From a bacterium (lineage in GTDB: Bacteria; Armatimonadota; UBA5829): a stretch of 64,000 nucleotides of DNA. This document shows, one piece after another, positions 1 through 64,000 of the stretch (positions are counted from its first letter, which is position 1; each line of letters opens with the position of its first letter). Made by a program: the position numbers and the translations under genes. A model generated the notes under the pieces. That model did no database searches. It was not told the origin of the DNA and saw only the letters and a program-made list of their open reading frames with translations. The stretch spans positions 1 to 64,000 of the forward strand of contig JAJFVF010000004.1 in NCBI GenBank assembly GCA_021371935.1, read 5' to 3'.

Positions 1-63
1 TTGTAAAATGAGTGCCATTGGGGCGTGCATGAGAAAATTGCTGGCAATCGCATATGGAGTACT

Positions 64-90
64 AAAAACCGGCACCTCGTTTGAAGTGCC
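64..90 (-). terminator. Probable terminator of the zinc-ribbon/rnhA operon
   Basis: GGCAC (71-75) pairs with GTGCC (86-90), with one further T-A pair. On the minus strand the hairpin is followed by a short U run (plus-strand A's at 64-68). It lies about 150 bases past the rnhA stop. The stem is short, so the call is tentative. Nothing coding is seen in 1-239. Confidence 0.4.
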
Positions 91-120
91 AGCGTAAAAA
101 ATTGACAGGCAAGACGGTAT

Positions 121-141
121 CTCGCATTCGCTCGGAATGAC
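121..141. repeat. Dispersed repeat R1, copy 1
   Basis: The 17-base core CATTCGCTCGGAATGAC (125-141) recurs exactly at 2309-2325. The reverse complement is the GTCATTCCGAGCGAATG type of intergenic repeat that is common in metagenome-derived genomes. The core contains the palindrome CATTC...GAATG. Confidence 0.7.
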
Positions 142-205
142 GAGCGTTATGTCTTTTGAGCGCAATTAAGAGTCATACCCGTATCTTTAATTCGCATCAG
201 GCGTA

Positions 206-232
206 AATAATCAATACAAAATACTAAATAAC
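206..232. repeat. Dispersed A+T-rich repeat R6, copy 1
   Basis: AATAATCAATAC followed by ATACTAAATAAC lies just past the rnhA stop. Related strings occur at 8834-8854, 28263-28308 (inverted) and 50837-50870. The first, third and fourth copies sit directly beyond gene 3' ends. Confidence 0.5.
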
Positions 233-239
233 AAATGTA

Positions 240-704
240 CTAGAATCCAAGCTCGCGTTGCCTGGGTTCTTTTTTTGCGTGGGCTGGCTTCTTTGGGGAC
301 TGGGTCCGTTTCTTTACACCCATGTTTGCCAGTTCATCTGCGCGCTTGTTGAGTTCACGCACAACATGAGATATGTTTACCTCTGCAAAGTGACGGATCA
401 GATTGACTGCCTCTGCATATAGAGGCTGGAGGTTCGGGGATTTGACTTTGTATACACCGGAAAGCTGGCGCGCCATAAGCTGGCTGTCGGTGCTGATTTC
501 TATCTGGGTTGCACCCAATCTCGACGCTTCCTCAAGGCCCCTTATCAAAGCCGTATACTCGGCGACATTGTTGGTCGTCTTGCCGATGTATTCGCCAATT
601 TCGCATATTACAGTGCCGTCCGGCGATGATATGACCACACCAATGCCTGCGTCACCCGGATTGCCCTTGGATGCGCCGTCGGTGTATATAACTACCTTGC
701 TCAT
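240..704 (-). CDS. rnhA: Ribonuclease HI (RNase HI)
   Basis: Cleaves the RNA strand of RNA-DNA hybrids in the cytoplasm (R-loop and primer removal). The 154-aa product shows the complete DEDD metal site of the family: D9 in YTDGASKGNPG, E49 in NNVAEY, D73 in STDSQ and D123 in RADELAN. A basic, Lys-rich tail of about 25 residues follows the catalytic fold; it is not part of the core enzyme and may help bind nucleic acid (inference). The ATG overlaps the stop of the upstream zinc-ribbon gene as ATGA, so the two are probably translationally coupled. An RNase H gene beside this zinc-ribbon family is a pairing known from other bacteria, for example mycobacteria. Confidence 0.93.
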   Translation of the reverse strand: MSKVVIYTDGASKGNPGDAGIGVVISSPDGTVICEIGEYIGKTTNNVAEYTALIRGLEEASRLGATQIEISTDSQLMARQLSGVYKVKSPNLQPLYAEAVNLIRHFAEVNISHVVRELNKRADELANMGVKKRTQSPKKPAHAKKEPRQRELGF

Positions 705-1420
705 TCGATATCCATCAGCAGTATGCGGCCGCAGTTCTCACATGTCTCTACCGCTTCATCCTTAACCAGTTGGCCGATTGTGTAAGAAGTAATTGCAACA
801 TGGCAGCCCTCGCACTTGCCGTCCATAACTTTCGCTATGCCAGTGCCGCATGTGTGTTTCCTGATCGACTCATATTTGGATAGCAGCGGCTTTTCGGTAT
901 AGCCAGATGAGGCAGATTCGCGGAGTGCGGTCAGCTCTGCGATCTCAGACTCAAGTCTGGTTTTGGCATCCGTCTCTTGCTTGATAACCTTGCGCGCCCT
1001 GGTCTCGATGGTCTGTTTGATCTCTCGCAAAGACTCGACTTTCGCCTTGGCAGCCTCCACCAGGTCATAGAGCTCCAGAGTGCGCACATCCAACTCGCCC
1101 TGTTTGCCTTTGAGAGACTCAATCTCGCTTTCCGTAGCGGATAGTTCTTTTGGATTGGTAATGGAGCCGGAATACAATCGCTTTTCCAGGCTGCCGCGCT
1201 TCTCATCAATCGATTTGAGCTGGAGTTCGCAGTCACGCACCTCCAACTCATGGGCAGCAAGCGCCTTTTCAGCTTTCTCAAGTGCCGATTTGGCTGCGGC
1301 ATACTTTGCGCGAAGCTCTTTTGAACCCGTAAGTGCGGCTATCTGCGCATTCGCGTTGGCTATCTTGACATCAATCGCTTGAAGATCATAAAGCGCGTGC
1401 AGTTGTTCTCTCATATACAT
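701..1420 (-). CDS. Coiled-coil protein with C4-type zinc ribbon (DUF164 family)
   Basis: A 239-aa protein. Residues about 10-170 are Glu/Lys/Ala-rich heptads typical of a long antiparallel coiled coil. The last about 50 residues carry two CxxC pairs (CEGC and CENC), the C4 zinc ribbon of pfam02591. The family is widespread and is thought to bind nucleic acid or protein partners, but its biochemical role is not established. The start could be M1 or M3, two codons apart. It is the first gene of a two-gene operon with rnhA (4-base overlap) and is transcribed away from the hydrolase gene at 1538. Confidence 0.85.
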   Translation of the reverse strand: MYMREQLHALYDLQAIDVKIANANAQIAALTGSKELRAKYAAAKSALEKAEKALAAHELEVRDCELQLKSIDEKRGSLEKRLYSGSITNPKELSATESEIESLKGKQGELDVRTLELYDLVEAAKAKVESLREIKQTIETRARKVIKQETDAKTRLESEIAELTALRESASSGYTEKPLLSKYESIRKHTCGTGIAKVMDGKCEGCHVAITSYTIGQLVKDEAVETCENCGRILLMDIE

Positions 1421-1482
1421 CCTCCGCAGCCGTGTGGCCGCACACAGATTTTATCAGAAGCACCCGCGAATGTCCAACCGGG

Positions 1483-1511
1483 TTTACCTCGACAAAATTA
1501 TGTGGTATCAT
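1483..1511 (+). promoter_or_regulatory. Possible sigma70 promoter for the hydrolase gene
   Basis: TTTACC (1483-1488) and TATCAT (1506-1511) are separated by 17 bases. The gene's G-rich Shine-Dalgarno (1525-1530) follows about 14 bases later, which implies a very short leader. The match is partial (4/6 and 5/6). Confidence 0.35.
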
Positions 1512-1537
1512 TCACCAGTCGGACGGGGGGATGCAGA

Positions 1538-2191
1538 ATGATCGAAGAGACAGTCACATTCAAAACGTCCAGGGGGCTGAGGTTGTCGGGGGCGCTACTT
1601 GCACCCGATGAGAAGCTGAGGGATATGGTCGTGTTCGCTCACGGCACGGGCAGCAGCAAGTCCAGCCCCAGAAACCGCGGCATAGCCGAGCGCCTGCTTG
1701 ATAAGGGTATAGGCTCGTTCTTGTTCGACTTCACCGGCCACGGCGACAGCGACGGTCTGCCCGAACAGTCCACCCAGGACCAGCAGTATGATGACCTGAC
1801 CTGCGCACTCGATTACCTTGGATCGCAGACATTCGTCGAAACCAGGTTTATGGGAATTCACGGATCGAGCACGGGCGGCACGGTCGCAATACACGCAGCC
1901 GCAGAAGACCCCCGCATTCAGGTGATGGTCCTCAGGGTCCCCAGAAACTACGACGTTCTGGACTTCGCGCAGATGGTGCAGGCTCCTACTCTTATTATCC
2001 AAGGTAGTGAAGATTCAATCGTATTGCCTGAGGCACACGAAATATATGATTCACTGCAATGCGTCAAAGAGTTACACATTGTCCAGGGAGCAGGGCATCT
2101 GTTCGATGAGGCTCCGCGTTTCCAGCGAGAGATGGAAGAAGCTGCATGCGAGTGGTTTGTGCGGTGGTTTGCTGAAGAGGCGGAAGAATAA
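1538..2191 (+). CDS. Alpha/beta-hydrolase, serine esterase/peptidase type
   Basis: Cytoplasmic hydrolase of 217 aa with the usual triad: nucleophile S111 in GSSTG, acid D159 in GSEDS and H187 in GAGH. The oxyanion-hole motif AHGTG lies at 34-38. The family covers dienelactone hydrolase-like and acylaminoacyl-peptidase-like enzymes, and the substrate cannot be read from the sequence. I chose ATG 1538 because a run of G (1525-1530) sits 7 bases upstream and the protein then begins with the expected first beta strand. The open frame extends further upstream to 1379, but that part overlaps the neighbouring gene's start. It is monocistronic and faces a repeat-filled spacer downstream. Confidence 0.82.
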   Translation: MIEETVTFKTSRGLRLSGALLAPDEKLRDMVVFAHGTGSSKSSPRNRGIAERLLDKGIGSFLFDFTGHGDSDGLPEQSTQDQQYDDLTCALDYLGSQTFVETRFMGIHGSSTGGTVAIHAAAEDPRIQVMVLRVPRNYDVLDFAQMVQAPTLIIQGSEDSIVLPEAHEIYDSLQCVKELHIVQGAGHLFDEAPRFQREMEEAACEWFVRWFAEEAEE

Positions 2192-2303
2192 GCCCGGAGT
2201 AGCATTCAGTTTTCTTTAGGAGAAGGACTAGTTGCAGAACCGCTGAGGCGCTGAAAATACTGAAACGCTGAAAATCATATCTATGAATGGTTCACAGCAG
2301 ATT

Positions 2304-2325
2304 CCTCACATTCGCTCGGAATGAC
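2304..2325. repeat. Dispersed repeat R1, copy 2
   Basis: CATTCGCTCGGAATGAC at 2309-2325 is identical to 125-141, and the preceding CTC(A/G) also matches. Confidence 0.7.
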
Positions 2326-2380
2326 AGTGTTCGGGAGCTTTGCAGTCTTGCAAACAGTTGTCGCAATCTGATATCGCGAA

Positions 2381-2417
2381 GTTCTGTTTCGGATGCAATC
2401 GGATATCGCACCCGAAC
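2381..2417. repeat. Dispersed hairpin repeat R4, copy 1
   Basis: A 37-base unit running from GTTCTGTTTCGG to CCCGAAC. A second 37-base copy lies at 52744-52780. The ends pair (TTCGG with CCGAA) and so do the inner arms (TGCAAT with ATCGCA here, one mismatch). Base changes in the other copy keep the pairing. Confidence 0.6.
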
Positions 2418-2577
2418 TAAGCGGTGGTTTGCGGAAGCGGCGGGAGATTAAAAACACCGCACCGTAGCAAAGTCGAAGATGACTGTCTTTTATCACGAAA
2501 ACACGAAAGGGGAGAAACACGAAAAGAAAATTTAGCGGTTTCGTATCTTCGTGCCTTCGTGATTAAGACTGCCGGAA

Positions 2578-3567
2578 TTATTCCAGTAAATCTACAGTTT
2601 TGCCGGTCTTGGCGGATTCATATGCGGCAAGCGCCACTTGCAGAGCCTTTACACCGTCCTCGCCGGTAACAGGAACATCGGTATCATCCAAAATGCTCTT
2701 TGCAAAAGCGCCCACCATGACAAGGTCGATGTTGTCGCCCCAATATTCATATGTGTGGCTGCCGGTCTCATCAGAAAACATGTCGATCTTCTGACCGAAC
2801 ATTTTCATGGAAGCAGTGCCGTTCGTGCCGGTCACATCCATATTCACATTTCCCCAGGTCGGAAAGCTCTTAGGACGAGACCAGCTGGCATCTATCGTGA
2901 CGAACATGCCGTTAGTAAAATCAACACTGAGCACGCCGGTGTCGTCGAAGTCCTTGCCGAGCATACGATTGTCTATCTCGGCATATACACGAGCAGGCTC
3001 AGCGCCGGTCATATCGCGCATCAGATCGAGCAGATGCACGGTGTGGTCGATCACCGCTCCGCCGCCCGACATCTTCAGGTCGGTAAACCATCCGCCCGGG
3101 CATTTACCCTGGTTGGTCGCCTTGATCGCAAGCACATCACCCAGGTCACCCAAATCTACCGCACTCTTCAGACGTGTGTATGCCGGATGAAAACGGCACG
3201 GGAAAGCCGTCATGAGCTTGATCTCACTGCGCTTGGCTACCTCGACTATGGCCTCTGCGTCGTGCAGCGTGCCGGCAAGCGGCTTTTCGCACAGCACGTG
3301 CTTTTCGCTTTGTGCAGCCAGCACGACATGCTTGCGGTGGTTCATATTCTCACTGCAGACGACCACAGCTTCGATATCCGATGCAAGCATTTCATCATAG
3401 TTCTTAAATGCCTTGACGCCATAACGCTTGGCGGCTGACTTAGCACGCGAGTGATCTTCATCGGCAACACCGACAAAGTCCACAATGTCAAGTTCGGCCA
3501 ATGCCTGAGCATAGGCATAGGCATGCATGTGGGCAAAACTCATTATTCCTATCTTTACTTTTGACAT
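2578..3567 (-). CDS. Gfo/Idh/MocA-family NAD(P)-dependent oxidoreductase (copy B)
   Basis: A 329-aa sugar or polyol dehydrogenase-like protein. The N-terminal Rossmann fold is followed by the family's EKP motif (E94-K95-P96, catalytic lysine) and the DHTVH motif (D174, H178). The nucleotide-binding loop near residue 9 is degenerate: no GxGxxG is present, in contrast to copy A upstream. Cofactor binding may therefore be altered. It starts 16 bases after copy A, has the same length and the same positions for D174/H178, and is probably co-transcribed. The substrate is unknown; glycoside-derived sugars or inositols are usual for the family. Confidence 0.85.
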   Translation of the reverse strand: MSKVKIGIMSFAHMHAYAYAQALAELDIVDFVGVADEDHSRAKSAAKRYGVKAFKNYDEMLASDIEAVVVCSENMNHRKHVVLAAQSEKHVLCEKPLAGTLHDAEAIVEVAKRSEIKLMTAFPCRFHPAYTRLKSAVDLGDLGDVLAIKATNQGKCPGGWFTDLKMSGGGAVIDHTVHLLDLMRDMTGAEPARVYAEIDNRMLGKDFDDTGVLSVDFTNGMFVTIDASWSRPKSFPTWGNVNMDVTGTNGTASMKMFGQKIDMFSDETGSHTYEYWGDNIDLVMVGAFAKSILDDTDVPVTGEDGVKALQVALAAYESAKTGKTVDLLE

Positions 3568-3583
3568 TTATCCCTCGCTATGG

Positions 3584-4573
3584 CTAAGCCAACACTACCG
3601 GCTGGCCTGAACTGATCGACCTCAAGGCCGCTTCTGCAATCTTTACCGCCTCGACACCATCATCCGGCAACACATCCGGCTTCTCGCCCTTTTCAAGACA
3701 GTTGATAAAGTGACGAAGCTCCTGGAAATATGGGTTCTCAAGTGTCGGGCTTTCGGGAACCGTGATGCTCATCGTTTCACCCTCTGCAGCTTTGCGCTCA
3801 ATGACCAGAGGAGTCGATTCCGAGTTTGAAAAACTGAGCAGCCCTTTGGTCCCGGCTGCTTCGACTGACGTAAAAAATCCACTTGGCCGCGCCCAGCCGC
3901 CCTCTACATGAGCTATGACTCCGCTCTCGAACCGTATTGTGACGAGTGCATAGTCCGTAAGCGGGATTTTGGAATCCGCCATGCCCCTGGCATAGACCCG
4001 GCGTACCTTGCCGAAAACCCATCTGAGCCAGTCGAAGTCATGGACAATCAGGTCGAGCACGACTCCACCGCTCTTCTTATAGTCCGAATACCAACTCTCG
4101 GGATCACGCGGGTGAGCGCCGGACCTGACATTGCGAATCTCGACGACATCACCGATGGCGCCGCTGGAGATGAGTTCTTTGATTTTTAGATACTCAGGAA
4201 ACCACCGCAGGACATGCGCGATAAAAAGCGTCACACCTGCCTCCTCGCATATGTGAGCAGCCTCCTGAGCCTGGCCGACCGTTCTGGCAAGTGGTTTTTC
4301 ACAGGCCACGTGCTTTCCAGCTTCAGCAGCAGCTTTGATACAGTCCAAGTGCGCATAGGTGGGTGTGCATACATCCACAACATCTACATCGACCTTGGAT
4401 ATCATCTCTGTAAAATCAGTGAAAGTCTGCACAGGATATTCCTCGGCAAACTTGCCCGCCGCATCTGGATTGATATCGCAGACTGCGACCAGCTCGGCTT
4501 CATCCATCTGAGCATAAGCCCCTGCATGCACGCGAGCCATATTTCCAGCGCCTACCAGCGCTACTTTTAACAT
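3584..4573 (-). CDS. Gfo/Idh/MocA-family NAD(P)-dependent oxidoreductase (copy A)
   Basis: A 329-aa protein with a standard dinucleotide-binding loop (GAGNMA, residues 8-13), EKP (92-94) with catalytic K93, and DLIVH (D174, H178) in the C-terminal alpha/beta domain. The family oxidises or reduces sugars, sugar acids and inositols with NAD(P). It is paralogous to the gene immediately downstream and is probably made from the same transcript, which may begin at or upstream of the E2 gene. The reaction cannot be assigned more precisely. Confidence 0.88.
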   Translation of the reverse strand: MLKVALVGAGNMARVHAGAYAQMDEAELVAVCDINPDAAGKFAEEYPVQTFTDFTEMISKVDVDVVDVCTPTYAHLDCIKAAAEAGKHVACEKPLARTVGQAQEAAHICEEAGVTLFIAHVLRWFPEYLKIKELISSGAIGDVVEIRNVRSGAHPRDPESWYSDYKKSGGVVLDLIVHDFDWLRWVFGKVRRVYARGMADSKIPLTDYALVTIRFESGVIAHVEGGWARPSGFFTSVEAAGTKGLLSFSNSESTPLVIERKAAEGETMSITVPESPTLENPYFQELRHFINCLEKGEKPDVLPDDGVEAVKIAEAALRSISSGQPVVLA

Positions 4574-4591
4574 AATTTGTCACCTCAAGAA

Positions 4592-4619
4592 AGCTGAGAG
4601 CGGAGATTGAGAGCCAAGA
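4592..4619. repeat. Purine-rich dispersed repeat R5, copy 1
   Basis: AGCTGAGAGCGGAGATTGAG and following bases, between the E2 gene and copy A. Clear relatives lie at 21789-21820 and 38163-38194, each in a short intergenic space beside a gene end. Confidence 0.6.
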
Positions 4620-4646
4620 AACCCGGACTTCTCACCACTCAGTGGT

Positions 4647-5990
4647 CTACATAAACATCAGATATGGAGATTCGAGTGTCTGCTTGAGCCTGGCAAGGAA
4701 TTCGGCTGCCGGAGCGCCGTCCATCACTCTGTGATCAAACGACAAACAGAGATTCATCATCGAACGGACCTTGATCTCGCCGTCGACAACAACCGGCTTG
4801 TCCTTGATTGCGCATACACCCAGAATCGCGCTCTGACCAGGAGTAATGATCGGGGTGAATGTTTCCACGCCGAATGCACCGAGATTTGTTATGGTAAACG
4901 TGCCACCCTTGAAGTCATCTCCACCGGCCTGACCTGATCGCGCACGGGCGACAAGCTCCTTGATCTCTTTTGAAATCTGAGGCAGAGTCTTGCTGACTGC
5001 ATCCTTGACGACCGGGACCACAAGGCCGGTCTCTATCGCGGTCGCTATACCGATGTTGATATGGTCGTTGATGATTATCTGGTCGCCCTGCAGTGATGCG
5101 TTAGCAATCGGCTTGTCGAGGATCGCACGCGCAGTCGCCTTAGCTATGATATCCGTGAATGAGATTCGCACGCCATAGTTCTTCTCGATATCGTCGATGA
5201 TCTGAGAGCGCAGCCGCTTGCACTCGGTCATGTCGACTTCGGCTACAAGCGTGACATGAGGAGCCGTCTGCGCGCTGGATGCCACATTCAATGCCACGGC
5301 CTTGCGCATGCCCGTAAATGGAATGGTTGCGCCTATCGAAAGAGGCGGAGCTGCGGGCACGTAGACAGGTGCGGGCTTGAGGTCCTCACTGGTCACCTTT
5401 CCTCCGATTCCTGTTCCGGTAATCGCACTTATGTCGACACCCATATCAGCCGCCATCTTGCCTGCCAGAGGAGTGGCTTTGGGAGCTGAAGCTGCGAAAT
5501 TGAGTACGTCCTGCTCCACTATTCTGCCGCCTGGACCAGTCCCTCTTCCGGCAAGTGCAGCAATGTCAACGCCCTTCTCTTTTGCAACTCTCTTTGCGGA
5601 TGGCGAAGCAAATACGGGACCTTCGGCTGCGACAGGAGCAGGCGAAGGCTGTGCTGCAGTTGCTGGAGTCGGTGTAGGAGCAGGGGCTTCAACAGACACC
5701 GCTTCTTCTTTCGCCGGAGCGCTCTCGGCAAGCAGGTCATCTATTGATTCGTCGGCACTGCCTATTATCGCAATCGGGTCCTTTACTGGAATTATATCAT
5801 CCGGCTGAGCAAGTATCTTACGCAAAACCCCATCCTCTGGGGCTTCCACCTCCATATTGACCTTGTCGGTCATTACTTCCAGAAGCGGCTCGCCGGCTTT
5901 GATCTGATCGCCTTCGTTTTTGAACCACTTGATTATCGTCCCCTCCTCCATTGTCTGCCCGAGGAGAGGCATCACCATTTTCGTGGCCAT
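4647..5990 (-). CDS. 2-oxo acid dehydrogenase complex E2 (dihydrolipoyl acyltransferase)
   Basis: Core component of a pyruvate or branched-chain 2-oxo acid dehydrogenase. Order of domains in the 447-aa product: lipoyl domain (about 1-77) with lipoyl lysine K43 in TDKVN; Pro/Ala linker; a first peripheral-subunit-binding domain (about 128-165); a second one (about 172-205); then the acyltransferase domain with H420 and D424 in DHRVMDG. Two subunit-binding domains are unusual, since most E2 proteins have one. No E1 or E3 gene is beside it. I chose ATG 5990 because AAAGG sits 11 bases upstream; an in-frame GTG at 5999 is only 2 bases from that site. Which 2-oxo acid is used cannot be told. Confidence 0.88.
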   Translation of the reverse strand: MATKMVMPLLGQTMEEGTIIKWFKNEGDQIKAGEPLLEVMTDKVNMEVEAPEDGVLRKILAQPDDIIPVKDPIAIIGSADESIDDLLAESAPAKEEAVSVEAPAPTPTPATAAQPSPAPVAAEGPVFASPSAKRVAKEKGVDIAALAGRGTGPGGRIVEQDVLNFAASAPKATPLAGKMAADMGVDISAITGTGIGGKVTSEDLKPAPVYVPAAPPLSIGATIPFTGMRKAVALNVASSAQTAPHVTLVAEVDMTECKRLRSQIIDDIEKNYGVRISFTDIIAKATARAILDKPIANASLQGDQIIINDHINIGIATAIETGLVVPVVKDAVSKTLPQISKEIKELVARARSGQAGGDDFKGGTFTITNLGAFGVETFTPIITPGQSAILGVCAIKDKPVVVDGEIKVRSMMNLCLSFDHRVMDGAPAAEFLARLKQTLESPYLMFM

Positions 5991-6171
5991 CGCATTCACA
6001 ACCTTTCTATATTTGGCGGAATTGATCCGCGTGCTTGTCTATCATGTAGACTACGCTGTCCGACGGCACTTTTCCTTCCGGCAGATTGGTTACAGACAGC
6101 GAAAAAAGAAAATATTGGCCATGTTATAAGCCGACAAGACCCTCCGTCAGATCAATCGAATGACGCCCCGA

Positions 6172-8592
6172 CTATCGGACAAATGATATTGTCCCGGTTC
6201 CACCATCTATGCTTATAAGGTCACCGTTACGAATCGCCGGAATATCACGAACACCGGTAACCGCTGGAATACCGAGTTCCCGGCATAGGTTAGTCTCGTG
6301 ACAGAGCCAATTGCCGCAATAAATGAGACCTGCAATGATGGGAAAATACATTGTCCATCCTACTTTTCCCTCGCCGCGCAGCCAGAGAATCTCGCCCGGC
6401 TGCAATTTCGCTAACTCCTCTGGGTGATCTGTTGAAATTATGCGCACAGGACCCTCCGCAACTCCTGCATTTGCAGGTTCACCCTGAAAAACTTCACCAC
6501 CAGGGAGGCTTTCTTGTATTGGTGGAGGCAACTGTGCCATAGTGTAGCGCGCCAAACGCCTCTGCTCTGTTTCGCGCTGTCTCACCAGCACAGCAATTCT
6601 GTGTAAATCAAGCTTATCAGATGCTACAGCCACAATTTCATCTGGATGCAGCAAGAAAATGTCATCCACATTCTCAATGACTCCCACTTTCACAAGGCGG
6701 CGTCCGGCTTCGCAAAGCACCAGCCGAACAGCGGACTGAGCGTGTGATAATACCAGGTCTCTGTCATCCTTTAAGGGAAATATGCGACGAGATGCACGCA
6801 CACATGCTGCAAAGATTTTCTCGTATGATTCTCCACCACTCATACTGCTTCGGATAGCTTCCAGAACTTCACCAAAACGAACATCGCTTTCATCGGCAGC
6901 ACACTGCACACGCTCGGAAATAGAGGGCATATCAGGAATTTTGCGCAGATTGCTCACTGCGAGGTCCAACGGTGTCGTGTCCTCTCTCCAGCTCCTCCAG
7001 GTTGCAATGTCCAGCAGGTCATCTCGCCTAAGAAAAGAATAACCCCAATGAGCTATTACATTCTCCAGTTTATCATCGCGAGCAGCCTGCTCTATTTCGG
7101 CATCGCGCAGATGTGTGAGCTTTGGCGCACCCTGGATCATAGTGAGCGCGACTTGTTGGGACTGCTGCCATGGCAGACTCAGGCAATCGCGCACAATCAC
7201 ATCAATTCTACGCAGAGTCTCATAGGTAGGATATGATCCCGCCAAGTAGAGGGTCCCGGCTTCCCTGTCAAGTCGAACGGCTTCGTCAACCAAGTCTGCA
7301 AAATCACATTGGCTCATGGCATGCAGCAGATCATCAGACATACGAAGAATATGCTCAGAACGTGCCCGCAGTGAAGGAATCATTTGTCCATAGACGACGT
7401 CGGCGTACTCATACCAGTCCTTATAAACGATATTTGGATCATCATATGACAACATCCGCTTGATAAACGACCGATCCTCCCATGGAGATTCGGGGCAATC
7501 GGTCAGTTCCGGGTTATTGGGTATTTTACCGAATGCGCGCCCATGATGAATGGACATTTCGCATAACTCCATCGGCCATGGAGGAAGGGGAAACGTTGGA
7601 TCGATATCGTCTACAAAACCAGCTTGCGCATATGGCGTCAAAGGCTCCATCCGTTCCTGATGACAGCAGATAACTTCTTTATTATCAAGGCGGGGATCAT
7701 CCGGGAAATATGGAGGCAGATTCACCACAGGCCGCGCCTGCAAAACTGCTATGCCTTGTTCTGAAACAGCAAACTCCATATCAATACGCATATTGAACAG
7801 GCTATCGACCTCGCGAACGAGTCCGCCTATCTCATGGAGTATCTCATCATCCAGCGCTGGTTTTTCGCGCATGGCTCTATCGATACCACGAGTCTGTATG
7901 TGCCCCCCGTCGCCAAGAAACTCTCCGATAGTCTTGCAGCATATCTGCCTCTCTCTGACTGCCAACGTATCCCAGCCAAGAAGAAAACAATCTACTTGTG
8001 ACTTTCCATCAACCACTGTCGTGCCTAAGCCATAGTTCGCCGATACCGCTATAACGAAAGGATTGCCGTCCACCGGATGAGCTGAGAATGCCACACCTGC
8101 CGCGTGAGCATCTATCATCGGCATTATCAACACGGCCATACACTGCGGTACGTTCGTCTTTGAGACTTGTCTATGATAAGCCAGTGCTTTGGGTGAAAAC
8201 AAAGATGCCCAAACCCTGCGCACGGCTTTCGTCAAGGATGCATGCCCTTTGACGCCCAACACCGTCTCGAACACACCGCTGTAGCTGGCGGAGGTGCCAT
8301 CCTCCAAAGCCGCGGAACTACGCACTGCTAAAGGAATATCAGGAAGTCGTGCCAACGCCTGCAGCAATTCAGCCGTCAATTCACCGTCTTGCACCTTCGC
8401 GTAAATTTCCGCATCTGGAATATCGTCGTTTATTCCCCATGCCGCGAAATGCTCTCGGCAAATTTGCGCCGGGATAACCCAACCTGATGGCACCGGTAAC
8501 CCGGCCTGCATCAACTTGGCCAGGTTTCCTACCTTTGGGCCGATTGTTGTCGAATCTTCATTACAGGCATCCGCAAGTGATATTATACTCAT
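6172..8592 (-). CDS. PEP/pyruvate-utilising phosphotransferase (PEP synthase / rifampicin phosphotransferase-like)
   Basis: The 806-aa product has an N-terminal ATP-grasp domain of the PPDK_N type (K20 in GPKVGNLAKL; AVRSSAALEDG near residue 90), a divergent middle region of about 400 residues, and a C-terminal phosphohistidine swivel domain with H765 in LCHETNLCRELGIPAV. The C-terminal PEP-binding barrel of true PEP synthase is absent. This gives the three-domain layout of rifampicin phosphotransferases and related enzymes that move the beta-phosphate of ATP through a histidine to an acceptor. The acceptor here is unknown. ATG 8592 has AAGGA 9 bases upstream. An in-frame ATG at 8664 falls in the loop of the leader hairpin and is rejected. 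Confidence 0.75.
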   Translation of the reverse strand: MSIISLADACNEDSTTIGPKVGNLAKLMQAGLPVPSGWVIPAQICREHFAAWGINDDIPDAEIYAKVQDGELTAELLQALARLPDIPLAVRSSAALEDGTSASYSGVFETVLGVKGHASLTKAVRRVWASLFSPKALAYHRQVSKTNVPQCMAVLIMPMIDAHAAGVAFSAHPVDGNPFVIAVSANYGLGTTVVDGKSQVDCFLLGWDTLAVRERQICCKTIGEFLGDGGHIQTRGIDRAMREKPALDDEILHEIGGLVREVDSLFNMRIDMEFAVSEQGIAVLQARPVVNLPPYFPDDPRLDNKEVICCHQERMEPLTPYAQAGFVDDIDPTFPLPPWPMELCEMSIHHGRAFGKIPNNPELTDCPESPWEDRSFIKRMLSYDDPNIVYKDWYEYADVVYGQMIPSLRARSEHILRMSDDLLHAMSQCDFADLVDEAVRLDREAGTLYLAGSYPTYETLRRIDVIVRDCLSLPWQQSQQVALTMIQGAPKLTHLRDAEIEQAARDDKLENVIAHWGYSFLRRDDLLDIATWRSWREDTTPLDLAVSNLRKIPDMPSISERVQCAADESDVRFGEVLEAIRSSMSGGESYEKIFAACVRASRRIFPLKDDRDLVLSHAQSAVRLVLCEAGRRLVKVGVIENVDDIFLLHPDEIVAVASDKLDLHRIAVLVRQRETEQRRLARYTMAQLPPPIQESLPGGEVFQGEPANAGVAEGPVRIISTDHPEELAKLQPGEILWLRGEGKVGWTMYFPIIAGLIYCGNWLCHETNLCRELGIPAVTGVRDIPAIRNGDLISIDGGTGTISFVR

Positions 8593-8745
8593 AGCTTCAC
8601 TTCCTTTCCGCATCAATAGCCAATAACAAAGGCACCTGCGTACACACACAACCAACTGCAACATGCAGTGTTTATGGTATACGCAGGCGCCTCAAGGGTT
8701 GATTGGCTGTATCCTGCCAATTATTGTTTTTTTTGCTGTCAACCG
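8593..8745 (-). promoter_or_regulatory. Structured mRNA leader of the PEP phosphotransferase gene (candidate attenuator/riboswitch)
   Basis: From a predicted start near 8744 the leader can form P1 (8739-8744 with 8697-8702), P2 (8716-8721 with 8702-8707) and a 12-bp P3 (8680-8691 with 8631-8642, one G-U pair in RNA) whose loop contains CTGCA-TGT-TGCAG (8656-8668). The right arm of P2, GCCAAT, can instead pair with a second ATTGGC at 8619-8624, close to the Shine-Dalgarno. Mutually exclusive pairing of this kind is typical of cis-regulatory RNA. I recognise no known riboswitch class. Confidence 0.5.
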
Positions 8746-8750
8746 CATTT

Positions 8751-8778
8751 ATTATAGCCTGTTGTGGAATCCAGTCAA
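8751..8778 (-). promoter_or_regulatory. Sigma70-type promoter for the PEP phosphotransferase
   Basis: On the minus strand TTGACT (8773-8778) and a perfect TATAAT (8751-8756) are 16 bases apart. Transcription from here would give the leader of about 150 nt described next to it. Confidence 0.65.
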
Positions 8779-8865
8779 GTGCACTGTAAGACTTCTTGTA
8801 CAACCCGTAGACTCGCCAATAAATATCAAATATAAAATAATCAATACTAATTTTCTTGTGCTCTT

Positions 8866-8873
8866 GGTATAAT
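8866..8873 (+). promoter_or_regulatory. Extended -10 promoter for the aconitase gene
   Basis: TATAAT (8868-8873) is preceded by TGG, an extended -10 element. No good -35 is visible. The predicted start is about 8880, giving a leader of about 25 nt before ATG 8906. An R6-like A+T repeat (8834-8854) overlaps the upstream region. Confidence 0.6.
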
Positions 8874-8905
8874 ACACCCTGAACTTACAATCGAAGGATA
8901 TTAAC

Positions 8906-10831
8906 ATGGGACTGAGCTTAGCAAAGAAGATAATCAAGGGCCACCTGGTCGAAGGCGAGATGGCTGCGGGAAAAGAAATAGCCATTCGCATCGATCATAC
9001 TCTTACCCAGGACGCCACAGGAACTATGGCCTATCTGCAATTCGAGGCTATGGGCGTGGACAAGGTGCGCACCAAGCGCTCCGTGAGCTATGTGGATCAC
9101 AATACGCTGCAGGCGGGCTTTGAGAATGCGGACGACCATGCATATCTGCAGAGCGTGGCGGCCAAACATGGCATATATTTCTCCAGGCCGGGCAATGGGA
9201 TATGCCACCAGGTCCAGCTTGAGAGGTTCGATGTGCCGGGAGATACTCTTCTAGGCTCGGACAGCCATACGCCGACCGCAGGCGGGCTTGGAATGCTTGC
9301 GATAGGAGCAGGAGGGCTGGATGTGGCGGCAGCTATGGCGGGTCAGCCGTTCTATTTGCCTATGCCCAGGATATGCCTTGTCAAACTCTCCGGCAAACTA
9401 CAGCCTTGGGTTTCGGCAAAAGATGTGATCCTGGAAGTGCTCAGGATATTGACCGTCAAGGGCGGCGTCGGCAAGATTATCGAATACGGCGGAGAGGGTG
9501 TTGCGAGCCTGTCGGCGACGGACAGAGCCACCATTACCAACATGGGCGCTGAACTAGGAGCCACTACTTCAATCTTCCCAAGCGACGATATCACGCGTGA
9601 GTTTATGGCAGCTCAGGGACGCGAGAATGAATGGCGAGAGCTTAAGGCAGATACTGACGCCGAATATGATGAAGTTATTGAGATAAACTTAGATAAACTT
9701 GAACCCATGATAGCAACACCGCACATGCCGGACAAAGTGGTCAAGGTTGTGCAAGTTGAGTGCAATAAAGTTGATCAGGTGGCTATCGGAAGCTGTACGA
9801 ATTCATCGATGAGAGACCTGATGGTCGTGGCCGGAGCGCTTAAAGGCAAAAGCGTGCATCCTGGGGTCAGTCTGGTCATATCGCCCGGCTCGAAACAGGT
9901 CTTTGAGATGATCGCGAGAAACGGCGCACTGGCTGACCTGATCTCATCTGGAGCACGAATTTTGGAATCTGCGTGCGGCCCATGCATCGGTATGGGTCAG
10001 GCTCCAAAGACAAATGCAGTCTCCATCAGAACATTTAACAGAAACTTCGAGGGCAGAAGCGGGACCAAGAGTGCAAATGTGTATCTGGCAGGACCTGAAG
10101 TGGCTGTTGCGGCGGCAATATATGGCGTGATTACCGACCCTAGAAAACTGGGGGAACCGACCAAGTTCGATTACCCGGAGAAGTATCTGGTAGATGACAG
10201 AATGATAATCACTCCGACTAATGAACCGGAAAAAGTGGAGGTGGTTCGAGGTCCAAATATCAAGCCTCTTCCGCAGAACAATGCACTATCGGGAATGCTG
10301 TCGGGCAAAATCCTGCTCAAAGTGGGCGATAACATCACGACCGACCACATCATGCCCGCAGGAGCAAAAGTATTACCGCTGAGGTCGAATATACCGGCCA
10401 TATCTGAATTCGTATTCACCGCGGTCGACCCGGACTTCGCGAAACGCGCAAAAGAGTATGGCGGCGGTTTCATACTGGGCGGCGAAAACTATGGCCAAGG
10501 CTCATCGCGCGAACATGCAGCTCTGGCTCCAATGTATCTCGGCGTTAAGGCTGTGATAGCCAAGTCCTTTGCAAGAATCCACAGGCAAAACCTGATTAAC
10601 TTCGGAATATTGCCTCTCAAACTCGCTGATCCGGCGGACTATGACCTCATGGAGCAACTCGACGACGTCGAAATTGCAAATGTGGATGCTATGAAGACCG
10701 GGAAGAGCGAACCGATACTTATTGATAGGACAAAGAATGTGTCCATTAAACTCACGCACGATCTGTCTGAAAGAGAGATAGACGTGGTGCTGGCAGGTGG
10801 CAGACTCAACTATATTAAGATGCAGGAGTAG
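8906..10831 (+). CDS. Aconitate hydratase, Aquifex-type
   Basis: Isomerises citrate and isocitrate in the TCA cycle using a 4Fe-4S cluster. The 641-aa product has the three cluster cysteines: C297 in GSCTNSS, and C357 and C360 in ACGPCIGMG. The swivel domain follows (about 470-641) with GGENYGQGSSREHAAL. The length and motifs fit the shorter, about 640-650-aa aconitase class described from Aquifex and relatives rather than 890-aa AcnA. Homoaconitase activity is a possible alternative, but nearby genes give no support for it. It is preceded by an extended -10 promoter and followed by the GH31 gene after 10 bases, so the two are likely co-transcribed. Confidence 0.88.
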   Translation: MGLSLAKKIIKGHLVEGEMAAGKEIAIRIDHTLTQDATGTMAYLQFEAMGVDKVRTKRSVSYVDHNTLQAGFENADDHAYLQSVAAKHGIYFSRPGNGICHQVQLERFDVPGDTLLGSDSHTPTAGGLGMLAIGAGGLDVAAAMAGQPFYLPMPRICLVKLSGKLQPWVSAKDVILEVLRILTVKGGVGKIIEYGGEGVASLSATDRATITNMGAELGATTSIFPSDDITREFMAAQGRENEWRELKADTDAEYDEVIEINLDKLEPMIATPHMPDKVVKVVQVECNKVDQVAIGSCTNSSMRDLMVVAGALKGKSVHPGVSLVISPGSKQVFEMIARNGALADLISSGARILESACGPCIGMGQAPKTNAVSIRTFNRNFEGRSGTKSANVYLAGPEVAVAAAIYGVITDPRKLGEPTKFDYPEKYLVDDRMIITPTNEPEKVEVVRGPNIKPLPQNNALSGMLSGKILLKVGDNITTDHIMPAGAKVLPLRSNIPAISEFVFTAVDPDFAKRAKEYGGGFILGGENYGQGSSREHAALAPMYLGVKAVIAKSFARIHRQNLINFGILPLKLADPADYDLMEQLDDVEIANVDAMKTGKSEPILIDRTKNVSIKLTHDLSEREIDVVLAGGRLNYIKMQE

Positions 10832-10841
10832 TATTAGTAGT

Positions 10842-13004
10842 ATGCAGCTTATAAATTTCAAGAGTGCCGAATGTTCCGGCAATGTGCTTGCCCTCGGCTA
10901 CGACAATGGATGGGTCAAAATCACGGCTTATATCGACGACGTAATACGAGTGCAGGTGGGACCAAAAAGCGTCAACCCTGCACCAGAGGGTTACGCGATT
11001 ACGCAGCACAAATGGGAACACGTGGACCTAATTGCAGAATCGGGCAGTGAGGTTGTAGAAATTGCGACGAGCAAGCTGAAGGTGTCGGTCCACAAGGACA
11101 CCGGTAAGATTGAATTCTATAGTGCGGAAGGCACCATGCTCACAGACAGCGCTGCCTGGTGGAACGATCAATATTGCGGCAGTAAAAACTCATCGGGTGA
11201 GGATGAACACTTTTTCGGTTTTGGACTGCAGTTTCACAGTCTGGATCAGCGCGGCAAGCTGCGGAATATCAAGACCAACGCCGATCCCCCGTCAGACAGC
11301 GGCAATGCGCATGCGCCCGATCCGTTCTTCTACAGCACACGGGGTTATGGACTCTTTCTCAACAGCTACGGTTACTCCAACTTCGATATGTGCTGGAGCA
11401 GACTGGATGAATATACTTTCAGCGCGCCCGAAAAGACGCTGGACTATTTCTTTATCTATGGGCCATCGTTCAGGAGAATATCCGAACTGCAGACTCTGCT
11501 CAGGGGCAGGTTGAAAATGCCCGCCAAGTGGGGGCTTGGGTTCTGGTATCGAATGCCGAGCAATTGGAAATCAGATCAGACCATTGAGAGCGCAAAAGAG
11601 TTTCGTGACCGTGACATACCATGCGATGTGATAGGACTGGAGCCGAAATGGCAGACCCATACATACCCATGCACATATGTCTGGAACAAGGAGTATTACC
11701 CCGACCCAAAGGCGTACGTGAAGTGGATGCGAGATAACGGTTATCACGTGAACCTTTGGGAACATGAGTGGGTGCATGAGGATGCGCCTTTCTATGATGA
11801 GCTTAAGAAGAAGGGACTTCTGGCGGACAAAAAGGGCATGGGCGGCGCGGTGCCGGACTTTACATTCCAGGATACACGCAATATCTTCGCGAAACAGCAC
11901 ACAGCCGAGCATATCGATATCGGCATTGATGGTTATAAGCTGGATGAGTGCGATGGGTCTGACTATACCCCGCCATGGTTCTATCCTGACGATACACAAT
12001 TTCCATCGGGACTGACCGGCTCTCAAATGCATAACCTGACCGGCTTTCTATACAGTCAGGCAATGCATGAAATGTTCGAGAAGCTGGGAATTCGGACATA
12101 CTTCCTGCTCAGGGCGACATTCGCAGGCGGCCAGGCGCATCCATCGTGCATCTACAGCGATTATTATCAGCTCAACCAGTATATCCGTGCTCAGGCTACT
12201 TCGGGCTTTTCCGGGTTCCTGTGGTGCCCCGAACTCAGAGAAGCAAAGTCTGATGAGGAGTTTTTGCGGCGGGCACAGAATATGTTCCTCTCGCCGCTCG
12301 CCATGATAAACGCATGGGAGGGTGACGAATCGCTGCTGCCGTGGAAACGCGGTGAAGAGCCTGAGAAAATATTCAGGGACTTCGCTAAGCTCAGGATGAG
12401 ACTGCTGCCTTATATTTATAGCTCGTTCTACTGCATGTGCAGGACGGGGCTGCCGATTGTCAGGGCACTGGTCATGGATTACCCGAATGACAGCGAAACG
12501 TATGAGGTTGATGACCAGTTCTTGTTCGGCGAGTCTATGATGATTGCGCCTGTCGAGAATGGCTCAAGCAGAGATGTATATCTGCCAGAAGGCAAATGGA
12601 CGGATTTCTGGACCGACGCAGTTTATGACGGCGGCTGTAAGATCACATGCGAGACCCCGCTGGACAGAATTCCAATTTTTGTGAAATCAGGCGGCATTAT
12701 CCCTATGGCACAGTCGATGAACTTTATAGGCGAAAAGCCTGTGGAAGAGATCGAGCTTCATGTGTATCCGGGTGAAGGTTCATTCACGCTGTTTGATGAT
12801 GATGGAGTAACTACCGATTATCAGAAAGGCAGCTTTGTCACTGTACCGATTAACTTGGCTGGAGACTGGCTCGAAATAGGTAAAGCTGAGGGCAATTACG
12901 CCAGTGAGTGCAAGTCGTTCAGGGTCATAGTCCATAAAAATGGGAACTCGAATGAAGTTGGGCAAGTGCCTTTTGAACAGGGATCAATCGTGAGTATAGA
13001 CTGA
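10842..13004 (+). CDS. Glycoside hydrolase family 31 (alpha-glucosidase/alpha-xylosidase type)
   Basis: A retaining alpha-glycosidase of 720 aa. An N-terminal beta-sandwich (about 1-215) precedes the TIM barrel; the catalytic nucleophile is probably D368 in GYKLDECDGS, matching the KxD nucleophile region of YicI-like GH31 enzymes. The C-terminal beta domain carries GGIIPM near residue 626. No signal peptide is seen, so action is cytoplasmic. ATG 10842 follows the aconitase stop by 10 bases; the frame is open upstream but overlaps aconitase. The substrate (glucoside, xyloside or sulfoquinovoside) is undecided. Confidence 0.83.
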   Translation: MQLINFKSAECSGNVLALGYDNGWVKITAYIDDVIRVQVGPKSVNPAPEGYAITQHKWEHVDLIAESGSEVVEIATSKLKVSVHKDTGKIEFYSAEGTMLTDSAAWWNDQYCGSKNSSGEDEHFFGFGLQFHSLDQRGKLRNIKTNADPPSDSGNAHAPDPFFYSTRGYGLFLNSYGYSNFDMCWSRLDEYTFSAPEKTLDYFFIYGPSFRRISELQTLLRGRLKMPAKWGLGFWYRMPSNWKSDQTIESAKEFRDRDIPCDVIGLEPKWQTHTYPCTYVWNKEYYPDPKAYVKWMRDNGYHVNLWEHEWVHEDAPFYDELKKKGLLADKKGMGGAVPDFTFQDTRNIFAKQHTAEHIDIGIDGYKLDECDGSDYTPPWFYPDDTQFPSGLTGSQMHNLTGFLYSQAMHEMFEKLGIRTYFLLRATFAGGQAHPSCIYSDYYQLNQYIRAQATSGFSGFLWCPELREAKSDEEFLRRAQNMFLSPLAMINAWEGDESLLPWKRGEEPEKIFRDFAKLRMRLLPYIYSSFYCMCRTGLPIVRALVMDYPNDSETYEVDDQFLFGESMMIAPVENGSSRDVYLPEGKWTDFWTDAVYDGGCKITCETPLDRIPIFVKSGGIIPMAQSMNFIGEKPVEEIELHVYPGEGSFTLFDDDGVTTDYQKGSFVTVPINLAGDWLEIGKAEGNYASECKSFRVIVHKNGNSNEVGQVPFEQGSIVSID

Positions 13005-13032
13005 TATTTTGAGAATAACGGCATTTCTTAGT

Positions 13033-13058
13033 GGGCGCGATATAAGGATATCGCGCCC
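13033..13058. terminator. Perfect 11-bp stem-loop after the GH31 gene
   Basis: GGGCGCGATAT (13033-13043), loop AAGG, ATATCGCGCCC (13048-13058). It sits 29 bases past the GH31 stop. No U run follows, so it may block RNA decay or act as a factor-dependent terminator. Confidence 0.55.
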
Positions 13059-13172
13059 AAACTTATGGGGCTATTCCGCGCCTCTGCGATTATTTTGGGC
13101 TCTTAGTCCGGTATTATTCGGGATAAAGCAGGGGCAGTTGTCTGCCGATATTTAGATTACTACCAATGTGAG

Positions 13173-15008
13173 ATGCCCAAAATGATAATTCGTCCCGGAA
13201 AAGATGTTGGATCTGGGGTTGTATATGCAGCCGGCAGATTCGCTGAGAATAATGCATATGTTGTGAGCCAGGCAGGCGGCACTTCCGCTTTCGGAGGATT
13301 GCTGTGCTGCCCCGGCTCGAATTACTGCGTGGAAGCGACTCCGAACGGCGCTGAGAGAAGTTACCTCGGCAAGACGCCCATAACGACGACCAAAGCTTTG
13401 TATATTAAAGATACCGAGAACGGCAAAGTCTGGTCGGGTTTTTATAATCCGGTGTGCGCGGAAACGGACGAGTATGAGGTCCGATTCCTGCCCGGACAAG
13501 TTCAGGCATATAGCCTTAAGGACAAGATTGCCTGCACTCTCACCATAGCTGCCGCACCAGGCCAGCCCTGCGAGCTGTGGCATGTGCGCCTGGAAAACCG
13601 TTGTGCGCAAATCCGTAATCTCAGAATTGCCACTTACGTGGAACCAGCAGTCACCTCCCCGCTTGAGCTGCGATACCTCAATCAGGAAAAGACAATCCTT
13701 ATGAGGCGTCCTTTGGAGTCGGTGGACCGCGCGAGAAACTCAGACGACTTATCCAACCTTGTGCTTTTCCACGCCTGCACGCTGCCCGCAATGATGTGCC
13801 CGACAGAAAAATCAGACTACATAGGCAGCGAAAGGACAGCGTCAAACCCTGTCGCACTAGTCGGGGAAACAAACGAAATATCTGACGCAATAGCGGTAAA
13901 ACCTGTAGCCGGACTGACGATTGATATCGAAATCCCTATAGAAGGGGAAGCTGAGTTCGGATTCTGTTTCGGTGCGGCGACAAATGCCGACGAGGCTGCC
14001 GAGATCGCACGTTCCTTGAGCAAAACGGAGGCTGTCGCGGGCGCAATCAGTTCTTCGCGGGAATATTGGGACAAGCTCACCTCGTCTATAAAGGTGCAGA
14101 CTCAGGACAACGTGCTGGATGCGCTGGTAAACACATGGCTGCCATATGAATCGTATACAGCGTGCGCAATGCAGCATATGCCGAACCCGGCAAACGAGAT
14201 GACACGCTGTCTGCCGATTGGAGCGAATGCGGCATATCTGTTCCGGGAAGCATTGGTTAATTTCGCAGCCAGACTCTCTGCCACAGGCAATTACCACCCC
14301 GATGAGTTCTCACGAATAGACCTGTCAGCGGGTGAAATGCTCTCGCTTGCGATTTGCACGGCGAGTTATGTGGCGGAAACAGGAAATATAGGTGTGCTCT
14401 CGCAGACTGTGGCGTTCAAAGATGGGCTGGTTATGACCCTCCGCGAGCACTGCGAACGAGTAATCAAAAAGTGTGCTAACGGCTTCGTTGAATCTGAACA
14501 GGATCGCATGACTCTGGAAAAAGCAATAAAGTTGTGGTCATTCATCAGGCCATCCGATGAGTTCACAGCTCTTCTTGAGAAGATAGCTGGTCAAGGCAAC
14601 ACTCAGCCGGAAGAAGTGCCCGAAGAACAGCGCCTGCCACGACGCGTTCGATATCTTCAGTCTATATGCCCCACCCTCACTGAGATTGAAAGCTCACTGC
14701 CATTGACCAGCGAAACTCCCGACGCTGAAAACATGCTCGCTGTGTATTCATCTCTGATCGAAAATATATTCGGCATTACCGCAACATACGAAGGGCTTAT
14801 AATAAATCCTTCACTGCCGCAGTCATGGTTTGAGTGTATGGTCATAAGACGCTTCAGAGGCGATACATACAATATCCACATCAAGCAATCGGCAACTCAT
14901 ACCGGAAAAGGTGCATCCATAATTGTTGACGGCGAACCGGTATTGGGAGATATGCTGCCGTTCTTTGCCGACGGCTGCGAGCATGAGGTGGAAGTGACTG
15001 TCGGATAG
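13173..15008 (+). CDS. GH94-like (cellobiose phosphorylase-related) protein, shortened
   Basis: The 611-aa product resembles GH94 glycoside phosphorylases at both ends: an N-terminal beta-sandwich (about 1-290), a helical section beginning near WLPYESY (residue 315), and a C-terminal sandwich with the family-like GLIINPSLPQSW and RRFRG. The catalytic (alpha/alpha)6 barrel is much shorter than in the about 800-aa enzymes, and I cannot find the GDWND-type segment with the catalytic Asp. It may be inactive, or a distinct subfamily with another role. The gene is downstream of GH31. ATG 13182 (GTGAG 9 bases upstream) is an alternative start to 13173. Confidence 0.7.
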   Translation: MPKMIIRPGKDVGSGVVYAAGRFAENNAYVVSQAGGTSAFGGLLCCPGSNYCVEATPNGAERSYLGKTPITTTKALYIKDTENGKVWSGFYNPVCAETDEYEVRFLPGQVQAYSLKDKIACTLTIAAAPGQPCELWHVRLENRCAQIRNLRIATYVEPAVTSPLELRYLNQEKTILMRRPLESVDRARNSDDLSNLVLFHACTLPAMMCPTEKSDYIGSERTASNPVALVGETNEISDAIAVKPVAGLTIDIEIPIEGEAEFGFCFGAATNADEAAEIARSLSKTEAVAGAISSSREYWDKLTSSIKVQTQDNVLDALVNTWLPYESYTACAMQHMPNPANEMTRCLPIGANAAYLFREALVNFAARLSATGNYHPDEFSRIDLSAGEMLSLAICTASYVAETGNIGVLSQTVAFKDGLVMTLREHCERVIKKCANGFVESEQDRMTLEKAIKLWSFIRPSDEFTALLEKIAGQGNTQPEEVPEEQRLPRRVRYLQSICPTLTEIESSLPLTSETPDAENMLAVYSSLIENIFGITATYEGLIINPSLPQSWFECMVIRRFRGDTYNIHIKQSATHTGKGASIIVDGEPVLGDMLPFFADGCEHEVEVTVG

Positions 15009-15044
15009 AGAGCTTGATGATCTATTGGTTTGAAGTATGCGCGG

Positions 15045-16385
15045 CTATGTGTCATGCATCATTTGAATGTATTTGACCGTATCAAATTTCCTTGCGCATC
15101 CATTATAGCTCATATATCTAACCTTGCCGAATATCGGCCTCGACTTCCATGCCCTGTCATGCACGCCGCCTATGCTCCATGCGATCCCCGTATACCCGTT
15201 CGGGTCTCTGCCGTCGAGTTCATATCTGTCATTGAGATAGATACACGCGCGCATCGCATCTTCAGGCGTCGGAGTCCACTCGAGTATCTTTTTCGCCCAG
15301 TACATGCGCATGTAGCCATGCATCTTTCCACGCTTTATCATCTCAGTCTGGCACGCATTCCACAATGGATCATGTGTCCGGGCATTCTCCAGTTCATCAA
15401 CCGAGTATATCTCCGGCCTCGGATCATTTAGGTGATCGTCAAGTGTGCGCTTTGCCCAGTCGGGAAAGCAAGCCGTAGTGTCATAGGCTCTGTTGTAATA
15501 ACAGAAGTTGTCCGAAAGCTCACGACGGACTATCAGCTCCTCCAGAAAATCTTCTGCAACAAGTCCCGACCTATCGACTTCCAGCGCAATCCTTTGGGCG
15601 GATATTTGACCGAAATGCAGATACGGCGAGAGGTTGGACTGACCGTCCTGTGTCGGATCATTTCTACGCAGAGGATAATCAGCCAGTTTATCGTCAATAA
15701 ATTGCCTCAGCACCCTTGAGGCCGCATACTCACCCGGTTCGATCCAATGCACCTCTGAGACGCTGCGGTCAACTGTCAGAAATGTTTCAGCAGCTTTCCA
15801 GTCGATCTTGTCGACAGGTCCGTTCCATCGAAAAGGATGCGGGGAAATCGTGGGAAAGTCATCGAGAAACTCAGGCAGAAGGCGCTGCAGCTTTGGACGA
15901 AACGTATATGCCCCATACTCCTGCTTGGAAGATGCAACCCAGCATGGAACAATATTGTGCGCGTCCACCTCATATGCAGGAATATCTATTGCACCAACTA
16001 CACGCTCTTTCCATTCGCGCTTTATGCGAAGTGGATCGAAGTCGGTAACCAGTGCACCCGCATTGTTGGACTTGAGAAATGCCGGGACCTCGTCATATGG
16101 AAAGCCAGTCAGTAGAAAAAACGGAATCCCAAGTTTATCGAGCCGGGACTCCACATGCCTCAGGCTCTTTAGCATAAATGCGTATTGCCTAAGAGTGGCA
16201 TCGCCAAATGATGGAGCCAGGCAGAAGACTACAGTAAGCTGAGACGAGCGCTCGATGGCCAGCTCTTGTGCAAAAACAAGCGCCCAGTTGTCGGAGGCGC
16301 GCTGGTCTCGGCTCATCCAGTAGACCACAGCGCCTGGTTTCGCAGAGCAGGAATTCAGATTTCGGATGCGTTTTGGGTTCATCAT
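15045..16385 (-). CDS. phrB: Class II CPD photolyase
   Basis: Light-driven repair of cyclobutane pyrimidine dimers with FAD. The 446-aa product carries class II hallmarks: MSRDQRASDNWAL near the N-terminus, ELSDNFCYYN, WNACQTEMIKRGKMHGYMRM with WAKKILEW, and DGRDPNGYTGIAWS near the C-terminus, the FAD and DNA-binding region. Class II enzymes are the animal/plant type and are scattered among bacteria. The gene follows carB on the same strand after 69 bases and converges with the GH94-like gene. No strong Shine-Dalgarno is visible; tandem ATGs at 16385 and 16382 are both possible. Confidence 0.93.
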   Translation of the reverse strand: MMNPKRIRNLNSCSAKPGAVVYWMSRDQRASDNWALVFAQELAIERSSQLTVVFCLAPSFGDATLRQYAFMLKSLRHVESRLDKLGIPFFLLTGFPYDEVPAFLKSNNAGALVTDFDPLRIKREWKERVVGAIDIPAYEVDAHNIVPCWVASSKQEYGAYTFRPKLQRLLPEFLDDFPTISPHPFRWNGPVDKIDWKAAETFLTVDRSVSEVHWIEPGEYAASRVLRQFIDDKLADYPLRRNDPTQDGQSNLSPYLHFGQISAQRIALEVDRSGLVAEDFLEELIVRRELSDNFCYYNRAYDTTACFPDWAKRTLDDHLNDPRPEIYSVDELENARTHDPLWNACQTEMIKRGKMHGYMRMYWAKKILEWTPTPEDAMRACIYLNDRYELDGRDPNGYTGIAWSIGGVHDRAWKSRPIFGKVRYMSYNGCARKFDTVKYIQMMHDT

Positions 16386-16454
16386 TCGATTGACTATTAA
16401 TGACGATTCATATTACCCACGCACTCAGAAATCATATAAACCGGTTTATCTGAA

Positions 16455-19400
16455 TTATACTCGCGACCCCACCAAATACTGGTCAATCGGCAGGCAAGCA
16501 GCCTTCTCACCACGCTGCTTCGAGCGGAGAGCAAAGAGCAGAGCCTTAGCTGTATCCAGAGACGTAATACATGGGATCGAACGCTGGACACTGGCTTTTC
16601 GGATCACGGCTGCTTCCTGTTCGATCTTCTTATCCTTTGAGGCCGTGTTGATGAGCAGATCGACCTTATTTTGAACAATAAGCTGCATAAGGTTCAGAGA
16701 CTGCTCGTCATTGATCTTCCTGACCTCAGTGCATCTGACACCGTTGATCGTCAGATATCGAGCAGTGCCCTCAGTCGCATAGACCTCATAGCCCAGATCG
16801 ACAAACTCGCGTATGATCGGCAGAGCCTCCTCTTTGTCCTGGTCGGCGATGGTGGCTATCATCCTGCCCGCAATGGGAGCGTCGAGACTGCTGGCAACCA
16901 TTGCCTTATACAGCGCGCGCGAAAAGTCCATATCGATCCCCATGATCTCACCGGTAGACTTCATCTCGGGACCAAGTGATACATCCACCTCAGTGAGCTT
17001 CTGAAAACTGAAAACAGGTGCCTTTACTGCCAGGCTCGGCTGCCGCTGATATAGACCGGACTCATAGCCCTGCTCGGCAAGACTCTTACCCAGCACCACA
17101 TTCGTCGCAACCTGGATCATCGGAACCCCGGTAATCTTGGACAGGTACGGCACTGTGCGGCTGGCACGAGGGTTGACCTCTATTATCTGAACCTCGTCAT
17201 CGTCAATTACGAACTGAATGTTCATCAGACCGCGCACATCCAGAGCCTTTGCGATCTTTGTCGCATGAGAGATGATCTGGTCTATGACATCCTGCGAGAG
17301 TGTCTGCGGCGGGCAGACTGCCATGCTGTCGCCTGAATGCACTCCCGCGCGCTCGATGTGCTCCATGATACCTGGGATCAGACAGTCCACACCATCGGCG
17401 ATGACGTCGACCTCGACCTCCTTGCCCAAAATGTATTTATCGATCAATATCGGCGCATCAGGGTCGGGACTGATATCCAACGCATACTGAGCATATGTGC
17501 GAAGCTCGGGCTCGGTATACACAATCTCCATCGCCCTGCCGCCGAGCACATAACTCGGCCTGACCAAAACAGGGAAACCTATCTCCTTTGCTACCTGAAC
17601 GGCCTCGTCTATGCCGAATACCGCCCGGCCTGCCGGTTTTGGAATATCAAGCTCACGAAGGATATGCTCGAACTGATCACGATCCTCGGCAAGGTCTATC
17701 GACTTGAAATCACTGCCGAAAATGGGTATTCCTGCAGCATTCAACGGCTTCGCCAGGTTGACAGCCGTCTGACCGCCGAATTGCAGAATCACACCGTCCG
17801 GCTGTTCATACTCTATGATATTGAGCACATCTTCAAGAGTGAGAGGCTCGAAATAGAGGCGGTCGGATGTGTCGAAGTCGGTCGAAACAGTCTCGGGGTT
17901 GTTGTTTATAATAATCGACTCGTAACCAGCATCGCGCAGCGCCCATGCGCTGTGGACGCTGCAGTAGTCGAACTCCACACCCTGGCCTATCCTGATCGGG
18001 CCGGAACCTATAACTATAGCCTTTGGTTTGGACATTGCGCCCTCACCCCGACCCTCTCCCCCAGGAGAGGGAGTCCCTGCCTGGGAGGGCGAGGCTCCTG
18101 CCGAGCCGTTTACCCGCAACCCTAGCTCTGTTCCGGTCTCATCTTCGCGCTCATGGGTCGAATAAAAATACGGCGTCTCAGCCTCGAACTCGGCTGCGCA
18201 GGTGTCCACCATCTTATATGTCGGCAGCATCCCAAGTTTCTTTTGAATCCACCGAAGCTGAGTCTCGTTTGCATCGGTGAGCAGACTGATTACCCTGTCT
18301 GGAAAGCGCATGGTCTTTGCGCGCCTGAGCAGGTCGAGAGCGCCAGGCTCGGTCGCAATCCTGCCCGAAGCAAGTGCCTTGATCTCCCCTGCCCTGCTCT
18401 TAAGCTCGGCTTCCATATCAGTGATATTCTTTAGCTTCGAGATGAACCAGCGGTCTATGCTAGACAGTTCACATATACGCTCTATACTCCAGCCCCGCCG
18501 CAGAGCCTCGGCGACAAGAAACAGCCGTTCGTCGGTTGCCTTAATTAGACCATGCTCGATCTGCGAGTCAGTTATCTCGTCCGAGTTTTTCAGCTTGAGC
18601 CAGTGCAGGCCTATCTCCAATGACCTGACGGCCTTCATAATTGCCGCCTCGAATGTCCGGTCGATGGACATGACCTCGCCTGTGGCCTTCATCTGAGTGC
18701 CGACAGTGCGGTCAGCCTGATAAAACTTATCGAACGGCCAGCGCGGAATTTTGGCGACTATATAGTCGATTGTCGGCTCGAAAGCGGCCTTGGTCTTGCC
18801 TGTGACCGCGTTTGCGATCTCATCCAGGTGCAGACCCGTCGCTATCTTCGCTGCTACCCTCGCAATCGGATAACCCGTGGCCTTGGATGCAAGCGCAGAT
18901 GACCGGCTGACCCTGGGATTGACCTCGATCACATAATACTCGAACCCGTTCGGGTTCATTGCCAGCTGGACATTGCATCCGCCCTCTATCTTAAGTGCGC
19001 GAATAATTTTAAGCGAAGCCGACCGGAGCATCTGGTATTCTTTATCCGTCAAGGTCTGCATGGGCGCCACTACTATCGAATCGCCGGTGTGAATGCCCAT
19101 CGGGTCGAAGTTTTCCATCGAGCAGATTGTGATACACGTGTCATTGGCATCACGCATCACCTCATACTCGACTTCTTTCCAACCCAGCAGGCATCGCTCG
19201 ATCATGACCTGGCTCTTTAATGAAAGCTTAAGCCCGCGTGAGCCTATATCAAGCAGTTCCTCTGCGTTATAAGCAACGCCGCCGCCTGTGCCGCCGAGTG
19301 TGTATGCCGGTCGAACGATGAGCGGCCAGGGCGGATTTGAGTCGATGATCTGCTGGATTTCATCTCGCGTCTGCACAATCCAGCTTTCCGGGACCGGCTC

Positions 19401-19820
19401 GCCTATATTGCGCATAAGTGTTCTGAACAGCTCGCGATCCTCAGCATCCATAATGGCCTGCAGAGGCGTGCCGAGAAGTTCGACGTTATATTTATCCAGT
19501 ATGCCTGCGTTTGCCAGTTCCACCGCCAGGTTTAGACCCGTCTGACCGCCAAGTGTCGGAAGCAGGCCGTCGGGGCGCTCCTGCTCGATTATACGGGTCG
19601 CAAACTCCACGTTGATCGGCTCGATATAGACCTTGTCCGCAACATCTACGTCCGTCATGATCGTTGCCGGATTGGAATTCAGCAGAACGACACTGATACC
19701 CTCTTCGCGCAGAGCCTTACATGCCTGCGTGCCTGCATAATCGAACTCAGCCGCCTGACCGATTATAATCGGCCCGGAGCCTACTACCATTACTTTTTTT
19801 AGATCTTTACGTTTCGGCAT
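16455..19820 (-). CDS. carB: Carbamoyl-phosphate synthase large subunit, with a repeat-derived linker
   Basis: Makes carbamoyl phosphate from ammonia (passed from CarA), bicarbonate and 2 ATP. The order is the usual one: first ATP-grasp half (1 to about 400), oligomerisation domain, second ATP-grasp half (from about 597, [14 protein letters not shown]) and a C-terminal methylglyoxal-synthase-like allosteric domain. At 1121 aa it is about 50 residues longer than E. coli CarB. The extra length lies between the halves, where residues about 572-595 are Gly/Pro/Ser-rich and encoded by two intergenic-type repeats (18036-18107). The reading frame is intact. M596 has a GAGG five bases upstream, so separate translation of the second half is conceivable. 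Last gene of the pyrimidine operon. Confidence 0.95.
18036..18107. repeat. Repeats R2 and R3 embedded inside carB
   Basis: R2 (18036-18073, GCGCCCTCACCCCGACCC then CTCTCC...GGAGAGGG) recurs at 22470-22508 and 50769-50808, both intergenic. R3 (18081-18107, GGGAGGGCGAGGCTCC to GAGCC) recurs inverted at 52797-52822. Together they encode the low-complexity CarB linker. Confidence 0.8.
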
Positions 19821-19835
19821 ACTACTCTCTTTCAG

Positions 19836-20387
19836 TTATTTGTTAGCGATTATGATTTTCGGACGATTATCGGCAATCGAGTCGATTCTGCTAGCATAAA
19901 ACTCAACATATGCAAGCCTTGCCAGATGCGGCGATAAAAATACAGCTATCAGTACTGCCAGGATCCATATCCATGGCATCGACATATACCGCAGGATATC
20001 CGCTATTACAAGACCTGATACTAATGCAGGAAGCACCATCATAGAAGTAATCCATAATCCGGTTTTCCAATGCCATTCAGAGCCGAATGCCCACTTGAAA
20101 GCGAACCCTGCCAGAACAGCGAGAGCAATGAACATAGTCAAGTCAAAACCCGGCACCAAAACAAATAATGGAAACTTTTTTAGCATGATTCCAGGTATTT
20201 GTGCTCTCCCAAAAAGCCACAAAATGAGCATATAAGTAAACCAGCTCACACCTGGCTTGTAACCCACCACCTCGCTCGGCCATCTGCCTGTTCGGCGCTT
20301 TTGACGATATGAAAGAACAGTGGCTGTCAAAATGCTCAGTCCCGCAATGATGCCTGCAATAATGCCTACCAGAGTAATCTCGCTCAT
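19836..20387 (-). CDS. Hypothetical integral membrane protein inside the pyrimidine operon
   Basis: A 183-aa protein with about five hydrophobic segments (roughly residues 4-24, 48-66, 77-98, 113-135 and 138-160). A basic stretch with RQKRR follows the first segment. I do not recognise the family. The start at ATG 20387 is set by GGAGG 7 bases upstream; the longer frame from 20444 overlaps the preceding small gene. It lies between carA and carB, 15 bases before carB, so it must share their transcript. A link to pyrimidine metabolism (for example transport) is possible but unsupported. Confidence 0.65.
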   Translation of the reverse strand: MSEITLVGIIAGIIAGLSILTATVLSYRQKRRTGRWPSEVVGYKPGVSWFTYMLILWLFGRAQIPGIMLKKFPLFVLVPGFDLTMFIALAVLAGFAFKWAFGSEWHWKTGLWITSMMVLPALVSGLVIADILRYMSMPWIWILAVLIAVFLSPHLARLAYVEFYASRIDSIADNRPKIIIANK

Positions 20388-20421
20388 CTTGCTGCCTCCT
20401 ATTGAGTTTGTAAGACTAGAA

Positions 20422-20667
20422 CTAACGAATACGCCTGACTTCACGCCTTATCGCCAACAGACTACATACAAATATGGTCACACCCAATATAACTAAGGCT
20501 ACTGCAATGGGTTTATTATTCTGAAAGAACAAAGACACACCTACAGGCACCATAGAAAGGCCGAGAAGTATTCTCGGCTTTGATTTCATCGCATACCCCC
20601 TAGACGCTTTTCTGAGGCCGTAGCCGATGATAATAATCCCAATCAAATAGTATATTTTTAATTGCAA
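20422..20667 (-). CDS. Small two-helix membrane protein, hypothetical
   Basis: An 81-aa product starting at TTG 20665-20667, one base past the carA stop, with GGGAG 9 bases upstream inside the end of carA. Two hydrophobic segments (about 5-17 and 47-71) flank a basic loop with RKASRGYAMKSK, and the tail RREVRRIR is strongly basic. No family recognised. Coupling to carA and tight packing argue that it is a real gene. Confidence 0.5.
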   Translation of the reverse strand: MQLKIYYLIGIIIIGYGLRKASRGYAMKSKPRILLGLSMVPVGVSLFFQNNKPIAVALVILGVTIFVCSLLAIRREVRRIR

Positions 20668-20668
20668 G

Positions 20669-21772
20669 TCACATCGCTCCCATCACATTGTCTACAAACT
20701 CTTTGAACAGATACCCCTCGTCCATAGGACCAGCCGAAGCCTCCGGGTGATACTGTATCGAGAAGATCGGCAGGTGCTTATGACGAAGACCCTCTACAGT
20801 GCCGTCGTTCAAATTAATACGCGTGACCTCTGCATCATCCGATAGGTTAGCAGGGTCTACCGCATATCCATGGTTTTGCGAAGTAATGCTGACCTTGCCA
20901 TTTATAATATTCTTGACCGGGTGGTTTGCTCCCCTGTGGCCAAACTTGAGCTTGATGATATCTCCACCCATCGCCATTCCGAACATCTGGTGGCCCAGGC
21001 ATATGCCTAATATAGGCTTCTTGCCGATAAGCGCGCGCATAGTCGCAACAGTATCCGTGAGCTGCGTCGGGTCGCCAGGGCCGGGGGAGAACACGACTCC
21101 ATCCGGCTCGACTTGCATCACATCGTCCGCAGTCGCATTGCATGGCAACACTGTTACTTTGCAGCCCTCTTTAGCCAGACACCTCGCAATATTTCGCTTG
21201 ATCCCCAGGTCGATCAGTGCGACGTGGCACTTTGGTTCAGGGCACTCATCCAGGCTGCTGCACTCATCACCTGTCCAGTCATACGCCTGCTTAGTAGACA
21301 CACGCTCGACGAAGTTTAAATCACCATAGTTTGGCGCGCTTTCAAGGGTATTCTTGAGTTCGGCGACCGTCATCTCGGTGGACATCGCACCCATCATGAC
21401 GCCGCTCACACGCAGGTGGCGGGTAAGAGCACGTGTGTCTATCCCCTGCATCGATACAATCCCGCCCTTGGTGAGATATTCGCGCAGAGTCATATCCGAG
21501 CGCCAGTTATTCGGCTCTTCGCACAGTTCATGGACGATGAACCCTTCCACCTGTATCTTGCCCGACTCCACATCCTGAGGGTTTACTCCATAATTGCCCA
21601 CCAGCGGATAGGTCAGTGTGAGCAGTTGGCCTGCAAAAGACGGATCAGTCAGCATCTCCTGATAACCCGTCATAGCGGTCGCAAATACGGCCTCACCTAT
21701 CGTGGTGCCATTTGCGCCGATCGATTCCCCCTCGAATGTGGTTCCGTCCGCAAGTAATAAGATCGCTTTCAA
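20669..21772 (-). CDS. carA: Carbamoyl-phosphate synthase small (glutaminase) subunit
   Basis: Hydrolyses glutamine and channels ammonia to CarB. The 367-aa product has the N-terminal CarA-specific domain (1 to about 150) and a class I glutamine amidotransferase domain with C258 in GICLGHQ, and H342 and E344 in YHPEAS. The length matches the family. It starts at TTG 21772 with GGGAG six bases upstream. Two small membrane ORFs separate it from carB, an unusual arrangement for a pair that is normally adjacent. Confidence 0.95.
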   Translation of the reverse strand: MKAILLLADGTTFEGESIGANGTTIGEAVFATAMTGYQEMLTDPSFAGQLLTLTYPLVGNYGVNPQDVESGKIQVEGFIVHELCEEPNNWRSDMTLREYLTKGGIVSMQGIDTRALTRHLRVSGVMMGAMSTEMTVAELKNTLESAPNYGDLNFVERVSTKQAYDWTGDECSSLDECPEPKCHVALIDLGIKRNIARCLAKEGCKVTVLPCNATADDVMQVEPDGVVFSPGPGDPTQLTDTVATMRALIGKKPILGICLGHQMFGMAMGGDIIKLKFGHRGANHPVKNIINGKVSITSQNHGYAVDPANLSDDAEVTRINLNDGTVEGLRHKHLPIFSIQYHPEASAGPMDEGYLFKEFVDNVMGAM

Positions 21773-21788
21773 TTTGAACTCCCTATGC

Positions 21789-21820
21789 AGCTGAGAGCGG
21801 AGAGTGGAGAGCTAAGAGCC
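21789..21820. repeat. Purine-rich dispersed repeat R5, copy 2
   Basis: AGCTGAGAGCGGAGAGTGGA then GAGCTAAGAGCC, in the pyrE-carA spacer. It aligns with 38163-38194 over its whole length with few changes. Confidence 0.65.
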
Positions 21821-21849
21821 CAGACCATTGGCCGCTCAATTAAATTACT

Positions 21850-22446
21850 CTATGAAAACTGATTCGCTTTGATAAACTCAGACACTTTCTTTTCCATTTC
21901 AGGTCCAATTTTTCCAGCTTCGGCAAGTGCGCTTGTCAACTCTGATAAAGTGAAAAGAGAATGGAGCTTGTAGCCGGCATCGGCAAGTAACTTTGCACCG
22001 CCCTGCTCACGATCCAGGATAATCAATATATCTGTAACAACGAGCTCAGCTGCCTTGAGAGGTTCGATGGCTTCTATCTTGCTTCCACCATCGGTGACCA
22101 GATCATCTATTACCAGCACCTTCTCGCCTGGACAAAATGCACCCTCAATAGCTTTCTTAGTGCCGTAATCCTTTACTTCTTTGCGTGGATAGATCATTGG
22201 GATACCGCTAGATATGCTTGCAGCTACCGCAATTGGAACGCCGCCATATGGGATTCCTGCAACTCGATCACAACCGATTTTTTTTGCCTTTGCTCCAAGC
22301 GCCTCACCAATTTCTGCTAATAAAGATGGACTGGACACAAGCATTCGCAAGTCGCAGTATATAGGCGACATTATCCCGCTTTTGAGCTTAAATTCGCCGA
22401 ATTTTATGCAGCCGGCGTTGAAGATTTTTTCGTACAGAGTATTCAC
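21850..22446 (-). CDS. pyrE: Orotate phosphoribosyltransferase
   Basis: Joins orotate to PRPP to give OMP. The 198-aa product carries the PRPP-binding signature VLVIDDLVTDGGSK (about 110-123) and the dimer-loop region YPRKEVKDYGTKK (about 85-97), whose lysines are catalytic in the family. GTG start at 22446 with AAGGAG seven bases upstream. It lies between pyrC and carA, separated from pyrC by an R2 repeat of about 40 bases. Confidence 0.93.
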   Translation of the reverse strand: MNTLYEKIFNAGCIKFGEFKLKSGIMSPIYCDLRMLVSSPSLLAEIGEALGAKAKKIGCDRVAGIPYGGVPIAVAASISSGIPMIYPRKEVKDYGTKKAIEGAFCPGEKVLVIDDLVTDGGSKIEAIEPLKAAELVVTDILIILDREQGGAKLLADAGYKLHSLFTLSELTSALAEAGKIGPEMEKKVSEFIKANQFS

Positions 22447-22469
22447 AAATTTTACTCCTTATAAAGGCT

Positions 22470-22508
22470 GTGCCCTCACCCCAACCCTCTCCTCCAGGAG
22501 AGGGAGCA
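22470..22508. repeat. Dispersed repeat R2, copy in the pyrC-pyrE spacer
   Basis: GCCCTCACCCCAACCCTCTC then CTCCAGGAGAGGGAG. CCTCTCC pairs with GGAGAGG, so the transcribed repeat would form a hairpin inside the pyr mRNA. Confidence 0.8.
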
Positions 22509-22514
22509 CAGATG

Positions 22515-23813
22515 CTATGATTTTACAGGTTTTGTTTCGTACACTATTTCGCCACTCACGATGGTAGCCACGGACTTGCCAGTCAACTCCATCCCATCAA
22601 TAGGCGTGTTCCTGCTCTTCGACTTGAACTCAGACGCCTTGACTGTAACCTTTGCCTCGGGATCGATAATCGTTATGTCGGCAATTGCACCCTCTTTGAG
22701 AGCACCTGAGTCTATGCCGAGAGCATTGGCCGGAGCAATTGTCATCCTCGCTATAGCATCCGCCAATGATAATACGCCTGTCTTCACCAGGTACGTCACC
22801 ACAAGAGGCAGCGCGCTCTCAAGCCCCACCATCCCGAATGCCGCATCCTGAAGCTCCACTTCCTTCTCGTTCTGAGCGTGCGGCGCATGGTCTGTCGCAA
22901 TCACATCAATAGTCCCGTCAGCCAAAGCCTCCTTAAGTACATCAACATCCGACTGCGTTCGCAGCGGCGGGCAGACTTTGGCATTCGTGTCATATTCCTT
23001 GAGAGCCTCATCAGTCAAAGAAAAATAGTGCGGGCAGGTTTCGCATGTGACCGCAATGCCGCGCGACTTCGCCCATCTTATAGCCTCGACCCCACCTGCA
23101 GTCGTGACATGTTGAACGTGCAAACGGCATTTTGCCAGGTCGGCAATCATAATATTTCGCCAGATCATTATCTCCTCAGCCTGGCGAGGCCACGGCCGCA
23201 GACCCAATATCGTGCCCATTATTCCTTCGTTCATGATGCCGTCGCTGGTCATCGACTTGTCCTCGCAGTGAGCTAGGAACGGAACACCCAGCATTGCGGC
23301 GTATTCCATAATCCTGCGCATCAGATCGGCGCTCTGGACGGGAAATCCATCATCTGAAATTGCTACAGCCCCTGCGTCTATCATCTCACCAAGCTCGGCC
23401 ATCTCTTTGCCTTCATTGGCCTTTGTGGCAGTCCCTGTGGTCAACACATTCACGGTGGCATCTTTGCCCTTATTGAGCACATATTCGACCACTGCGCGGT
23501 TATCCACAGCAGGCTTGGTGTTGGGCATACCAACGATTGTAGTAAAGCCACCGGCAGCAGCAGCCTGCGCGCCCGTTTCTATCGTCTCTTTATACTCAAA
23601 CCCTGGTTCACGAAGATGAACATGCATATCTATGAGACCCGGAGTCACAACAAGCCCCGTGGCATCATAGACGCTGCCTTGACCGTTGTCTAACTTTTCG
23701 ACAGAAACTTTGCCAATCTTGGATATGCGGCCATTCTCCACCAGGAGGTCGGCTGTCTCGTCCAGATTCTGAGAAGGGTCGATTACCCGACCGTTTTTAA
23801 TCAGAAACCACAT
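22515..23813 (-). CDS. pyrC: Dihydroorotase
   Basis: Cyclises carbamoyl aspartate to dihydroorotate. The 432-aa amidohydrolase has the metal-binding HxH (H64, H66 in DMHVHLREPG), later metal histidines, and the catalytic Asp in ATDHAPHA. The length and sequence fit the class I (PyrC/AllB-like) bacterial enzyme. ATG 23813 is preceded by GGAGG eight bases upstream and overlaps the end of pyrB by 17 bases, which implies translational coupling. The longer frame to 23861 is not needed. Confidence 0.94.
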   Translation of the reverse strand: MWFLIKNGRVIDPSQNLDETADLLVENGRISKIGKVSVEKLDNGQGSVYDATGLVVTPGLIDMHVHLREPGFEYKETIETGAQAAAAGGFTTIVGMPNTKPAVDNRAVVEYVLNKGKDATVNVLTTGTATKANEGKEMAELGEMIDAGAVAISDDGFPVQSADLMRRIMEYAAMLGVPFLAHCEDKSMTSDGIMNEGIMGTILGLRPWPRQAEEIMIWRNIMIADLAKCRLHVQHVTTAGGVEAIRWAKSRGIAVTCETCPHYFSLTDEALKEYDTNAKVCPPLRTQSDVDVLKEALADGTIDVIATDHAPHAQNEKEVELQDAAFGMVGLESALPLVVTYLVKTGVLSLADAIARMTIAPANALGIDSGALKEGAIADITIIDPEAKVTVKASEFKSKSRNTPIDGMELTGKSVATIVSGEIVYETKPVKS

Positions 23814-24738
23814 TGCCGCCACCTCCAAGGAGCAGATATAGAAGAGCCATACGGACTGCAACGCCGTTTGTGACCTGGTCGGTTATCACAGCGAAGTCGC
23901 CGTCTGCCACATCGGGCGTGATCTCGATTCCGCGGTTCATAGGGCCGGGGTGCAACACCAGAACATCTGACTTGGCCTTCATAAGCCTTGTCTTGTTGAC
24001 CCCGAACATCGAAGCATATTCGATCACACTCGGGAAGAATCCGCGATTCATACGCTCAAGCTGAATGCGCAGGACGTTCACCACATCGACTCCGTCTATA
24101 GCATCATCCAGATCGGTATATACCTTGACCGGAAGCTGCTCGATCTCAGCAGGAAGCAGAGTGCTCGGACCGCAAAGCCTGACCTCCGCGCCCATCTTGC
24201 TGAGTCCCCAAAGATTGGAACGCGCAACCCGGCTGTGCATTATGTCTCCGACTACCAGTACTTTGAGCCCATCGAATTTGCCCTTGTTTTCGAGGATCGT
24301 GAGCATATCCAATAGACCCTGGGTCGGGTGCTCGTGCATGCCGTCGCCGGCGTTTATGATATGTGACTTGACCGTCCTGGCTGCAAAATGAGGCGCTCCG
24401 CCCGCTCCATGTCGAATTACGAACAAATCCACACCCATAGCCTCAAGGGTCAACAAGGTATCCTTGAAGCTCTCGCCCTTGTTTATACTCGATCCGGCGA
24501 CTGAGATGCTTGTGGTGTCCGCACTCATGATCTTTGCCGCAAGCTCGAAACTTGTTCGGGTGCGGGTGCTGTTCTCATAAAACAGAGTGCATATCGACTT
24601 GCCCCGCAGGATCGGCACCTTCTTGACGGGTCGCCCAAGAATTTCTTTGTGAGACTGGGCTGTCTCCAAGATGAGATATATCTCATCGGTAGACATATCC
24701 TGCAGGCCTAATATATCCTTGCGCGTGAGTTTTGTCAT
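23797..24738 (-). CDS. pyrB: Aspartate carbamoyltransferase, catalytic subunit
   Basis: Condenses carbamoyl phosphate with aspartate. The 313-aa product has the carbamoyl-phosphate loop STRTRTSFE (57-65), the HPTQ and HPGPMNRG motifs of the aspartate domain and the usual length. No pyrI regulatory subunit is present, so control is expected at the level of the PyrR attenuator. Starts five bases after the pyrR stop with GGGAG upstream. Confidence 0.95.
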   Translation of the reverse strand: MTKLTRKDILGLQDMSTDEIYLILETAQSHKEILGRPVKKVPILRGKSICTLFYENSTRTRTSFELAAKIMSADTTSISVAGSSINKGESFKDTLLTLEAMGVDLFVIRHGAGGAPHFAARTVKSHIINAGDGMHEHPTQGLLDMLTILENKGKFDGLKVLVVGDIMHSRVARSNLWGLSKMGAEVRLCGPSTLLPAEIEQLPVKVYTDLDDAIDGVDVVNVLRIQLERMNRGFFPSVIEYASMFGVNKTRLMKAKSDVLVLHPGPMNRGIEITPDVADGDFAVITDQVTNGVAVRMALLYLLLGGGGNVVSD

Positions 24739-24742
24739 ATAA

Positions 24743-25270
24743 TTAGTCTCCCTTGGAGATCATCACTGCGTCTTCGCCCCTGGTCTCGACCCAGTAGACA
24801 TCCACGCTCTCCTTAAGAGCGGTCGGCAGGTTCTTGCCCACATAATCGGCCTTAACGGGAAGCTCCTTGTGACCTCGGTCGATCAACACTGCAAGCTGAA
24901 TCACGGATGGTCTGCCCAAATCCATGATTGCGTCGAGAGCGGCTCGGGTTGTCCTGCCTGTAAAGAGGACTTCATCGACCAGGATCACAGACTTGTCGGT
25001 CACGTCAAACGGGATTTCACTGGCGCTGATGGTGCGGGCGGAACGGGTGGCATAATCATCGCGGTAAAGGGCAACATTGAGGCTGCCCACCGGCACATCG
25101 ACTCCCTCGATTTTCTCCAAAAGCGATGCAAGGCGCTTTGCCATGGGGACCCCTCGGCTCTGAACGCCAATAATAACGAGGTTTTGAGCGCCCTTATTGC
25201 GCTCGATTATCTCATGGGCGATGCGGGTTAGAGCGCGTCTGATCTCATCGGCGTCCATTACTTTGGTCAT
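24743..25270 (-). CDS. pyrR: PyrR: pyrimidine operon attenuation regulator / uracil phosphoribosyltransferase
   Basis: Binds the pyr mRNA when UMP is high and favours termination; also has uracil phosphoribosyltransferase activity in the family. The 175-aa product contains the PRPP loop [17 protein letters not shown] and the N-terminal [14 protein letters not shown] helix typical of PyrR. Start ATG 25270 is set by GGAGG eight bases upstream; a longer frame to 25393 runs through the attenuator and is rejected. First gene of the pyr operon, and its own leader contains a matching PyrR site. Confidence 0.95.
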
Positions 25271-25290
25271 TGTGTCCACCTCCGGGCACC

Positions 25291-25327
25291 AAAAAAGCCT
25301 TCCTGCCCGTGATATGGCAAGAAGGCT
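25291..25327 (-). terminator. Regulated intrinsic terminator of the pyr leader
   Basis: A seven-pair outer stem plus TGCC/GGCA, followed by UUUUUU on the minus strand, 20 bases before the pyrR start codon. Confidence 0.88.
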
Positions 25328-25374
25328 GATACACTGACGCCTTGAAACCGACCTTCTCAGCCTCACGGGACTGG
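25291..25374 (-). promoter_or_regulatory. PyrR-binding site and attenuator of the pyr operon
   Basis: On the minus strand AGTCCCGTGAGGCTGAGAAGG (the site spans 25352-25374) fits the PyrR-recognition loop described in Bacillus. It is followed by a terminator hairpin, AGCCTTC (25321-25327) with GAAGGCT (25296-25302), ending in six U (25291-25296). AGAAGG in the PyrR site can pair with CCTTCT of the terminator arm, giving the antiterminator. PyrR-UMP binding would block it and allow termination before pyrR. Confidence 0.88.
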
Positions 25375-25401
25375 AGTTAAAGGTACATTGCAATTTCAGT
25401 A

Positions 25402-25430
25402 ATTATATGCTCTGCCGGGGTCGCTGTCAA
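25402..25430 (-). promoter_or_regulatory. Consensus sigma70 promoter of the pyr operon
   Basis: Minus-strand TTGACA (25425-25430) and TATAAT (25402-25407) with a 17-base spacer: both hexamers are perfect. The start is expected near 25395, giving a leader of about 125 nt that contains the whole attenuator. Confidence 0.9.
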
Positions 25431-25917
25431 GCGGTTTTTTTGGACTCGTTCAATAAACGAGGTTCGCCCTGCCAGTTGCTCGTTATTGTGAAGAAAAACG
25501 TCTAATGAAATATAAAACAAAAAATATAAATTACAAAACCAGTTAGTTGGTCGGAAGGCCTGGCCTACCTTCCGACCGGAAGCAAAAGGCATTAAGCCTG
25601 CTTGCTTCGTTGAAGATTATAACGAGAAACTCATGAAAAATCAAGAATATGCAGACACAAGGTTCCTTAAGTATTCCTTAAGTGTGCGCCACAACCGTGC
25701 GCCATGTGCGATATATTGATTAATTTCGTAATATTGCCACAAATTAGAAGCCATACAGACATGTATGTCGATGTTAAATAACGCATAATATTGTTGGCGA
25801 AGGCTTATTCCACTTTACATAGCAAACCGCAAATGGTATATGCTCCTGCGCAGGAAAAAACATAGCCTGCACCGAAATCTTAAGTAATGAAGCGCCGTAA
25901 GGTAATTGAGGCTGTCT
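25431..25917. other. Spacer between the divergent pyr and fol operons
   Basis: About 490 bases without a convincing gene. It holds a 10-bp hairpin, GGTCGGAAGG (25549-25558) with CCTTCCGACC (25568-25577). It also has two tandem direct repeats: TTCCTTAAGT at 25663 and 25674, and GTGCGCCA at 25684 and 25697. The probable folB promoter and the palindrome TCCTGCGCAGGA (25844-25855) follow. A possible 28-codon frame at 25633 lacks a good ribosome site. Confidence 0.6.
25814..25842 (+). promoter_or_regulatory. Probable promoter of folB-folE
   Basis: TTTACA (25814-25819), 17-base spacer ending in TGG, TATATG (25837-25842). Matches are 5/6 and 4/6, helped by the extended TG. A leader of about 70 nt would begin with TCCTGCGCAGGA. 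Confidence 0.5.
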
Positions 25918-26268
25918 GTGGATGAAATTTATATACAAGATATCAAGGCATCCTGCATTATAGGCACGACTGAACAGGAAAGACGCAACAAGCAGGATGT
26001 CGTTATCAACGTAACGCTGCACGCAGATTTGCGCGAGGCAGGGCTCGCGGATAATCTCGGCAAAACAGTCGATTATGAGGCTGTGGAGCACAAAATCGTC
26101 GGTCTTGTCGGGAAATCATCTCGTCATCTGATCGAGGCGCTGGCCGAAGATATCGCCCAAGTCTGTCTGGGCTTCGATATGGTCGAAAAAGTGGACGTGA
26201 GTGTTGCAAAGCCTGCGGCTCTTAAATTCGCAAGGACCGTTAGCGTGAAAATATCACGCGAGTTATAG
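25918..26268 (+). CDS. folB: Dihydroneopterin aldolase
   Basis: Converts dihydroneopterin to 6-hydroxymethyl-dihydropterin in folate synthesis. The 116-aa product fits the small FolB fold: [26 protein letters not shown], then [11 protein letters not shown] and the C-terminal [19 protein letters not shown]. Start GTG 25918 is chosen because GAGG lies six bases upstream and the protein then begins like other FolB proteins; TTG 25906 is an alternative. It is followed by folE after 14 bases. No folK or folP is nearby. Confidence 0.9.
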
Positions 26269-26282
26269 AAAGGAAATTGCAA

Positions 26283-26840
26283 TTGAACCAGGAGAAAGTT
26301 GAACATCTGGTCAGAGAACTGCTTATGGAGATAGGCGAAGACCCCGAACGCGAGGGTCTGCTCGATACACCCAAGAGAGTCGCCGAAGCATATAAATTCC
26401 TGTTCAAGGGATACAACCTGAAGATCGAAGACATAATCAAAGGCGCTGTCTTTACACAGGCCACAAATAATATGATCGTGGTGCGGGATATCGAAATCTA
26501 CAGTATGTGCGAACACCATATGCTGCCGTTCTTCGGGCGCTGCCATGTGGGCTATATATCGAAAAACAACGTCATAGGAGTCAGCAAGATTGCACGTATT
26601 GTCGATTGCTTCGCCAGAAGACTTCAAATACAGGAAAGACTCACCAATCAGATCGCGCGTGCCGTAAAAGATTCAATCGACGCGGAAGGTGTGGGAGTCG
26701 TAATAGAGGCGAGGCATCTGTGTATGATGATGCGCGGAGTCGAAAAACAAAACTCACTGATGACTACATCGTCCGTGTTGGGAAGTATGCACGACTCTGT
26801 GGCGACAAGATCGGAATTCCTCTCGCTTATCAGCAAATAG
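26283..26840 (+). CDS. folE: GTP cyclohydrolase I, type IA
   Basis: Opens GTP to dihydroneopterin triphosphate, the first step of folate (and queuosine) synthesis. The 185-aa product has zinc ligands C76 and H79 in CEHH, and C147 in RHLCMMMRG, plus [13 protein letters not shown] 26283 has AGGA eight bases upstream, while TTG 26277 is only two bases from it. Encoded with folB, two steps of one pathway. Folate rather than queuosine use is suggested by folB, since no queCDE genes are present in the window. Confidence 0.94.
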
Positions 26841-26848
26841 AGAGGCGA

Positions 26849-27814
26849 TTAGCGCAACTTGCGGTATGACCACTTCCACTTTCCACCCCTCAAGTTGCCG
26901 GCGGCATCAGAGGTAACCCTGTACTGTGCATAATCAACATATAGATCGGTTATGTGCATAATGCCGATGTCGCCCTTCTTGCCGAGTGTGCCGTCGTCAT
27001 ATATGTCATAGCCGTTCCATTTGTAGTGGCATGCTGCATGCGAGTGACCATGCAATATAGCGATTATCTTATAGCCGTTGATGATATCGGCCAGGGATTT
27101 GCGATCGCTATCCTTCCACCACTTTTCACCGCTCTTGGTTTTGAAATCATAGTGCTGAAAGAGGACAATGGGCATGTCTTTGCCGACTCTTTCAAGGTCG
27201 GAGCTAAGCCATTTCCGCACATACTTGTCAGGATAGCGTCCCAAAGAGACAAAGTGGATTCCATCAAGGTCAGACGAATAACAGACATTGCCATCCATAA
27301 CCTCACACATAGGCGAGTAGCGGGATTTGAGCTGATCGACCACATAGTCTGAAGTGCCTTGGCGGCAACCGGCGTAGCGCCACCAGTCGTGGTTGCCGGC
27401 GGTGGCGTATGTGGGATATTTCAAGCGATTATAGTCATCCGGTGCGCCATTAAGCGGAAAGCAGTAATCAAACCAGTTCCATTCATCTTGATAATTGACA
27501 CTGATATCAGGCTCCGGCAAATCGGCGGCATAACCCGTCTTCTTTGAACCGCCATCACATAAATCACCGCAGACAAGCACTGCGCTGGGTATCGCAACCG
27601 TCGCATTCCCAAATTTCATAGGATATGGAGTGCCCGGCAGACTATTCATTGCCTTTACACCTGCCCGGCAGAGATTGCAGTCAACCGCATCCTTGATAAA
27701 ATGCGTGTCCGACACAACAAAAACAGTCAGATCGGTCGCAAAAACTGCTGTTGCGCAGACCATGCACAACAGCAGATTACAGAACAAGACTCGGCTTCGC
27801 ATTAATAGACGCAA
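26849..27814 (-). CDS. Secreted calcineurin-like metallophosphoesterase
   Basis: The 321-aa product has a signal peptide (positive MRLLMRSR, then a hydrophobic core to about residue 26) and all five phosphoesterase motifs: D36-x-H38, GDLCD (D84), GNHD (N141-H142), a QH motif and HGHSH near residue 260. Two metals are expected; the substrate (phosphodiester or monoester) is unknown. Start TTG 27814 has AAGGA six bases upstream and lies two bases past the response-regulator stop; ATG 27802 is an alternative. Coupling to a two-component system is unusual for a secreted phosphoesterase. Confidence 0.83.
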   Translation of the reverse strand: MRLLMRSRVLFCNLLLCMVCATAVFATDLTVFVVSDTHFIKDAVDCNLCRAGVKAMNSLPGTPYPMKFGNATVAIPSAVLVCGDLCDGGSKKTGYAADLPEPDISVNYQDEWNWFDYCFPLNGAPDDYNRLKYPTYATAGNHDWWRYAGCRQGTSDYVVDQLKSRYSPMCEVMDGNVCYSSDLDGIHFVSLGRYPDKYVRKWLSSDLERVGKDMPIVLFQHYDFKTKSGEKWWKDSDRKSLADIINGYKIIAILHGHSHAACHYKWNGYDIYDDGTLGKKGDIGIMHITDLYVDYAQYRVTSDAAGNLRGGKWKWSYRKLR

Positions 27815-27816
27815 AA

Positions 27817-28248
27817 TCAATCCTTCGTATATTGCTCGATCTTTCTGAGTGTGGCAAGAGACATCTTGCGCCTCTCCAAAGCCTGAGAGACCTTGAGCGA
27901 GAGTATCTCGAAAACGTCCACACCCGGAATATTCTTCTCCACATAATCGAACGCGCCGCGCTTCATACACTCGACCGCATTGGCAACGTTGCCGTAAGCC
28001 GTAAGCACGATCACCTCGGTAAATACATCATGCGAAAGCGCTGCCTGCAGCATTTCAAGACCGCTCGACGGTGACTCCATCACCATATCGGTCACCACTA
28101 TGTCATACGGCGGGTTCTTCGACACGATTGCATTTATTCCCGCTTCCTGGGAGTCGGCAGTATCCACTGAATATCCGTCCCGCTCGAGCCTGCGTTTGAC
28201 AACCTGGCGGACAGCCTCTTCATCATCTATCACAAGTATTTTGCACAT
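27817..28248 (-). CDS. Receiver-only response regulator
   Basis: A 143-aa CheY-like protein: acidic pair in ILVIDDEE, phospho-acceptor D54 in VVTDMVM, Thr in VLTAYG and Lys in YVEKN, followed by about 25 residues and no output domain. The receiver resembles those of NtrC-type regulators. ATG 28248 has GAAGGG eight bases upstream. It probably receives phosphate from the GAF kinase encoded immediately upstream and acts on a protein partner rather than DNA (inference). Confidence 0.88.
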   Translation of the reverse strand: MCKILVIDDEEAVRQVVKRRLERDGYSVDTADSQEAGINAIVSKNPPYDIVVTDMVMESPSSGLEMLQAALSHDVFTEVIVLTAYGNVANAVECMKRGAFDYVEKNIPGVDVFEILSLKVSQALERRKMSLATLRKIEQYTKD

Positions 28249-28262
28249 TGAGAACACCCTTC

Positions 28263-28308
28263 AATTTAGTATTTGAGATTTTGTATTGAGTATCTTATTG
28301 AGTATTTA
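28263..28308. repeat. A+T-rich dispersed repeat R6, inverted copy
   Basis: The reverse complement reads TACTCAATA, repeated and ending in ATACTAAATT. It fills the spacer between the histidine kinase and its regulator; relatives are at 206-232 and 50837-50870. Confidence 0.5.
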
Positions 28309-28309
28309 C

Positions 28310-30061
28310 TTAAGGTTCGTATGGGACCAGGATGCTGAATTTGGCGCCTTTGCCGGGCCTGCCGCTCTCAAATATGACGCCGTCATGTGCATCCACGATC
28401 CCCTTCACTATCGATAGACCCAGACCCATCCCTTTGGCACGGGAAGTATAGAACGGATCGAATATCTTCGGCTTCTGATCCGTCGGCACACCTGGACCCT
28501 TGTCGTCAAACGTAATCTGAACATAATTGCCGCCCTGCTTGTTCGGCCTGAGCCATTTCTTGCTCTTCGCGTCGGCAAAACCGGTCGTGATCTTTATCTC
28601 GCCGCCGTCGGGCATGAAGTTTACCGAGTTCTCCATCAACTCAGTGAAACACCGCATCAGTTTCTTTGGGTCGGCCATCACCACCGGTAAATCCTGCGCA
28701 AGTTTCTTCTTGAGCTTCGTCTTTGACCTCTTCGGGAAACCTTCCTCAATTGCCTCCATCACCAGAGCGTTTATATCTACCTCTTCCAAATCGAGCTGAG
28801 TGGCCTTCACGAACTCGCGGAACTCGTTGAGTATCTCCTCAAGCAAAAAGATGCCCTTCTTGATACTCTCCGAGAGCTTGAGAGAAGCTCCCGCGTCAAT
28901 TTTGACCTGCTGGAGCAAATATTCCAGTTCGTTGACATCGCCCTTAATCGCAAAGACACGGTTTCCGATCATATGAGCCGAACGCGCGGACATCTCGCCC
29001 CAGGCAGCCATACGCTCCGTTTTGACGAGCTGGTCGAGCAAACGGGCATTGTCCAGCGCGATGCCGAGCTGGACAGATATGGTCGAGAGAGCGCGCTCAT
29101 CGTCCTCTGTAAAATCATTCGGAAACCACTTATACGGGCTCTTCTTCCTCTGGACCCTGAGCACGCCCAGGATTCCACTGTGACTATTGATAGGCACCGC
29201 CATAAACGCGCCTAAATCTCTCGCGGGCAGTTCCTCGAAACGTCCTCGCCAGCGGGGGTCTTTCTTGGGGTTCTGCACACGTATTGGCTGCTGCTGCTCA
29301 GCAGTCCAACCGGTCAGGCCTTCACCGACATCATAGGACGCCTCGCCTATCTTCTTGCCCAAAGGACCGCGGGAAGCCCTCAATATCAGTTTGCTCGAAG
29401 CTCGGTCATACAAAAAGAGCGAGCAGTCCTCAAACTTCAAAGCCTCTGCAGCTACTTCGATCACCTTTTGCAGAATGGCACCCATGTCCGAGAGACCGTT
29501 GAGTTCTTTTCCTATCTGGATAAGCGCAGCCTCACGGGCCCGAAGCTCGGCGACAGTGATCGCTATCGCCGCCAGATTAGCCAGACCCAGCAGAGTCGCC
29601 TCATGTCGCTCGTCAAATGCGTCCGAATGAGTGCTCTCAATGTTTATCACACCTCGCGTGCGGCCGTCCTTGTCGATCAACGGCACGGCAACTTCACTGC
29701 GCACATCATCGAAGTATTTTCGATAGTATGGGTCCTTGAGCACATCTGAGGAGCGGTATGGCTTACCATTCGCCGCAACATAGCTGGTGATGCCTCGGCC
29801 AGTACCCTCGGCCACCTTGAGCCTACCAAGCCTGACCTCTTCAGTCCAACTGATGCCTGCAGTATAGCGAACATCAAGCTCGCCGCGTTCATGGTCGGCA
29901 GTCGCCAGAAAACCTCTGTCTGCATCGCAGATGAGAACAGCTTCCTCAATAATATACTGCAAAACCTCATCAAGCGATTCGCTGGTCGCTACGAGTTGGC
30001 TTACCCTGGAAAAGAGAGTCGGGTCGGATTTGGGACCGCAGATTGCATCATTAGCTTTCAT
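28310..30061 (-). CDS. Cytoplasmic histidine kinase with two GAF domains
   Basis: A 583-aa soluble sensor. GAF 1 (about 17-170), GAF 2 (about 180-345), a dimerisation/phosphoacceptor helix with H363 in SARSAHMIGNR, and a C-terminal ATPase domain with an N box (ELMENSVNF), FDDKGPG and GLGLSIV. The H box is atypical: the usual HEIRNP reads HMIGNR here, so the Glu that normally follows His is replaced. There is no membrane segment, so the signal is cytosolic (redox, nucleotide or small molecule, not identifiable). Operon with the receiver and phosphoesterase downstream. Confidence 0.87.
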   Translation of the reverse strand: MKANDAICGPKSDPTLFSRVSQLVATSESLDEVLQYIIEEAVLICDADRGFLATADHERGELDVRYTAGISWTEEVRLGRLKVAEGTGRGITSYVAANGKPYRSSDVLKDPYYRKYFDDVRSEVAVPLIDKDGRTRGVINIESTHSDAFDERHEATLLGLANLAAIAITVAELRAREAALIQIGKELNGLSDMGAILQKVIEVAAEALKFEDCSLFLYDRASSKLILRASRGPLGKKIGEASYDVGEGLTGWTAEQQQPIRVQNPKKDPRWRGRFEELPARDLGAFMAVPINSHSGILGVLRVQRKKSPYKWFPNDFTEDDERALSTISVQLGIALDNARLLDQLVKTERMAAWGEMSARSAHMIGNRVFAIKGDVNELEYLLQQVKIDAGASLKLSESIKKGIFLLEEILNEFREFVKATQLDLEEVDINALVMEAIEEGFPKRSKTKLKKKLAQDLPVVMADPKKLMRCFTELMENSVNFMPDGGEIKITTGFADAKSKKWLRPNKQGGNYVQITFDDKGPGVPTDQKPKIFDPFYTSRAKGMGLGLSIVKGIVDAHDGVIFESGRPGKGAKFSILVPYEP

Positions 30062-30164
30062 AACAACTAGAAGTATATCAGAACAGGTGAGTTTGAGACA
30101 ACATCAACTAAGTAAATCACGGCCTTGAACTTGTATCAGAGATACGTAATTCAGACCGAGACGT

Positions 30165-30187
30165 GCAATTTACATAGCGTAAATTGC
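30165..30187. other. Stem-loop upstream of the histidine kinase operon
   Basis: GCAATTTAC (30165-30173), loop ATAGC, GTAAATTGC (30179-30187): a perfect 9-bp stem in the 161-base spacer. It could be an operator for a dimeric regulator or the terminator of the upstream membrane-protein gene. Confidence 0.45.
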
Positions 30188-30222
30188 TTAGTGACTTCAG
30201 TTTAGTGGAAATAGCCTGTATA

Positions 30223-30843
30223 TCAGCCGGAAATCAACGTCCACAACAACCGTATCCCAAGAACGATTAGAATAAATGTGTAAGAACAAGCGTTAGCTAT
30301 CCATGCCCATCTGCACACCGATCCCTTTTGCTCTTTGCCCAATAACCTGCGTCCTACTGAATATTCCAACCAAACCGAGACAAAAAAGAATGGAATGCAC
30401 AGAACCATTGCCGAAATCATGCAAGGCAAAGACCACTCACTAAAAGGTAAATGCAGCAGATTGTTTAGTGTTATAGTCATCATGATTTTTTGCATCAGAG
30501 GTAGCTTTGTCCAGTCTATAGCGCCCGGAACACCTAGCACATTCATTATGGTCGTTCCAAAAAAATAAAATACCAATGATGTGAGCGGAATCCCGAACAA
30601 TGTCGAAACGATGTTGGCTGCTATTACTGTTTTCACTGTTGTTGTCCGGGCAGTAGTGAGAACACGTAATCCAACCACAATCTCAATTGGAATAATTAAG
30701 ACCAGGAATAACCACGACTCCGGCCAGACGAGCATTATCAGAGGTGCACACGCATCTGCGTGCGCTGGAACACCTGACATAATTATTATAAGGAGTATCA
30801 ATGCTCCAATAATGACGATTAACCTGTGTTGTCGGTTGCTCAT
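30223..30843 (-). CDS. Hypothetical integral membrane protein
   Basis: A 206-aa protein with about five hydrophobic helices (roughly 8-26, 36-60, 76-97, 142-163 and 184-203). The central part carries NNLLHLPFSEWSLPC between helices. I do not recognise a family. It is isolated: a bidirectional pair of hairpins separates it from gyrA, and a 161-base spacer separates it from the histidine kinase. Confidence 0.65.
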   Translation of the reverse strand: MSNRQHRLIVIIGALILLIIIMSGVPAHADACAPLIMLVWPESWLFLVLIIPIEIVVGLRVLTTARTTTVKTVIAANIVSTLFGIPLTSLVFYFFGTTIMNVLGVPGAIDWTKLPLMQKIMMTITLNNLLHLPFSEWSLPCMISAMVLCIPFFFVSVWLEYSVGRRLLGKEQKGSVCRWAWIANACSYTFILIVLGIRLLWTLISG

Positions 30844-30879
30844 TCTTCCGTTTCAGCCATTCCTGACACCCGATACTCC

Positions 30880-30919
30880 ATTTTGGTGTTTCGGGAATTC
30901 ATTTCCGAAACACCAAAAT
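30880..30919. terminator. Long A+T-flanked stem-loop between gyrA and the membrane-protein gene
   Basis: ATTTTGGTGTTTCGG (30880-30894) pairs perfectly with CCGAAACACCAAAAT (30905-30919). It sits between the gyrA terminator and the next minus-strand start and may reinforce termination. Confidence 0.6.
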
Positions 30920-30921
30920 AA

Positions 30922-30954
30922 AGGCCGCCCCAAATAAACACCTTGAGGCGGCCT
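30922..30954 (-). terminator. Rho-independent terminator of gyrA
   Basis: AGGCCGCC (30922-30929) pairs with GGCGGCCT (30947-30954), extended by CAA/TTG. On the minus strand it is followed by UUUAUUUU, 15 bases past the gyrA stop. Confidence 0.85.
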
Positions 30955-30968
30955 CTTGATTCTATCGT

Positions 30969-33530
30969 TTATTCTTCGGATTCTTCTTCAGAACCCTCTT
31001 CTTCAATATCATCGACCTCTTCGATGACATCCTCTTCCATATCATCCACAAGGTCGGCTTTCGACTTCTTAGGCTTAGGCTTGGGCTTGAGCGTTTCCTC
31101 AGGAGCCTCAGCTTTGGGTATCCGTGCAAGGCTGCTCACCGAATCGCCATGAGTGAGGTTGATGAGCTTTACACCTTGAGTGCTGCGCCCGCATGAGCGA
31201 ATCTCACAAACCCTTATCTTGAGCATGATCCCGTGCATAGTGATAATCACTATCTTGTCAGTATCATCGACCACGGCTGTCTCAACAATGCGCCCGGTCT
31301 TCTCGCTCAGGTTCATTGTCTTGATGCCTTTGCCGCCCCTGGTCTGTTTGCGATATTGCTCCAGAGGAGTGCGCTTGCCGAATCCCTTTTCAGTGGCAAC
31401 GAGCAGTTCACCCTCGCGGGCAAGTGTCATGCCGACAACTTTATCATCGGCGTTGAGCTTGATTCCTCTCACACCGCCTGCAGCACGTCCCGCGCTCCTC
31501 AAATTCTGCTCATGGAAGCGTATGGACATACCCATTGCAGTAACCAGCACCACTTCGTTATCACCGTTGGAGATATCGACCCATTTCAGGGAGTCGCCCT
31601 CCTCGATATCGAATGCCCGCAGGCCGTTCGAGCGCAGGTTATGGAATTCGGCAAGATCGGTCTTCTTGACCTCGCCCAACTCGGTGGCCATGACCATATA
31701 GCCCTGCTGTTCCATATTGCGTACAGCGATTGTGGCGGTTATCTTATCACCCGGTTCTATGGAGATCAGGTTGATAATCGCAGTGCCCATGGCCTGACGC
31801 GAGGTCTGCGGAATCTCATACGCCTTGAGCCTATAGACCCGGCCTCGGTCCGTGAAGAAGAGGATGTAATGATGAGTGGTGGCCACAAACAGATGGGCCA
31901 TCTTGTCCTCTTCCTTGGCGGTTGCGCCGATTATACCCTTGCCGCCCCGCTTTTGCGCGCGATATGTATCGATAGGGACACGCTTGATGTAGCCGTCGCG
32001 GGTGATGGTGATGATCGTTTCCTCGTCGGGAATAATGTCCTCATCGCCGATCTCGTTGGCTTCCATCGATACGATGCGGGTCTTGCGCGCGTCACCGTAT
32101 TTGTCCTTTAGATATTTGAGGTCGGTCTTGATTACATCGAGAATCTTTTGCGGATCGGAGAGCAGGTCTTCGAGAGCCGCAATCTTTTTGAGCAGTTCCT
32201 TATATTCTTCCTCGATCTTGTCGCGTTCCAAAGCTGTAAGCTGACGAAGCTGCATATTGAGTATCGCTTCGGCCTGGATCTGCGAGAGACCGAAACGGTT
32301 CATTAATTCGTTTCGTGCGATCTCACTGTTTGCAGACGCACGGATAATCTTGATTATCTCGTCCAGGTGGTCCTGCGCTATGCGCAAACCCTCAAGAATA
32401 TGCGCCCTGCGCAGCGCAGCACGCAGGTCGAACTTGGTGCGGCGGACTATCACGTCGACGCGGTGATCGATATAGTGCTGCATCACCTGCTTCAATGTGA
32501 GAATTCTCGGAGTGCCGTCGACCAGAGCCAGCATTATCACGCCGAATGTCTTGCGCAGATCGGTATGTTTGAGCAGGAAGTTGAGGACCTTGCGCGGATG
32601 AGCGTCGCGCTTTAGCTCTATCTGGATCCTGATTCCGGTGCGATCCGAATAATCAAAAATATCGGTGATGCCGTCGATCTTGCGTTCTTTCGCAAGCTGG
32701 GCAATCTTATCAATTAAAGGCTTTTTGTAGCACTGATACGGCAGTTCGGTGACCACAATTGCAGACTTGCCGCCCTCCAGAACCTCAATGTTGGTTTCGG
32801 CCTGCATCACTACCTGCCCACGGCCGGTCTCATATGCGCTGCGAATGCCCTTGGTGCCCAGGATCAGACCCGATGTCGGGAAGTCGGGACCCTTAACAAA
32901 CTGCATGAGCTGCTCAACACTTGCATCGGGATTATCCGCCAGATAGCTGAGGCCATCACAAAGCTCGGTGAGATTGTGCGGCGGTATCTTGGTCGCCATG
33001 CCGACCGCAATTCCGAGAGCGCCATTGGCCAGCAGGTTCGGAAACTTGCCGGGCAGGACAAGCGGTTCCATGCGGGTCTGGTCGTAGTTGTCCGTCCAGT
33101 CGACCGTGTCCTTTTCCAGGTCATCAAGCAATTCGACCGCGTAAGGCGACATCCTCATCTCGGTATATCGCATAGCCGCCGGTGGATCGGGGTCGATCGA
33201 GCCCATATTCCCCTGGCCGTCGATCATAGGATAACGCGAGTTGAAGTCCTGCGCCATTCGGACCATGGTCATGTAGATGGCCACATCACCGTGCGGATGA
33301 TAGTTACCCATGACTTCACCGGTGATCTTGGCGGACTTTCTGTGCTGCGCGGACGGCCCAATGTGAAGGTCGTTCATAGCCGTGAATATCCGCCGCTCGA
33401 CTGGCTTCAGGCCATCCCTTACATCAGGAAGCGCTCTCGATATGATTACGCTCATCGCGTAATCCATATAGGAGCGCTTCAGTTCATCTTCGATATTTAC
33501 AGGGATTAATTCCCGTGCAATGTTGCTCAA
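30969..33530 (-). CDS. gyrA: DNA gyrase subunit A
   Basis: DNA breakage-reunion subunit that supercoils DNA with GyrB. The 853-aa product has catalytic Y122 (AAMRYTE), the GyrA box QKRGGKG near residue 525 and a six-blade wrapping domain, then a very acidic tail ([14 protein letters not shown]). Numbering matches E. coli exactly to Y122, so the quinolone-determining positions can be read directly: V83 instead of Ser and M87 instead of Asp. TTG start 33530 has GAGG eight bases upstream. gyrB is not adjacent; expressed alone from its own promoter. ParC is a less likely alternative because a GyrA box is present. Confidence 0.94.
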
Positions 33531-33565
33531 AATGAGGCCCTCTTCCGATCAATTTGTATACATTA

Positions 33566-33594
33566 ATTATATCGGTTCAATACGCTTCGGTCAA
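33566..33594 (-). promoter_or_regulatory. Sigma70 promoter of gyrA
   Basis: Minus-strand TTGACC (33589-33594) and perfect TATAAT (33566-33571) with a 17-base spacer, 36 bases before the start codon. Confidence 0.82.
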
Positions 33595-33616
33595 GGACGA
33601 AAGATGGGATGATGGT

Positions 33617-33694
33617 TAGCCCGCATTATTCACGTTCTTCGTGAATAATGCTCTCGGAGATCCGAATTATGCGAAAAGCGCATTATCCGGGCTA
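33617..33694. other. 78-nt multi-arm foldback element
   Basis: An outer 7-bp stem TAGCCCG (33617-33623)/CGGGCTA (33688-33694) encloses three hairpins: an 11-bp one (33624-33634 with 33640-33650), a short one, TCGG/CCGA (33654-33664), and a 5-bp one, ATGCG/CGCAT (33669-33683). The shape recalls a cloverleaf, but arm lengths and loops exclude a tRNA. Function unknown. Confidence 0.6.
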
Positions 33695-33726
33695 GATGGT
33701 TGTATGGTGTATCGTCTGATCGCTTC

Positions 33727-33752
33727 GGGTGAGGATTCAGTAATCCTCACCC
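33727..33752 (-). terminator. Gene-end stem-loop of the first DUF4838 gene
   Basis: GGGTGAGGAT (33727-33736), loop TCAGTA, ATCCTCACCC (33743-33752), 20 bases past the stop. It is strong but lacks a U run and belongs to the family with an ATTC-G-ATC type core. Confidence 0.6.
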
Positions 33753-33771
33753 TGTAAGAGATTCAAGACAT

Positions 33772-35562
33772 CTACTTTGCAAACATAGCCTTAAGCTCAG
33801 GAACGTAAGACTCGAAAGATCTAGACTCCCTGCTCTCACCCACATTCCATTGTCTGGCTCTCTCAATAAATTTGTCACATTCGACTGCAGGGTCAAATGG
33901 TGGAGCAAACGGGACATTTTCGGCTGCGGCTTCTTTTTTGAGATCGTTATATCGTAGAAGCCAGGCATAATCCAGAGTCATTCTTTCACGTCTGACACGC
34001 TGAAATATTACAGGGTCATCCGCCACCGATTTTTCCGCTTCATCAAAAAGCCTGGTAGCTTCACTCATTACATCAAGGGTAAGGAATGATAGATCCGTAT
34101 TATAGCAGCCCAAGCGTTGACCATTCTTTCCGATAGAATCATGAACCAGTTCGAGATAGGATTGAAGAAATGGCGCTGCGCTGCCATAGTATCCCTTTAG
34201 GAATTCGCTTGTAAGCTGTTTCTGATCACTGGACGGATTCCATTCCAGGTGAGCAATAACCCATGCGCGCAGCCTCACAAACTCACCTATAGAACAACCC
34301 GCATCACCTTGCTCAAACAGCCCCATTGTTTTGTTGCCCACAAAGAATTTGATATTTGGACCCAGCACATGCATATTCGGATGCGGCTGTATATAGCGAG
34401 CAAAGTCGGTAACGTAATCCCAAACATACAGATGCGGTGCAATTGCACTCCATGTATGCATGCTATCCCTAAATTCACGGTTCGTGTCACTGTCCGCCGG
34501 CTTTGCAAAGTCGCAGCCGATGCTGCACAGACGTATGACTACGTTCTCTCTCGGCTTTATGTAAGCAGGCGGCTTGAGTGTATATTGATATGCAAGCGTT
34601 TCCACCAGCATATCCGGGTATTGCTTCTCAATATCCGCGGCAATTAAATTTACGAACCTGATCAATGGACCGGACGGTGACTCCTCTTCAGTCTCGATGG
34701 CTTTGCATTTCTCGCATTGGCAATTGCCTCCATCTACATCATTTTGACTGATGGATATGATACCCGAAGTTGGATTCTGCTTGATCAAATCCAGCACAAC
34801 CCGGGTCATCTCGGCACGCATTTCATCATTGGTAAGGCATAGTTGTTTGTTATCTACACGTTTGCCGTCGATTAAGCTGTACCAGTCGGGATGGGCTGCA
34901 AAATACTTATCCGGCGGCAGAAATTGGAAGAAAGTATGACACCATCCAATGATGTTATAATGCCCACCATACTCATCGGGAATGTTATTAAAGTGACCGT
35001 TTAGCTTGAGCTTTACTGCAAAGAGCGGATTCTCATTCACATCCCTGTAAAATGTCTCTCTATACCTCAGTTTGGGAGTATACTTGATATCCAACTTGGG
35101 TATATCCAGCTTATTTTTCGTTGGAATGTAGCTCTCGGTTCCGGTCCACCAATGGCAGCCGACCGTATCCTCCAAAAAACTGTAGACTGCATATAGGCTC
35201 CCGCGTGGTCGTCCGCCCGCAAGGATAAGTTTGTCTCCGTCCGTGCGGATTACAATACCATCACTAGCCAAAGCCGACCAATCCACATCCGAAGCCAGTT
35301 TACTTACTCGTTTGGACTGGCCAACGAGTATTTGTGGCTCATCAGGGCCAATCAGGGAATCACTGCGAACAGGAAAATCCGCTCCGGTGACTTGCTTGAG
35401 GTAATCATGCAACTGATATGCTGCCGTAAGCTCCTGCTGGGTTGCGTCATCAGAGACTACTATATGATATAGTGTTTTACCGTGTTCAGATAATGTAATT
35501 GCGTTTGCAGTAACAGCTAGAGGCGCTATTGCAAGAGCTGCGATCAGAATTTGAATGTGCAT
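33772..35562 (-). CDS. Secreted DUF4838 protein (alpha-glucuronidase-like N-terminus), paralog 1
   Basis: A 596-aa protein with a signal peptide (MHIQILIAALAIAPLAVTANA), an N-terminal domain resembling the non-catalytic domain of GH67/GH20-type glycosidases (residues about 25-140, ending GRPRGSLYAVYSFLE), and a DUF4838 barrel-like region. The latter carries LIDGKRVDNKQLCLTN and a Cys cluster CQCEKCKAIE near residue 285. The family is linked to polysaccharide use, but activity is not established. A second copy (53992-55758) shares the layout, length and Cys cluster. Reads away from miaA; no partner gene adjoins it. Confidence 0.78.
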   Translation of the reverse strand: MHIQILIAALAIAPLAVTANAITLSEHGKTLYHIVVSDDATQQELTAAYQLHDYLKQVTGADFPVRSDSLIGPDEPQILVGQSKRVSKLASDVDWSALASDGIVIRTDGDKLILAGGRPRGSLYAVYSFLEDTVGCHWWTGTESYIPTKNKLDIPKLDIKYTPKLRYRETFYRDVNENPLFAVKLKLNGHFNNIPDEYGGHYNIIGWCHTFFQFLPPDKYFAAHPDWYSLIDGKRVDNKQLCLTNDEMRAEMTRVVLDLIKQNPTSGIISISQNDVDGGNCQCEKCKAIETEEESPSGPLIRFVNLIAADIEKQYPDMLVETLAYQYTLKPPAYIKPRENVVIRLCSIGCDFAKPADSDTNREFRDSMHTWSAIAPHLYVWDYVTDFARYIQPHPNMHVLGPNIKFFVGNKTMGLFEQGDAGCSIGEFVRLRAWVIAHLEWNPSSDQKQLTSEFLKGYYGSAAPFLQSYLELVHDSIGKNGQRLGCYNTDLSFLTLDVMSEATRLFDEAEKSVADDPVIFQRVRRERMTLDYAWLLRYNDLKKEAAAENVPFAPPFDPAVECDKFIERARQWNVGESRESRSFESYVPELKAMFAK

Positions 35563-35736
35563 GGGTTTCCTCCATTACTTGAGTTACACATTCAATATTG
35601 CTTTACTGATGCTTTGATACCTGCTTATTTCACTTTAGCTCCGACAAGATTTTTGCATAAAATGAAAACAGTGGACTTCGGCGCGGCAAAGCGGTTGTCA
35701 CCCTATCTCACAATCCGCCATGCGCAACTCCAGCTA

Positions 35737-35826
35737 TTAAGTTATGCCGACAATAAGCACGAGCCCTAGCAGCGAGAGAAAAATTGTCCATCCAATACTG
35801 ATCTTACCTGTTTGCGTGATGCGCAT
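35737..35826 (-). CDS. 29-aa single-helix membrane peptide, hypothetical
   Basis: ATG 35826 follows a perfect GGAGG by six bases. The peptide begins MRITQTGKISIGW and continues as one hydrophobic helix, TIFLSLLGLVLIVGIT, ending at TAA. The N-terminus is basic, as expected for an N-in membrane anchor. The combination of strong ribosome site, clean helix and gene-free surroundings supports a real small gene. It was missed because of its size. It reads away from miaA toward the DUF4838 gene, which starts 174 bases beyond its stop. Function unknown; no toxin signature is evident. Confidence 0.5.
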   Translation of the reverse strand: MRITQTGKISIGWTIFLSLLGLVLIVGIT

Positions 35827-35922
35827 ACTATGCCTCCACACATATTCGTAAATATTAGGCTCAGCCGGAGTTTTTCCTCCCTAATTATTATTTGTGCCAT
35901 GCAAAGAGCGGGGTTCGCGTTT

Positions 35923-35950
35923 TTGTGATGATATGTTATACTTTTATAAT
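35923..35950 (+). promoter_or_regulatory. Probable promoter of the miaA-hfq operon
   Basis: Perfect TATAAT (35945-35950) with TTGTGA (35923-35928) 16 bases upstream. Confidence 0.55.
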
Positions 35951-35976
35951 CAACATTTGTAAGGATGGTAGACGCA

Positions 35977-36903
35977 TTGATCGGCGTGATCGCGATAGTC
36001 GGACCCACCGCTGTGGGTAAGACGGCTGTGGCGATAGAACTGACGGCGCTTATCGGCGGTGAGATTGTATCGGCGGACTCGATGGCCATCTATAAAGGCA
36101 TGGATATCGGGACAGCCAAACCGACCGCCGAGGAACAGTTGCGTGCACGGTTTCATCTGATCGATGTGGCCGATCCGGCAGAGTCATTTAACGTGGGTGA
36201 GTTTCAAAGACTCGCCCATGATGCAATAGATGATATATCACATCGAAATCCACCCGCCATTATCGTGGGAGGCAGTGGGTTGTATGTGCGGGCAGCTATT
36301 GACGGGCTGGACGAGTCGATACCTGCTGATAATAAAGAATTTCGGCAAAGGATGGTTGAACAGGCGCGTCTATATGGTAATGAATACGTGCATGGCATGC
36401 TCGCGAAGGTCGATCCAGTGTCGGCACAGCGAATCCATCCAAATAACCTGAAACGAGTAATACGAGCGCTGGAAATATACGATCTGACGGGATCCAGACC
36501 CTCGGATGTCTTTGAAAAGGATTCCAGGAGAGAATCACGTTATCCAGACGCCCGGTTTTTCGGTCTGACTATGGACCGCAAAATGCTATACGCGCGAGTT
36601 GAGGATCGCGTGGATATGATGATAGATACCGGCCTTGTCGAAGAAGTCTCGCGGCTCATATGCTCGGGCATCGATCCAGATACGACCGCAATGCAGGGCC
36701 TTGGCTATAAGGAAATAGCCGGCTATCTGAGAGGAGAATACGGTTTTGACAAGGCCGTCGAACTCCTCAAAAAGAACACCAGGCGGTTTGCCAAGAGGCA
36801 ATACACTTGGTTCCGAGCCGACCCACGAGTGCAATGGATTGACGTGGAAGGACGAACCGCCGCAGAGGTGTCATTAATAATAAAGGAGTCCTTAGACAAA
36901 TGA
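35977..36903 (+). CDS. miaA: tRNA dimethylallyltransferase
   Basis: Adds a dimethylallyl group to A37 of tRNAs reading UNN codons. The product of about 308 aa has the P-loop GPTAVGKT, the [16 protein letters not shown] substrate motif, [10 protein letters not shown] and KRQYTWFR near the end. TTG 35977 is preferred because AAGGATGG ends eight bases upstream; ATG 35965 lies directly on that site. The stop overlaps the hfq ATG by four bases, the conserved miaA-hfq pairing. Confidence 0.94.
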
Positions 36904-37169
36904 ACAAGGCACAGATGAACCTGCAGGATACGTTCCTGAACCAGGTCAGAAAAGACAACATTCCCGTCACTATTTACCTCACCAGCGGTGTGCAGCTCAA
37001 GGGGCTGGTGCGTGGGTTCGACTCTTTTACAGTCGTGCTCGAAACACCAGGCAAACCGTCGCAGCTTGTATATAAGCATGCAATGGCATCGGTGGTACCG
37101 CTCAAATTCGTTCAGCTTGCACCAAAAGATGAACGCGAAACCGCTCCTGCCGAAGAAGAGACTCCATAG
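36900..37169 (+). CDS. hfq: RNA chaperone Hfq
   Basis: Hexameric Sm-like protein that pairs small RNAs with mRNAs. 89 aa: N-terminal helix [13 protein letters not shown], Sm1 with [20 protein letters not shown], Sm2 with [10 protein letters not shown] (family consensus YKHAIS), and an acidic tail [12 protein letters not shown]. Starts inside the miaA stop (ATGA), so translation is coupled. A strong stem-loop (37218-37243) follows before dapF. Confidence 0.96.
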
Positions 37170-37217
37170 ACTCAGACTTGTTAAATATTGGGGATCGAAG
37201 GTCCCTGCTTGACATTT

Positions 37218-37243
37218 AGGCGGCGATTCGGGGATCGCCGCCT
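37218..37243 (+). terminator. Stem-loop after hfq
   Basis: AGGCGGCGAT (37218-37227), loop TCGGGG, ATCGCCGCCT (37234-37243), 48 bases past the stop. A perfect 10-bp stem without a U run. It shares the GATTCGGGGATC core with other gene-end loops in this window. Confidence 0.6.
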
Positions 37244-37294
37244 ATCAGTGCAATTAGCGAATTCTGAATTTTGGGAATGCACAGGAAGAAAATA

Positions 37295-38164
37295 GTGAAA
37301 TTTACAAAAATGCATGGCGCCGGTAATGACTTCGTGGTAATCGACGGCGCTAAAGAAATAATAACTGAAGAACAATTGCCGGCAGTCGCAAAGCATGCAT
37401 GCAAACGACAGTTTGGTATAGGTGGAGATGGAATTATCCTGGTCTTGCCGTCGCGCATCGCCAACTTCCGTATGCGCATGTTTAACCCGGACGGCACCGA
37501 AGCCGAAATGTGCGGCAACGGAATCCGCTGTTTCGCAAAATATTTGTATGACCGAAAGCTGCACAACGACGTTATTATGAGTGTGGAAACCCTGGGTGGG
37601 ATAAAGACACTTAAGCTCAATGCGACAGGCGGCAAGGTGCAGACTGTACGAGTGGATATGGGCGAGCCTGGACTGCTGCGGTCTGAAATACCGATGAAAG
37701 GCACCGCAAGTGATAAAGTGGTTGCCGAACCGTTGAAGGTCGCGGGGAAAAAGATCGAAGTCACATGCGTTTCGATGGGAAATCCGCACTGCGTGACATT
37801 CGTCGACCATGTGGACGAGGTTCCCGTGGAAAAGGTCGGACCGGAAGTGGAAAACCACTCATCGTTCCCGCAGAGGACAAATGTCGAGTTCATTGAAGTC
37901 ATGAACCAGCAGGAAATCAAGATGCGTGTGTGGGAGCGTGGAGCGGGCGAGACTCTGGCCTGCGGAACAGGAGCATGTGCATCCGCCGTAGCATCTATGC
38001 TCAACAATAAAGTGCAGAAGAAAGTCACCGTCCACCTGAGGGGCGGCGACCTGTTCATAGAGTGGCTCGGCGACAACAAAGTATATATGACCGGCCCCGC
38101 CGAAGAAGTGTTCGAGGGGAAGGTAAATACGGCTGAGTTCAAGAAGTGGATATCTGAAGGTTAG
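37295..38164 (+). CDS. dapF: Diaminopimelate epimerase
   Basis: Converts LL- to meso-diaminopimelate for peptidoglycan and lysine. The 289-aa product begins MKFTKMHGAGNDFV as in the family and has both catalytic cysteines: C73 in EMCGNGIRCF and C223 in LACGTGACAS. GTG 37295 is chosen: GGAAG lies six bases upstream and the N-terminus aligns; the longer frame from 37271 adds nothing conserved. Followed by two dapL genes, so the last two steps to meso-DAP are encoded together. Confidence 0.95.
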   Translation: MKFTKMHGAGNDFVVIDGAKEIITEEQLPAVAKHACKRQFGIGGDGIILVLPSRIANFRMRMFNPDGTEAEMCGNGIRCFAKYLYDRKLHNDVIMSVETLGGIKTLKLNATGGKVQTVRVDMGEPGLLRSEIPMKGTASDKVVAEPLKVAGKKIEVTCVSMGNPHCVTFVDHVDEVPVEKVGPEVENHSSFPQRTNVEFIEVMNQQEIKMRVWERGAGETLACGTGACASAVASMLNNKVQKKVTVHLRGGDLFIEWLGDNKVYMTGPAEEVFEGKVNTAEFKKWISEG

Positions 38165-38194
38165 CTTAGAGCCGAAAGTGGAGAACTAAAGAGC
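38163..38194. repeat. Purine-rich dispersed repeat R5, copy 3
   Basis: AGCTTAGAGCCGAAAGTGGA then GAACTAAAGAGC, starting at the dapF stop codon. It aligns base for base with 21789-21820 apart from a few substitutions and one insertion. Confidence 0.65.
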
Positions 38195-38244
38195 GCCGTT
38201 CGGTGGAAAGCCGGGCGGCCTTTTGTATAAAAAGGAGAACGCCA

Positions 38245-39423
38245 GTGGAACGAGCAAAAAGACTTGACCTTATACCGCCATATCTGTTCGGTGAAATATC
38301 TCGGCTAAAGGCCAAAGCCATCGCCGAAGGTAAAGATCTGGTAGACCTCGGAATCGGCGATCCAGATCAGCCTACTCCGCAGGGCGTGATCGACAGGCTC
38401 TGTGAAGCGGCAAATGACCCGGAGACTCATCGCTATGACGAGACCGAAGCCGGCTGGCCGCTGTTCCTTGAAGCTGCCGCCGGGTGGTATAAGAAGCGGT
38501 TCGACGTTGACATAGACCCTAAGTCTGAGGCAATGCTCCTGCTCGGTTCCAAAGATGGGCTGGCTCACCTCTGCTGGGCTATGATTAATCCGGGAGATAT
38601 CAGCCTTGTACCGGACCCGGGTTACACGGTCTATAAGGTCAACACCCTTATGGCGGGCGGCGATATCCATCAGATGCCGCTGCTTGAGGAAAATGGGTTC
38701 GTGCCGGACCTGGGTGACATACCCACGGATATCGCCAAAAAGGCAAAGTTGATGTTCCTCAACTACCCGAACAACCCGACAGGTGCTGTGGCGACACTTG
38801 ATTTCTACAATGACGTGGTGCGTTTTGCGAAGGATTACGACATCGCGGTCTGCAGCGACCTGGCATACTCCGAAGTGACCTATGACGGATATAATGCGCC
38901 GAGCATGCTTCAAGCGGATGAGGCAAAAGACGTAGTAATTGAAATGCATTCGCTCTCGAAGACGTATAACATGACTGGGTGGAGAATCGGATTCGCGGTC
39001 GGAAACAAAGACCTTATCACTCATTTGAACAAACTAAAGTCGAATATAGATTCACGGCAGTTCCCGGCGGTCGATATCGCCGCCGCATATGCTCTGGAGA
39101 ACGTGTCCAACCAGCCTACTCTCGATCTATATAAAAAGAGGAGAGATATCCTTGTCGATGGTCTCAACGGGTTGGGATGGAATGTGAAAAAGCCTGTGGC
39201 ATCGCTCTATGTTTGGGCAAAAGTGCCCGAGGGCTACACCTCAGCAGATTTTGCCAAGATGCTGCTCACCGATGCGGGTGTGCTGGTTATTCCAGGCAAC
39301 GGGTATGGAGAGTATGGCGAGGGATATGTGCGGATGTCGCTTACCGTCTCCGGCGATAAGGACGGTGACAGAATGGCTGAAGCTGTGCGCAGAATCAAAG
39401 AAATAGAAGTAAAATGGAGTTAG
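38245..39423 (+). CDS. dapL: LL-diaminopimelate aminotransferase, copy 1
   Basis: PLP enzyme that makes LL-diaminopimelate directly from tetrahydrodipicolinate and glutamate. 392 aa; PLP lysine K239 in SLSKTYNMTGWRIGF, NYPNNPTG at 173-180, LVPDPGYTVY at 121-130. GTG 38245 has AAGGAG nine bases upstream. The linked dapF makes DapL a better call than another class I aminotransferase. Followed after four bases by a colinear paralog. Confidence 0.9.
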   Translation: MERAKRLDLIPPYLFGEISRLKAKAIAEGKDLVDLGIGDPDQPTPQGVIDRLCEAANDPETHRYDETEAGWPLFLEAAAGWYKKRFDVDIDPKSEAMLLLGSKDGLAHLCWAMINPGDISLVPDPGYTVYKVNTLMAGGDIHQMPLLEENGFVPDLGDIPTDIAKKAKLMFLNYPNNPTGAVATLDFYNDVVRFAKDYDIAVCSDLAYSEVTYDGYNAPSMLQADEAKDVVIEMHSLSKTYNMTGWRIGFAVGNKDLITHLNKLKSNIDSRQFPAVDIAAAYALENVSNQPTLDLYKKRRDILVDGLNGLGWNVKKPVASLYVWAKVPEGYTSADFAKMLLTDAGVLVIPGNGYGEYGEGYVRMSLTVSGDKDGDRMAEAVRRIKEIEVKWS

Positions 39424-39427
39424 TAAG

Positions 39428-40603
39428 TTGAAAAAGGCAAAGAGACTGGGCAAAGTGCCGCCCTATTTGTTCATGGAGATATCCAGGCTGAAGGCCAAGG
39501 TCATGGCTGAAGGCAGAGACATTATAGACCTTGGGATCGGAGACCCGGACCAGCCCACACCCGAACCGATTGTGGACAAGCTATGTGAAGTGGCAAGAGA
39601 GGCCGAGTATCACAGGTATGACGAATCGGAAGCCGGATGCCCAGCGCTCATGGAAACGGCAGCCAGGTGGTATAAGAAACGGTTTGACGTGGATATCGAC
39701 CCGGACACCGAGACAGTGCTGCTGATCGGCTCAATAGATGGACTTGCCCACCTCTGCTGGACACTGATCGACCCGGGGGATATCAGCCTTGTGCCTGACC
39801 CGGGCTATACTGTCTATAGGGTCAACACACTGATGGCAGGCGGCGAACCCGTGCCGATGCCGCTCCTTGAAAAGAACAACTTCCTGCCCGACCTTACGGC
39901 AATCCCCACCGATACGGCCAAAGCTGCTAGGTTGATGTTCGTCAACTACCCCAATAATCCCACCGGCGCGGTGGCCGACCTCGACTTCTACAGAGATGTA
40001 GTCGACTTTGCAAGGCAATATGACATTGCCGTCTGCAGCGACCTGGCATACTCGGAAGTCACATATGACGGCTATAGTGCGCCCAGCATACTTCAGGTTC
40101 CAGGATCAAAAGACTTTTGCATCGAGATGAACACGCTTTCCAAAACATATAACATGACCGGGTGGAGAATAGGCTTCGGTGTCGGCAACAGCGAACTGGT
40201 CGCAGCCCTAAATGACCTTAAGACCAATGTCGATTCGAGGCAGTTCCAGCCGATAGGACTTGCCGCAGCATATGCTTTGGAAAATGTTTCTAATAAGAGT
40301 ATGCTCGATCTATATAGTAAGAGAAGAGACATACTGGTCGATGGTCTCAATGCTCTTGGTTGGAACTTGAAAAAGCCCAAGGCGTCGCTCTATGTGTGGG
40401 CGAAAGTGCCCGAAAGATATACTTCTTCGGAGTTTGCCAAGCTGCTGCTCAACGAAGCGGGAGTGCTGGTCATTCCAGGAAACAGCTACGGCGAATATGG
40501 CGAAGGATATGTCCGCATGGCGCTTACCGTGCTTGGAGATAATGATGGCGACCGAATTACAGAGGCTGTGAGCAGGATCAAGAGCATGAAACTCAAATTT
40601 TGA
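39428..40603 (+). CDS. dapL: LL-diaminopimelate aminotransferase-like, copy 2
   Basis: A 391-aa tandem paralog of the preceding gene, colinear through at least residue 240, with the same PLP lysine K239 and Schiff-base region. One visible change near the cofactor is I103 in GSIDGLAHL where copy 1 has K103. It may have shifted to a different amino donor or acceptor, or be a redundant DapL. TTG start at 39428; the GGAG at the end of copy 1 is its likely ribosome site. Confidence 0.82.
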   Translation: MKKAKRLGKVPPYLFMEISRLKAKVMAEGRDIIDLGIGDPDQPTPEPIVDKLCEVAREAEYHRYDESEAGCPALMETAARWYKKRFDVDIDPDTETVLLIGSIDGLAHLCWTLIDPGDISLVPDPGYTVYRVNTLMAGGEPVPMPLLEKNNFLPDLTAIPTDTAKAARLMFVNYPNNPTGAVADLDFYRDVVDFARQYDIAVCSDLAYSEVTYDGYSAPSILQVPGSKDFCIEMNTLSKTYNMTGWRIGFGVGNSELVAALNDLKTNVDSRQFQPIGLAAAYALENVSNKSMLDLYSKRRDILVDGLNALGWNLKKPKASLYVWAKVPERYTSSEFAKLLLNEAGVLVIPGNSYGEYGEGYVRMALTVLGDNDGDRITEAVSRIKSMKLKF

Positions 40604-40654
40604 GTTGTTGGGATAGGCGTAACTTATCAGAATTCCCGAAAAGCCGAACCTACA

Positions 40655-41164
40655 ATGCTTATTCGTAATGCCACAATTGAAGATGCGGCGGGCATTGCCA
40701 GGGTTGCCATTGACACATGGCGGACCGCTTACCGCGGTCTGATGGACGATGAATACCTCGATAATACGAGTTATGAGCGCTCAGAACAAGGCTGGCAAAG
40801 AGGTCTGGCCGAAAAAAATTGCTTCACATTCGTGGCGACCGATGATGACGGCAGAATCATTGGGTTTGCTCATGCGGGTCCAGAGAGAGATGGCGATCCG
40901 ACCTATAAGTGTGAACTTTACGCATTATACGTTCTTCAAGAATATCAAGGTAGGGGTATAGGTAAGGCTCTGTTCGATAAGGTTGCTGAGAGATTCACAT
41001 CCGATGGCACCGGCGGCATGATTATTTGGGTACTTACTGAAAATAAATCGCGCATGTTCTACGAGCACATAAATGGCCGCTTTATAAGGCGTAAAACCCT
41101 CACCATTGGCGGGCGTGAGCTTGAAGCCAGCGCATATGGTTGGGATACACCCATTGAATCTTAA
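40655..41164 (+). CDS. GNAT-family N-acetyltransferase
   Basis: A 169-aa acetyl-CoA-dependent acetyltransferase. The acetyl-CoA loop is in YQGRGIGKALFD (about 98-109), after the beta strand ELYALYVL; the N-terminus LIRNATIEDAAGIARV is typical. The substrate (protein N-terminus, small amine or antibiotic) is unknown. Its 3' end overlaps the likely start of hflX by 11 bases. Confidence 0.87.
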   Translation: MLIRNATIEDAAGIARVAIDTWRTAYRGLMDDEYLDNTSYERSEQGWQRGLAEKNCFTFVATDDDGRIIGFAHAGPERDGDPTYKCELYALYVLQEYQGRGIGKALFDKVAERFTSDGTGGMIIWVLTENKSRMFYEHINGRFIRRKTLTIGGRELEASAYGWDTPIES

Positions 41165-42440
41165 TGAGATCAGCACAACCGATAAAGCGCTTTTGGTGGT
41201 CATCGATCCTAAAGGCAATTGGGAAGCCGATGCCAATACCGAAGAACTGCGCGAGCTTGTGGACAGCGCAGGTATCGAGATCGTCGATGAGATGCATATC
41301 CGGCGAGATGACCCTGACCCGCGCTATTACATAGGCAAAGGCAACGCGGAGGAAGCGTATTTGCGTGTGACCGATGCGGATGCGTCGGTGGTGATAATAG
41401 GTGAAGACCTCTCCCCCACCCAACAAAGAAACCTCAGCGATGCAACCAAGTGCGAAGTGATCGACCGCACTCAGCTCATACTCGACATATTCGCTCAGCG
41501 CGCCCGTACAAGTGAGGGAAACCTGCAGGTGGAACTTGCCCAGCTTCAATATCTGCTTCCCAGGCTCACAGGCCAGGGCACATCCATGTCGCGTATCGGC
41601 GGCGGCAGCGCTGGTGGAATCGCCACACGCGGACCGGGTGAGACTAAGCTCGAAACAGACCGCAGACGCGTTCGCAAACGGATCTCCATCCTGCGACATG
41701 AGCTTGATGGGGTCGTCCAGCACAGAAAAGTCCAGAAACGATCCAGACGAAAGCTGATGGTCCCAAATGCCTCCCTGGTCGGCTATACCAGCGCCGGCAA
41801 ATCCACCCTAATGAATCTGCTGGCAGGAACAGATGTCTCAGCTAATGCAAGGCTGTTCGAGACGCTGGATCCCACGACTCGGCGGGTCGAACTGGAAGGC
41901 CAGTGCTCAATTATCCTGTCCGACACAGTCGGCTTTCTGCGCAATTTGCCGCACGGGCTTATTGCCGCTTTTCGCGCCACACTGGAAGAGGTAATCGAAG
42001 CGGATTTTCTGATACATGTGGTCGATGCGGCTCACCCGTTCTTCAGGCAGCAATATGAATCGGTCATAGAAGTGCTGGCGGAACTGGATGTCGAAGACAA
42101 GCCTATCATCACGGTCTTCAATAAGAGTGATCTTGTGAAAGATCAATATGAACTCAGGAGGCTCGTCGCGGAGATTCCCGATTCATGCTATATGTCCGCT
42201 CAAACAGGCGAAGGAGTGGAATATCTACATCGGCTTTTATGTAAAGTCATCGGCGAGATGATGAGCCGAATTGAAGCAATGCTGCCATATGACAGAGGCG
42301 ACCTCCTGGCGATGTGCCACGACAAGGGACGCGTCATTATGCAGGAATATTTGCCGGAAGGGGTGCACTTGGAAGTGGAATTGTCACCAGACCTGGCTGA
42401 CAAGTTAAGAGAATTTAAGACGGAATTTCCGAGCTCATAA
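41154..42440 (+). CDS. hflX: GTPase HflX
   Basis: Ribosome-associated GTPase that splits stalled or heat-damaged 70S ribosomes. Domains: N-terminal HflX domain with RYYIGKGNAEE, the glycine-rich linker SRIGGGSAGGIATRGPGETK, then the G domain with P-loop GYTSAGKST, switch DTVGFLRNLPH and NKSD. The product is about 428 aa. TTG 41154 is my preferred start (GGGA nine bases upstream); the frame remains open to 41106 inside the acetyltransferase gene. It is in the miaA-hfq-hflX neighbourhood known from proteobacteria, but with four genes inserted between hfq and hflX. Confidence 0.92.
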   Translation: MNLNEISTTDKALLVVIDPKGNWEADANTEELRELVDSAGIEIVDEMHIRRDDPDPRYYIGKGNAEEAYLRVTDADASVVIIGEDLSPTQQRNLSDATKCEVIDRTQLILDIFAQRARTSEGNLQVELAQLQYLLPRLTGQGTSMSRIGGGSAGGIATRGPGETKLETDRRRVRKRISILRHELDGVVQHRKVQKRSRRKLMVPNASLVGYTSAGKSTLMNLLAGTDVSANARLFETLDPTTRRVELEGQCSIILSDTVGFLRNLPHGLIAAFRATLEEVIEADFLIHVVDAAHPFFRQQYESVIEVLAELDVEDKPIITVFNKSDLVKDQYELRRLVAEIPDSCYMSAQTGEGVEYLHRLLCKVIGEMMSRIEAMLPYDRGDLLAMCHDKGRVIMQEYLPEGVHLEVELSPDLADKLREFKTEFPSS

Positions 42441-42446
42441 AGTTTT

Positions 42447-42475
42447 GATCGCCCGGAATGGAGTTCCGGACGATC
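42447..42475. terminator. Stem-loop after hflX
   Basis: GATCG-c-CCGGAA pairs with TTCCGG-a-CGATC around loop TGGAG. It lies between the convergent hflX and 42485-43162 genes and can serve both. No U run. Confidence 0.6.
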
Positions 42476-42484
42476 ATCGAGATA

Positions 42485-43162
42485 TCAGTTCTTTTTAGGA
42501 GTTTGCTTCCCTTTCAAAAGTGCTTTGTCTTCATCATCGTCCATCTTCGTGATTATTTTAAGAGCGCTGCCTGCCCATGAGGTTATCTTCGGTATATCAA
42601 CAAAGCCCACAGTGCCGACTGCGTAGCAGTCACTGCCTTTGGGGCTAAGCATGAATCCCAGGTATGTCTTGCCACTCTGGGTGTACATCGCGATGGTTGA
42701 GTCCTTTACGAGTGTAGTGCTGTAAAGCACCCTGTCCCAGCCCTTTGTAGGCGGTACCTGCGATTCAAAAAACTGCATCATCCTGTACGAATCCGCTGAT
42801 TTCGGGAGCTTGAATTTTGTCAGTCGCAATGCCGTTACACCCTGCACCGCGGATGCCAGCCCGTTCAAATCAAGCATCTTGATTATTGGCCCAAGGTCGC
42901 CGCCTGCATCACCAAAACCCTTCGCGAATGAAGGCAGAGCCTGTTTAACCATACCAAGCAGGTCATTTTCCGCAAGATTGATCTCCGTATCCAGAACGGC
43001 GCCAGACGGCAAAACAAATGTCGGAGCTTTTTCCGCCTGCAAAGGCTTTTGTGGAACGACCGTTTGAACCGGCTTAGGTTTGGAAACCTGGGGTTTTACT
43101 GCAGCATGCGAATTGGCCGACAGCAGAAAGACCAGTCCGGCAGCTATCCAAATTCTTCTCAT
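42485..43162 (-). CDS. Secreted hypothetical protein of the sigma-factor operon
   Basis: A 225-aa protein with a signal peptide (MRRIWIAAGLVFLLSANSHA), a Pro/Lys-rich linker (about 22-50) and a globular remainder containing RMMQFFESQVPPTKGWDRVLYS and a KTYLGFMLSPKG strand. That part recalls DUF4252-type domains, but I cannot confirm this. ATG 43162 has GGAGG seven bases upstream. It follows the anti-sigma gene by 36 bases, so the sigma factor may control an envelope function in which this protein takes part. Confidence 0.65.
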   Translation of the reverse strand: MRRIWIAAGLVFLLSANSHAAVKPQVSKPKPVQTVVPQKPLQAEKAPTFVLPSGAVLDTEINLAENDLLGMVKQALPSFAKGFGDAGGDLGPIIKMLDLNGLASAVQGVTALRLTKFKLPKSADSYRMMQFFESQVPPTKGWDRVLYSTTLVKDSTIAMYTQSGKTYLGFMLSPKGSDCYAVGTVGFVDIPKITSWAGSALKIITKMDDDEDKALLKGKQTPKKN

Positions 43163-43198
43163 TTTGTCACCTCCAAGAATTTTCATAAATCCGCTGTA

Positions 43199-43969
43199 TT
43201 AAGAGTCCACTGGCACAAGTTTCTTTATCTTGTCCCCGATGCGATCCACCAGTTCTGGACGTACATTCTCAGATATGCTGATGAGCATCTGCCCCATCAG
43301 CTTTCCGGCCTGATAACTGACTTCCGATGGCACTTCCGGCGGCTGTAACTGCTTCGCCTGCAAAGTGACCGGATCGTCACTGTCGCCTTTATCGATATCT
43401 GACGCTTTTGACGGCGTTACGACAGGTCTGACATGCTTGACAACCGGCGTATGACGATTCCTTACCACCCCTACTGCCGCTCTCTTGACCCGAATGCGTG
43501 CCTGACGCGGCTTCGGCGTCTGCTCTGCCGCCACCGTGAGGTTTTGTTTGGGCATATCCGGCTTGACGATTTCAGGCTTAGGCATGGGCTTCGACGCAAC
43601 TTTTGTCGGAGCGCTCTTTGGGACCTCTGCCACTCTTCGAGCATCCTGCGGATTGCGCGGATAAACCGAAAGAGCAATCAGTCCGATAATGATCACAATA
43701 CAAAGGCATGCCGCCGATGCGTATGCCCAACCCCAATGGTGCGAAGCGGGCTGAGTATCAGACTCCAGCAGTCTGCCTTTCATCTGATCCCAGCTCAGAT
43801 TACACGTCTCATCGTCAGCAGATGCGCTTTTAAGAGCACTGCGCAGCCGCGCGTATCTGTCGGCCTCCAGCCTGCAATGCTCACATCTATCGATATGGCG
43901 GCGGACCCATGCAGGCAGTCTTTCACTATAAGCAAGAATGTTCGATACAAGGCAGCATTTGATGTTCAT
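43199..43969 (-). CDS. Membrane anti-sigma factor (zinc-binding ZAS-like N-terminus)
   Basis: A 256-aa single-pass protein. The N-terminus has the H25-x3-C29-x2-C32 motif (RRHIDRCEHC) of zinc anti-sigma domains, a transmembrane helix at about 81-103, and a Lys/Pro-rich external region rich in VKP-type repeats ending in a small helical domain (about 215-256). It probably holds the adjacent ECF sigma factor inactive until an envelope signal. Starts one base after the sigma gene stops. Confidence 0.8.
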   Translation of the reverse strand: MNIKCCLVSNILAYSERLPAWVRRHIDRCEHCRLEADRYARLRSALKSASADDETCNLSWDQMKGRLLESDTQPASHHWGWAYASAACLCIVIIIGLIALSVYPRNPQDARRVAEVPKSAPTKVASKPMPKPEIVKPDMPKQNLTVAAEQTPKPRQARIRVKRAAVGVVRNRHTPVVKHVRPVVTPSKASDIDKGDSDDPVTLQAKQLQPPEVPSEVSYQAGKLMGQMLISISENVRPELVDRIGDKIKKLVPVDS

Positions 43970-43970
43970 A

Positions 43971-44585
43971 TTACTCCACCTCGCGCGAGAGCAACTTGCG
44001 CAATTTCTTGTGCGCGCTGCACAGTTTCAAACACACATTCGCCGGTGAGCAGCCAATAATATCGGCTGCTTCCCTCTGAGTAAAACCCTGTATATCACAA
44101 AGCACCACCAGAATTCTCTGGCTTACCGGCAGAGACTGCAGGCAGGTTACGAGTTCACAGCGAAGCACACTTCCGTCTTCGAGACCCAGTGTCGGCTCCG
44201 CTATCGACTCCAGGTCGCAATTGTCAATGGCATCGACACTACAACTTGATCGCGACTTAGCCCGGCGCGCACGGTCAGCGCAGAGATTCACAGCGATCCT
44301 ATAAAGCCACGAAAGAAATTTAGTCTCACTGCGAAGCGATGATATGGACTTCCAGGCTCTGAAAAAAACCTCCTGCACGATATCCTCAGCGTCCTGCGCA
44401 TGCCCTATCGACTTGTGCACGAAGGCATAGACTGCATTCTTGTTCATCTCGAACAAAACACCGAATGCATCCAGATCACCCCTTTTAGCCGCAGCCACAA
44501 GCTCGTTCTCAGGGGTCCCCATCTCAGACTCGAATACTCTAGAGTTGTCCGTCAGCATCGTTTCCATGTGATATGACGATTCCAA
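43971..44585 (-). CDS. ECF-type RNA polymerase sigma factor
   Basis: Up to 204 aa. Region 2 is visible as NAVYAFVHKSIGHAQDAEDI then VFFRAW, FLSWLYRIAVNLCAD; region 4 as SLPVSQRILVVLCDIQGFTQ then AADIIGCSPANV. The start is uncertain: TTG 44585 has no ribosome site, ATG 44567 and ATG 44558 are weak, and ATG 44522 gives the usual ECF beginning GTPENELVAAAKRGD. It heads an operon with its anti-sigma factor and a secreted protein. Confidence 0.88.
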   Translation of the reverse strand: MESSYHMETMLTDNSRVFESEMGTPENELVAAAKRGDLDAFGVLFEMNKNAVYAFVHKSIGHAQDAEDIVQEVFFRAWKSISSLRSETKFLSWLYRIAVNLCADRARRAKSRSSCSVDAIDNCDLESIAEPTLGLEDGSVLRCELVTCLQSLPVSQRILVVLCDIQGFTQREAADIIGCSPANVCLKLCSAHKKLRKLLSREVE

Positions 44586-44727
44586 TGAGAAAAAATTAAG
44601 TCATACAAAGATTCTTTTCTGTTGTCCGAATTCCCTTCGATTTCAAAACCTGCATGACCGTGCAGGAATGCCATTTCATAAAAGCTAACCAACTATTGGG
44701 AACAATCTGCGTTCGATGGAGGAATAG

Positions 44728-45957
44728 ATGTCTGAACTCGCGATCTTCGGAGGGAAAAAAACCTGCGACTTCCAGTGGCCGGGCTGGCCTGTGTATGGAG
44801 ATAAGGAACGTAATGCGCTGCTTGAAGTGCTTGAATCAGGCAAATGGTGGTACGGCGAGAAAGTTCAAGAATTCGAGAGCAAATTTGCCGAGTTTCAAAA
44901 CGCGAAATACGGTGTGACGGCTACCAGCGGAACCACAGCCCTCGAATCCGCTCTCAATGCATTGGGGATAGGCGCGGGCGATGAAGTAATAGTCCCGCCG
45001 TATACGTTTATGGCCACAGCAAGCGCTGTGCTGCGAGTCAATGCGATTCCCATATTCGCCGATATCGAGCCTGACACTTTCTGCATAGACCCCGAAGATG
45101 TCAAGCATAAGGTCACCGACAGGACTAAAGCCATAATACCTGTGCATTTGGCCGGACATGTCGCCGATATGGACAGACTATGGGAGATTGCACGCAAACA
45201 TGATCTATACCTGATTGAGGACGCCTGCCACGCATGGGGGAGCCAGTGGAACGGCAAAGGCGTCGGGGCAGTGGGTCATTGCGGTGTTTTCAGCTTCCAA
45301 GCATCAAAAAATATCAACAGCGCCGAAGGCGGGATTATGCTCACAGACCATGAGTGGATCGCTGATGCATGCCGCAGCATCACAAACTGCGGACGATCCA
45401 AGACAGGCGCATGGTACGAGCATCATGTGATCGGGTCGAACCTGAGGCTCACCGAATTTCAGGCAGCGATACTCCTTGCGCAGCTTACACGACTCGAATC
45501 GCAGACCATGAAGCGTATGCAGAGCGTGAAGATAATCGAGGATGTGCTTAGGGACGTGCCGGGAATACATCTGACCAGGCATGATGATCGAATGACAAGA
45601 CGCAGCTATCATTTCTATCCGTTCAGGCTCGACCTGAAGCGACTCGGCATGTCACGAGCACGGTTCATCGAGGCTTGTGAGGCGGAGGGAATCCCATTAT
45701 CGCCGGGCTATACAATGCCGCTGTATAAAAACCCCATGTTTCTCCAGGAAAAAGAGGGACCGGCCAACTGCCCGTTCTCATGTCCTTATTACGACAGAAA
45801 GATCGATTATGCCGGCGTAAACTGCCCCGTCTGTGAGGAAGTCTGCAATGACACATGCTGGATAACTCACCCGATGCTGCTGGCTGACGAAACAAATATA
45901 GCTGCCCTGGCAAATGGAATCAAAAAAGTCTGTGAGAATGCGGGGGAACTGGCATAA
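44728..45957 (+). CDS. DegT/DnrJ/EryC1/StrS-family PLP aminotransferase
   Basis: A 409-aa sugar/inositol aminotransferase-like protein with PLP lysine K194 in FSFQASKNINSAEGG, TSGTTALESAL at 66-76 and EDACHAWG near 164-171. A Cys-rich stretch near the C-terminus (CPFSCPYYDR and NCPVCEEVCNDTCW) has seven cysteines within about 40 residues. This is more than I expect in the family and could bind metal. ATG has GGAGG nine bases upstream. Its stop overlaps the next start by one base, so it is coupled to the ceramidase-like gene. Confidence 0.85.
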   Translation: MSELAIFGGKKTCDFQWPGWPVYGDKERNALLEVLESGKWWYGEKVQEFESKFAEFQNAKYGVTATSGTTALESALNALGIGAGDEVIVPPYTFMATASAVLRVNAIPIFADIEPDTFCIDPEDVKHKVTDRTKAIIPVHLAGHVADMDRLWEIARKHDLYLIEDACHAWGSQWNGKGVGAVGHCGVFSFQASKNINSAEGGIMLTDHEWIADACRSITNCGRSKTGAWYEHHVIGSNLRLTEFQAAILLAQLTRLESQTMKRMQSVKIIEDVLRDVPGIHLTRHDDRMTRRSYHFYPFRLDLKRLGMSRARFIEACEAEGIPLSPGYTMPLYKNPMFLQEKEGPANCPFSCPYYDRKIDYAGVNCPVCEEVCNDTCWITHPMLLADETNIAALANGIKKVCENAGELA

Positions 45958-47261
45958 TGTCGCTGTTCAGAGCATCGGCAACTCAGACCGATCTTGAGCC
46001 ATGGCCGGGCGTATGGATGACCGGTTACGGCGCAAGGACAAAACCCGCCGAGGGCACTCATGACCCAATTATGGCTCGCGCACTGATGATGGATGCTGAC
46101 GGAGAGTATCTCGTAATTGTCTCGTGCGACCTGCTCGGTATCGGCACCAATGATGTTAACGATATACGCAGGAGTATTCATCAGCAGACCGGCATACCTG
46201 AAAAATCCATTATGATCACAGGCACTCATACTCACTCCGGTCCGGCCACACAGTATCAGCGCGGAGTGATGGGCATGCTCAACCCCGAATGGCTCGCCAA
46301 GGCAAAGGAAAAGATCACAGAGGCTGTCTGCACGCTGCCCGGCAAACTGGAACCGGCCACATTCTCATATGCAAAGACAAAAATAGAAGAATTCGGATAT
46401 AACAGGGCGGACAAGTCACGCTCGATAGACGAAGATTTCATAGCATTCAGCGTAGACTCATGGGCAGGCACAAATATCGCGACACTCATCAATTTCTCCA
46501 CTCATGCGGTCACGCTGGGACCCCAAAATTTGCTCTTCTCTGGAGACTTCCCCGGTGCGGCATGTCGAAAACTGGGCAATATCAGAGGCGGGATTGGGAT
46601 GTACCTGGCAGGAGCCGGAGGTGACGCCGACCCCATAATCAACCGCGACAGGGGCTGGGGAACCGGCACTTTCGAGGACGTGGAAGCATTCGGCAATATG
46701 CTTGCCCGTAAAGCAGATGAGCTTTTGAATGATGCTCAAAAGGCATGCGCGGTCAAGATCAAGACATGCAGTGAGATCGTGGATATGCCTATGGCTGAAC
46801 CTGTCTCAGACAAAGAACTGACCGAACTGACAGCCAAGTATGAATCGGCTATAGCAGAGGCGGACAGTGCAGGAAAAACCTGCATGGAATCGGCTATGCT
46901 GCAGTGGGCAAACGATCTCAAAGCCGCAATCCAAAATAACTGCGTCCCCAAAACGACTCCTATCGAGATATTCGCGGCAAAGATAAATGACTTCTATCTA
47001 GTCGGAGTGCCCGTGGAGGCTTATTCGGATATCGCACTGGCGGTCAAAGCCGATATGTCACCAGCTGTTTGCGCGTTCGTCGGTTATGCAAATGGGCTAT
47101 ACTGCTATATCCCTGCTAAATGGGAATATGAGCAGGGTGGATATGCTGCTACGGCTTATCGGTGGTTCGAGGGAATGATGACGGGTTTTTGTGAAGATGC
47201 GGACAGCCGTCTGGTTTCGGCAATACTGAAGATATTCTCGCAGATGGATACGCAGGAATAG
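45957..47261 (+). CDS. Neutral/alkaline non-lysosomal ceramidase-like hydrolase
   Basis: The 434-aa product matches the N-terminal catalytic domain of neutral ceramidases: an early GVWMTGYG, ITGTHTHSGPATQY (about 87-100) with zinc histidines, THAVTLG and GAGGDADP. It lacks the C-terminal immunoglobulin-like domain and any signal peptide. It is therefore probably a cytoplasmic amidohydrolase acting on an unknown amide, perhaps related to the amino sugar or inositol product of the coupled aminotransferase (inference). Confidence 0.75.
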   Translation: MSLFRASATQTDLEPWPGVWMTGYGARTKPAEGTHDPIMARALMMDADGEYLVIVSCDLLGIGTNDVNDIRRSIHQQTGIPEKSIMITGTHTHSGPATQYQRGVMGMLNPEWLAKAKEKITEAVCTLPGKLEPATFSYAKTKIEEFGYNRADKSRSIDEDFIAFSVDSWAGTNIATLINFSTHAVTLGPQNLLFSGDFPGAACRKLGNIRGGIGMYLAGAGGDADPIINRDRGWGTGTFEDVEAFGNMLARKADELLNDAQKACAVKIKTCSEIVDMPMAEPVSDKELTELTAKYESAIAEADSAGKTCMESAMLQWANDLKAAIQNNCVPKTTPIEIFAAKINDFYLVGVPVEAYSDIALAVKADMSPAVCAFVGYANGLYCYIPAKWEYEQGGYAATAYRWFEGMMTGFCEDADSRLVSAILKIFSQMDTQE

Positions 47262-47312
47262 TGCCTGCTTGCGGCTAAAGCATATTGGGTAGTAATCACC
47301 CGGAGGTAGAAA

Positions 47313-48236
47313 TTGAACGCAAATATACGCAGCGCATGCGTCGATAATATTCTCGACCTGGTCGGAAACACGCCCATGCTGCACCTGTGCAGAATTGCCG
47401 ACGGCAACATATGGGCTAAAGCCGAATTCTTCAACCCCGCAGGCAGCGTTAAGGACAGGGTCGCCAAATATATAATCGAGCAGGCAGAGATAACCGGCAA
47501 GCTCAAACGCGGCTCCACAATTGTCGAGGCAACAAGCGGCAACACGGGGATTGCAGTCGCATTTGTAGGTAAGCTCAAAGGATATAAGGTCATCATATGC
47601 ATGCCCTCGGATATGAGTGAGGAACGCAAGAAGATCATACGAGCACTTGGAGCAGAACTGGTCGAAACCCCAGCCAAAGAGAGTATTTCCGGAGCTGTCG
47701 CAAAAGCTGAGGATATCAGGCGTGAAATTGCCGACTCATTTTTGATGGGGCAGTTCGTTAACCCGCTCAATCCCGAGATTCACTACAAAACGACCGCAGT
47801 GGAACTATGGGAGCAGATGGAAGGGCGCGTGGACGGATATTGCGCAGGCGTAGGAAGCGGCGGAACACTTGGCGGAGTCGCCAAATTCCTAAAGGAAAAG
47901 AACCCCAATGTGCGGATTGCAGCCGTGGAACCCAAAAACTCTGCTGCCCTGCTCGGACATGAACCGGGACTGCACCAAATTCAAGGGATAGGTGATGGGT
48001 TCGTGCCGCCTGTGCTGGACGTTGAACTTATCGATGAGGTCATCACCGTAACCGATGACGACGCAATCAACACGACCCGAAGTCTTGCCAGCATGGAAGG
48101 CGCTCTGGTGGGCACGTCATCAGGAGCAAATGTCTGGGCAGCGATGCAGCTTGTTAAAAAGCTTGGACCAGGCAGCAGAGTGGCTACGATTCTGCCGGAC
48201 CGCGTGGAGAGATATTTCAGCACCAGCCTTATCTAG
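47313..48236 (+). CDS. cysK: Cysteine synthase (O-acetylserine sulfhydrylase)
   Basis: PLP enzyme making cysteine from O-acetylserine and sulfide. 307 aa: PLP lysine K47 in NPAGSVKDR, TSGNTG asparagine loop at about 74-79, GVGSGGTLGG phosphate loop, and the C-terminal GTSSGAN. TTG start 47313 with GGAGG seven bases upstream. The 3' end overlaps the convergent methyltransferase gene by four bases. O-phosphoserine or CBS-like variants cannot be excluded. Confidence 0.92.
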   Translation: MNANIRSACVDNILDLVGNTPMLHLCRIADGNIWAKAEFFNPAGSVKDRVAKYIIEQAEITGKLKRGSTIVEATSGNTGIAVAFVGKLKGYKVIICMPSDMSEERKKIIRALGAELVETPAKESISGAVAKAEDIRREIADSFLMGQFVNPLNPEIHYKTTAVELWEQMEGRVDGYCAGVGSGGTLGGVAKFLKEKNPNVRIAAVEPKNSAALLGHEPGLHQIQGIGDGFVPPVLDVELIDEVITVTDDDAINTTRSLASMEGALVGTSSGANVWAAMQLVKKLGPGSRVATILPDRVERYFSTSLI

Positions 48237-48970
48237 CGTTTGCGAAACAGACCGATCCAAAGAAATGGTTCGCCAAACAGATCGCCCTTGGAGCAATGGT
48301 GCATCTGCCGCAATTCAATCGCCTCAAAATATGGGCTAAAAATTTTCATCAGCCTTGGTTTTGAATATCCCAAGCCACCGTGCATGCTGCGATCTCTATA
48401 AACTTGCCAGTCGGTAACATCAGCTCCGCCCATCTCCTCAGGTGACGCCGCACCCATACAGGTCAAGCCAAATGCTCCGCTGGGTTTGAGCGCTGTAGTT
48501 ATTAGCGAGGTAAAAGACATCCTGCGGTGCGGGGGTATATGATGGAAGCACCCACAATCATAGACTAAATCATAGCTGCCGGCTTCAATTGGAAAGTCAA
48601 AAATAGACGAACATATGAAATTAACATCAACACCAGCCTCTGCAGATTTCTCCTTAGCCCATTCGATTGATACGGGTGATATATCTATCGCATCTACATT
48701 GCAGCCCTGCGTTGCCATATATATTGCATTTCTGCCCGCGCCACAACCAAGTTCAAGCACTCGACCCGGCTGTAACTGATTACTGTCGAACCAGCTAACC
48801 AGACACTCATCAGGAGCGTTTATGAAGAACGGAATCTGCTTGGACCTGTCGGAATAAAACGAATCCCACCATTTCGATTCATCACGCAAAAGGGAATCCA
48901 GCATACGCAGGACATCATCGTTGCTGAGAATTGTCTCATCAGGATTATCGTTGCGCCAGATATAGCTCAA
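48233..48970 (-). CDS. SAM-dependent methyltransferase, class I
   Basis: A 245-aa Rossmann-type methyltransferase: motif I VLELGCGAGRNAIYMA, acidic residue in VDAIDISPVSIEWA, and DLVYDCGCFHHIPPHRR. The substrate is unknown; thiopurine/tellurite-type small-molecule methyltransferases look similar. An ATG at 49018 lies inside the terminator of the upstream tRNA gene, so I place the start at TTG 48970 (GGGGG five bases upstream); a later in-frame ATG is possible. Confidence 0.8.
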   Translation of the reverse strand: MSYIWRNDNPDETILSNDDVLRMLDSLLRDESKWWDSFYSDRSKQIPFFINAPDECLVSWFDSNQLQPGRVLELGCGAGRNAIYMATQGCNVDAIDISPVSIEWAKEKSAEAGVDVNFICSSIFDFPIEAGSYDLVYDCGCFHHIPPHRRMSFTSLITTALKPSGAFGLTCMGAASPEEMGGADVTDWQVYRDRSMHGGLGYSKPRLMKIFSPYFEAIELRQMHHCSKGDLFGEPFLWIGLFRKR

Positions 48971-48983
48971 CCGGGCCCCCAAT

Positions 48984-49025
48984 AAAAAAACCGCGCTCAC
49001 AAAATCTATTGCAATCACGGTTTTT
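48984..49025 (-). terminator. Terminator of tRNA-Lys
   Basis: AAAAACCG (plus 48986-48993) pairs with CGGTTTTT (49018-49025). On the minus strand the stem ends in seven U. It starts nine bases past the tRNA 3' end. Confidence 0.8.
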
Positions 49026-49033
49026 AATCATTC

Positions 49034-49108
49034 TGGTGGGTCGGCTGGGATTCGAACCCAGGACTCTCGCCTTAAAAGGGCGATACTCTACCACTGAGTT
49101 ACCGACCC
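49034..49108 (-). tRNA. tRNA-Lys (UUU)
   Basis: A 75-nt cloverleaf: acceptor GGGTCGG/CCGACCC, D arm with AGTGGTAGAGT, anticodon stem TCGCC/GGCGA with loop CTTTTAA (anticodon TTT), T arm CTGGG-TTCGAAT-CCCAG, discriminator A and encoded CCA. It has its own promoter upstream and a terminator downstream. Confidence 0.97.
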
Positions 49109-49128
49109 GTCGACATTGCGACTAGGAA

Positions 49129-49158
49129 ATTATACCATCTTCGGTAGGGCACGGTCAA
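49129..49158 (-). promoter_or_regulatory. Promoter of tRNA-Lys
   Basis: Minus-strand TTGACC (49153-49158), 18-base spacer ending in TGG, perfect TATAAT (49129-49134). The start would fall a few bases before the tRNA. Confidence 0.8.
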
Positions 49159-49189
49159 CGCTTGTAAAGACTGATTTCAGATGATTTGG

Positions 49190-49280
49190 CAGACAGCAAT
49201 TATGAATATAGAGAACGCAACATAGTCCGGCGGCTTCGGCAGCAGGGTTTGGTCTATGCAGAGTTATACGTTGCTGTCTG
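49190..49280. repeat. 91-bp nested inverted repeat
   Basis: CAGACAGCAA (49190-49199) pairs with TTGCTGTCTG (49271-49280). Inside it CATAGtCC (49221-49228) pairs with GGtCTATG (49251-49258), leaving a G+C-rich loop. It lies between the DUF4062-like gene's stop and the tRNA-Lys promoter. No target duplication is evident. Confidence 0.6.
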
Positions 49281-49301
49281 ATGAAACCGCACGCTATCAC
49301 G

Positions 49302-50720
49302 CTATATTGTACCTAGCTTGGAAAAATCATACCAAGGACGCATCCGCCAGATTCCAGGGTAAGCATGAGAAAGAAGCTCGTTGATCTGACCAATTTTACT
49401 CAGCAACTCTGACATGTCAATGCCAATTGCTGTGCAAAACTCGCCAAGATAATCACGGCTTTCACACTTACGCAAAAATATTGGAGCACTTAAGTATACA
49501 CAACATATAGGTGCCCAGATACCATACCAACCTTCCAAGGACTCTGCTAAGCACGCTGAACGAAGAAAAAGAAAGTAATCCGCTGCAACAAAATCACTAA
49601 AGGTTATTGGTAAATCAGTTGCAGTCTCAAATTGCTCCTTAAGAACATCTGCAGTAACTGATATATGATTTAATCCTAGTCGCTTATTCCTATCATTGTC
49701 CAGAGATGGAATTATGCAACTTATTATATCATTTGTAACATATCCACCATAACGCATGCTTGGGTCGAACAGATTCATTGAAAGAATTTTTCCCATCCAG
49801 TCCCATTTCTCAGCTTTAACAAGTACAGCAATAAAACCGACAAATGACCTGTATATTAAAAACTTGTATCCATCAAACCAACTGTCTTTATAGTGTCCTG
49901 TAAACTCATCTGAAGGATGTTGTAAGTCAAGCAACTGTCCAAAGCCGTTGTAAATCGCTCTCACAGCGTCAAGCGAATCATATTCTGTAGCAATATCTGC
50001 TGCTCGTATCATCTGGTCAGAAATAGAAACACCGACATCAATTTGTTGCATAATTGCTTCGTCAGTATGGTCATAGCTATCAAAATCCGGCTTTGTATTC
50101 TGTATATCTTTGTAAAACTGGGCCATAAACTTGGCGTACGCTGAAGATGCCCTATTTGGAGTTATTAGCAATACATCATCAGGATTCTCCTTGATACTCT
50201 TATTGCTTCCAGAACGCCCAAGTGCAGTAACTGTTTTAGTTAGGTGTCGCTGCAGTTGTTCTGTTAGTTCCTGTATGGTGTTAAACGAAGCAATAAGCCC
50301 ATTCGCACTACACTTCTCTTTATATTGCCTCAGCGCTTCCAATTGGTCTGTATCGACATCAGAGGGTGTACATGGCTTGTCCGAAAAATATAATCGTATA
50401 GGTTTTCCATTTTTCTGAAACACATCTATTTCTTCAGCAGTGCCGGATTCTGCAACTCCAGTTGGAGTACCTAACCGTGTCCAAAAAATTCCAATCAGAA
50501 TGTCAGCATCTTGGACTATCTGATCGTTAATTATTGCTTGTGGCCTGTCACCCATTTCTGGTGTAGCATCTAGTTCCCATCTAGTTGGTTGCAGATATAC
50601 ACCATAAGAAGCAGAATTGGCAGAATTCCAGTTGGCAATAGCAGAACATATGGCCTCGCGTTCTTCTTGCACATCCCCTGGACTAGCAATTAAGACACTA
50701 TATACAGTCGCATTTCTCAA
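49302..50720 (-). CDS. DUF4062-like (TIR/SLOG-type) protein, possible defence gene
   Basis: A 472-aa protein. Residues 1 to about 130 form an alpha/beta domain beginning VYSVLIASPGDVQEERE, with RPQAIINDQIV, ADILIGIFWTRLGTPTG and SGTAEEI, a pattern I associate with DUF4062 domains found in nucleotide-sensing and defence proteins. The remaining about 340 residues are helical and unrecognised. Base composition is visibly richer in A+T than the neighbours, and the gene lies alone beside a tRNA gene, so recent acquisition is plausible. TTG 50720 has AAGGAG nine bases upstream. No partner effector is adjacent. Confidence 0.6.
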   Translation of the reverse strand: MRNATVYSVLIASPGDVQEEREAICSAIANWNSANSASYGVYLQPTRWELDATPEMGDRPQAIINDQIVQDADILIGIFWTRLGTPTGVAESGTAEEIDVFQKNGKPIRLYFSDKPCTPSDVDTDQLEALRQYKEKCSANGLIASFNTIQELTEQLQRHLTKTVTALGRSGSNKSIKENPDDVLLITPNRASSAYAKFMAQFYKDIQNTKPDFDSYDHTDEAIMQQIDVGVSISDQMIRAADIATEYDSLDAVRAIYNGFGQLLDLQHPSDEFTGHYKDSWFDGYKFLIYRSFVGFIAVLVKAEKWDWMGKILSMNLFDPSMRYGGYVTNDIISCIIPSLDNDRNKRLGLNHISVTADVLKEQFETATDLPITFSDFVAADYFLFLRSACLAESLEGWYGIWAPICCVYLSAPIFLRKCESRDYLGEFCTAIGIDMSELLSKIGQINELLSHAYPGIWRMRPWYDFSKLGTI

Positions 50721-50768
50721 GGTGTATTTCTCCTTTCGCCATATTGCATAATAAACCAAAGAGGATAG

Positions 50769-50808
50769 GCTGCGCCCTCACCCTAACCCTCTTCCCCAGG
50801 AGAGGGAA
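50769..50808. repeat. Dispersed repeat R2, copy upstream of the DUF4062-like gene
   Basis: CTGCGCCCTCACCCTAACCC then CTCTTCCCCAGGAGAGGGAA; same unit as 18036-18073 inside carB and 22470-22508. Confidence 0.8.
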
Positions 50809-50836
50809 TAAGGCCGGCATTACCGCACACACCAAC

Positions 50837-50870
50837 AAAATAATCAATCCAATATACTCAATACTAAATC
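50837..50870. repeat. A+T-rich dispersed repeat R6, copy at the lepA 3' end
   Basis: AAAATAATCAATCC then ATATACTCAATACTAAATC, ending three bases before the lepA stop codon. Confidence 0.5.
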
Positions 50871-50873
50871 AGA

Positions 50874-52688
50874 TTATTTGTCGTCTCCTATTTTGAGCAC
50901 GCTCATGAAAGCCTCCTGCGGGACCTCGACGCTGCCGATGGACTTCATGCGCTTCTTGCCTTCTTTTTGTTTTTCCAGGAGCTTGCGCTTTCTGGTGATG
51001 TCTCCGCCATAGCACTTGGCAGTGACATTTTTGCGGTATGGGCGGACAGTGGCCGCAGCTATTATCTTGTGACCAAGGGCTGCCTGCACTCTGATCTCAT
51101 ATTGCTGGCGCGGGATTACGTCTCGCAGCTTCTCGACCAACACTTTCGCGCGTGTGTAGGCGCGGTCGCGGTGGGTTATGAACGAAAGCGCATCCACCGG
51201 ATCGCCATTCAGCAGAACGTTGAGCTTGCTCAGTTGTGACTTTTCGTAGTCCGAGAACTCATAGTCGAATGACGCATAGCCCCGCGTGCGGCTCTTCAAA
51301 GCGTCGAAGAAGTCCATCAGAATCTCAGCAAGCGGCAGCTTGAATAGGATCATTACACGGTCGGGAGCAGGATACTCCATGGACTTATACAGTCCGCGCC
51401 TCTCCTGGCAAAGCTCAATAGTGACGCCCACATAGTCCTTGGGCACGATAATGGTCGCATCGACATACGGCTCCTCCACTGCGTCGATCTCGGTCGGCTC
51501 GGGAAGGTCGTTGGGGTTGTCTATGTCGAGCACATCGCCGTTTGTCTTGAGCACGCGATATATTACGCTCGGAGCAGTTGCGATCAGGTTAAGGTCGAAC
51601 TCGCGCTCCAGACGCTCCTGCACGATCTCCATGTGCAGCAGGCCAAGGAATCCGCATCTGAAACCGAATCCAAGAGCAACCGAACTCTCAGGCTGGTATG
51701 TGAGAGCGGCATCGTTGAGCTGGAGTTTGGACAGCGCATCGCGAAGACCGGTGTATTGCTGCGATACCGTGGGATATAGACCGCAATAAACCATAGGCTG
51801 GACTTCTCGATAGCCCGGAAGAGGTTTGTCCGCTACCATGGAGGCGTCGGTGATGGTGTCCCCTACCCGTGTGTCACCCACATTCTTGATGCCAGCGGTA
51901 ATATAGCCGACTTCACCCGCGCCGAGTCTATCAGTGGAGACCATATCGAGTTTGAAGATACCGACCGAGGCCACCTCGAACTCTTTGCCGCTGGACATCA
52001 TTTCAATGCGCATATTCGGCCTTATCTCGCCGTCGACTACACGCACATACGCCACAACACCCAGATATTGATCGAAGTGTGAGTCGAATATGAGTGCGCG
52101 TAGAGGCTTTGCCGGGTCGCCCGAAGGCGGCGGGACCCTGGTCACAATTGCTTCCAGTATCTCCTGTGTGCCGATCCCCATCTTGGCGCTGGCCAAAATT
52201 GCGTCGGTGGCGTCTATCGCGAGCACGCTCTCGATCTCGTCAGCCACTCTGTCCGGCTCGGCGCGCTCCATATCGATCTTGTTAATTACAGGAATGATTT
52301 CGAGATTGTGGTTCATCGCCAGATTGGCGTTGGCAAGTGTCTGCGCCTCCACACCCTGGCATGCGTCGACCACCAGCACCGCGCCCTCGCATGCCGCCAA
52401 TGAGCGCGATACCTCATAGGCGAAGTCCACATGACCCGGCGTGTCGATCAGGTTGAGTTCATATGTATTGCCGTCCTTGGCCTTGTAATTAAGGCGGACC
52501 GCCGTCATTTTGATCGTGATCCCGCGTTCGCGCTCCAAGTCCATCCCGTCCAGGAGCTGATCCTTCATGTTCTTGGGATCTACTGCGCCCGTATACTCGA
52601 GTATGCGGTCGGCTAGAGTCGACTTTCCATGGTCTATGTGAGCTATTATGCAAAAATTGCGTATGTTCGATTGAGAATTGTCCATCAC
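50874..52688 (-). CDS. lepA: Elongation factor 4 (LepA)
   Basis: Ribosomal GTPase that back-translocates or aids assembly of ribosomes. The 604-aa product has P-loop [22 protein letters not shown], the EF-G-like domains III and V, and the LepA-specific C-terminus ([18 protein letters not shown], then [20 protein letters not shown]). The start is GTG 52688 or ATG 52685; the ribosome site is poor for both. Full length for the family. Flanked on both sides by dispersed repeats. Confidence 0.96.
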
Positions 52689-52743
52689 CTATATTTTATC
52701 AGATTGAGGACTCTCAGGGAAGAAGCAAAAAGCAGATGAAGTA

Positions 52744-52780
52744 GTTCTGTTTCGGTCGCGATCGGATATCGTGCCCGAAC
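52744..52780. repeat. Dispersed hairpin repeat R4, copy 2
   Basis: GTTCTGTTTCGGTCGCGATC then GGATATCGTGCCCGAAC. Compared with 2381-2417, CGCGAT now faces ATCGTG (one G-U), so both copies can fold although the arm bases differ. Confidence 0.6.
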
Positions 52781-52796
52781 ACTGAAGAATGAGTAT

Positions 52797-52822
52797 GGCT
52801 CGGCGGGAGCCCCGCCCTCCCG
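52797..52822. repeat. Dispersed repeat R3, intergenic copy
   Basis: GGCTCGGCGGGAGCCCCGCC then CTCCCG, with stem GGCGGG/CCCGCC. It is the reverse-oriented relative of 18081-18107 in carB. Confidence 0.65.
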
Positions 52823-52869
52823 ATATATCAATCAAACAATGAAGCCTCGCCTCCAAGCATATCATTGCG

Positions 52870-52950
52870 AAGGCGTCAGACGATAAACGATAACATGATC
52901 AGACGGTCAATTAATAGACCACCTGACTATCAATCCATCAAACTATCAGA
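52870..52950. repeat. Degenerate ATCAGAC/GACTATCA repeat tract (R8)
   Basis: TCAGACG, GATCAGACGG, GACTATCAATC and AACTATCAGAC recur with irregular spacing between the end of the formylglycine-enzyme-like gene and lepA. Non-coding low-complexity DNA. Confidence 0.5.
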
Positions 52951-52958
52951 CTACATTT

Positions 52959-53837
52959 TCAGCGCACCACACGGAACCCAAGATCAAACCAGCCGTTATA
53001 TGGGACTTCACTGCGGCGATACGCACAGCGCATACCATAGCCGCCCTCTCGCCAGCCGCCGCCGCGAAGCACTCGATAGCTGCCGGTCTCAGGCCCCTGC
53101 GGATCATCTGTCGGGCTTTGATGGTAATATTTGTTGCCGTACCAGTCACTGCACCACTCCCACACGTTGCCGGCCATGTCAAGACAGCCATGGGGACTTG
53201 CTCCATCTGGATAACTGCCCACAGGAGCTGACTGACACTTTCCATATCCACCGCCCGCCATGTTGTGGTCATTGGTGTTGTTGCACTTTTCGGCATCCCA
53301 CTCATCACCCCAGGGATACACATTCGGATGATCGCCGGTCCAGCGAGCAGCCTTTTCCCACTGAGCCTCGGTCGGCAGATGACCGCCTGCCCATTTGCAG
53401 AAAGCCTCGGCCTCGTAATAGCTGATGCCGGTCACGGGATGGCTGTCGGTCTGAGTAAAACTGCCGGTTTCCCAGTCCTCCACTGCATCCCAATATTGCG
53501 GCTGAGTGCGGTCTCGCTTCCATTTCCATCCATCGCTCGACCAGTAATCGGGGTTTGAATATCCGCCTGCATCCATAAACTTGCGATATTCGCCACGCGT
53601 CACCTCATACTTGCCAATATAGTAACCGGAAAGGTTGACAGCGTGCTGGGGAACCTCGTCCGCATACGAATAGCCCTCAGAGCCGTTATTGCCCATCACA
53701 AAAGAGCCTGCGGGAATCCAGATCATTTCGCCTCTATAGGCAGAATCGCCGCGCGCGGACAGGTCGTTAGCATCAGCATATATGCACATGCTCAATATCA
53801 CTGCAGGAATAATGGACAACGTACAGAACAGCTTCAT
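52959..53837 (-). CDS. Secreted formylglycine-generating-enzyme-like (SUMF1) protein
   Basis: A 292-aa protein: signal peptide MKLFCTLSIIPAVILSMCIYA, then a single FGE-sulfatase domain with IPAGSFVMGNN, YEVTRGEYRKF, LPTEAQWEKAARW, YPWGDEWDAEKCN, GNVWEWCSDWYG and RVLRGGGW. True FGE converts a sulfatase cysteine to formylglycine using a cysteine pair; whether this protein is catalytic is not clear, since many family members are binding proteins. No sulfatase gene is adjacent. ATG 53837 has GGAG five bases upstream. Confidence 0.85.
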   Translation of the reverse strand: MKLFCTLSIIPAVILSMCIYADANDLSARGDSAYRGEMIWIPAGSFVMGNNGSEGYSYADEVPQHAVNLSGYYIGKYEVTRGEYRKFMDAGGYSNPDYWSSDGWKWKRDRTQPQYWDAVEDWETGSFTQTDSHPVTGISYYEAEAFCKWAGGHLPTEAQWEKAARWTGDHPNVYPWGDEWDAEKCNNTNDHNMAGGGYGKCQSAPVGSYPDGASPHGCLDMAGNVWEWCSDWYGNKYYHQSPTDDPQGPETGSYRVLRGGGWREGGYGMRCAYRRSEVPYNGWFDLGFRVVR

Positions 53838-53951
53838 GATCGCTCCTGTGAACAAATGACTGCCGATTCATACCGGTCGGCCATGCAACTGATATACAAA
53901 ATATTGTAGCAGATTCTCAACCGGCATTGCAAAATACCAAATCGATGATAG

Positions 53952-53957
53952 TATAAT
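53952..53957 (+). promoter_or_regulatory. Possible -10 element for the second DUF4838 gene
   Basis: Perfect TATAAT, 34 bases before the start codon; the best -35 candidate (TTGCAA, 53927-53932) is 19 bases away. Confidence 0.4.
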
Positions 53958-53991
53958 ATTAACTCATCAATTCTATCGGAGGGAAATGGGA

Positions 53992-55758
53992 ATGCGGATG
54001 TGTGCAGTTTTGTTGGTAACGGCCTTGATTTGTGTCGCACTGCCGGCGTCGGCGGCTGTGGAACTGATAAAGGGTGGACGAACCGATTACTCTATCGTAA
54101 TCGCAAAAAACGCATCACTATCAGAACACTGGGCTGCCAGTGAACTAAAGTCGTTCATGAACCAGATGTCGGGTATTATCCTGCCCTATGCGCCGGACAG
54201 CACCGATGTGCCCGAAAAGGCCATACTCGTAGGTAATTCACAGGCGCTCGATTCCCTTGGACTTGATATCGACTTCAAAGACCTGGGAGAAGAGGGGTTC
54301 ACTATCAAAACCGTAGGAAGCCGCATTGTAATCGCAGGTGGAAGAGAGCGCGGCACGATGTACGGCGTCTATACGTTTCTCGAAATGCTTGGATGCAGAT
54401 TCCTCAGCGCGGATGTGAATAAAGTCCCGAAAAGAACGGATATTGTTCTGGAAAATATAGACACCACACAAAAACCTGCATATGAGTATCGACGTATCGG
54501 AATTTGCGAGGCAGATGATCCCATATTCTCAGCGCGCCTCAGGTGTCCTACCAAACAGCCTGATGCTAAATACGGCGGCGGCATTACATACTTTCCATTC
54601 GTTCACTCATTTTACAGTCTCGTGCCGCGCGATATTTACTGGGACAGTCATCCCGAATACTATTCATTGATCGACGGCAAACGACAAAAGCACCCGACAC
54701 AGCTATGCCTGACCAATCCCGAAGTACTGGACATCGCGAAAAAGACTGTGCTTGAATGGATGCGAGATCATCCCGATGCCGATATTATTTCGGTCTCACA
54801 AAATGACAATATGAGCTCCTGCCAGTGCCCAAAGTGCAGGGCAATCGAGCAGGAAGAGGGCAGCCCGGCAGGACTTATGCTCAGGTTTGTCAATGCTGTT
54901 GCAGAGGAAACTGAAAAATACTATCCCGATAAACTCATCGACACTCTGGCATACGGGTGGACAGTGCACCCTCCAAAGATCACCAAACCCCGCGCAAACG
55001 TTCGCGTGAGGCTATGTCCGATAGAATGCTGTGAGACGCATCCATATGAACAATGCAATTTTAAGGCAAACATTTCATTCCTAGAAGACCTAAAAGGCTG
55101 GGCAAAACTCACTGACAAACTTTACATCTGGCACTACAACACTGACTTCTCGAACTATCAAATGCCCTTTCCGGACTTTCGCGAACTTATGGACAGCGCA
55201 AAGCTCTATAGAAAAAATGGAGTCAAAGGAATTTTCTGGCAGGGCGCATACAACTGCGGACACAGCGAACTCGGCGAACTGCGGGCATACCTGCTTTCCA
55301 AAATCTCATGGAACCCGGATGTGGACGGCGAAGCCATAATCAAGGAGTTCTGCGATGACTTCTACGGCAGCTCAGGCAAATACATATACCAATACATTAC
55401 ACTTCTCGAGGACAAGGTCGCAGACGAAAACATACACATGCAAATTTGCGAAAAGCCGACCTGCCCATGTTTTTCACCGGATATAATCGCCAAATCGGAC
55501 AGGCTGTTTGCTAAAGCCATGTCTGTTGCAGATTCGCATGATATCTTATACAGAGTTAAGCAGGCGTATCTACCGATAAAATATGTGAAGCTAATGCAGC
55601 CGATCCTTAGAAAAGAAACGGACGGCAAAGAAGCCGAATATGAAAAACGTATCGACGAGTTCCTTGACGAATGCGAAAGCTACGGGATAACCAGGATCAA
55701 GGAAGGCTTGACTGTCGATAAAGCAAGAGAGAGCTTCAAAAAAATGCTGTATAAGTAA
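53992..55758 (+). CDS. Secreted DUF4838 protein, paralog 2
   Basis: A 588-aa protein with signal peptide MRMCAVLLVTALICVALPASA, an N-terminal glycosidase-associated domain ending GRERGTMYGVYTFLEMLGC, and the DUF4838 region with LIDGKRQKHPTQLCLTN and the Cys cluster CQCPKCRAIEQEEGSPAG. Layout, length and motifs match paralog 1 (33772-35562) 18 kb away. ATG 53992 has GGAGGG eight bases upstream; ATG 53986 is too close to it. It starts the rightward carbohydrate region. Confidence 0.78.
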   Translation: MRMCAVLLVTALICVALPASAAVELIKGGRTDYSIVIAKNASLSEHWAASELKSFMNQMSGIILPYAPDSTDVPEKAILVGNSQALDSLGLDIDFKDLGEEGFTIKTVGSRIVIAGGRERGTMYGVYTFLEMLGCRFLSADVNKVPKRTDIVLENIDTTQKPAYEYRRIGICEADDPIFSARLRCPTKQPDAKYGGGITYFPFVHSFYSLVPRDIYWDSHPEYYSLIDGKRQKHPTQLCLTNPEVLDIAKKTVLEWMRDHPDADIISVSQNDNMSSCQCPKCRAIEQEEGSPAGLMLRFVNAVAEETEKYYPDKLIDTLAYGWTVHPPKITKPRANVRVRLCPIECCETHPYEQCNFKANISFLEDLKGWAKLTDKLYIWHYNTDFSNYQMPFPDFRELMDSAKLYRKNGVKGIFWQGAYNCGHSELGELRAYLLSKISWNPDVDGEAIIKEFCDDFYGSSGKYIYQYITLLEDKVADENIHMQICEKPTCPCFSPDIIAKSDRLFAKAMSVADSHDILYRVKQAYLPIKYVKLMQPILRKETDGKEAEYEKRIDEFLDECESYGITRIKEGLTVDKARESFKKMLYK

Positions 55759-55779
55759 TCTTCGATTTCTGGAGGCTGA

Positions 55780-56331
55780 ATGTATATAATCATTGCGGCA
55801 GTTGGCGTGGCAATCGTGTATGTTGTATTCACATATAACGCCTTAGCGTCGCTGCGAAACAGGGCGAGAAACGCATGGGCGGATGTCGATGTCCAGCTCA
55901 AGCGCAGATATGACCTGGTTCCGAACCTGGTTGCGGCTGTGCAGGGTTATGCCTCTCATGAGAAAAGTGTGTTCGAGGATGTGGCAAATCTCAGGGCAAA
56001 GGCGGCTCAGCTCGACGGCATAGGTGAAAAGGCCGGTGCCGAAAGTGATCTGTCGGGAGCGATAAAGTCGATTTTTGCGATAGCCGAAAGCTACCCGGAC
56101 CTCAAGGCCGACGCAAATTTCCATGACCTCCAAACGCAGCTTACGGAAATTGAAGACCACATTCAATATGCACGTCGATACTACAACGCGGTCGTGCGTG
56201 ATATCAACATCAAGTGCGAGATGTTTCCGTCCAACCTGATTGCAGGATGGTTCGGGTTCGGCAGGCAGGAATATTTCGGTGCCGCGGACGATGAGAGAGA
56301 ATCACCGCACATCAAAATGGAGGAGCGATGA
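55780..56331 (+). CDS. lemA: LemA family protein
   Basis: A 183-aa inner-membrane-anchored helical-bundle protein: N-terminal helix MYIIIAAVGVAIVYVVFTYN, then RNAWADVDVQLKRRYDLVPN and AAVQGYASHE, AIAESYPDLKAD, RRYYNAVVRDIN typical of LemA. Biochemical role unknown. It overlaps the DUF2207 gene by four bases, a pairing frequent in bacteria. Confidence 0.92.
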   Translation: MYIIIAAVGVAIVYVVFTYNALASLRNRARNAWADVDVQLKRRYDLVPNLVAAVQGYASHEKSVFEDVANLRAKAAQLDGIGEKAGAESDLSGAIKSIFAIAESYPDLKADANFHDLQTQLTEIEDHIQYARRYYNAVVRDINIKCEMFPSNLIAGWFGFGRQEYFGAADDERESPHIKMEER

Positions 56332-58103
56332 AGATATTCAAGTATATTCTGATCGCAGTTGCCCTACTCTGCACAACTCCAGCGATGGCATGGCAGATCA
56401 CAAGCTATGACACGCGCATGGATATTCAAAAAGACAGCAGCATCATCGTCACCGAGACAATCACTGCCGACTTCACGAACGACCCGCACCACGGCATCTA
56501 TCGCGACATTCCCCTTACGGGAGAGGATAGATATCGCAACAAATACCGTATCAGGGAAACAACTCTGGGCGTGACTGACAATTCCGGCACACCACAGACA
56601 TACAAGCAGACAGCCAAAGGCGGGCGGATCAATATCAGAATTGGTAACGCAGGTGTGCTTGTCAGCGGTCCGAAAACGTATGTCATCAAATATCGGCTCT
56701 GGCGGGCAGTGCATTTCTTTAGTGATTACGACGAAATATACTGGAATGTCGTCGGACCGGAATGGCAGGTGCCCATCAATAATGCAACATGCATAGTCAC
56801 AATCCCTGACGGCGCAAAGCCCGGATCGATTCAGACTGCGTCATACACTGGGGCATTAGGCTCCACCAGTTCGGACGGGTTCAGCGACACCCCCGACAGC
56901 CGCACTGCCAGATTCTGGATGAGACGTGCGGTCAACCCGGGCGAATATATGACTATAGTCGTTGGCTGGCCCAAGGGACTCGTAACCCAGCCGAGCTTTT
57001 CGCAGGAGGCAAAGTGGTTCGTCGCGGACAATGGCTATTTCTTCCTGCCGGTATTCTTTTTGTGCGGACTATGGCTTTTCTGGCTCAAAGAGGGACGGGA
57101 CCCCGACACCGGCAAGAGTGAGATGATAGCATATGACCCACCGGACGGCATGAGCCCGGCGGAGATCGGCACACTGATAGACGAACGTGTCGATATGCGC
57201 GATATATCGGCATCAATTATCGACCTTGCAGTGCGCGGAATTATCAGGATCGAATCAGAAAAAACCAAAGGATTTCTATCCACCAAAATTGAGCATACAC
57301 TCCGGCTAACCTCATCATATAGTGAAACGAGGAAGAATTCAGAGTTGAGCAGCTTTGACAACTTGTTGATCCAAGCACTCTTCAATGGCCTTGGTTTTTG
57401 TATTGTCTCTCAACTTTCGGGCAGGTTTTATAGTTATCTACCAATGCTCCGAAGCAAATTATATGACTCAATGGTCAAGCGAGGCTATTTCAACCGCAGA
57501 CCGGATGAGGTTCGAATCGGTTATCAGATGGCTGGCTGGATGCTTGCGGCTGTTGGATTTGCAGGCGGGATTATGCTGGTGATTTCCAGCCAGATACCTG
57601 CAGCAATCGATATTCCCGCCGGATGGGCATTCGCCACAGGATTATGCGGAATCATGCTCGCAATAGGCTCACGTTTCATGCCTCGAAAGACGAAAAAGGG
57701 GAAAAATGCACTTCTTGCAGTTAAAGGCTTTGAAGAATATATATCGCGCGCGGAACGGGCAGATATCGAGTATCAGGAGAGACAGAGCTACTTTGAAAAG
57801 TTCCTACCATATGCAATGGCTTTCGGGGTTGTAGACAAATGGGCTAGAGCCTTTGATGGTCTACAGACTGAACCGCCGAAGTGGTATCACGGTTATGATG
57901 GATCATTCCAACCTACAATATTCGCATACGACCTCGACATAGCGACAAGTGATTGGAACAGCATCATGTCCACTCGACCTCGCACATGCAGCAGTGGAGA
58001 CTATGCAAACTCCGGGAGTTCGGACTTTTTCAGCGGCGACAGCGGATTTTCAGGCGGCTGCTCCGGCGGAGGAGGTGGAGGCGGTGGTGGCGGCGCATGG
58101 TAA
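56328..58103 (+). CDS. DUF2207 membrane protein with Gly-rich tail
   Basis: A 591-aa membrane protein: signal peptide (to about residue 21), an extracytoplasmic DUF2207 beta domain (about 22-235, with HHGIYRDIPL), a helix at about 243-258, a cytoplasmic part, two further helices (about 402-450) and the C-terminal SGGCSGGGGGGGGGGAW, a hallmark of the family. Function unknown; coupled to LemA by an ATGA overlap, suggesting one complex. Confidence 0.87.
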   Translation: MKIFKYILIAVALLCTTPAMAWQITSYDTRMDIQKDSSIIVTETITADFTNDPHHGIYRDIPLTGEDRYRNKYRIRETTLGVTDNSGTPQTYKQTAKGGRINIRIGNAGVLVSGPKTYVIKYRLWRAVHFFSDYDEIYWNVVGPEWQVPINNATCIVTIPDGAKPGSIQTASYTGALGSTSSDGFSDTPDSRTARFWMRRAVNPGEYMTIVVGWPKGLVTQPSFSQEAKWFVADNGYFFLPVFFLCGLWLFWLKEGRDPDTGKSEMIAYDPPDGMSPAEIGTLIDERVDMRDISASIIDLAVRGIIRIESEKTKGFLSTKIEHTLRLTSSYSETRKNSELSSFDNLLIQALFNGLGFCIVSQLSGRFYSYLPMLRSKLYDSMVKRGYFNRRPDEVRIGYQMAGWMLAAVGFAGGIMLVISSQIPAAIDIPAGWAFATGLCGIMLAIGSRFMPRKTKKGKNALLAVKGFEEYISRAERADIEYQERQSYFEKFLPYAMAFGVVDKWARAFDGLQTEPPKWYHGYDGSFQPTIFAYDLDIATSDWNSIMSTRPRTCSSGDYANSGSSDFFSGDSGFSGGCSGGGGGGGGGGAW

Positions 58104-58165
58104 GTAGCAATCGAGGCAACTGCCTGTAGACCCTCCACTCTCAGGTATTTTTGAAGGAGTTTTTA

Positions 58166-60175
58166 GTGACAATCAACAGATCATCTGTCTCATTCAGAAT
58201 CTGCGCATCTCTGTGGCTGGACGAGTGTTTCTTCGGCGATCTGCTCGATCTGTTTGACGGATATGACGGCATCACTGATGACATAGTGCTCTTCACATCC
58301 GACACGCACGCCCCACTCTCGCTTGAAAGTTTGCGGGAGCGCGCGCCTATTATCGCCGACAGGCTGGCGAGAATACGCGAGCGCGGTTACGAAGCAGGCG
58401 TCAATATCCTTACGACTATCGGCCATCATGAGGAAAACCTGTCCGGCTCTCTTGTGGGCGACTTCACCAGGATGACCAATATCCAGGGGGATGTGTCGCG
58501 GGCAGTGCTCTGCCCCAATGATGACCGCTCGCGCGATTACATCAGACACCTGTACGAGACCATTGCATTGTGCAAGCCGGAATATATCTGGATAGACGAT
58601 GATGTCCGTTTCGGCCACATGCCCATCGGCAACGGCTGCTTCTGCGACAGATGCCTTGCCGTATTCGAGTCCGAGTCCGGCATCCGATTTACCAGGCAGT
58701 CTCTGGCGGACGCATTCAACAGCGGCAATATGGACATCCGAAAACTCTGGATTGAGCATAATCGCGCCACAATAAACCGCCTGTTCGAGCTTATTGAAAA
58801 AACAGTGCACAAGATCGCGCCGCACATGCCTCTGGGATTTATGACCGGGGACCGGTTCTTTGAGGGCTATGACTTCGACAGGTGGGCAAAGACTCTCGCC
58901 GGACCTGATAATGTTCCTGTCTTTTGGAGGCCGGGCGGAGGATTTTATGCCGACAACTGTATGAATGAACTGGCGGGTAAGTCTCATGATATAGGCCGCC
59001 AAGTATCGCAATTACCGCCTTGGGTTGAATGCATTCAGTCCGAGATCGAAAACTTCCCATATCAGGCTCTGAAGAAGAGCGCGCATGCCACCGCTCTGGA
59101 GGCTGCGTCGCATATAGCGGCTGGCTGCACAGGCACGGCTTTCAACGTGCTGAGCGTTAACGCAAAACCCGGAACCAATTCCCGCCTGCATCAGTATGAA
59201 CCGATACTCGAACGCATTGCAGAAAGCAGGCCGTTTTACGACCTGTTGGCAGGGACTCTGGGCAGGTCAGCGCCGGAAGGCATATACACCGGCTGGAACA
59301 AAAACAGCATCGTCACGGGCGAAGGTGACTGGCTCAACTGCGATCACCCCGGCACCTCCGGCTCACACGCCTCCGAATTGCTCGAACTCGGGCTGCCCGC
59401 CGCCTACTGCCTCGACCACGCTCAGATCACGGCTCTGACAAGGGAGAGCGCACTTGCCATGGACGAGCAGACGATCAAGAAGATGCTCTCCTCCGGGGTC
59501 TATATGGATACAAAGGCTCTGGAGTGCCTGAACAAGCTGGGATACGGGCATCTCACTGGTTTCGATGTGGACGGATATGTCGATCACGATGGGATTGAGG
59601 AGCTAATCGACCATCCGGTAAACGGCGATCTTGCCGGGAGCAGGCGGGATTGCAGGCAGTCGTTCCTGTTCTGGCTTCAACCAGCCGCAAACCTTGTCCC
59701 ACGCGATGATGCATGCGCCGCACTTTCCCACTTGATCGATTACTCAGGCAATGAACTCTCGGACTGCTGTATGGGTATATATGAGAACTCCCTGGGCGGA
59801 CGGGTATGCGTAGCCGGGTATTATCCATGGACGTTCGTTCAGGAATATTCAAAGTCGGCACAGATCAAGTCGCTAATGCGCTGGCTTAGCAAAGACAGGC
59901 TAGCCGCGTATGTCGGTTCATATCACAAAATCAACCTCTGGGCGCGAAAAGCTCAAGATGGCAGGCAGGCCGTGGCTTTCACCAATTCCAGCCACGACAT
60001 CGCCGATGACCTGACTATCATGCTGCGCACGGATAAGGACATGGTAAGCGTGTTCGATATGGCTTGTGAGGAGACGATTGTTACAGCAAAAAATACATTT
60101 TCAGGCTACAAGGAATTCATGTTACCGACCGTAGAACCCTGGCACATGAGACTGCTCGTAGAGAGCGCATATTAG
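58166..60175 (+). CDS. Putative TIM-barrel glycoside hydrolase-like protein
   Basis: A 669-aa cytoplasmic protein. The first about 330 residues look like a glycosidase barrel (SLWLDECFFG, then YIWIDDDVRFGHMPIGNG and CFCDRCLAVFE); the rest is a Rossmann/beta region and a C-terminal beta domain. I cannot place it in a GH family with confidence; GH42-like or other clan A enzymes are the best guess. GTG 58166 has AAGGAG six bases upstream. Ten bases separate it from the fused GH29 gene, so both probably act on the same glycan. Confidence 0.5.
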   Translation: MTINRSSVSFRICASLWLDECFFGDLLDLFDGYDGITDDIVLFTSDTHAPLSLESLRERAPIIADRLARIRERGYEAGVNILTTIGHHEENLSGSLVGDFTRMTNIQGDVSRAVLCPNDDRSRDYIRHLYETIALCKPEYIWIDDDVRFGHMPIGNGCFCDRCLAVFESESGIRFTRQSLADAFNSGNMDIRKLWIEHNRATINRLFELIEKTVHKIAPHMPLGFMTGDRFFEGYDFDRWAKTLAGPDNVPVFWRPGGGFYADNCMNELAGKSHDIGRQVSQLPPWVECIQSEIENFPYQALKKSAHATALEAASHIAAGCTGTAFNVLSVNAKPGTNSRLHQYEPILERIAESRPFYDLLAGTLGRSAPEGIYTGWNKNSIVTGEGDWLNCDHPGTSGSHASELLELGLPAAYCLDHAQITALTRESALAMDEQTIKKMLSSGVYMDTKALECLNKLGYGHLTGFDVDGYVDHDGIEELIDHPVNGDLAGSRRDCRQSFLFWLQPAANLVPRDDACAALSHLIDYSGNELSDCCMGIYENSLGGRVCVAGYYPWTFVQEYSKSAQIKSLMRWLSKDRLAAYVGSYHKINLWARKAQDGRQAVAFTNSSHDIADDLTIMLRTDKDMVSVFDMACEETIVTAKNTFSGYKEFMLPTVEPWHMRLLVESAY

Positions 60176-60185
60176 AGGGGAACAA

Positions 60186-62255
60186 TTGAATAAACAGTTA
60201 GCAAAAATGACTCTGGTCAAGCAGCCAGATATGCAGCTAAATATGATGGAAGTAACGCCGTTGGTACACAACGGACGGCTGCTGCTTCTGGAGTGTGTCC
60301 GGCCTGCCGAAGGCCCGAGTGAAGAGCATTATCTGCAAATCAAAGATGTCGAGACAGGCGATATCCTGACCAAGTTCGCTCAGGGTTATGGCCTGGGATG
60401 CGCGATAATCCATGACAACAAGTTCTATGTCTTCGCCTCGCGCCATGAGAATAACGACTGGAATGACGTCACGGTCTTTTATTCAGGTGATCTCAAGCAT
60501 TGGGAGAACAAGCTCATAATAGAGCAGGAACCCACTGAGCACCTGTTCAACACATCCGTCTGCTGGGCGGACGGACGGTTTGTAATGGCCTATGAGTCCA
60601 ACGACCCACAGTATGTGGCATTCACCATCCTCTTCGCCGAGTCGAAGGACCTGCTCAACTGGACGAAAATACCCAATGCATCTTCATATAAAGACCACTA
60701 CACGGCCTGCCCGTGCCTGCGATATATGGAGGGGTATTTTTATATGCTCTACCTGGAGCATATGACTCCGGAATGGCGGTTCGACACCTATATGGTGCGC
60801 TCGAAGGACCTTATCAACTGGGGACCGGCTCCGCGCAACCCGATCCTCACTGCCGAAGGTGATGAGGGCATAAACGCATCCGATCCTGACCTGGTCGAGT
60901 TCGAGGACAAAGTGTATCTCTACTACGCCACAGGCGACCAGAAGACCTGGGCAAACTCCAAGCGCGCGATATTCGACGGAACTCTCACCGATTTCTTCCA
61001 CTGGTGCTACACCAAGCCGGATTTGCATTATGCCGCGCCGGAGGTCGTCTGGAAGGGGACAGTTATCGAAGGACCGTTTCCAACAGACTGGCCGCCGCTC
61101 ACCGCCGATCAGGAGCACTTCAAGGATATGAAGCTCGGTATATTCATACATTGGGGGCTCTATTCTATCCTGGGGCACGGCGAGTGGGCGGTATTCAGAG
61201 AAAATATCCCGTTCGAGGAGTATGACCGCCAGACAGATGTGTTCAAAGCTGAAAAGTTCGATGCGGCGCAGTGGGTGAAGTTTGCACGCCAATCGGGAGC
61301 TAACTACATAACTTTCGGCACGAAACACCACGATGGCTACTGCCTCTTCGACAGCCACCTGACTGATCACACGACAGCCAAGACCGGCCCGCATCGTGAC
61401 ATTGTCGATGAACTGAGCAAAGCGTGCGCAGCGGATGATATGGAGCTGATGTTCTATTATTCTATGATAGACTGGCATTTCCCAGACTTCGACCCTCATC
61501 TGCCCGAGTATACACGCTACATAGAGGGCCAGGTCGATGAACTCTGCTCGCATTATGGCAAAGTGGGCGGGTTCTGGTTCGACATGGGCTCCCTGCTCGG
61601 GCGCTACCGCGGTCAGAAAGCCCTTGAAACCATTCGCAGCAAGCAGCCTCATGCGGTTGTCATGTCATGTGACTTCATAGCAGTAGAACGTGATATGACC
61701 AACATCTGCAATTATGACTCCGTGGGGCGTCTGGTGATGTCGCCGATGCCCGAGCCGAGCCGCGACTTCTGGCCGCTCGAAGTCTGCGACACTATGAACG
61801 ATAACTGGGGATACACTCCATCCGACACGAACTATCGATCATCGGATGAGCTGATCCGGCAGCTTGTAACAGTCGTGGGCAAGGGGGCTAATCTGCTGCT
61901 CAACGTAGGCCCCACCCCATCCGGTGAGTTTCCACCTGAGCAGATCCAAAGGTTCAAGGATATCGGAAAGTTCATGGAGCGAAACGGCAGGGCTATCTAC
62001 TCCACCCGTCCCGCAGATCTGCCGCAGCAGGCATGGGGTTATGCCGTGAGCAAAAACAGCAGCATCTATGCACACATTCTCGACAGCTCACTAAACACAA
62101 TTACTGTACAGGGGCTCAAGAATGGAGTGAAATCTGTGCAGAACATAGACGGCAGGCCGATAGAATGGAAATATGTGGAAGATGGGCTGCGCATCACTAT
62201 ACCGCAGGAGTGCGTCGAGCCGCTGGATACTGTGCTGGAAATTATTAGCGTCTGA
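60186..62255 (+). CDS. Fusion: GH43/GH32-like beta-propeller plus GH29 alpha-L-fucosidase
   Basis: 689 aa in one frame. Residues 1 to about 300 form a five-blade propeller-like region (repeated blocks such as FYSGDLKHWENK, AESKDLLNWTK and VRSKDLINWGP, and SDPDLVEF). Residues about 305-640 are a GH29 alpha-L-fucosidase: MKLGIFIHWGLYS, FGTKHHDGYCLFDS and nucleophile D466 in GGFWFDMGS; a beta sandwich follows. No signal peptide. TTG 60186 has GAGGGG six bases upstream. The fused propeller may be a second glycosidase or a binding module; its catalytic residues are not clear. Confidence 0.8.
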   Translation: MNKQLAKMTLVKQPDMQLNMMEVTPLVHNGRLLLLECVRPAEGPSEEHYLQIKDVETGDILTKFAQGYGLGCAIIHDNKFYVFASRHENNDWNDVTVFYSGDLKHWENKLIIEQEPTEHLFNTSVCWADGRFVMAYESNDPQYVAFTILFAESKDLLNWTKIPNASSYKDHYTACPCLRYMEGYFYMLYLEHMTPEWRFDTYMVRSKDLINWGPAPRNPILTAEGDEGINASDPDLVEFEDKVYLYYATGDQKTWANSKRAIFDGTLTDFFHWCYTKPDLHYAAPEVVWKGTVIEGPFPTDWPPLTADQEHFKDMKLGIFIHWGLYSILGHGEWAVFRENIPFEEYDRQTDVFKAEKFDAAQWVKFARQSGANYITFGTKHHDGYCLFDSHLTDHTTAKTGPHRDIVDELSKACAADDMELMFYYSMIDWHFPDFDPHLPEYTRYIEGQVDELCSHYGKVGGFWFDMGSLLGRYRGQKALETIRSKQPHAVVMSCDFIAVERDMTNICNYDSVGRLVMSPMPEPSRDFWPLEVCDTMNDNWGYTPSDTNYRSSDELIRQLVTVVGKGANLLLNVGPTPSGEFPPEQIQRFKDIGKFMERNGRAIYSTRPADLPQQAWGYAVSKNSSIYAHILDSSLNTITVQGLKNGVKSVQNIDGRPIEWKYVEDGLRITIPQECVEPLDTVLEIISV

Positions 62256-62276
62256 TGGCTTAACCTTGTTCATCTC

Positions 62277-62364
62277 GGGATTTCAAATCCCAAGGGTTCC
62301 GCTATATTGCCGGATTCGGAGATCCGGCACTGGCTTTTGGGTAAGGATTCGGAGGTCCTTACCC
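62277..62364 (+). terminator. Three consecutive stem-loops after the fucosidase gene
   Basis: GGGAT-ttcaa-ATCCC (62277-62291), GCCGGAT-tcggag-ATCCGGC (62309-62328) and GGGTAAGGA-ttcggagg-TCCTTACCC (62339-62364). The last two share a TTCGGAG loop although their stems differ. Confidence 0.65.
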
Positions 62365-62441
62365 ATCAACGTATCTGCCTGATTGGCTTGTCATCGGCAG
62401 TTTTACGTGGTAAAGTCATGTAGCAGTGTGGAGGTTCACCA

Positions 62442-64000
62442 TTGGATAAAGCAATTCTGGATGATATAAAACAGATAGCAAGCGGGCTGGGTGCGCAGCC
62501 GAATGTCGAGCGCCTGATGCCCGAGGAGATAAAAATGCGCGCGGAGAAGTTCTGCAGGCGCACAGTTTTCGGAAGCTGCAACTATGTATCATCCGTCAAA
62601 ACACTCAGCACAGCTCTCACAGTGTACCTGGGCAGCGAGAAAGTCGAGACCGGAGTCTACACCCAAAAGAAGCGCGATATCAATAAAGGCGCGCTGCAGA
62701 CTATAAAGTCAGTCCATGAATATCTGAAAAAGGCTCCTATGGTGCATACCTCAGGCACATTGGGCAAGGACAGCGACTTCACTCCGCAGTGTGCGTTTTA
62801 CGTCTCCAAATATCGCAGGGACGGTATTCGCGTGGCGCATATGGTGATGGAAAACCTCTTCCCTCCGATTGAAGACCGCGAAGCCGATCTGACAGTCGTT
62901 TTTATCCCAGAGTGGCAAGAAAAAGACCGCCAGGTGCTGGTCTTCCCTGAGATTGGGGTCACATATGTGCTGGGCACCGACTATTTCGGCGAGGCCAAGA
63001 ACGCATTCCTGAGAATGGCTATGTGGCGCGCAAAAGAACGTGACATGCTCGGATTGCATGCGGGAACCAAGATATTGAGAGCGCAGAGTATAGAAGGCAA
63101 TATCCGCAGGCTCGGAATGATGATGTTCGGAATCGCCGCAACAGGTAAGACCACTCATTCATGCCACAATCATGATCTCACTGCGCCCGGCGAAGGCATC
63201 GAAATTTTGCAGGATGATGTCGTGTTCTGGAAGCGCGACGGATCAGCTCTCGGCAGCGAAAAGGCTTTCTATATCAAGACCGAGAACCTCAGTCCCGACA
63301 CTCAACCCCTGCTCTATGATGCGGCCGTGCAAGAAGATGCGATCCTTGAAAACGTCATGGTCGACTATTTGGGCAATGTCTATTTCGACGACCGGACCCT
63401 AACGGCCAACGGCCATGGCCTGGTGCAGCGCGGCGCACTTATGCCCTACTGCAGCGACTCGATCAACATGCCCCCCATAGATGAACTCGATGGCCTGGTC
63501 ATGGTTTTCATGACTCGCAGCAACTCCGTTATCCCTGTTGCAAGCAAGCTGACATGCGAACAGGCAGCGGTTGCGTTTATGCTCAGTGAGTCAATTGACG
63601 CATCCGGCAGCGATCAGCAGGGACAAGGCGCACCTACTCGCGGCATCAGCGCCAGCCCGCTCGTGATCGGCGAAGCATCGGAGGACTGCAACAGGTTCTA
63701 TGAAATGCTCAAGGCCAATAGCGACCAGATCGAGTGCTATATGCTCAACACAGGCGGCGTAGGAGAGATAGTCGAGCATGGTCTGGATGGGACCAGGCGT
63801 GTGCTGCAGAGAGTGACGCGAGTGCAGATACCGGAGATGGCCTTGATAATCCGCGGCATCGCCAGGGGCACGATCAAATGGCGCGAAGATGCAAACTGGA
63901 TGGTCCAGACACCCGAATATGTTGACGGACTGGATATTTCCAAATTCGATCTTGCTGAGCACTATTCTCAGGACCGTATTGACGCTTCGATAGCCGCAAT
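62442..64000 (+). CDS. pckA: Phosphoenolpyruvate carboxykinase (ATP)-like, 3' end beyond the window
   Basis: Converts oxaloacetate and ATP to PEP, the first step of gluconeogenesis. TTG 62442 has GGAGG seven bases upstream; 519 codons are present and the frame is open at the window edge. Visible are the PEPCK-type YFGEAKNAFLRMAMW (K186), the P-loop in GIAATGKTTHS (K236) and an acidic pair in ILQDDVVFW. The P-loop and kinase-2 region differ from the usual GLSGTGKTTLS and GDDEHGW, so this is a divergent branch and another PEPCK-fold kinase cannot be excluded. Confidence 0.78.
   Translation, partial: MDKAILDDIKQIASGLGAQPNVERLMPEEIKMRAEKFCRRTVFGSCNYVSSVKTLSTALTVYLGSEKVETGVYTQKKRDINKGALQTIKSVHEYLKKAPMVHTSGTLGKDSDFTPQCAFYVSKYRRDGIRVAHMVMENLFPPIEDREADLTVVFIPEWQEKDRQVLVFPEIGVTYVLGTDYFGEAKNAFLRMAMWRAKERDMLGLHAGTKILRAQSIEGNIRRLGMMMFGIAATGKTTHSCHNHDLTAPGEGIEILQDDVVFWKRDGSALGSEKAFYIKTENLSPDTQPLLYDAAVQEDAILENVMVDYLGNVYFDDRTLTANGHGLVQRGALMPYCSDSINMPPIDELDGLVMVFMTRSNSVIPVASKLTCEQAAVAFMLSESIDASGSDQQGQGAPTRGISASPLVIGEASEDCNRFYEMLKANSDQIECYMLNTGGVGEIVEHGLDGTRRVLQRVTRVQIPEMALIIRGIARGTIKWREDANWMVQTPEYVDGLDISKFDLAEHYSQDRIDASIAA

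Follow-up and report, generated by a model that had tools for sequence, protein, structure and literature searches.

The stretch of DNA analyzed here (64,000 nt, referred to as the window) carries at positions 6172-8592 of the minus strand a gene for an 806-aa protein with PPDK_N and PEP-utilizer domains, a distant relative of rifampin phosphotransferase, PigC, and PEP synthase. Although both domains are present, the protein scored 178 bits against the NCBIfam RPH model (cut-off 999) and was not assigned to that family. No orthologue was found in the genus or among the 291 genomes of the phylum, where the best match was partial (35%), nor in viral contigs, and no relative in the genome_contigs set exceeded 27% identity. 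Gene, leader, and promoter together make up a segment (6087-8820) that is missing between the same two neighbors in sister genomes. In G001 and in G004, the closest congener, the E2 gene (at 4647-5999 in the window) adjoins the aconitase gene (from 8906 in the window), and homology to both genomes breaks at ~6087 and ~8820. The breaks and the joined neighbors imply that gene, promoter, and leader arrived, or disappeared elsewhere, as one unit, so that the segment would represent either a lineage-specific gain or a loss elsewhere. Short inverted sequences, TATTGGC/GCCAATA, were seen near the segment ends (6114-6120 and 8815-8821), possibly by chance. Because the gene has no orthologues and was gained or lost with its leader, a comparison of orthologous leaders was impossible, and a DNA search with the window leader matched only itself.

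The promoter, which an earlier note on this DNA had already singled out as a good one, consists of the -35 hexamer TTGACT (8773-8778) and the -10 hexamer TATAAT (8751-8756) on the minus strand, spaced by 16 nt, and agrees with 11 of the 12 consensus bases over 8778-8751. The leader that follows (8593-8746, minus strand, ~154 nt) runs up to the ATG at 8592, and all of its parts given below are on the same strand. Helix P1 is formed by GGUUGA (8739-8744) and UCAACC (8697-8702), as the earlier note proposed. Between these strands lie a 17-nt A-rich segment, CAGCAAAAAAAACAAUA (8722-8738), and the sequence GCAGG...GCC (8717-8705), which overlaps the loop of a second hairpin, P2. Compared with dinucleotide shuffles, P1 and P2 together fold at -10.4 kcal/mol (z -3.3, 2/500), the whole leader has a z of -4.4, and P3 reaches -43.7 kcal/mol (z -8.3, 0/500). 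The last of these, described earlier as a 12-bp helix with an inner hairpin, is a real and conserved helix that proved to be longer, with 16 pairs between its 5' arm AGGCGCCUGCGUAUAC (8677-8692) and its 3' arm GUGUACGCAGGUGCCU (8630-8645); the inner hairpin (8655-8669) occupies the loop region and its sequence is not conserved. The U-rich tract UUUGUUAUU (8622-8630) directly 3' of P3 makes P3 a terminator candidate, and judged from the sequence, an intrinsic terminator is thus predicted between the promoter and the start codon. The Shine-Dalgarno region GGAAAGGAAG (8600-8609) is unstructured (z +1.1).

Rfam 15 contains no family matching the window leader or 20 homologous loci, which gave only chance-level miRNA-type hits below gathering, and the sole gathering-level hit in the window was a tRNA. 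The rifamycin-associated element is a 19-bp inverted repeat found upstream of rifampin-inactivating genes; no match to its consensus with up to three mismatches was found in the window. These results agree with the earlier note, which had recognized no known riboswitch, T-box, or rifamycin-associated element. With the window leader as its only sequence, a covariance model (R1) run on 41 relatives matched, besides that leader, full-length sequences in two distant genomes of the phylum, G016 (45 bits, E 1.6e-7) and G031 (39 bits, E 9.9e-6), the E-values of this and the following models being rough. Both are leaders located directly 3' of a promoter and 5' of members of one uncharacterized protein family unrelated to the window gene. 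Among the three sequences P1 reads either GGUUGA/UCAACC or GGCUGG/CCAGCC, five pairs changing on both sides. The three-sequence model (R2) retrieved 28 full-length copies in the phylum, and the model made from those 28 (R3) retrieved 30 full-length copies in 12 of the 291 genomes, with up to six per genome and scores of 54-104 bits; the window copy (8620-8746, minus strand) scored 79.2 bits (E 8.5e-14). The next-best R3 matches, at 26 bits or less, were the reverse-strand echo of the P3 palindrome. With relaxed filters, R3 was also run on another 34 genomes, among them all congeners examined, and gave two matches of 22-25 bits that do not look like copies, as one resembles coding sequence (L099) and the other spans 62 bases only (L098). 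Matches in plasmids, phages, and a viral contig were short and attributed to chance (on follow-up L088 scored nothing and L075 11.5 bits). By this homology evidence, the leader is one copy of an RNA family that is previously uncatalogued in the sense of having no Rfam match, descriptions elsewhere in the literature being conceivable.

The copies share one order of promoter, leader, and candidate terminator. The promoter consensus is TTGACA-N17-TAnnnT, with TTGAC- at the same position in 29 of the 30 copies and TAnnnT ending 4-6 nt 5' of the element in all of them (4 nt in most). The element opens with the P1 5' strand GGCUGA and a segment that always measures 17 nt and nearly always ends in AAAACNAUA, followed by a variable stretch able to hold extra hairpins. 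GCAGG, 3-5 variable bases (expanded by an inserted hairpin in one copy), CGC(G/C/A), the P1 3' strand UCAGCC, and 4-5 nt come next, and the element is completed by P3, whose 5' arm, (C)GCGCCUGC..., and 3' arm flank a variable top, and by a U-rich tail. The P3 hairpin is kept in the 30 copies and most have the U-rich tail, the tract being weak in several GC-rich ones. In alignment A8, P1 and P3 show standard pairs in 95.8% of cells, and double-sided changes number 38 where shuffles give 9.5 (0/500); this alignment was fitted to the model and is biased towards the structure, and the count includes shared ancestry, many copies being close relatives. Unconstrained folding of full-length copies recovered P1 in 28/29 and P3 in 24/29. 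The 30 homologues, the compensatory changes seen in P1 and P3, the fixed promoter, and the lack of an Rfam match thus support the proposal of a new cis-regulatory RNA.

A DNA element, such as an attI/attC-type integron recombination site or a cassette boundary, could in principle have been taken for an RNA. The resistance-like character of the genes described below and the position of the window copy, inside a lineage-specific insertion together with its gene, would fit such an element, and there is a precedent in the aac/aad "aminoglycoside riboswitch." That leader was proposed to act on translation, is disputed, and has been argued to be an attI site (PMC5418344, citing Roth and Breaker 2013). 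The family resembles it in lying 5' of acetyltransferase genes, but differs in having its own promoter, a candidate terminator, and covariation. Every copy has that promoter at a fixed distance and stands 5' of a gene, the covariation tracks RNA pairing, and the U-rich tail is directional. Moreover, the element occurs upstream of ordinary chromosomal genes and cassette arrays were not observed, making a recombination site highly improbable.

Our analysis uncovered a second conserved pairing, S2, a putative antiterminator which competes with P3. The sequence GCAGG(N3-5)CGC between the P1 strands can pair with (N)GCG-CCUGC of the P3 5' arm; GCAGG...CGC(N) mirrors the P3 3' arm. In the window, the outer part GCAGG (8713-8717) has its partner at 8687-8683 and the inner part GCC (8705-8707) pairs with GGC (8691-8689), so GGCGCCUGC within the P3 5' arm doubles as the S2 3' strand. 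S2 and P3 are thus conserved structures that exclude each other, and since the S2 5' strand lies between the P1 strands, P1 and S2 together would form an H-type pseudoknot. In alignment A9, which was not fitted to any structure, P1 and S2 show 98.0% standard pairs versus 28-46% with slid partners, and five pairs with double-sided changes versus 0.9 in shuffles (0/500). Most copies have CGCG/CGCG as the inner strands; L045 has CGCC/GGCG, the window and L077 have GCC/GGC, and L047 has UGCC/GGCA. Among 23 representatives, S2 pairing was better with the copy's own P3 arm than after the arms were swapped (P = 0.0006), and when the transcript was ended at the P3 5' arm, unconstrained folding produced S2 in 20/29 copies. 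Since the GCAGG/CCUGC half is nearly invariant, S2 draws its support from complementarity and from the CGC half. The stability of P3 greatly exceeds that of S2, which means that any switching must be kinetic.

The earlier note had likewise proposed two exclusive folds, built on a duplicated ATTGGC hexamer, one of them close to the ribosome site. An exclusive fold does exist, but it uses another segment and is directed at the terminator; the Shine-Dalgarno region, unstructured as it is, is not touched by an ATTGGC switch. P2 (8716-8721/8702-8707) can pair as described, sharing base 8702 with P1, but it is not conserved, and its covariation was not supported in the own-versus-swapped test (P = 0.21). 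Of the features on which that proposal was staked, P1 and P3 are conserved in the homologous leaders, while P2 and the ATTGGC pair are not. The hexamer in fact has three copies on the minus strand of the intergenic region; the third copy (8820-8815) lies ~98 bp upstream of the second, and the spacings of 97 and 99 bp are probably due to chance. An operator role for the ATTGGC palindrome was also rejected, as the genome holds a single P2-type dyad, which in relatives is no commoner than a reversed control.

A passive element, in which a 5' hairpin and a leaky terminator set expression level or stability and nothing is switched, would account for P3 providing most of the folding energy and for the weakness of some U-tracts. 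Such a terminator would, however, need neither the constraint on the A-rich segment nor the complementarity between S2 and the P3 arm, and we regard this explanation as improbable.

The genes behind the copies are resistance-like and mostly non-homologous. The next sense gene of the 30 copies encodes a GNAT acetyltransferase in 10 cases (several Eis-like by domain type, Acetyltransf_9), an ABC exporter in six, and a methyltransferase in three, counts that are not independent since orthologues recur within one family of genomes and shared ancestry is included. One copy each precedes an APH/EcKL kinase, the RPH-like dikinase of the window, a DUF4037 protein, and a radical SAM protein, and two precede an uncharacterized protein family. 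Four others lie 5' of DUF4350, MutS2-like, ThuA, or PPIase genes, some of which are distant or may have their own promoter, and in one case the contig ends before the next gene. The link to a PEP-utilizing phosphotransferase, made in the earlier note, is therefore incidental, the same RNA standing elsewhere in front of acetyltransferases, methyltransferases, kinases, and exporters. The A-rich segment and the GCAGG...CGC core are conserved 5' of these non-homologous genes with a common theme, as in an aptamer. Models of defense systems gave generic methyltransferase matches only (to L053). Behind one copy (L081, 1306-3677), three consecutive GNAT acetyltransferase-like frames were observed. In the ABC-exporter group (L063, L070, L071, and L072), a Shine-Dalgarno-like GGGGGAGACC and ATGATGA follow the terminator 5' of the exporter gene; ATGATGA opens a very short frame (7 codons in L063), and a second layer of control could be conceived.

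The uncharacterized family (loci L045, L047, and L091-L097) comprises open frames of ~530-570 aa in 8 of the 291 genomes, with no Pfam or NCBIfam match. Its orthologues have the RNA leader in two genomes, and in six, including the window's own, no copy lies upstream; the leader is thus a module detachable from its gene and moving independently of it. In the window's genus a different conserved block, GGCGAACAAAAYGYCTGCCGGCAGACTATATAG-like, is found ~50-220 nt upstream of the start codon at L092-L094, possibly a promoter or operator.

One conserved core in front of many different genes would also fit a global trans-acting regulator, that is, an RNA-binding antiterminator or terminator protein recognizing the leader in place of a small molecule, and the genomes that hold one copy could have a single such protein in common. 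Against this stand the patchy occurrence (12/291 genomes) and the orthologous genes that lack the element, and we consider a protein-binding site unlikely.

A similarly small chance is given to a ribosome-sensing attenuator, in which a leader peptide is translated and drug-stalled ribosomes shift the leader to an antiterminator. This is the mode of ermK, bmrCD, and lmo0919, ribosome-mediated attenuators found before resistance-type genes that include ABC transporters and methylases (PMC5418344). Our family shares with them a (here predicted) transcription attenuation ahead of genes of the same type, and a frame that opens with CUG/UUG in P1 retains Thr-X-(Asp/Glu)-(Lys/Arg)-Thr-Ile-like codons across the fixed 17-nt segment. 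It differs in that no conserved leader ORF with a start codon and a Shine-Dalgarno sequence was found among 29 copies. 5' of P3, ATG occurs in only 2/29 and no ATG, GTG, or TTG is common to the copies; no Shine-Dalgarno sequence precedes a start, and stop codons fall anywhere from codon 9 to past the element. The absence of a common start codon makes a leader peptide unlikely.

We favor, with moderate confidence, a model in which the leader is a transcription attenuator controlled by the pseudoknot, with a toxic small molecule most likely stabilizing the latter, so that the RNA would act as an ON riboswitch. Once the promoter fires, P1 would fold at the 5' end of the transcript, and GCAGG...GCC would pair with GGCGCCUGC as soon as this is transcribed, making the H-type pseudoknot. 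If the pseudoknot is held, P3 would stay incomplete and RNA polymerase would read into the resistance-like gene. Otherwise, P3 would displace the pseudoknot and, together with the U-rich tract, end transcription, leaving the gene off. What we infer is that the pseudoknot represents the ON state, that transcription ends at P3, and that a ligand of this nature is bound, the conserved A-rich segment presumably being part of the binding pocket. The element is probably an ON switch for a toxic compound. A directly bound toxic small molecule is the most likely signal, a protein or a ribosome-linked signal being possible. The presence of enzymes against many different drugs under one leader counts against a single cognate drug.

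A general type of ON riboswitch has an aptamer that includes the 5' strand of the terminator (PMC7736828, discussion section). Relative to that type, the new family has a sequence unrelated to any Rfam family and a ligand that is hypothetical. There is also a likeness to the guanidine-IV riboswitch and its orphan variant Gd4v, which are described as presumed ON switches that lie 5' of genes for GNAT acetyltransferases and drug exporters and contain a pseudoknot and a Rho-independent terminator (PMC7736828, PMC9788692). The leader shares with them the terminator, the pseudoknot, the GNAT and exporter genes, and the presumed ON character. As described there, however, two hairpins, one of them the terminator stem, are joined by the pseudoknot, whereas in the leader P1 is 5'-terminal and encloses the S2 strand complementary to the 5' arm of the terminator. 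The associated genes also differ and Rfam gave no hit, the leader being set apart provisionally, by these descriptions.

Going further, and more tentatively, we propose a new riboswitch class, somewhat short of an even chance in our judgment, in which an H-type pseudoknot aptamer is the direct sensor of either a toxic natural product or a common cellular drug-stress signal and frees the terminators before scattered resistance genes. Traveling with or without genes, it would be a portable inducible promoter-switch module. Whether natural leader RNAs sense antibiotics directly is a long-disputed question, and the family gives many copies for tests. If our interpretation is right, a little-studied phylum would hold an orphan riboswitch-like family, with promoter, ~120 nt of RNA, and gene forming a compact inducible module, and ~30 candidate resistance-type genes, several of unknown function, would be induced by one signal.
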